DNA from: a virus
Virus record (IMG/VR): IMGVR_UViG_3300025759_000907
Coordinates: 1 to 20,460 of that record
Direction: 5' to 3' (one strand)
Length of the DNA: 20,460 nt
Both the position numbers and the translations under genes were made by a program. Numbering within the stretch: position 1 is the first letter of the stretch; each line of letters opens with the position of its first letter. This document shows, piece by piece, positions 1 through 20,460 of this stretch. The notes under the pieces were generated by a model. That model ran no database searches, was not told where the DNA came from, and saw only the letters and a list, made by a program, of their open reading frames with translations.

Positions 1-430
1 ATGTATAACTTCTTCTTACAATTTGATAACCTGTTCCTGTATCTTCAAAAAAGATTCCATTGTTTGCATCAAAAGTTCCAACACGTTGTTCTAATCCAGA
101 TTCTTGTGCATTCATTACAAATGTATTTAATATAAGTAATGATTTTCCTGGTTCATAACTCATGACTCTTTTAGATTGTCTAATCACTTTATCACCACTA
201 GCTGTAGTCACATTTAGATTAACAGTAGATTTATTAGATGTATAAGTAACTGTTCCTGACGCCGTTAAGGCTTCATCAAAGAGATCATTCTTTGACATGA
301 TATTTCCACTATCAAAAATAGTTAGTGGATTAGATACTCTTAATCGTCCAAATGCATCATAAGCATTTGATCCATTTCCACCGCCAATAACTGTTGGTTC
401 AACATTAACGTTATTACATCCTTGAGACAC
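1..430 (-). CDS. Phage virion/tail-associated protein, N-terminal part (cut by window edge)
   Basis: The reading frame opens with GTG at 430-428, overlaps the TAG stop of the preceding gene by one base (TAGTG), and has a strong AGGAGG site just upstream. It stays open to the window edge, giving about 143 residues. An in-frame ATG at 298-296 is a less likely start because it would discard the conserved N-terminal part. The translation begins VSQGCNNVNVEPTVIGGG and then carries a DAFGRLRVSNPLTIFDS segment followed by a beta-rich stretch. I recall similar DAFGRLRVS segments in marine phage structural proteins, but I cannot name a domain. It follows the neck/tail hub genes, so a tail or host-contact role is likely. 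The C-terminus is missing. Confidence 0.7.
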   Translation of the reverse strand, partial: MSQGCNNVNVEPTVIGGGNGSNAYDAFGRLRVSNPLTIFDSGNIMSKNDLFDEALTASGTVTYTSNKSTVNLNVTTASGDKVIRQSKRVMSYEPGKSLLILNTFVMNAQESGLEQRVGTFDANNGIFFEDTGTGYQIVRRSYT

Positions 431-612
431 TAACAACCTCCTTTACTTATAAACCAAGTGAATCTTTCTACTTCTTGTTTTAAATCTTCTTGATAACCAA
501 AATTTAATTGGTTCTTTAATGTTTCTAAAGCTTCTATTAACTGTTGACTATTATCAACTTGTGTTTGTTCGTCTTTAATAAAAGTTGGGAATACTGGTGT
601 TACTTTTGCCAT
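430..612 (-). CDS. Small 60-residue phage protein of unknown function
   Basis: The start MAKVTPVFPTFIKDEQ at 612 is chosen because its ATG overlaps the stop of the upstream hub gene as TAATG and the sequence CTTCCTCC in the plus strand gives a GGAGGAAG Shine-Dalgarno. A start further upstream, at 663, would lie inside the hub gene. The 60-residue product is acidic, with a predicted helical middle (residues 20-50) and ends in SKGGC. There is no signal peptide or membrane segment. It sits between the gp10-like hub and the partial virion gene with single-base overlaps on both sides, so it is probably translated by coupling and belongs to the tail module. I do not recognise the family. Confidence 0.75.
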   Translation of the reverse strand: MAKVTPVFPTFIKDEQTQVDNSQQLIEALETLKNQLNFGYQEDLKQEVERFTWFISKGGC

Positions 613-2549
613 TATCTTCTTCCTCCAGCAGCTATATCTAATCTTAAAGTTCCATATCTCCAAGACTCATCCACTGCATCATTTTCTATTTTTAAACTAA
701 CTTGTCTTCCTCTAACTCTTGTACTCACATATGTGGTAGTACTATTACATGTAAACGGTCCTGTAATCAATGGACCATTAGGATCTGATTGTTCTGATTC
801 ATTGGGATAGTTTCTAAAAAACATAGTTACTTTTGCATTACCAGATAAGTTTTTAAAGTCTGGTATAAATCGTGATACTCTCATAACCTGTTCACCATCA
901 CCTTGTATTCCTTGTTGTACAGAAATATCATAATCTCCTGATTGTATGTAAGATGTAATAGCGGTTTCATTACCATTAGCATCTACTTGATTTACACCCG
1001 TTTCTTGAGCCCAGTATCTACTTGCACCAAAGGTATTAGTTGCACCATTGATCGTTGGGAATGTTGGAGTGTTAGATGTGTAAAATTCTGTTGCATAAGG
1101 TAATCCATAAGTATGAGCATCATTGTATGATGTTCTAGATAATGATCCCGTTGTCCAAGTTTGTTCAATGAAATTATAAACTACATTTCTATTTATTTGC
1201 TGCGAGCCGCTAGCTGCATAGTACCAGCCCACTTCATTAAATAGTGAGTTATGATATCCATATGCAATTTGGTTAGCATCATAGTTAATCCCTAAATTAT
1301 CTCCAGATGTTGTGAATACAAAGTCTTCAACAAGTGATGGTAATTGTTTTACCGTACCATCATACATAAAAAATCCACCACCAAATCCCATCCAGAAGAC
1401 TGCACCTTGTGCATACACCATTGCATGTTGACCTAAACATCCGCAGTTAGAACCTACTTGTCTAATACTAAATGTAAAAGGTGGACCCACAAATTGAATT
1501 GCATAAGCTGCTTGATCCGTAAGTACTAGAATATAATCCTTACCTTGTACTGCTCCAATGATTTCGTTTCCTTGGTCTAGTAAAAATGTACCGGCAGTAT
1601 TATTTGCAGTGGGTGTCCATGTATTAATATCTTCTTGGTTAGAAAATCTAATAAACATTTTATTTTGAGTTGAAGGTGAGCCTATTGTTTCTTCTGTACC
1701 CATTAAAAATAAATGTCTATCTCTATCAGATACTAGACTCATTATCGAAGCTGTAGGTGCACCACTTACAACAGTAGCTCTTATGTCCAATGCTCCAGCT
1801 GTTGCTGGATTCCAAGTATAAGTTGCACCATTCTTAACGGTTGCAACTAGCAACTGGCCGTAATTATCGAGTGACCAGGAGGCAGGATCGAGTGTTACGT
1901 TTGTAGTTGAAGATTCTTCTCCCCATGTACCTGATGACCAACTATCTGTACCCCAACCATAAGCAGGAGTTTGAAAGACTGGTCCTATTGTAATATATGA
2001 ATTTAATGTTGCTGAACCTTGTGTTGACATACCTGTACCAGTTTCATTTGATGGCATAGTAATTGTAAAAGTATTTCCGGTAGGTGTTGAGATAACTTCA
2101 AATACATTTGTTTCAAAGTCACCTGTTGTGTACCCTGTTTCACCACCACCAGGTAATGATACCGATTTAAATTTAAAATAGTCCCCAACTAATAAACTAT
2201 GAGACGTTAAGTTAACTGTTACTGTTGCTGAACCTGTTGTTGAATCAAAAGTAGCTCCTGCCTGATCTGCATTGATAGGTGTAATATCATAAAACCCACC
2301 TTCATAATAAATAACTAATACTTTAGATGTACCAAGTGCAGCGTACTTTTTACCATCTAAATCTGTCCAAGTGTGCTGGTCTCTAACGGGTCCTGATATA
2401 GTGCTATCTACTAGTTCTTGCCAACCTCCTATTTTCTCAGGTTGACCGTATCTAAAACGTACATTATCTCCATCAACCCATTGACCTTCTGCACCGGTCT
2501 CTGTAGCTTGTTTATTAAATCCTGGCTTAAATTGTATTTTCTGAAGCAT
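612..2549 (-). CDS. P22 gp10-like packaged-DNA stabilisation / neck-tail hub protein
   Basis: A 645-residue, beta-rich protein with no signal peptide or membrane helix. The N-terminus (FKPGFNKQATETGAEGQWVDG, then RFRYGQPEKIGGW) and the C-terminal TYVSTRVRGRQVSLKIEN segment are features I associate with the P22 gp10 family, whose members form the beta-propeller hub that plugs the neck after DNA packaging. P22 gp10 itself is about 470 residues. The extra length here fits a Thr/Ser/Gly-rich insertion around residues 85-190. The start ATG at 2549 has an AGGTG-type site close upstream, and its stop overlaps the next start (TAATG). The two P22 gp4/adaptor-like proteins in this window are the expected neck partners. 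Assignment is by recognition of overall pattern, not by alignment. Confidence 0.7.
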   Translation of the reverse strand: MLQKIQFKPGFNKQATETGAEGQWVDGDNVRFRYGQPEKIGGWQELVDSTISGPVRDQHTWTDLDGKKYAALGTSKVLVIYYEGGFYDITPINADQAGATFDSTTGSATVTVNLTSHSLLVGDYFKFKSVSLPGGGETGYTTGDFETNVFEVISTPTGNTFTITMPSNETGTGMSTQGSATLNSYITIGPVFQTPAYGWGTDSWSSGTWGEESSTTNVTLDPASWSLDNYGQLLVATVKNGATYTWNPATAGALDIRATVVSGAPTASIMSLVSDRDRHLFLMGTEETIGSPSTQNKMFIRFSNQEDINTWTPTANNTAGTFLLDQGNEIIGAVQGKDYILVLTDQAAYAIQFVGPPFTFSIRQVGSNCGCLGQHAMVYAQGAVFWMGFGGGFFMYDGTVKQLPSLVEDFVFTTSGDNLGINYDANQIAYGYHNSLFNEVGWYYAASGSQQINRNVVYNFIEQTWTTGSLSRTSYNDAHTYGLPYATEFYTSNTPTFPTINGATNTFGASRYWAQETGVNQVDANGNETAITSYIQSGDYDISVQQGIQGDGEQVMRVSRFIPDFKNLSGNAKVTMFFRNYPNESEQSDPNGPLITGPFTCNSTTTYVSTRVRGRQVSLKIENDAVDESWRYGTLRLDIAAGGRR

Positions 2550-2571
2550 AGCACCTCATTATATATGCTTT

Positions 2572-2886
2572 TTAATTTTTTGGTAGTATTATATTCCACT
2601 CTAGCTTAGATAGCAAATCCTGTAAATCAATATCTTTTAGTTTATTTTCTTTTACATATTGATGTAATTCTTCTACGTCTACTATTATGTATTGATCTTT
2701 AATATCAAAGACCATTTTATCTGCTTTAGTTTTAAAACTACCTATTTTTAAATTATTTTTGATAGGTCTAAGATCAAATTTTAATTTTTGATTAAGTCTA
2801 TTTTTTAATATTCCTTCTACATCCCAAAGTTCTTTTTTTCTTTGTATAGGAGTTGCGTGTTTAATATCTGTTAAAAATTCTAACAT
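2572..2886 (-). CDS. Small phage protein of unknown function downstream of the dioxygenase cassette
   Basis: The 104-residue product is rich in Lys, Leu, Asp and Ile, with no cysteine, signal peptide or membrane segment. Its N-terminus reads MLEFLTDIKHATPIQRKKEL, followed by a WDVEGILKNRL helix and an acidic C-terminal helix (VDVEELHQYVKENKLKDID). It starts four bases after the stop of the last oxygenase gene with no visible Shine-Dalgarno, so it may be translated by reinitiation. It shares the very low GC of the cassette and could be its last member or the first gene of the hub module. I do not recognise the family. Confidence 0.65.
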   Translation of the reverse strand: MLEFLTDIKHATPIQRKKELWDVEGILKNRLNQKLKFDLRPIKNNLKIGSFKTKADKMVFDIKDQYIIVDVEELHQYVKENKLKDIDLQDLLSKLEWNIILPKN

Positions 2887-2890
2887 TTAT

Positions 2891-3460
2891 TTAAATTGTT
2901 CTTATATTAAAAGAAAGAGATATCCTGTCTTGTTTTTTATTTAAATTTGGTTCTACTCCATGCTGTAACCAACTTGGAAACAATATGAGCTCACCTTCAA
3001 TCGGACTAATTTTAAAAAAAGGACTATTTTGAGTAGTATATCTTTCAATACATTTATCCCAACTTGTTTCAATTAATTGTGAAGCCGGATTAACAAAAAA
3101 AATGTTACCTGAATTTTTTGGTACTTTTAAATAATATACACCCGAAACCACTGCGTTGCTATGACCGTGTATTAAATTATAATCTTTGTATTTATTCACA
3201 TTAGCCCACATATTTGAAATCTTAAAATTATTTTTTAATGAAATTTGATCTATGTATTGTAAAAAATATTCAGTTATTTGTTTATTTAACTCAGAAAAAA
3301 TAGGTTGTGTTAAATTAAAATCAAAAGATTGCCAACCTGTAGGATTGCTTTTATTTCTACCTTTTGATTGTTTTTTTAAATTTAAAATATATTTTAATAA
3401 TTTTTGATTATTAATATTTAAATTTTTTTTATAAATACTAATGTTAAATATATCTATCAT
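2891..3460 (-). CDS. 2OG-Fe(II) oxygenase, TIGR02466-like
   Basis: A 189-residue protein with the double-stranded beta-helix signature of 2-oxoglutarate/Fe(II) dioxygenases of the TIGR02466 type. It has an H98-x-H100 pair followed by SGVYYLKVPKNSGNIFF, then GELILFPSWLQHGVEPN with H167 as the distal metal ligand, and R179 in RISLSFNI as the likely 2OG-binding arginine. HxH in place of the commoner HxD is what I recall for this family. Such enzymes couple 2OG decarboxylation to substrate hydroxylation in the cytosol. The substrate is unknown. It overlaps the end of the carbamoyltransferase gene by 17 bases and is the last enzyme of the cassette. No clear Shine-Dalgarno is visible, and codons are strongly AT-biased. 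Confidence 0.85.
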   Translation of the reverse strand: MIDIFNISIYKKNLNINNQKLLKYILNLKKQSKGRNKSNPTGWQSFDFNLTQPIFSELNKQITEYFLQYIDQISLKNNFKISNMWANVNKYKDYNLIHGHSNAVVSGVYYLKVPKNSGNIFFVNPASQLIETSWDKCIERYTTQNSPFFKISPIEGELILFPSWLQHGVEPNLNKKQDRISLSFNIRTI

Positions 3461-4994
3461 TTTTCATTAATAATTTTTTTTCATCAGAAAAATAAACATA
3501 TTTTAATTCAGAATTTCTTAACGTATGTAAAACATTCTCAAACGTTTCAACTATAGGAAAACCTGCGAGGTTAAAAGAAGTGTTCATTAAAATAGGTATT
3601 TTAAAATTTTTTAATAGTGAATTTAATTGAAAATTATTTTTACTATTTATTGTTTGTACTCTACAAGTTCCGTCGACATGCACGATTGAAGGAGCTATAT
3701 TTTTTGTTTTTTCTTTTGCTAAAGGAGCTATCATCATAAATGAAGATTCTTCTTTTTCTTCAACATGAAAAAATGTATTAAATTTTTTTTCTAATATAGA
3801 ACATGCAAAAGGTCTAAAACTTTCTCTTTTCTTTATTGAATTCATTTTTTCTTTTGCGTTTTTTATTGTTGGGTCTAACAATAAGCTTCTATTACCCAAT
3901 GCTCTTGGACCTGCTTCTGCTTTTCCTTGTATTAAACCTACAACCTCACCTTTGTTTAAAATATTAATTATGTCTTTATTAACTATATTAGATTTTAAAT
4001 ATTCATTTTTTAATAAAGATTTATTAATCTTAATCTGTCCACCTAAAAATATGTTTTCAATAGGTTTTATTTTTTGATTGTTATTTAAGTAATGATTATA
4101 AATAGTCCCTATACAATTTCCCTCGTCTCCACATAACGGTTCAAAATACATTTTTGTTTTAGGAAATAATTTTTTTAATTTGTAATTATTTACAACGTTT
4201 AATGCTGTGCCTCCTGTAAAAACCATATTTGATGATTTAAATTTTTTTACTAATTTTTGATATCTATTTTCAAAATAAACTTGATACGTTTTAGCAGCGT
4301 CAACATTTACAGGTAACTTTTTAATTTTGTTTAATGTTAAATCTTTATTTAAATCATTTAGTAAATCTTGATTTACTTTACCGTATGATTGCAAACCCAT
4401 GAACTTTCCTTCACAGTCTTTAAAATTAAATTTTTCTGATATAAGTGCGTAAAATGTACCTAGTCCAATTTGATCAGTCATATTAATTAAAGTATTTTTA
4501 TTTACACCTGCTTCGTTAAAAGAATATTTTTTTGTAGATTTTGTTAAAGTATAAATTTCTTTATAGATGCAATTAATTTTAGATTCCTCAATATCATAAA
4601 TACTACATACTTCAAAACCTGGACCCCACTTACTACCTCTACCATCTATTACAAAAACTCTTGCTTTTTTAAATTTAGAATCAACATAAGCTTTGTAAAG
4701 ATGAGATAGGTGGTGTGGTTTAAAAAAACAATAGACCTCTTGGTCTTTTTTTAAAATATTTTTAAAATCTAAATAATGTTTTAGATTAGTTAACTCAACT
4801 TTATCCCAATCATATGAAGTAGCATAAATGTAATCTAATTTATAATTTTTAATTTGATCTATACAATTAAAAGGTATCCCACTTATTAATTTTTTTTGAG
4901 ATATTTTTGTTTCTTCATTATAATAAATTATTTTTCCATTTTTCATTAAAGTTAATGAACTAAGATGACCTATATTTATACCACAAACGATCAT
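3444..4994 (-). CDS. O-carbamoyltransferase, NodU/CmcH/TobZ family
   Basis: NodU-family enzymes use carbamoyl phosphate and ATP to form a carbamoyl-adenylate and transfer the carbamoyl group to a substrate hydroxyl. Numbering from ATG 4994 gives 516 residues, slightly shorter than the usual 550-600. The N-terminal Kae1-like domain shows GINIGHLSSLTL, the metal-binding PHHLSH motif (H94, H95, H98), VIDGRGS (D117), GGTALNVVNN and CGDEGN. The C-terminal YrdC-like domain shows QGKAEAGPRALGNRSLL, KKRESFRPFACSIL, HVDGTCRVQ and ILMNTSFNLAGFPIVET. The ATG at 4994 overlaps the upstream stop as ATGA and fits the family N-terminus. An ATG four codons earlier (5006) is possible. All key motifs look intact. 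It lies inside a run of dioxygenase genes. Confidence 0.9.
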   Translation of the reverse strand: MIVCGINIGHLSSLTLMKNGKIIYYNEETKISQKKLISGIPFNCIDQIKNYKLDYIYATSYDWDKVELTNLKHYLDFKNILKKDQEVYCFFKPHHLSHLYKAYVDSKFKKARVFVIDGRGSKWGPGFEVCSIYDIEESKINCIYKEIYTLTKSTKKYSFNEAGVNKNTLINMTDQIGLGTFYALISEKFNFKDCEGKFMGLQSYGKVNQDLLNDLNKDLTLNKIKKLPVNVDAAKTYQVYFENRYQKLVKKFKSSNMVFTGGTALNVVNNYKLKKLFPKTKMYFEPLCGDEGNCIGTIYNHYLNNNQKIKPIENIFLGGQIKINKSLLKNEYLKSNIVNKDIINILNKGEVVGLIQGKAEAGPRALGNRSLLLDPTIKNAKEKMNSIKKRESFRPFACSILEKKFNTFFHVEEKEESSFMMIAPLAKEKTKNIAPSIVHVDGTCRVQTINSKNNFQLNSLLKNFKIPILMNTSFNLAGFPIVETFENVLHTLRNSELKYVYFSDEKKLLMKNDRYI

Positions 4995-5653
4995 CGTTTG
5001 AACCATGCAGGAAGACCTACATGTGGACGTTTATCAAAAATATTTTCTTTGGCTCCTGGTGTTTTTTTATTATTATAATGCAAAAATACTTGAACACATT
5101 CATTACCTTTAAATTTATTTCTCCAATGCTCTAAATCACAACCTCTATAAACTAACATATCTCCTGGTTTTAAATCTATTTTAATTCCTTTGGTATATTC
5201 AGAATGATAACCACCATCTGATTTTAAAAACCCTTTTGTGTGATCGGGCTCTAAATATATAGGCCAAGCATCACCACCAAGATTCATGGTAGTTGATATT
5301 TCACAACTAAATCTATCTTTATGTCTTCTAAGTTCATCACCTTTTTTATAAAGTCTTGCATAAGAAGTTGCAGGATATAATTTTAATCCTGTTGCTTTTT
5401 CCATTATCGGTATGCATTTGAGTAATAATGTTTCCATAGCCATGTTTGCATATTGAGAATAAGTGTTTGGTATTTGAGCTTTAGGACCACTTTCATAATA
5501 CCCCATTATTCTTTCAAATTGTGAAAAGTATTTATATTTCATACAAGTATCATAAACTTGTTTTTGCATACGAAAATAATTTGCAATAAAAGTAGCTAGA
5601 TCATTTGATATTGCCTTACGAATAATTGTATATTTATCTTTTTTAAACGACAT
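4991..5653 (-). CDS. 2OG-Fe(II) oxygenase with HxD...H motif
   Basis: A 220-residue dioxygenase-like protein. The metal triad is visible as H111-K-D113 in RRHKDRFSCEISTTMNLGG and H176 in PGDMLVYRGCDLEHWR. The usual downstream Arg of the fold is not obvious: the expected strand reads NECVQVFLHYN, with Q188, so 2OG may be held differently. I recall phage and bacterial proteins with the same CEIS...GGDAWPIY...LEHWR layout annotated as 2OG-Fe(II) or prolyl-4-hydroxylase-like. Substrate unknown. The start ATG at 5653 has GAGG nine bases upstream, one of the few clear ribosome sites in the cassette, and the gene overlaps both neighbours (11 bases upstream, 4 bases with the carbamoyltransferase). 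Confidence 0.85.
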   Translation of the reverse strand: MSFKKDKYTIIRKAISNDLATFIANYFRMQKQVYDTCMKYKYFSQFERIMGYYESGPKAQIPNTYSQYANMAMETLLLKCIPIMEKATGLKLYPATSYARLYKKGDELRRHKDRFSCEISTTMNLGGDAWPIYLEPDHTKGFLKSDGGYHSEYTKGIKIDLKPGDMLVYRGCDLEHWRNKFKGNECVQVFLHYNNKKTPGAKENIFDKRPHVGLPAWFKR

Positions 5654-6269
5654 CTTTAGCTACCTCTTTTGGAACTGCTTGAATATTAAAATGTATAAAT
5701 CTAAATGGATCAATACCATGATCTAATACAAATTCATGTTCTAAATAACTTGGGAATATTACTAAATCTCCAGGTCTTGGCCTATAATTAATAAAGTCAC
5801 TATAGCTTGAAATATTACTATCTTTTAATTTTAGTTTAGTAGTTCTTGCACCTGTTCGAGGGTCATGAAAAATAGGGTAAGAAGTATTTTCTGAACATTT
5901 TAAAAAATAAAAACCTGATATATGTTGATTCCAATGAATATGAGCTGCGTGGTGACCACCACCATTTTTAGAAAATTCTTGAACCCACATTTCACTTAAT
6001 ATAAAAGCATAATCAGAAACCAATACATTTTGTTTTTCTAAAAGTGATATGGATTTATCACAAACATAATTTCTAAAATCTAAAAAATTATTATCATGTG
6101 TTAAAGGTGTAGAGTGATAACTTGCTCCAAAATCTTTATATTTTTTAATATATTCTTTTTCTCTATTTTTAGCTTCTTTTATATATTTATTAGTAGCTAT
6201 TGTTAGAGATTTTAAATACTCTTTTTTATTTTCAATCCAAATAGGTGTTTGAAAAAATTCACTAATCAT
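5643..6269 (-). CDS. Putative 2OG-Fe(II) oxygenase (TIGR02466-related)
   Basis: A 208-residue protein from ATG 6269, one base after the upstream stop. This start is preferred over an in-frame GTG at 6290 because MISEFFQTPIW matches the usual start of related proteins. The core reads HHAAHIHWNQHISGFYFLK, giving an H110-x-H112 pair, then PGDLVIFPSYLEHEF with H178, and DPFRFIHFNIQA with R190. This is the double-stranded beta-helix order of 2OG/Fe(II) oxygenases with HxH, as in the other TIGR02466-like gene of the cassette at 2891-3460. The two share layout but are divergent, so they are not a recent duplication. Reaction is presumably hydroxylation; the substrate is not readable. Confidence 0.82.
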   Translation of the reverse strand: MISEFFQTPIWIENKKEYLKSLTIATNKYIKEAKNREKEYIKKYKDFGASYHSTPLTHDNNFLDFRNYVCDKSISLLEKQNVLVSDYAFILSEMWVQEFSKNGGGHHAAHIHWNQHISGFYFLKCSENTSYPIFHDPRTGARTTKLKLKDSNISSYSDFINYRPRPGDLVIFPSYLEHEFVLDHGIDPFRFIHFNIQAVPKEVAKDVV

Positions 6270-6270
6270 A

Positions 6271-6903
6271 TTATTTAAATGGATATCCACAGTTCCAAAT
6301 TACTAATGAATACCTTGTTCCTTTCAATACTGGTTTTACTCTATGCCATATATAAGATGGAAATACAATAATAGAACCTTTTTTTAATATTTTTTCTGTT
6401 CTTATTACATGTAAAGATTCATCTCTTTTAGTTGGATTATAATCTCTAAAATCAAATTCTAACTCTCCGCCTTCATAATCTGATACATCACTTAGTTGAC
6501 AAGTTACAGATAACTTTCTAATTTTTCCATGTTGGTTTTTATTTTCTGGACAATTAAAAGGATGATCAAAAGTATCACGGTGCCAATCATAATATTGATT
6601 TAATTTATATTTAGTAAATTGACAATCTTCCGACCAATCCCATTGAAAATTCCAACCCGCTTTTTTATTAGCCTCATGTATATAATGATGTATTTCTTTA
6701 TAAATCCAAGCGTCATTTAACCAAACAACATTAGAATTTCTAATTTTTTTTAAATCATTTATTTTTTCTTCATCTAATGTTTTTTTACCAGTATTTGCAA
6801 TATTTCCTAAGTTTTCTTTTTTTGATAGACCATACTTTATTACTTCATCACAAAACCTAGGAGTTAGTACTGATTCGAAAAACCAAAAACTAGAGGTATT
6901 CAT
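6271..6903 (-). CDS. 2OG-Fe(II) oxygenase, prolyl-4-hydroxylase/PKHD type
   Basis: A 210-residue protein and the most canonical dioxygenase of the set. The N-terminus FFESVLTPRFCDEVIKYG matches the entry of the P4Hc domain. YDWHRDTFD supplies H108 and D110, followed by KLSVTCQLSDVSDYEGGELEF. GSIIVFPSYIWHRVKPV supplies H187 and GTRYSLVIW supplies R197, so Fe and 2OG ligands are complete. P4Hc enzymes hydroxylate proline or other residues in peptides and also small molecules, so family membership does not fix the substrate. It overlaps the preceding gene by 14 bases and ends one base before the next start, indicating tight translational coupling. No clear Shine-Dalgarno precedes the ATG. Confidence 0.9.
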   Translation of the reverse strand: MNTSSFWFFESVLTPRFCDEVIKYGLSKKENLGNIANTGKKTLDEEKINDLKKIRNSNVVWLNDAWIYKEIHHYIHEANKKAGWNFQWDWSEDCQFTKYKLNQYYDWHRDTFDHPFNCPENKNQHGKIRKLSVTCQLSDVSDYEGGELEFDFRDYNPTKRDESLHVIRTEKILKKGSIIVFPSYIWHRVKPVLKGTRYSLVIWNCGYPFK

Positions 6904-7390
6904 ACAGAATAGTTTGAATAAAATTTACTGAATTTTTTTGTTTGTTAATTATGTTGTAGAGATTTGAAGAAGGAAACATAACAAACATATTATTTTTAAG
7001 TTCAATATCAAAACAATTATTTTTTCTTCTATTATTATCGTAATAAATTTTGATATGACAATGTCTTACATCAACTCCATAAAGTAAAGTGAAGTCAGGT
7101 GAATTTCTTAAATCCATAGGACTGACATCTAACATAGGTAAAGTTGTTTCTTCTTTATATGTTTCTCCATAAGTTTCTCGTTGTACTAAAATAATATTAT
7201 GTTTTACTTTTATATGATCGGAAATATAAGTAGATAACTTATCTAAAGTCTTTGAAAAAGGAAATTTATCATTGTATAATTTAGACTGTAATATATCACT
7301 AGTTAAAACTTTCTGTTCAATTTCAAAACCTTTTGGCATTGAAACATCCCCATAATATATGACTTGTTCACTTAAAACTTTCTTTTCCAT
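6890..7390 (-). CDS. Cassette leader protein, possible ligand-less relative of the dioxygenase fold
   Basis: A 166-residue protein, first gene of the overlapping enzyme cassette. The C-terminal half (residues 100-166) has strands that mimic the dioxygenase core: DFTLLYGVDVRHCHIKIYYD, then a beta strand, then NNMFVMFPSSNLYNII where active relatives have VFPSYIWHRV, and a final VNFIQTILYEYL strand. The distal metal His is replaced (LYN instead of WHR), no HxD or HxH stands in the usual place and no Arg follows. I therefore read it as a possible non-catalytic member or partner, as an inference from motif order only. I recall cyanophage proteins of similar layout but not their function. The ATG at 7390 lacks a Shine-Dalgarno and follows a 58-bp AT-rich gap. 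Confidence 0.7.
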   Translation of the reverse strand: MEKKVLSEQVIYYGDVSMPKGFEIEQKVLTSDILQSKLYNDKFPFSKTLDKLSTYISDHIKVKHNIILVQRETYGETYKEETTLPMLDVSPMDLRNSPDFTLLYGVDVRHCHIKIYYDNNRRKNNCFDIELKNNMFVMFPSSNLYNIINKQKNSVNFIQTILYEYL

Positions 7391-7411
7391 AACTGTCTAA
7401 ATATATTTTAT

Positions 7412-7441
7412 ATGATATATATTATATTATATAAAAATCAA
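7412..7441 (-). promoter_or_regulatory. Candidate sigma70-like promoter before the enzyme cassette
   Basis: In the 58-bp gap upstream of the cassette the minus strand reads TTGATT (7441-7436), an 18-base spacer, and TATCAT (7417-7412), about 22 bases before the first ATG. The match is 4/6 and 5/6 to TTGACA/TATAAT. The gap is almost pure A/T, so hexamers of this kind are expected by chance, and an alternative TATAAA-like element lies a little further downstream. It is the only gap in the 7449-2887 stretch, which is the main reason to consider a promoter here. Confidence 0.3.
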
Positions 7442-7448
7442 GTGTTAA

Positions 7449-7892
7449 CTATTTTGGATTAGTTAACAAAACCCAATTTTGATCGTTTTCATTCCAATCA
7501 TAACTATAATCATTATTTTGATCATTTTCTTGTTCAGGTGTCAAAGCTGGTGGTTGTCCTATAGTAGGTTCCCATTTTGCTAATGTTGTATTTTTTACCC
7601 AAGATACATATGGTTTAGGTGGCCAAAATATTTGATTTTCTGAATCCCAAGTGTAACCTACGCCTGCATAGTTTCCTCTAAATGCTCTTGAATTATCTCC
7701 TGATCTATGTTGATTATGAAACGTATTAAAAGAAGTTTTAATCCATAAATGTGATGGCCAATTATTATGTGTTTGTAAATGCTGTTGTCCTAAAGATTCA
7801 TCTTCTATTCCATTGTTTAATAAAATATCATCACTTAAAGTAACAACTTGTAATACTTCATTTTCTTCAGATATTTTTGCAAAATGTGCCAT
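7449..7892 (-). CDS. Conserved phage protein of the MAHFAK type, tail-module associated
   Basis: A 147-residue protein starting MAHFAKISEENEVLQVV, with a central FRGNYAGVGYTWDSENQIFWPPKPYVSW segment and a Trp/Asp/Asn-rich tail (YSYDWNENDQNWVLL). I recall proteins with this exact architecture (MAHFAKV..., AGIGYTYD, PPQPYPSW) in many cyanophages and other marine phages, usually next to tail-fibre genes and without an assigned function. There is no signal peptide or membrane helix. It starts one base after the stop of the glycine-rich fibre gene, with a weak GGAT-type site, and ends at the AT-rich gap before the enzyme cassette. A role as a small virion or fibre-associated protein is inferred from position. 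Confidence 0.8.
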   Translation of the reverse strand: MAHFAKISEENEVLQVVTLSDDILLNNGIEDESLGQQHLQTHNNWPSHLWIKTSFNTFHNQHRSGDNSRAFRGNYAGVGYTWDSENQIFWPPKPYVSWVKNTTLAKWEPTIGQPPALTPEQENDQNNDYSYDWNENDQNWVLLTNPK

Positions 7893-7893
7893 A

Positions 7894-8727
7894 TTAAGCT
7901 ATCCTATATCTTATTATAACTATCCCAGAACAACCAGCAACACCTTGACAAGTTCCACCAAATCCACTGTTTGCTCTTGGTGAAATTGAGTCAGGAGTTC
8001 CTTGACCTGATCTACCTCCACAAGCATATTTTCTTGATGTTCCATCAATACTATTAGTAACTCCAGTAACACCTGATCTAGGACTTGCTCCCGCTGCACC
8101 GGCTCCACCACCTTGACGACCTTCTGGACCAGAACTTTCTCCATTGTTTCCTTGAGGTGGACTTACAGGAGGTGTGTTTCCAGTTCCTCCAGCTACAGGA
8201 GTAGCAGGTGGGCCTCCAGATGATCCTCCTCCCGAACCTCCTGGTCCTCCAGGACCTGTTCCTGATGGTACAGATGCTCCAAAACCACCACCTGCTCCAG
8301 TTAAACCTAATGCTGATGATGGACTACCATTACTCGCTGGATAATAAGGACCTACAGGATTTACTGGTCCACCAGCTCCACCAGCACCTATTGTTACTGG
8401 GTAAGTAGTAACTGGTGTTGGTACATTAGAACCTTGAAGTGGTGCGGGTCCACAACCTGCAGCTCTATAACCACCGGCTCCGCCTGCCCCTCCATATCCA
8501 TATCCCATACCACCGCCGCCACCGACGATTAAATATTCTACTTCATTACCTGTTGGGTCAGTTGATGCTTCTGTTACTTCAAATGTTCCAGGGCTTGTAA
8601 ATGTATGAATTTTATAATCTCCTGATTCTGTTATAGTGCCACCTGTTGCTGTCATAGGTTTAAAACCTGCGCCGCCACGGCCAAATCCTCTTGCTGAGCT
8701 TGCTCCAAATGAACCTAATGTTGGCAT
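7894..8727 (-). CDS. Glycine-rich tail fibre / host-recognition protein
   Basis: A 277-residue protein. Residues 24-66 form a beta-strand lead-in (GDYKIHTFTSPGTFEVTEAS and EVEYLIVGGGGGMG), followed by a long low-complexity glycine/proline/serine region (about 68-265) and the closing strand CSGIVIIRYRIA. This arrangement is typical of phage fibre tips with the glycine-rich domain (PF21722-like as I recall), where a polyglycine-II-type bundle exposes variable loops for receptor binding. The G+C of the gene is locally higher because of Gly and Pro codons. Four cysteines (92, 236, 260, 266) are present. Collagen-like stretches such as GTGPGGPGGSGGG and TPPVSPPQG lie close to a downstream prolyl-hydroxylase-like gene. 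AGGAGG precedes the ATG. Confidence 0.85.
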   Translation of the reverse strand: MPTLGSFGASSARGFGRGGAGFKPMTATGGTITESGDYKIHTFTSPGTFEVTEASTDPTGNEVEYLIVGGGGGMGYGYGGAGGAGGYRAAGCGPAPLQGSNVPTPVTTYPVTIGAGGAGGPVNPVGPYYPASNGSPSSALGLTGAGGGFGASVPSGTGPGGPGGSGGGSSGGPPATPVAGGTGNTPPVSPPQGNNGESSGPEGRQGGGAGAAGASPRSGVTGVTNSIDGTSRKYACGGRSGQGTPDSISPRANSGFGGTCQGVAGCSGIVIIRYRIA

Positions 8728-8745
8728 CTTTCTTTAATCCTCCTA

Positions 8746-9825
8746 TTATGCAAACTGTGTTTGCGATGCAAGTACAGTAAATGTAGCATCTGCAGTTTTA
8801 ATAATTGTATATGTATATGTATCTAATGAATTAGCATTACCTTCAGTAGGTGCTGCTCCGCCTTGCCATTCTGGAGTAACAGATGATCCATCAATTTGAA
8901 ACGCTGAATTATAATAAGCTGTTCCACCTTGAGAAACAATATGAGCTATTGTGATTGACTCACCTGTATCCATAATTGAGTTTAATGAGTTTGAACCATC
9001 TCCTCTAACATTTAAAGTCCAGTTAGCTGATGCATCAGTTGTGAAATTCCATACTGCTTGTGTTAAAACATCATAGTTAACAGTTCCTGTAGCTGCTGTT
9101 GCTTCAGTTGTAACTTTTTCTGCAACACTTTGAATTTTACCTTGACCATTGAAAGTTGCTCTACCAATACCTTTTGGTGTTAAATTTAAATCAATATTTG
9201 TGTCAGTTCCAACTGCTGCAACATCTGGCGCTGACCCAGTTGCCTGGTTAGTTACATCTAAGAAGTTTACAGCTGAAGCTGTTTTTTGAAATCTAATGTA
9301 AGGATTGTTTGAATCATCTTCAATTGCACCTGCATCGTCAATAACAATATCATTACCATTTGTATCTAGTATTCCAGATAGTGATGGAGAAATATCATTT
9401 GAAACTTTTCCAATATTTGAATCTGCAACATCAGTTCCATTTACATATACAAGTTTTGCACCTTTATCAGTAGCTGAGAAAGTTACACCTGTTTGACCAG
9501 AAACTTTTACAGTTACACTAAAAGCACCTGATGTGCTATTTTTAACAATGTAAACTTTATTAGTTACACTTGTTGGAATAGTAACATCAACGTTACCTGT
9601 AATTGTTCCAGTTAATTCGATAACTGCATTTTTACCATTTGAAGTTGCTGCGTTTGTAAATGCAAGAGTTGCACCTGTTGTTGCGTTTAATGCAACTTGT
9701 TCAAAACCAGCGATAGCTTGTTGTACAATTACTAAGTTTGTATTTGTAATATCACCCCATAAACCAGCTTTTTCACCGGTAACCATTAACTCTAGTTTAA
9801 GGTCTGTTGAATAACTTGATGCCAT
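8746..9825 (-). CDS. Phage tail fibre protein (KLELMVTGEKAG type)
   Basis: A 359-residue protein rich in Thr, Ala, Asn and Val. It opens MASSYSTDLKLELMVTGEKA and continues with GLWGDITNTNLVIVQQAIAG, a segment I recall at the N-terminus of fibre proteins in marine phages. Beta-rich repeats follow, with DNTN-type and VTVKVSG strands, and around residue 210 NIDLNLTPKGIGRATFNGQGKI resembles the repeat found in phage fibres carrying oligomerisation segments. The C-terminus (YTYTIIKTADATFTVLASQTQ) is also characteristic. No enzyme motif is visible. AAGGA precedes the ATG. It lies between the WG-repeat LamG protein and the glycine-rich protein, which supports an extended host-binding apparatus. Confidence 0.82.
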   Translation of the reverse strand: MASSYSTDLKLELMVTGEKAGLWGDITNTNLVIVQQAIAGFEQVALNATTGATLAFTNAATSNGKNAVIELTGTITGNVDVTIPTSVTNKVYIVKNSTSGAFSVTVKVSGQTGVTFSATDKGAKLVYVNGTDVADSNIGKVSNDISPSLSGILDTNGNDIVIDDAGAIEDDSNNPYIRFQKTASAVNFLDVTNQATGSAPDVAAVGTDTNIDLNLTPKGIGRATFNGQGKIQSVAEKVTTEATAATGTVNYDVLTQAVWNFTTDASANWTLNVRGDGSNSLNSIMDTGESITIAHIVSQGGTAYYNSAFQIDGSSVTPEWQGGAAPTEGNANSLDTYTYTIIKTADATFTVLASQTQFA

Positions 9826-9860
9826 AATTTTAAATCCTTATATTTTTATATTTACTAAAT

Positions 9861-11663
9861 TTAAGCGGCTGTGTCAATCTCATTCCAAGTGACACTAGTT
9901 CCGGTAGAAACTTCAGTATAAGCTACAGATGTTCCTGTGTCAACAATTTGCCATGCTTGAATATTAGCATTTCCAACTGTTATATTTGCTTGTATTCCAG
10001 TTGGGAAAACTTCTGCCGAAGCACCTGCTACTGCACTATTTAAACTAGTATCTAACTGTTGTCCAGTAATACTTGCAATAGTTACTGCCTCTAATTCAGC
10101 TTGTCCTTGACCTAATCCTAGAGCAATTCTAGGTATATCAGAACCTGTTGAATTAACGATATTTGTAGAACCATTTGCACCGTCAAAATGAAGTAAAGAA
10201 ATAGTATTTCCATCTGCCGTAAATGCTGAAGTAGGAGGTGTAAAGGTTGTTGTATATCTTGCAATATCCGAAGATCTAAACTCATCTATATAGCCATTAA
10301 AGAATTGAGTTTCACCTTCGTTTGTTCCTATTTTATAAGATTGACCTGGATAACTATCTCCACCTGTAGTGTACTGAAGTTTAGCACTTCCATTAATATA
10401 TAAAGTTAAAAGAGTTGCGTTTTGTACTAATGCAAAATGGTTCCATTGATTATTATTGAGACTAGGTGAACTTGTTTGTGCAACAATTGTATTATCTTGA
10501 ATTAATCTTAGTTGTCCAAATTGTGTAAGTGAAAATGCAAAACCTTGACTAGATAAAGAGTTATCCCATAGATATGCATCTTGTGCAAAGTTGGAAGCAT
10601 ATGCAAAAAATTCTATTGTAAAGTCATCTTGAACAACACTTGTAGCTGTTGATTGTACAAAGTCTCCCGTTCCATCTAATAATAAAGATGAAGGTCCAAA
10701 TTTAGCTTGAGCTGTAGATAATTGAGCATCAGCTTCAGCTGTAAATGTTGGTAATATATCATTATTAATTACAACATTAGCATCTCCTTGAACAACTGAT
10801 CCTAAAGCAACTCCTGCAGTTAAACCAATACCAACAACTGTAGCATCTGGACTAGGATCTACTGTTCCTTCAGCTGCTGTTAATTCATTACCTGTTACAG
10901 CTGCAAAAGTTTTAATATCTACATCTGTAACAGATATTCCACCCCATTCATAAGTTCCCCAAGTTAATTCTCCCCAAGCTTCTTGTTCGCCTGAAGATAC
11001 ACCTAAATCAAAACCTGTTAGTGATACTGAAGTCCAAATACCTTGAGCACCCCAAACCTCAGTGCCCCAATCATCTCTACCCCAACCTTGTTCATTAAAT
11101 GCTGTAACTGTACCAACACCAACATTTAATTGTTGACCTGTAGCTTCTGCATCAGGTTCAGCATCTACTGTTCCTTCTGCTACTGTTAGATTTGGTAATG
11201 GGTTTTCACTTAAGAAAATTTCTGTTGCTGTAATAATTAATGGATCACCGGTAGATAAATTTACTTGTTCGCCTAAAAGTTCTGGTTGAACATCAATAGT
11301 AACTGACCCAGTTCCTACACCTACATCTAAACCTATACCTGTAATTAAAACATCACCTTGGATACCCCAAGCGTTTTCACCAAAAGTTAATCTTCCCCAA
11401 CCTGAATTAATTTCACCGGAGATACCAACATTGTTTAATGAAGAATTTAATCCAAGACCAGTTAGTGAAACTGTTCTGTTTTCGTAATTTGCATTCCAAG
11501 AAAGACTACCCCAACTTGATCTACCCCAACCATCAACAGGTACAAATTGAGCACCACCTGGAGTAGGCATAGAAAGCCCTTGACCAGAAAGTGAAACTAC
11601 TGCATCACTTTGTTGACCCCAATCACCTATGCCCCAAGTATTTTCACCCCAAGCGTTAGCCAT
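9861..11663 (-). CDS. Tail fibre/adhesin with WG triads and a LamG-like domain
   Basis: A 600-residue virion-type protein. Five aromatic-glycine triads at five-residue pitch occur at W5/W10/W15, W46/W51/W56, W89/F94/W99, W194/W199/W204 and W230/W235/W240. Between them run divergent TGxxL-x-VGxGTV repeats (for example TGQQLNVGVGTVTAF and TGNELTAAEGTVDPSPDA). Residues about 320-485 form a concanavalin-A/LamG-like lectin domain with DDFTIEFFAYAS, QWNHFALVQN, LTLYINGSAKL, NGYIDEFRSSDIARYT and FTPPTSAF. The C-terminus repeats TGTSVAYTEV / TGTSVTWNEI. LamG domains bind carbohydrate, so a receptor-binding or virion-adhesin role is likely. The Shine-Dalgarno lies in a small hairpin next to the start. 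Confidence 0.85.
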   Translation of the reverse strand: MANAWGENTWGIGDWGQQSDAVVSLSGQGLSMPTPGGAQFVPVDGWGRSSWGSLSWNANYENRTVSLTGLGLNSSLNNVGISGEINSGWGRLTFGENAWGIQGDVLITGIGLDVGVGTGSVTIDVQPELLGEQVNLSTGDPLIITATEIFLSENPLPNLTVAEGTVDAEPDAEATGQQLNVGVGTVTAFNEQGWGRDDWGTEVWGAQGIWTSVSLTGFDLGVSSGEQEAWGELTWGTYEWGGISVTDVDIKTFAAVTGNELTAAEGTVDPSPDATVVGIGLTAGVALGSVVQGDANVVINNDILPTFTAEADAQLSTAQAKFGPSSLLLDGTGDFVQSTATSVVQDDFTIEFFAYASNFAQDAYLWDNSLSSQGFAFSLTQFGQLRLIQDNTIVAQTSSPSLNNNQWNHFALVQNATLLTLYINGSAKLQYTTGGDSYPGQSYKIGTNEGETQFFNGYIDEFRSSDIARYTTTFTPPTSAFTADGNTISLLHFDGANGSTNIVNSTGSDIPRIALGLGQGQAELEAVTIASITGQQLDTSLNSAVAGASAEVFPTGIQANITVGNANIQAWQIVDTGTSVAYTEVSTGTSVTWNEIDTAA

Positions 11664-11683
11664 AATAGGAAAGACCTCCTATT
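11664..11683 (-). promoter_or_regulatory. Hairpin containing the ribosome binding site of the WG/LamG gene
   Basis: Between the stop of the upstream gene and the ATG at 11663 the minus strand reads AATAGGA, a six-base loop GGTCTT, and TCCTATT: a perfect seven-base-pair inverted repeat directly touching the start codon and overlapping the TAA stop. The GGAGG core (11679-11675) is split between stem and loop, so it would be partly masked when folded. The stem is AU-rich and short, and ribosomes finishing the upstream gene would melt it. Confidence 0.4.
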
Positions 11684-12125
11684 ACGCGTTACCAATTCTA
11701 AGAATCGCTGCTGATGTTGTGAAAGCTGGGAACTGAATTGTAAATGTTCCTGAAGTTGCTGTTTTGTCTGCACCAAAATCTAATACTGCAACTGCCGCAT
11801 TGGAAGTTGAAGTGTTATAAATTAATGCACCTCTAGCTGTAATTGTAACACCAGTAAAAGATAAATCCGCAAAGTCCACAATTGCAACTCCTGATGCAAC
11901 TGAAGTACTTGGATTTGGTTTTACTAATGCTCCTCCACCTGCAGTATACTGACCAGAAGCCGGAACTTCGTTAGTCGATGTGTATGCTGTAGTAGCAGAG
12001 TTTAATGTTGCAGCTGAAGTATACAAAGCAAGTTTAAAATTATCACCACCAGAAAATTGAAAATCATGTTTTCCTTCTAGTAATTCCTTTTTAAAACTAT
12101 TTGCAACCGCTTGTGTTATTGCCAT
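11682..12125 (-). CDS. Small virion structural protein, tail/fibre module
   Basis: A 147-residue Ala/Thr/Ser-rich beta protein. It begins MAITQAVANSFKKELLEGKH, then FKLALYTSAATLNSATTAYT, GGGALVKPNPSTSVASGVAIVDFADLSF and ends with a TIQFPAFTTSAAILRI strand. I recall the N-terminal layout (VANSFKKELLxGxHDF followed by KLALYTS) from many environmental marine phage contigs and cyanophages as a structural protein near tail genes. There is no enzymatic motif, no signal peptide and no membrane helix. AGGAG lies 6-7 bases before the ATG. It lies between the neck adaptor gene and the large WG/LamG fibre gene. Specific function in the virion is unknown. Confidence 0.75.
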   Translation of the reverse strand: MAITQAVANSFKKELLEGKHDFQFSGGDNFKLALYTSAATLNSATTAYTSTNEVPASGQYTAGGGALVKPNPSTSVASGVAIVDFADLSFTGVTITARGALIYNTSTSNAAVAVLDFGADKTATSGTFTIQFPAFTTSAAILRIGNA

Positions 12126-12137
12126 TTTTTACTCCTA

Positions 12138-12803
12138 TTATTGTGTTTTAGGAAGTCGAGGTGAACCACTTTGGTATTCATCTCTTCTTCTTCTTCCCAT
12201 TTGTTCTACTGTAAATCCTTCGAGAGCCTGTTTATATTTTCCTTCGTAGAACTGGATCATATCAGGTGGTCCTTTTAAGAACCCGTAAGCCTCTACTAAA
12301 CATGCATACAAAAGTCCGTTAGGGAATTCTTTACTTAAGTATGTTTCAGTATTACTACTTGATAATTGAGTTGGTTTCAAGATATAATTTATCTGCATAT
12401 TGTAATTTTGATCTGGTGTTGGAGCTAACACAATTGTGTTTTCATCCCAATATGAGTAATATTTTGGTAGTCCCTGGACTCCCGTTGGGTTATACTCGGA
12501 TATAAAGTTAGTGTCTCTGTATTCTAGAAACGAGCGGCTAGAGTTATCTGCTCCACCTGTAGAGTTAGTGATTTGAGCTGATCTAATAACCAATGTTTCA
12601 TCATTAACTAAAGGTGTATTTACATATCTTTGACCAGCAACAATATCAGCTTGAGCATATTGTCTATTATTATCTGAATCAACATCTCTTAAAATTCTAA
12701 ATTCAGCATCAGATATAAATCCATCTACAATAGTAGCTGTAAATACATTTGAATCTACTTCAGTGTAATCTCTAAGTTTTTGTACTAATTCTGCGTATGT
12801 CAT
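12138..12803 (-). CDS. Head-tail adaptor-like protein (SU10/gp11 type)
   Basis: A 221-residue protein starting MTYAELVQKLRDYTEVDSN with a helical N-terminal region (residues 2-50, including FISDAEFRILRDVD), a beta middle with LPKYYSYWDENTIVLAPTP and INYILKPTQLSS, and a C-terminal helical segment ending in a basic GRRRRDEYQSG. This helix-beta-helix order is what I associate with podovirus head-tail adaptor proteins (SU10-type adaptor, related to the T7 gp11 fold), which form a ring beneath the portal. It starts at ATG 12803, overlapping the upstream stop as ATGA. It appears distantly related in layout to the 13290-14018 product. Which of the two directly contacts the portal cannot be decided here. 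Confidence 0.7.
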   Translation of the reverse strand: MTYAELVQKLRDYTEVDSNVFTATIVDGFISDAEFRILRDVDSDNNRQYAQADIVAGQRYVNTPLVNDETLVIRSAQITNSTGGADNSSRSFLEYRDTNFISEYNPTGVQGLPKYYSYWDENTIVLAPTPDQNYNMQINYILKPTQLSSSNTETYLSKEFPNGLLYACLVEAYGFLKGPPDMIQFYEGKYKQALEGFTVEQMGRRRRDEYQSGSPRLPKTQ

Positions 12804-13297
12804 GGTGTTAATGTAACAGGTCCTGCTGTAACTGTCATTCCTCCAAATTTTCCTGATACAGTAGGCGTACTTCCTAAATCAAAAGTATAATTATCTGTAC
12901 CCGTTACTGTTATACTAAATCCTGATGCATTTTCAAATAAAGAATAAGCTAATCCTCCAGGACTTCCATCAACATTTCTAAATACAACTATATCTCCTGT
13001 TGTTCTTCCATGCGAAGGTTCAAAAACATTAATAGTGCTATTACCAGAAGTAATAATAAAAGGGTTAGGTTGTAATAATGGATCTGTCTGTGGTTCTGTT
13101 CTATCCGGTCTAGCATTTGATAATCCTTGTGGATCAGCTGTGTGTGGTTTTGGTTCTAATTGCGGATGTTTTCTTTCAAATTCTGAAATATGTACTCTTG
13201 CACCATTCCATTCTTTTACCATTTCTTTATATGGAAATTCCATACCTGATCTATCAGATATAAATTTAGCATTTTTTCCTGAAGCAGTATTAGACAC
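12800..13297 (-). CDS. Conserved virion-module protein with SDRSGMEFPYKEM motif
   Basis: A 165-residue protein starting at GTG 13297, which overlaps the upstream stop by 8 bases. An in-frame ATG 19 codons later would remove the conserved start. The N-terminal part (KFISDRSGMEFPYKEMVKEW followed by NGARVHISEFERKHPQLEPK) is a segment I recall from many marine phage structural regions, always before or between neck genes. Residues 85-165 form a beta domain (NPFIITSGNSTINVFEPSHG, DIVVFRNVDGSPGG, FSITVTGTDNYTFDL). The first part could be a disordered or zinc-free hook onto the neck ring, but no function is known to me. The gene ends with an ATGA overlap with the adaptor gene. Confidence 0.72.
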   Translation of the reverse strand: MSNTASGKNAKFISDRSGMEFPYKEMVKEWNGARVHISEFERKHPQLEPKPHTADPQGLSNARPDRTEPQTDPLLQPNPFIITSGNSTINVFEPSHGRTTGDIVVFRNVDGSPGGLAYSLFENASGFSITVTGTDNYTFDLGSTPTVSGKFGGMTVTAGPVTLTP

Positions 13298-14018
13298 TTG
13301 GATAATACACCTTCGGACTTATGTACGAGCTGCTAGAAGAGCCGTCTTCTTGTAGTGCTCTTTGAAGTTCATCTTCATATAATAATTTTAATTCTTGAGT
13401 TCTTTGTGGAGCAAATTTTTGTGAAAGATAATATGAAAGTCCTGATACCATACAAGGAACAAATCTATAAGGTACATCTGTTGCATTAGTATAATCACCT
13501 ACATCTTGAATTCTTTTAACATAATAATAATTAATTGTATTTCCAGCCTCTGTTGATCCTGGAGTTAAGTATAGAGTAATAGTTACTTTATCTATAAATC
13601 TTTGTACAAAATATTGTGTTGGAGTTCCTTCATTAGTTTTATTTGATAATGATTGATATTCTGATCTTGAAATTTTTGTTAAAGGAAAATCTACAGAAGA
13701 AGAATTTCTGTAAGCTGCTTCTAATATATCATCAACACCATATATTGCTGTAGCATCAGAAGTACCATCACTTGTTGATCTAAACATTGTATATTCTGCC
13801 TGACCATCAACTAATGTAATTGAATTATTTGCAACTTCCCAATAATGTAAACCTCTGTTCGCCCATTCTTGAAACATAATATTTAAAGAACGTCTTGCAG
13901 ATTTTAAATTAAATCCTGAATTTGGTTGTAAACCAATTCTCTCATAAGCTTCTTCTACAATTTCATCAATAGAAAAAGTTTTATCAAAAGTATATGTTCC
14001 AGAAGTAGTGTTAGCCAT
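13290..14018 (-). CDS. P22 gp4-like neck/tail accessory factor
   Basis: A 242-residue protein. The N-terminal helical part (FSIDEIVEEAYERIGLQPNS followed by FNLKSARRSLNIMFQEWANRGLHYW) is the pattern of P22 gp4-like packaged-DNA stabilisation/adaptor proteins: two helices with an IxxEAYxRxG start and an aromatic end. It continues with a beta region (NSITLVDGQAEYTM, TLYLTPGS, NYYYVKRIQDVG) and a C-terminal helix (PYRFVPCMVSGLSYYLSQKF, LKLLYEDELQRALQED) of the type that packs against the portal. P22 gp4 is 166 residues, so this one is longer. It pairs functionally with the gp10-like hub at 612-2549. GGAGG lies 6 bases upstream of the ATG. Confidence 0.78.
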   Translation of the reverse strand: MANTTSGTYTFDKTFSIDEIVEEAYERIGLQPNSGFNLKSARRSLNIMFQEWANRGLHYWEVANNSITLVDGQAEYTMFRSTSDGTSDATAIYGVDDILEAAYRNSSSVDFPLTKISRSEYQSLSNKTNEGTPTQYFVQRFIDKVTITLYLTPGSTEAGNTINYYYVKRIQDVGDYTNATDVPYRFVPCMVSGLSYYLSQKFAPQRTQELKLLYEDELQRALQEDGSSSSSYISPKVYYPSV

Positions 14019-14026
14019 TAAGCCTC

Positions 14027-14302
14027 CTACTTATCGTATACGACTGTTACTGTACCAACTAAATCAGTTACAAAAAGTCCATCTTCAAAAAGAATTCCAT
14101 CTTCTGCAAGATTGTATGCAAATACATCACCTGCAGGTGCATCAACTTGAAAATAATTAGATCCTGTTGTTCCGTTCAATAATGTAGCTGCAGCTGCAGT
14201 TGTAGTATTAGGTGCTCCAAGAATAATTCCTCTTAATCTTGTTCTACCCGCAAATACTAAACCATCAGCAGCTTTTCGTGTTGCTTTAACATCTGATTTC
14301 AT
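14027..14302 (-). CDS. Small virion-module protein, unknown function
   Basis: A 91-residue protein starting MKSDVKATRKAADGLVFAGR, with a TRLRGIILGAPNTTTAAAAT stretch and beta strands at the C-terminus (GILFEDGLFVTDLVGTVTVVYD). The N-terminal basic part and the hydrophobic beta remainder suggest a small capsid- or tail-tube-associated protein. There is no signal peptide or long membrane helix. An AGGAG site precedes the ATG, and upstream lies a UUCG-type hairpin, so the gene may be expressed less than the preceding one. The next gene starts 8 bases after its stop. I do not recognise a family with certainty. Confidence 0.7.
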   Translation of the reverse strand: MKSDVKATRKAADGLVFAGRTRLRGIILGAPNTTTAAAATLLNGTTGSNYFQVDAPAGDVFAYNLAEDGILFEDGLFVTDLVGTVTVVYDK

Positions 14303-14326
14303 ATTTTAATCTCCTAAAAATTTATA

Positions 14327-14346
14327 GGAGCCCCCGAAGGAGCTCC
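14327..14346 (-). terminator. UUCG-loop hairpin, partial terminator or mRNA stabiliser
   Basis: The minus strand folds into an 8-bp stem (GGAGCTCC / GGGGCTCC, one G-U pair) around a UUCG tetraloop, an exceptionally stable hairpin. The run of five Ts comes only about seven bases after the stem (TATAAATTTTT), so termination is likely partial. It sits just after the stop of the 14355-14879 gene and before the next ribosome site, a position suited to 3'-end protection of an abundant message with readthrough. Confidence 0.6.
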
Positions 14347-14354
14347 AGTAATTA

Positions 14355-14879
14355 TTATGCGTCAGCGAATACTGTAGCTGTATTACCTGCAGTAGTTGTG
14401 CAGATATTCATACCTTCTACTAAGTATTTAGCTGTATCAATCGCTGTAACTTTTATGACTGAACCAACTTTACCACCAGTAGTAGTTCCGTTGAAAGTCA
14501 TAACATCATTGGTTGCAGCTGGTATAAAAGTCACAACAGCGTTATCTGTTGTATTGACATTTGTAACCGAACCAAGGAACTTGTCAGTACCATCTGTTTT
14601 AATATCCAAATCAGTTGCAGCAGTTTCAATAAAGAAAGTGTAAGTTGCACCTAAGTTATTTGGGTTATTAACATCATTTGGACCTGCAACAGCTGAATCA
14701 GCGGAAGCATTGATTGAAGGTAAAGTTATTTTTCCGTCAGCGTCGTTGACTTTAATAACTCTTCCTGCGTAGTCAGCAACTGTAATAGATCCACTTGTGA
14801 AATCTTTAGTTGCTCCAACACCAGCACCAATAAATCCATTTAAAGATTGTACTGGTCCTGAAAACGTAGTTTTTGCCAT
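14355..14879 (-). CDS. Virion structural protein, probable abundant capsid/tail component
   Basis: A 174-residue Ala/Thr/Val/Asp-rich beta protein beginning MAKTTFSGPVQSLNGFIGAG. It contains GSITVADYAGRVIKVNDADG, an IETAATDLDIKTDGTDKF strand pair and GGKVGSVIKVTAIDTAKYLV before a short C-terminal part. There is no enzyme motif or membrane segment. I recall MAKTTFSGPVxSxNGF starts in marine phage structural regions. It has its own candidate promoter, a structured leader and an AGGAGG site, and a stable hairpin after the stop, all consistent with high expression, as expected for a decoration or tube protein. Function is inferred from context only. Confidence 0.78.
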   Translation of the reverse strand: MAKTTFSGPVQSLNGFIGAGVGATKDFTSGSITVADYAGRVIKVNDADGKITLPSINASADSAVAGPNDVNNPNNLGATYTFFIETAATDLDIKTDGTDKFLGSVTNVNTTDNAVVTFIPAATNDVMTFNGTTTGGKVGSVIKVTAIDTAKYLVEGMNICTTTAGNTATVFADA

Positions 14880-14900
14880 AGTAGTATCCTCCTAGTTATT

Positions 14901-14943
14901 TCTACACAGTCTCTAGGCCGTCGACTATACGCGTCTATGTAGA
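14901..14943 (-). promoter_or_regulatory. Structured 5' leader hairpin
   Basis: Arms TCTACATAG (14943-14935) and CTGTGTAGA (14909-14901) pair over 9 bases with one T-G wobble, enclosing a 25-base loop rich in CpG-containing sites (ACGCGT, GTCGAC). It lies between the candidate promoter and the AGGAGG site (14893-14888) of the 14355-14879 gene, leaving the ribosome site free. Likely an mRNA-stabilising or regulatory leader. Confidence 0.4.
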
Positions 14944-14965
14944 ATAATTTATGTATAGTAGTTAA

Positions 14966-14994
14966 TTTATATATGAAATTATTAAAGAGTGCAA
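14966..14994 (-). promoter_or_regulatory. Candidate sigma70-like promoter
   Basis: On the minus strand, TTGCAC (14994-14989), a 17-base spacer and TATAAA (14971-14966) have the spacing and a good -10 element of a host housekeeping promoter (the -35 matches 3/6, including TTG). Transcription would begin near 14960, leaving a leader of about 80 bases before the ATG at 14879. It lies in the longest intergenic gap of the window (14880-15040). Confidence 0.5.
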
Positions 14995-15040
14995 GAAATC
15001 CCTACAGCAAAAAGGTCTTTTTTAACGATGTAAGTCCTAA

Positions 15041-15253
15041 TTAACCAGCGTAAAGATGAATTTCACCATCTCTAGGATTGCTGTGGACTTGCTCTTCCTG
15101 TTGTCTGATGATTGATCTAATTACTCTTTTGATCTCATCACCAAGAACAGACATTTCAGGTGTTATTTGTCCTTTGTTCTCAAGAAACAACTCATTCCAT
15201 CTAGACTCGAGTTTCAGTTTCTTTGCGAACAGTATCATGTTGTCCTGAGCCAT
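15041..15253 (-). CDS. Small acidic-basic helical protein, unknown function
   Basis: A 70-residue protein starting MAQDNMILFAKKLKLESRWN. The ATG at 15253 is chosen because GAGGAGG lies 6-7 bases upstream; a start five codons earlier would cut into this site. It is mostly helical (residues 3-55) with a charged middle (LGDEIKRVIRSIIRQQEEQV) and ends HSNPRDGEIHLYAG. Its first 53 bases overlap the end of the preceding gene in another frame. It follows the capsid terminator and precedes the promoter gap. I do not recognise the family. Confidence 0.65.
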   Translation of the reverse strand: MAQDNMILFAKKLKLESRWNELFLENKGQITPEMSVLGDEIKRVIRSIIRQQEEQVHSNPRDGEIHLYAG

Positions 15254-15461
15254 TATTAACCTCCTCATAGGTTATGTAAAAATCATTTCCAGTGCTTGTA
15301 AACTGAAGATCATTTTTTTCCCAGTTTATATCAGATTTTCCTATAAAGTCAATGATATGAGGGTTTAACTCATTTGCATCATTTATCTCTTTTTCACTTT
15401 CGATTTCAAACTTTGTTTGAAGGTATTTTGTGAATATTTTTACTAGATATTTCTTTGTCAT
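15201..15461 (-). CDS. Small protein downstream of the capsid gene, unknown function
   Basis: An 86-residue protein starting MTKKYLVKIFTKYLQTKFEI. ATG 15461 is chosen because AAAGGA lies just upstream; a start eleven codons earlier would fall in the terminator hairpin. It is a Lys/Glu/Asn-rich mixed alpha/beta protein with a NDLQFTSTGNDFYITYEEV strand pair and no Cys-based motif. The end overlaps the next gene by 53 bases. Because a terminator separates it from the capsid gene, it is probably expressed by readthrough at a lower level. Family not recognised. Confidence 0.62.
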   Translation of the reverse strand: MTKKYLVKIFTKYLQTKFEIESEKEINDANELNPHIIDFIGKSDINWEKNDLQFTSTGNDFYITYEEVNNGSGQHDTVRKETETRV

Positions 15462-15475
15462 GTTTTTCCTTTCTA

Positions 15476-15506
15476 TCAAAAAGAAAGGGCCCAATCAAGG
15501 GCCCTT
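15476..15506 (-). terminator. Rho-independent terminator after the major capsid gene
   Basis: The minus strand reads AAGGGCCC, loop TTGATT, GGGCCCTT (15506-15485), a perfect 8-bp stem with six G-C pairs, followed at once by TCTTTTTGA. This is a textbook intrinsic terminator. It lies 25 bases after the capsid gene stop and before the ribosome site of the next gene. Confidence 0.85.
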
Positions 15507-15531
15507 CCAAAATAAATACTTAATTTAAGTA

Positions 15532-16437
15532 TTAAGCACCTGGTGATCCGAAGATACCTCTGAAGTCAGAGAAACCAAAAGAGTATCTCTCTCTTGCTTT
15601 GTATCTTACGTTACCAGTATCGAAGTCACCTTCCATTGCAGTTTTGATTGGTGATCTTACGAACATTTTCATACCATTAGGCACGTCTGTTTTGATAAAG
15701 AACGCATCTGTGTCAGTTAAGAAATTATTCACAGTGTAACCTTGTGGAATCATTCCCATGCTGTTGATTGCGTTGATATCATTGTCCGCAGTTCCAACTC
15801 TTTGTGAAGACTTCATTAATCTTTCCGCTGTGAATTGTAATTCACTTGGAATAATTAATTTTAATCCTCTCGCTGCAACTTTCAAGCCTCTTTCATCAGT
15901 GAAAGCCGCAATATCAATTAACGACTGTTCTAATGAAGTTTCGTTTAAGTCGGCAGAAGTGCCTAACTCATTTGAAACTGTACCAGCGATTGTTGGGTGG
16001 TCAGTAGCACAAAGCTCCTTACCATCACCGCCAGCAAAGCTTGAATCAAATGCATTGTTTAATACATTTGCTGCTTTTACTTGTTTGGTATTCGCCATAG
16101 ATCTAGCTAATGCTTTTGTATATCTAGACGCAAGTCTGTCATACAAGTTATCTTCAATCGCTTCTTCAGTGATTGAGAATGCAAGAGCAATAGTCTCGTG
16201 CGTATATCTAGCAGTGAAAGTTTCTTGTGCATTGTCAAAAGTCACGCCAGAACCTTCTGGTTTAACTTGTGCATTGCCAAAGCCACTTAACATTACTTCT
16301 TCTTCAAAAGCTCTGTCAGATGTCTCTGTGTCGAAAATTTCAGTATGCTGATTTTCATACCTTTTATACTCCAGACCGAATAAAGCATTCAAACCTGGTT
16401 CTAGTTCTTTAACTAGTTGTCCTCTACTTATCGCCAT
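15532..16437 (-). CDS. Major capsid protein (Mu gpT-like, HK97 fold)
   Basis: A 301-residue protein starting MAISRGQLVKELEPGLNALF. Features of the Mu gpT-like major head subunit include the N-terminal helical entry, the E-loop region (FTARYTHETIALAFSITEEAI followed by EDNLYDRLASRYTKALARSM), CATDHPTIAGTVSNELG, KLIIPSELQFTAERLMKS and a C-terminal MKMFVRSPIKTAMEGDFDTG / RYSFGFSDFRGIFGS. Hundreds of copies would form the icosahedral shell. No cleavable prodomain or protease gene is seen, and a separate probable scaffolding gene lies upstream. AAGGAG precedes the ATG. A strong terminator follows. Codon use and G+C are clearly higher than in the enzyme cassette, as expected for a highly expressed gene. 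Confidence 0.88.
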   Translation of the reverse strand: MAISRGQLVKELEPGLNALFGLEYKRYENQHTEIFDTETSDRAFEEEVMLSGFGNAQVKPEGSGVTFDNAQETFTARYTHETIALAFSITEEAIEDNLYDRLASRYTKALARSMANTKQVKAANVLNNAFDSSFAGGDGKELCATDHPTIAGTVSNELGTSADLNETSLEQSLIDIAAFTDERGLKVAARGLKLIIPSELQFTAERLMKSSQRVGTADNDINAINSMGMIPQGYTVNNFLTDTDAFFIKTDVPNGMKMFVRSPIKTAMEGDFDTGNVRYKARERYSFGFSDFRGIFGSPGA

Positions 16438-16448
16438 AGTTTATCTCC

Positions 16449-17033
16449 TTATACGCCTGTTGTAGTTTTTAAGTTATGTTCGTTGATGATTCCAACAACA
16501 TTAACATTTGCTGCATAAGTTGTAGCATTTGATAAATTGTTGTTATCGTCATCTTTAGTTACGCCAATAACTCTTATTTGTTTTGCAGATGTAGTCATGT
16601 TTGTCATGCTAACTTCAACAGCAGAAATGTAGTTCGGTGAAGAACCAGCAGCGTAAGTCGCTAAATCTGCGTTTAAGTTAATGTTAGCAATCGGCATTGC
16701 TGCGTCTGCTTGGATTTCGAACCTTTCATAAGGATCATCTGAAACAAATCCAACGATGTCTGTTGCAGCGTTAGATGCTTCTAGGTGATTAGCCCATGTT
16801 GGTTTCGAAGTGCTTGAGTCAGTATAGAATACACCGTTAAGTGAACCCAGTAAGTTACCGCCCGCTCCGCCTACACCAATGTAACCAGTAGCTAATGCTT
16901 GTACTGGATCGTTTTGGTATATGGCAGTTGAGTTAGCTGCAATACTATATTCACTTAAACCTTGGTTGTCTCTATTCTGACCAACTTTGCCAATGGCTCT
17001 TAGACCAAAAGCATTATCTACGTTAGTTGCCAT
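16449..17033 (-). CDS. Probable capsid accessory/decoration protein
   Basis: A 194-residue protein starting MATNVDNAFGLRAIGKVGQN. It contains LSEYSIAANSTAIYQNDPVQ, ATGYIGVGGAGGNLLGSLNG, a DDPYERFEIQADAAMPIANI segment and a C-terminal NVVGIINEHNLKTTTGV. I recall proteins of this layout (FGLRPIG..., YxIA..ATAIFxGDPV) directly upstream of marine phage major capsid genes. The all-beta composition and position 11 bases before the capsid gene suggest a capsid-stabilising or decoration protein. No enzyme motif is seen. AGGAG precedes the ATG. This role is inferred from gene order, and a minor head protein is an alternative. Confidence 0.72.
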   Translation of the reverse strand: MATNVDNAFGLRAIGKVGQNRDNQGLSEYSIAANSTAIYQNDPVQALATGYIGVGGAGGNLLGSLNGVFYTDSSTSKPTWANHLEASNAATDIVGFVSDDPYERFEIQADAAMPIANINLNADLATYAAGSSPNYISAVEVSMTNMTTSAKQIRVIGVTKDDDNNNLSNATTYAANVNVVGIINEHNLKTTTGV

Positions 17034-17094
17034 AGTTTTTTACTCCTAAGTTTAGTTTATATTTAGTATCGCGGTAGTTGGTATTTCTAAAAAA

Positions 17095-17556
17095 TTATTT
17101 TTTAGTACCACCAAAAGTTACGCGACTCTGCCTATTACTATCAATAGGCATACTTGGGTGCTGTTCCTTCAAAAGATCGTTGTTAACTGCTTCGTCTCGA
17201 TCTTGTACTTGTTTCCTAAAGTACGCTTCACGAGATTTTGCGATCTCTTCTGGTATCCTAGCCAGCACTAGGCCGCCTACTCCGATCACTCCTGCGTATT
17301 TGCCTTCAGCAACTTGTGGATAAGGATGTTCCGGATATTGATCTGCTCTTACGAGTTCCCAACCGGATCTAAGTTTACCTGACATGTTCTTTGTATCGTC
17401 CATACCAAGCGTCTCAGTTCTTATCCATCTGTGCCTATAACCATCTGGCGCAGGTGGTGCATCTAAAGATGACGGGGGAGTCCAGGTTGTAGGTCTAACT
17501 TCGTTAGATCTTGACTGACTCGCACGAGGGGTCTTGTTTAGTTTTTCGTTTTCCAT
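17095..17556 (-). CDS. Conserved head-module protein, unknown function
   Basis: A 153-residue protein. The N-terminal 35 residues are polar and likely disordered; a conserved core follows: PDGYRHRWIRTETLGMDDTK, LRSGWELVRADQYPEHPYPQ, GVIGVGGLVLARIPEEIAKS and a helix with many charged residues (REAYFRKQVQDRDEAVNNDL). I recall the GW-E-VRA-x-EYP / LARMPEEI pattern in marine phage head modules next to scaffold genes, without known function. It starts four bases after the scaffold gene stop with a strong AGGAGG. Expected to interact with scaffold or coat. Its stop sits in an AT-rich hairpin, so partial termination is possible. Confidence 0.7.
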   Translation of the reverse strand: MENEKLNKTPRASQSRSNEVRPTTWTPPSSLDAPPAPDGYRHRWIRTETLGMDDTKNMSGKLRSGWELVRADQYPEHPYPQVAEGKYAGVIGVGGLVLARIPEEIAKSREAYFRKQVQDRDEAVNNDLLKEQHPSMPIDSNRQSRVTFGGTKK

Positions 17557-17560
17557 ATGC

Positions 17561-18547
17561 TTAAACCTCCTTCATGTGTTTTTTTTGTTTTGCATAATCT
17601 TCTAATGACACTCCTAATTTTTTGGCAATAGCAACTTCAGAAGGGGTGAGACTGATAGTTTTGCGACCACTTTTTGTGCTTCGCGTTGCCGACGCTACTG
17701 TTTGCACTGGCTTAGTCGTTTGAGCCGTTGTATCAGTAGTTGTAGCAAATTTATGCGGAAATTCAAGTCTTATTCTTTTATCAATTTCAGCATAATAATC
17801 GTCACTATTAGCATCATAACCTTCAGCTTCCAATTTATTATGGATGTCAAAAGCCGTGTAAGTCATAGCTGTATCAGTACCAAACCACTTGTTTTTAGCT
17901 CCCCAAGCTTCTGCTCTAGGATCTACATTTTGTTGTTGTGGTTGCGGTTGATTAAATGCAGGCATTTCTTCTGCTTTAACTTCCGTTTGTTTGGTTGATT
18001 CAGCTAATTCTTTAGCTTCTGCAAGTCTAGATTCCTCATAACCTAATCTTGCAATTTCTTTTTGAGCCTCAACTTCTGCTGCAACATCATCATTAGCTCT
18101 AGCTGTAGCTAATTTTGTCTGAGCTGCTAATAGTCCAGATTTGATTCTCTCTTCTCTATCTTTTACTCCAGCTTGTTCAACTGAAGAATATTTTTTAGAT
18201 AGCTCTTCTCTTTGCTTTTTTTGTAATCTAGCAAATTCAATGGCTTCATCTCTTTGTCTTTGAGCTTCTCTCCATTTACCTGTAAGCTTAGCTATTCTTC
18301 TTTGAACGTCTTTTGAGTAATTCTCTAATTCTAAATCTTTCGCATCTTTCTCGTCGCTAGCCTCTTGCTTCTCGTCGCCTGTTTCTTGCGGCTGGGAGCT
18401 AGAGTCTTTTGTTTCTACTACAGAAACTTCTTCCTTGGTTTCAACTTGATTTTCAGTTTGAGCATCGTCGTTTAATTCGACTTCTTGCCCTGGACCTGAA
18501 GTATCAATATCCACCATAGGAATTTCTCTTTTGTTTTCTTCTTGCAT
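17561..18547 (-). CDS. Probable capsid scaffolding protein
   Basis: A 328-residue, highly charged protein. Residues 1-70 are an acidic, disordered region (Glu, Asp, Gln, Thr). Residues 70-190 form a long, probably coiled-coil helix (KDVQRRIAKLTGKWREAQRQ and following). Residues 190-215 are a Gln/Pro linker, 215-265 a small folded part (AWGAKNKWFGTDTAMTYTAF), and the last 40 residues a basic tail with ISLTPSEVAIAKKLGVSLED, similar to the coat-binding helix-turn-helix of scaffolding proteins. This order, just upstream of coat genes, supports scaffolding, which directs shell assembly and is then lost. No protease domain is seen. AGGAGG precedes the ATG, in the loop of a five-base-pair inverted repeat. 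Confidence 0.78.
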   Translation of the reverse strand: MQEENKREIPMVDIDTSGPGQEVELNDDAQTENQVETKEEVSVVETKDSSSQPQETGDEKQEASDEKDAKDLELENYSKDVQRRIAKLTGKWREAQRQRDEAIEFARLQKKQREELSKKYSSVEQAGVKDREERIKSGLLAAQTKLATARANDDVAAEVEAQKEIARLGYEESRLAEAKELAESTKQTEVKAEEMPAFNQPQPQQQNVDPRAEAWGAKNKWFGTDTAMTYTAFDIHNKLEAEGYDANSDDYYAEIDKRIRLEFPHKFATTTDTTAQTTKPVQTVASATRSTKSGRKTISLTPSEVAIAKKLGVSLEDYAKQKKHMKEV

Positions 18548-18561
18548 AGTTTCCTCCTATG

Positions 18562-19047
18562 TTAAATGTAATGCAATACAGATTCTGGGTCTTTAACAGT
18601 ACCTAGAACCTCATCGTCGTTGAGAAGACGAACTTCACCGCCTTCTATTGGTAGTCTTGAACCAGCATATCTGGCAAAGATGACCCAATCTTTTTCCTTA
18701 CACCAAGGACCTGTTTCAAACTTATCTTTGTCTTTATAACAAAGAGGTCCCATCTTTAAAACATAACCACAGTTTGTAACCATTCTAGCTTTGTCTAAAG
18801 ATTCTTGTGAAAATATAATTCCACCTTTAGTTTTTTCTTTTGGTGTAAAAGGTAAAACTAACATTCTCCATCCTGATGGTTCAGGTAACTGTTCCATCAT
18901 TTCTCCAATGTTATTTTCGTCTAACCTTTTTGATTCTTCTACTGATTTTACTTTATCTTGCTCTTTGTATTTTTCTTCAAGAGCTAGTTTCGTCTTCGGA
19001 ATCTCTTTGTCCGAATTTGACGACGTTTGTTGTGTCTGGTTGCTCAT
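18562..19047 (-). CDS. GroES-like co-chaperonin
   Basis: A 161-residue protein whose residues about 53-161 match the Cpn10 fold: EPSGWRMLVLPFTPKEKTKG, then GGIIFS (mobile loop, residues 67-80), ARMVTNCGYVLKMGPLCY, KDWVIFARYAGSRLP and RLLNDDEVLGTVKDP. Host GroES is about 97 residues, and this one has an extra 50-residue charged N-terminal extension and a Cys-containing insertion (residues 94-116). Like T4 gp31, it could replace or retarget host GroES so that GroEL folds the coat protein. No GroEL gene is visible. The ATG at 19047 has AGGAGG with good spacing, which puts the first 71 bases inside the end of the preceding gene. Confidence 0.85.
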   Translation of the reverse strand: MSNQTQQTSSNSDKEIPKTKLALEEKYKEQDKVKSVEESKRLDENNIGEMMEQLPEPSGWRMLVLPFTPKEKTKGGIIFSQESLDKARMVTNCGYVLKMGPLCYKDKDKFETGPWCKEKDWVIFARYAGSRLPIEGGEVRLLNDDEVLGTVKDPESVLHYI

Positions 19048-19252
19048 TTTTTTTATCCTCCTTTGGATTTAGCAGGTTTGAGATTTCCTGATCTATTATT
19101 TGTAAGGCATGTGCCTGTCCTAAAAGATATTTATAACCTTCCATATCTTTTATTCCACCAGCAACCATAGTGTCACCTATCTGCTGATAAGAATTTCTTA
19201 TAATTTTTCTAAGTGTGGGTACGAATGTTTCTAGTGTATAATGTTCTGCCAT
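18977..19252 (-). CDS. Small acidic helical protein, unknown function
   Basis: A 91-residue protein starting MAEHYTLETFVPTLRKIIRN. ATG 19252 is chosen over one four codons upstream because it overlaps the upstream stop as TAATG, as at the preceding junctions. Residues 5-70 are predicted helical (GYKYLLGQAHALQIIDQEIS), and the last 25 residues form an acidic disordered tail that overlaps the GroES-like gene by 71 bases in another frame. The IRNSYQQIGDTMVAGGIKDM region resembles small phage proteins of marine contigs, but I cannot name a function. It is acidic, unlike its four strongly basic upstream neighbours. Confidence 0.68.
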   Translation of the reverse strand: MAEHYTLETFVPTLRKIIRNSYQQIGDTMVAGGIKDMEGYKYLLGQAHALQIIDQEISNLLNPKEDKKNEQPDTTNVVKFGQRDSEDETSS

Positions 19253-19533
19253 TAGCAATTCCATTTTCTAAGACTCTTGTTAATCCTAGAATCGGGATCG
19301 CGTGCAGTTTTTGCAGAAGTTAATCTTTTCTTCATGCCTTTCATACGAGCGCAGAACGATTTTCTACGATTAGCAGCCTTAGAACCTTTCTTTAATTTAG
19401 ACGGTTTAGTTGTTACAGCTGTTTTTAACTTTGAACCAGGATTAGCAGCTCTGTAAGATGCAACTCCTTTTTTGTTCAAACCTCCTGACGGAGACTTTCC
19501 TTCTTTTCTTTGCCAAGCAGCAGTTCTTGCCAT
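19252..19533 (-). CDS. Small basic protein, DUF6321-like
   Basis: A 93-residue, strongly basic protein beginning MARTAAWQRKEGKSPSGGLN and ending in RRKSFCARMKGMKKRLTSAK, ARDPDSRINKSLRKWNC. I recall this start and the FCARMKGMKKxLTSxKTARDPxSRINKSLRKWNC ending from phage proteins grouped as DUF6321. Two cysteines (one in FCAR, one as the last residue) are the only ones. The charge suggests nucleic-acid or nucleoprotein contact, but no function is established. It is flanked by TAATG overlaps on both sides. Confidence 0.78.
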   Translation of the reverse strand: MARTAAWQRKEGKSPSGGLNKKGVASYRAANPGSKLKTAVTTKPSKLKKGSKAANRRKSFCARMKGMKKRLTSAKTARDPDSRINKSLRKWNC

Positions 19534-19877
19534 TATATTAATCCTTTATAATATTTTCTATAACTAGGATTACTATATGTTTTTCCATCAACATTCAAGT
19601 CGATGAAACTTCCAATGTAACCGCCTTCGGCCTTATTAGTTCTTTTTACAATTGTTTTAACATTTGTTGGTTTAGGACCAGTGTTACCTGCAGCTCTTTT
19701 TCTTTTTACTGCAGAAGCTTTTTGTGAAGAAGACATTGATCTTGCTTTTGCAAGTGGAACGCATTTTGGATATTTTCTTTTAGAGCCTTTTGATCTTCCA
19801 CATGGTTGATATTTACCATCTTTTTTAGGAGCTCCAATGTCTACCCATTTCTCTTGTACCCACTTACGTAGTCCCAT
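19533..19877 (-). CDS. Small basic protein, DUF5872-like
   Basis: A 114-residue, Lys/Arg-rich protein with the segment KWVDIGAPKKDGKYQPCGRS and KRKYPKCVPLAKARSMSSSQ, which I recall as the core of DUF5872 (a CGR...YPKCVP pair of cysteines followed by an MSxxQKxSAVxRKR helix). The rest is a basic linker and a C-terminal GYIGSFIDLNVDGKTYSNPS. The two cysteines might bind metal together with those of the neighbouring 48-residue protein, but no full motif is visible. It starts with TAATG overlap on the preceding gene. Function unknown. Confidence 0.75.
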   Translation of the reverse strand: MGLRKWVQEKWVDIGAPKKDGKYQPCGRSKGSKRKYPKCVPLAKARSMSSSQKASAVKRKRAAGNTGPKPTNVKTIVKRTNKAEGGYIGSFIDLNVDGKTYSNPSYRKYYKGLI

Positions 19878-20023
19878 TATCTTTTCTTTTTAGTTTTTTT
19901 CTTTCCACCTGGTTTTATTTTACCAGAACAAACTGCTGATCCATACATATTAGCATATGCAGATGGATATACTTTGAATTTTCTTTTTGCAGCAGCTTTA
20001 CCTTTTGCACAAAGTTTGGCCAT
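19877..20023 (-). CDS. 48-residue basic protein, DUF5872-like fragment
   Basis: A short open frame fills the gap between two basic genes exactly. It reads MAKLCAKGKAAAKRKFKVYP then SAYANMYGSAVCSGKIKPGG and a Lys-rich end (KKKTKKKR). ATG at 20023 and TAA at 19879-19877 both overlap neighbours as TAATG. The KVYPSAYANMYGSAVCSGK stretch resembles the conserved SAYAN...VCKG part of DUF5872-type proteins. Two cysteines (5 and 32). The perfect junctions on both sides are the main argument that this is a real gene despite its small size. Confidence 0.8.
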   Translation of the reverse strand: MAKLCAKGKAAAKRKFKVYPSAYANMYGSAVCSGKIKPGGKKKTKKKR

Positions 20024-20295
20024 TACTTAACCTTTTTAACGTTTGAAGCTCCATATCTTTTTCTATTTGTTGGAGTATCTAAAACAAGTCTTTTAGTCTT
20101 TTTATCAACAAAAGTGGCTTTTCTTGCTTGCTCTCCTCTACCAGTCTTGTTCATATCTCTCATCTGACCTCTCATCATAGATTGAAAAGCTTTATTTCCT
20201 TTTGGATCTTTTGCTCTTTCACTTACTTTTTTCTTTACAGTTTTCATTTTTGAAGCCATTCCTCCAAATTGTTTCTTCATTCTTTTTTTCATCAT
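20023..20295 (-). CDS. Small basic Met-rich protein, unknown function
   Basis: A 90-residue protein starting MMKKRMKKQFGGMASKMKTV. ATG 20295 is chosen because it overlaps the TAA of the upstream frame as TAATG; a start seven codons earlier is less likely. It is very Lys/Arg- and Met-rich, with NKAFQSMMRGQMRDMNKTGR and ending RKRYGASNVKKVK. It has no Cys and no recognisable fold. Part of the run of basic proteins upstream of the head genes; possibly a DNA- or portal-associated virion protein, but this is only an inference from charge and place. Confidence 0.68.
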   Translation of the reverse strand: MMKKRMKKQFGGMASKMKTVKKKVSERAKDPKGNKAFQSMMRGQMRDMNKTGRGEQARKATFVDKKTKRLVLDTPTNRKRYGASNVKKVK

Positions 20296-20460
20296 TAGTG
20301 TCTCGCCTTTCCCCATCCTTGTATTTGGATAGATTTCTTTTTACCTTTTGGATTTCCTACTTCGTCAACAGCATTGTCTGCTTTAACTTCAACAGGTCCA
20401 CCTTCAGCAAATACACCTCTACCTTTTAGAATATCTGCTTTTGTTATTTTTCCATCTTTG
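20295..20460 (-). CDS. C-terminal part of a small phage protein (cut by window edge)
   Basis: An open frame entering from the high-coordinate edge gives the last 54 residues of a protein: KDGKITKADILKGRGVFAEG, then GPVEVKADNAVDEVGNPKGK and KKSIQIQGWGKARH before TAA (20297-20295). The stop overlaps the next ATG as TAATG. The KGRGVFAEGG and IQGWGKAR pieces resemble short phage proteins with a C-terminal GxGKAR end in marine phages. The start lies outside the window, so length and function cannot be told. Confidence 0.65.
   Translation of the reverse strand, partial: KDGKITKADILKGRGVFAEGGPVEVKADNAVDEVGNPKGKKKSIQIQGWGKARH

Follow-up and report, generated by a model that had tools for sequence, protein, structure and literature searches.

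The closest described gene group is that of the HTVC023P-type pelagiphages, in which 2OG oxygenase genes are co-located with a gene read as a ferrochelatase (PMC9599517). The group corresponds to genes E, D and C of the locus described below, in the same phage type; the passages found do not propose tailoring in the tail module, and a text search of the paper returned no mention of a carbamoyltransferase, halogenase or sulfotransferase. Accessory genes of T4-like cyanophages and pelagimyophages include 2OG oxygenases, a prnA halogenase, a Nol carbamoyltransferase and T4-GC 615, with a 'ferrochetalase domain' (PMC3037559). The same enzyme classes stand beside fibre genes in P-RSM4, S-CAM8, Syn9, HTVC008M and Sf-CH11. 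That paper considers them individually, as host-like genes and modulators of the 2OG level, and both phage family and gene order differ from those here. A phage carbamoyltransferase of the same superfamily as B of this locus carbamoylates 5-hydroxymethylcytosine (5hmC) in vitro (PMC8670742); it is linked to thymidylate-synthase homologues, and it sits on a very long branch as an extreme outlier. TobZ, GdmN and NodU have the HHxxH and E-x-GPRALGNRS motifs and two domains in common with B, whereas B has a strongly diverged N-terminal domain and a phage context. Chlorella virus PBCV-1 encodes a collagen prolyl hydroxylase (5c5t), a viral P4H-type 2OG oxygenase that is a structural match to F and C; to our knowledge it is a single enzyme without swappable accessory tailoring enzymes.

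A limited literature search turned up no paper describing in full the cassette analysed here. On the basis of computed families, ligands, folds, conserved order, position and cargo exchange, we give a probability of about 50% to the reading that it is a modular chemical-tailoring cassette with swappable cargo, located in the tail operon of an HTVC023P-type pelagiphage, that hydroxylates a tail or fibre protein.

Gene content of the locus

The window is a 20,460-nt stretch of viral DNA (IMG/VR record IMGVR_UViG_3300025759_000907), and all features described lie on its minus strand. The cassette, genes A to F, occupies positions 2891-7390. The initial annotation had described six overlapping or abutting genes here; all six were found, and overlaps occur at all five junctions (14, 20, 11, 16 and 17 nt at F/E, E/D, D/C, C/B and B/A). 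A, C, D and E encode 2OG/Fe(II) oxygenases, B an O-carbamoyltransferase of the NodU/TobZ type, and F a protein without metal ligands. The upstream flank is formed by the conserved G (7449..7892), a 147-aa tail-module protein (phrog_7759) and candidate substrate, preceded by a 277-aa glycine-rich fibre-like protein (7894..8727; PF21722, Gly_rich_2) and by a 600-aa fibre-like protein (9861..11663) whose residues of about 300-508 are in common with virion/baseplate-wedge proteins. Downstream, the 104-aa H (2572..2886), which had no family match and is found in 14 of 70 related loci, separates A from a virion structural protein (612..2549; phrog_3287; PDB 9nwi_Y, 4e-9), referred to as the hub. The proposed placement between fibre genes and a hub held, and a P22 gp10-like identity of the latter is putative.

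The metal ligands of A, C, D and E are each 93-99% conserved (114-216 homologues per gene). E (6271..6903; PF13640, 3.6e-16) is P4Hc/PKHD-like, with PKHD-type hydroxylases among its PDB matches, and its ligands H108/D110/H187 are conserved in 93-97% of 216 sequences, or 91-97% with R197 included. In C (4991..5653; phrog_2954, 1e-46), H111, D113, H176 and R178 are conserved in 96-98% of 189 sequences, and HxD..H is invariant in a separate alignment of 31. Both proteins thus carry the HxD...H set with a 2OG-binding Arg/Lys beyond the distal His that marks 2OG/Fe(II) oxygenases. A (2891..3460; PF13759, 1.7e-24) and D (5643..6290; PF13759, 3.2e-16) score 86.5 and 60 bits against PF13759 (cut-off 27); for TIGR02466, A lies above the cut-off and D, at 55.5 bits, just below the 62.5 set for that model. 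Their homologues (114 and 190 sequences) show not the canonical HxD...H triad but HxH...H, in 96-99% of cases, with three-His sets at H98/H100/H167 in A and H117/H119/H185 in D. The H/D/H and H/H/H ligands first noticed in the sequence are accordingly present in all four genes.

C is commonly annotated as 'ferrochelatase'. Pfam (at 0.1) and NCBIfam searches with C gave no match, ferrochelatase included. Its AF2 model (pLDDT 72) gave Z 14.3 to SnoN over 191 residues (VIA), the listed rows being 2OG oxygenases, so that C is modelled with the double-stranded beta-helix of the 2OG-oxygenase fold. Because C keeps HxD...H together with this fold, the 'ferrochelatase' label is unsupported, and we ruled that assignment out. 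One cellular homologue of C is flanked by an NRPS gene on one side and an NRPS-PKS gene on the other, a setting that hints at amino-acid substrates.

F (6890..7390) gave no family match in Pfam, PHROG and NCBIfam profile searches, and no His is invariant or near-invariant among 38 homologues. Likewise, profile-profile comparison linked F to none of the other families, and the relationship is seen only through structure prediction: the AF2 model (pLDDT 79) has its top match at Z 13.6 (2rg4) and reaches Z 12.3 against a prolyl 4-hydroxylase. Peptide or prolyl hydroxylases are among the matches of F, C and E. As modelled, F is related to the oxygenases but dead, with the 2OG fold and no metal ligands, as had been suggested from the sequence; it is probably a non-catalytic partner of E, most likely pairing with it as a scaffold or substrate adaptor.

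B (3444..5006; PF16861, 6.5e-49; PF02543, 1.8e-17; phrog_1601, 4e-109) has both the Carbam_trans_N and Carbam_trans_C domains and retains HHxxH and E-x-GPRALGNRS, in agreement with the intact NodU-type motifs reported initially. Its PDB relatives are carbamoyltransferases including GdmN and TobZ. NodU is its closest NCBIfam model, although B scores 120 bits against the NodU equivalog NF041651, far from the curated cut-off of 1000 bits.

Conservation and exchange between G and the hub

The G-F-E-D-C block is present in Pelagibacter phage HTVC023P, and because this order recurs there and in well over 100 contigs, the cassette is not a chance assembly. We compared 70 dereplicated G-to-hub intervals (slots). 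Within them, 287 of 470 genes encode 2OG oxygenases, compared with 2 of 444 outside, and 361 of 394 same-strand neighbours overlap or lie at most 20 nt apart. G is upstream of F in 45 of the 52 slots that have F, and 62 gene orders occur among the 70 slots. Slots located through G alone contained F and E in 33/33 cases and C in 32/33, but a carbamoyltransferase in only one; in HTVC023P and 023Pt_psg01 this enzyme is absent genome-wide. Since HTVC023P has the block without it, the oxygenase block is the conserved unit and the carbamoyltransferase optional cargo; the core would read G-F-E-(D)-C. The combination and coupling of genes in the tail module therefore stands, with an oxygenase block that is conserved, translationally coupled and recurrent in relatives, whereas the expected conserved co-occurrence of NodU, TIGR02466 and P4Hc genes applies to the oxygenases and not to the carbamoyltransferase as a fixed partner. 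Greip EXVC021P was considered as an empty slot, but its hub and G adjoin in reverse order, so that it is not a clean empty site.

In other contigs the slot is occupied by a homologue of tryptophan halogenase or by a sulfotransferase. The former (PF04820, 5e-112) carries GxGxxG/FAD, WxWxIP, catalytic Lys and PLES-type motifs, as flavin-dependent tryptophan halogenases do; the latter belongs to PF13469, with NoeE as its sole, weak NCBIfam match. Cassette genes served as queries for the locus scans, each of which gave the best 80 matches, so that the frequencies are biased; among the matches listed, a 2OG gene lies within 3 kb at 72/80 halogenase loci and 33/36 sulfotransferase loci (controls, 8% and 1%). 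Because the slot also takes these enzymes, the pairing of dioxygenases with a carbamoyltransferase is a snapshot of a larger interchangeable toolkit. A kinase and a nucleotidylyltransferase in contig L274 were rejected as a PAPS-making pair: the kinase was marginal for APS_kinase (21.8 versus 21.1 bits), with other P-loop families scoring higher, and the nucleotidylyltransferase is closest to NMN adenylyltransferases.

B itself appears mobile. It shares 95.9% nucleotide identity with a carbamoyltransferase on another contig whose neighbouring genes are 49-74% identical, and between the two contigs 7% of four-fold sites are changed in B compared with 26-58% in those neighbours; this disparity indicates recent exchange. 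As a scan query B alone recovered one relative, and family alignments were used in its place. A carbamoyltransferase tree has at least four changes between cassette and non-cassette settings. Such exchange, together with the low share of slots that carry the enzyme, would suit a mere accessory-gene hot spot in which the carbamoyltransferase is a passenger unconnected with what the oxygenases do. We regard this as improbable, because the cargo identified consists of tailoring enzymes, apart from one HNH-like endonuclease and a few genes that remained unassigned, and because cargo genes have preferred places, the halogenase directly after E in 18/30 slots and the sulfotransferase usually after G. 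Slots with a carbamoyltransferase are also richer in 2OG genes (4.9 versus 3.95 per slot, p = 0.0035), which fits hydroxylation followed by carbamoylation. The two-stage set proposed initially gains from this enrichment but loses from the inconstancy of B's family, given that a C-family gene lies within 6 kb at only 13 of the 81 listed carbamoyltransferase loci. As an oxygenase partner specific for B, only a small 160-aa family was mildly enriched (p = 0.04, uncorrected).

Similar tail-side neighbourhoods occur in unrelated phages, namely the five T4-like phages listed above, of which HTVC008M has the core together with a halogenase, and HTVC033P. In T4-like phages, C homologues adjoin G and also cluster with a halogenase or a carbamoyltransferase, cases that are not independent owing to shared synteny. 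An E-C pair adjoins a uvsY-like gene in the T4-like contig L344, a setting not tied to fibres.

Candidate substrates

If the cassette acts on a tail protein, the most likely role of E, C, D and A would be side-chain hydroxylation of a protein from the same region, such as G or a glycine-rich or LamG-type fibre protein. With carbamoyl phosphate and ATP, B would carbamoylate a hydroxyl that may itself come from the oxygenases, and the two stages may share a substrate. The G-to-hub interval would provide room for exchangeable cargo, here B and elsewhere a flavin-dependent halogenase or sulfotransferase, and a swap of cargo would alter the chemistry of the receptor-contacting surface. The amino-acid make-up of G did not differ between halogenase-positive and halogenase-negative slots. 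A C-terminal Tyr motif of G showed a weak association with the sulfotransferase (p = 0.06 in the set chosen beforehand; 0.009 pooled and dereplicated). Many carbamoyltransferases lie away from the cassette, and location on the fibre side is no proof of a fibre target.

The target may instead be something other than a virion protein, such as a small molecule or a glycan or lipid on the host surface. Its modification could, for instance, exclude competing phages or alter the host surface, with O-carbamoyl or sulfo groups placed on sugars. Characterised NodU, TobZ and GdmN enzymes act on sugars and small molecules, and NodU and NoeE, the models closest to B and to the sulfotransferase, add O-carbamoyl and sulfo groups to Nod factors. 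In Mosig EXVC030M the carbamoyltransferase shares an island with genes for aminotransferases and for an epimerase, and the NRPS-PKS setting of the cellular C homologue also points in this direction. We nevertheless hold such a target to be rather unlikely, as the slots showed no recognisable glycosyltransferase or enzyme for making a scaffold, and the genes are embedded among tail structural genes in several phage groups.

Phage DNA is a disfavoured target. Here an oxygenase would make a hydroxymethyl-pyrimidine and the carbamoyltransferase 5-carbamoyloxymethylcytosine, chemistry that the 5hmC enzyme performs in vitro (PMC8670742), and one report places DNA-hypermodification genes at other sites of HTVC023P-type genomes (PMC9599517). 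At positions corresponding to TobZ 408/421/423 (mapped from the text of PMC8670742), however, B has L/G/R, like ordinary O-carbamoyltransferases, and not the I/C/T of the 5hmC enzyme; all 100 carbamoyltransferases examined, B included, have G and R where that outlying DNA enzyme has C and T. No PF00303 hydroxymethylase or thymidylate synthase was found in four complete related phage genomes, the window itself being a fragment. None of the oxygenases is TET/JBP by family search, as anticipated; a PF12851 search gave no match, a negative that carries no weight since its controls gave none either. With the cassette in the tail module and not the replication module, modification of DNA seems a poor prospect.

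Unrelated metabolic help has been proposed for such genes (PMC3037559, PMC9146016 and PMC9599517): 2OG draw-down in nitrogen metabolism, haem synthesis by the 'ferrochelatase', pyrimidine synthesis by the carbamoyltransferase and 'cell protection' by the halogenase. This is very improbable here, because C has HxD..H in a modelled 2OG-oxygenase fold, B is a TobZ-type O-carbamoyltransferase and not an aspartate carbamoyltransferase, and genes of general metabolism would not be expected to keep so strictly to a single tail slot alongside swappable tailoring enzymes.

Implications for marine phages

Genes for 2OG oxygenases, 'ferrochelatases', tryptophan halogenases and Nol-like carbamoyltransferases are common auxiliary genes of marine phages, each with a separate metabolic story. 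The gene maps instead place them in one interchangeable toolkit beside tail genes. The natural substrate of viral halogenases and the part played by phage 2OG oxygenases thereby come under a single testable hypothesis, and because both HTVC023P and HTVC008M grow in culture on a cultured host, it can be tested directly. Tentatively, several unrelated marine phage groups may carry out modular post-translational tailoring of their own tail or fibre proteins, by means of an oxygenase core, a dead partner and an exchangeable slot. SAR11 are the most abundant bacteria of the ocean, and our results suggest that SAR11-type phages decorate their own tail or another infection-related molecule; if this is true of the tail, the receptor-binding surface would be diversified by chemistry rather than by sequence.

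Gene organization and oxygenase families

Within the 20,460-base virus record, structural genes occupy the minus strand, and transcription of the block at 2891-7390 (-) runs through F (6890-7390), E (6271-6903), D (5643-6290), C (4991-5653), B (3444-5006) and A (2891-3460). The six genes and their coupling are as described in the initial annotation, every junction being an overlap of 11-20 nt. E is an oxygenase of the prolyl-4-hydroxylase type (PF13640), D and A are PF13759/TIGR02466-type oxygenases and B is a two-domain O-carbamoyltransferase; C matched only phrog_2954, which carries a 'ferrochelatase' label, and F matched no family in profile searches. The proposed tail-module location also held: upstream lie G (7449-7892, phrog_7759), a fibre-like protein rich in glycine and another protein that has a stretch in common with virion and baseplate proteins, and downstream a 104-residue protein and the phrog_3287 virion structural protein (612-2549), here termed the hub. 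The stretch 2572-7390 is low in G+C (23-30%; hub gene 37%, whole record 34%), consistent with acquired accessory genes. The record also encodes a GroES-type co-chaperonin (18562-19047, phrog_3188), as is annotated in phage 023Pt_psg01.

Metal ligands are 93-99% conserved among 114-216 homologues, as HxD..H in E and C and HxH..H in A and D. The three-histidine set of the PF13759/TIGR02466-type proteins (2891-3460 and 5643-6290; 96-99% in approximately 300 homologues), in place of HxD...H, is unusual among 2OG/Fe(II) (2OG) oxygenases. The best structural matches to the C model (pLDDT 72) were all 2OG oxygenases (SnoN, Z 14.3), and H111, D113 and H176 are invariant across 31 sequences, cyanophages included; the 'ferrochelatase' label is therefore unsupported. 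The PHROG labels of phrog_2954, phrog_274 and phrog_2297 ('ferrochelatase', 'DNA endonuclease V' and 'DNA endonuclease') are attached to small proteins whose profile or fold matches 2OG oxygenases; many marine phages have probably been misannotated as a result. For F, the best structural match to the model (pLDDT 79) was 2rg4 (Z 13.6); prolyl hydroxylases scored Z of about 12, and no conserved histidine was found among 38 homologues. Judged from this model, F is a conserved pseudo-oxygenase, in agreement with its earlier description as a ligand-less relative. Since E directly follows F in 44 of 52 slots (G-to-hub intervals), the two are likely to form a pair, a proposal modelled on active/inactive oxygenase pairs known elsewhere.

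A conserved core with exchangeable cargo

In the sequenced phages closest to the window, 023Pt_psg01 and Pelagibacter phage HTVC023P (59-80% identity to the window for F, E, D and C), the order G-F-E-D-C is present between fibre-like genes and the hub; in 023Pt_psg01 an additional small oxygenase gene separates F from E. No carbamoyltransferase was found anywhere in either genome. IMG/VR scans with C and F recovered the same order in well over 100 contigs, and the block also occurs on a contig of a SAR11 single-cell assembly, in keeping with a SAR11 host. Slots found via G contained F and E in 33/33 usable cases and C in 32/33; a halogenase, carbamoyltransferase or sulfotransferase was present in 5/33.

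Among 70 slots, dereplicated at hub protein identity <90%, we observed 62 distinct gene arrangements. 2OG oxygenases account for 287 of their 470 genes, compared with 2 of 444 elsewhere on those contigs, and 361/394 same-strand neighbours overlap or nearly abut. Previously unnamed slot genes proved to be a tryptophan-halogenase homologue (PF04820, 5e-112) retaining the FAD motif and WxWxIP, PF13469 sulfotransferases and several more small 2OG oxygenases. The halogenase directly follows E in 18/30 slots. All these counts derive from scans seeded with cassette genes, where the best 80 loci measure association and not population frequency. In these scans, a 2OG gene lay within 3 kb of the halogenase at 72/80 loci among the matches listed (control 8%), of the sulfotransferase at 33/36 (control 1%) and of the carbamoyltransferase at 42/81 among the matches listed (control 14%), and a C-family gene lay within 6 kb at only 13/81 of the listed carbamoyltransferase loci. 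Thus, carbamoyltransferases as a class are linked to oxygenases generally, and only a subset belongs to the cassette. In one slot, a small P-loop kinase and an HxGH nucleotidylyltransferase directly follow the sulfotransferase (L274, 8390-9113), possibly for cofactor supply, the assignment being uncertain. The 188-residue product of a further slot gene (L294, 5392-5955 (-)) contains a DHHHD motif, matches no family and could be another tailoring enzyme.

The initial annotation proposed a hydroxylate-then-carbamoylate pathway. This is plausible, as carbamoyltransferase-positive slots are richer in oxygenases (4.9 versus 3.95, p = 0.0035), but the cassette can do without a carbamoyltransferase; of wider scope and greater interest is the combination of an oxygenase core and an exchangeable slot for tailoring enzymes. 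Parts of the cassette have been described before: PMC9599517 notes co-location of 2OG and 'ferrochelatase' genes in HTVC023P-type phages, and PMC3037559 treats the 2OG, prnA and carbamoyltransferase genes of cyanophages as scattered. A search of the open-access literature yielded no account of the cassette in its entirety.

Gene exchange and distribution

In the carbamoyltransferase tree, B belongs to a supported group of 12 enzymes, 11 of them cassette-linked, and at least four switches between cassette and non-cassette settings have taken place. The enzyme of contig L003 has 96.1% protein identity and 95.9% DNA identity to B and differs from it at 7% of four-fold sites, whereas neighbouring genes show 49-74% protein identity and differ at 26-58% of four-fold sites. 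Purifying selection on the protein, however strong, would leave four-fold sites free to change; B therefore moved recently as a unit between diverged phages.

In T4-like cyanophages and pelagimyophages, whose common synteny means that the cases are not independent, the C homologue lies 0.1-0.6 kb from the G homologue (5/5 species with both found), within 7 kb of a halogenase (7/7 species examined) and within about 1 kb of a carbamoyltransferase (4/8). These neighbourhoods adjoin fibre genes. On a T4-like contig with two halogenase genes, E and C homologues just follow a uvsY-like gene (L344, 5197-6804), a second context for E/C-type enzymes and one with no tie to fibres. The carbamoyltransferase of Pelagibacter phage Mosig EXVC030M is inside a much larger island (L167, 200-20000) that adjoins a very long VrlC-like gene. 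The island comprises about 25 biosynthetic-looking genes, among them aminotransferases, molybdenum-cofactor/radical-SAM-like genes, a methyltransferase, nitroreductases and an epimerase. In Brasilonema sp. CT11 (L345, NZ_JABXYX010000049.1), a 223-residue C homologue (38% identity) adjoins a luciferase-like monooxygenase and is flanked by NRPS and NRPS-PKS genes; it may act as a tailoring oxygenase in the biosynthesis of a cyanobacterial natural product.

Candidate substrates

Characterised NodU/TobZ-type enzymes act on glycans or small molecules, and the target may be of this kind. DNA as the target is disfavoured, since PF00303 is absent from four complete relatives and the window enzyme carries L/G/R instead of the I/C/T of the 5hmC carbamoyltransferase at the positions singled out (PMC8670742). 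No residue was found to co-vary convincingly with cargo. The tail-operon location in several phage groups, the conserved company of G, the prolyl- and peptide-hydroxylase-like folds and the one cellular C homologue, between the Brasilonema NRPS and NRPS-PKS genes, suggest a protein substrate.
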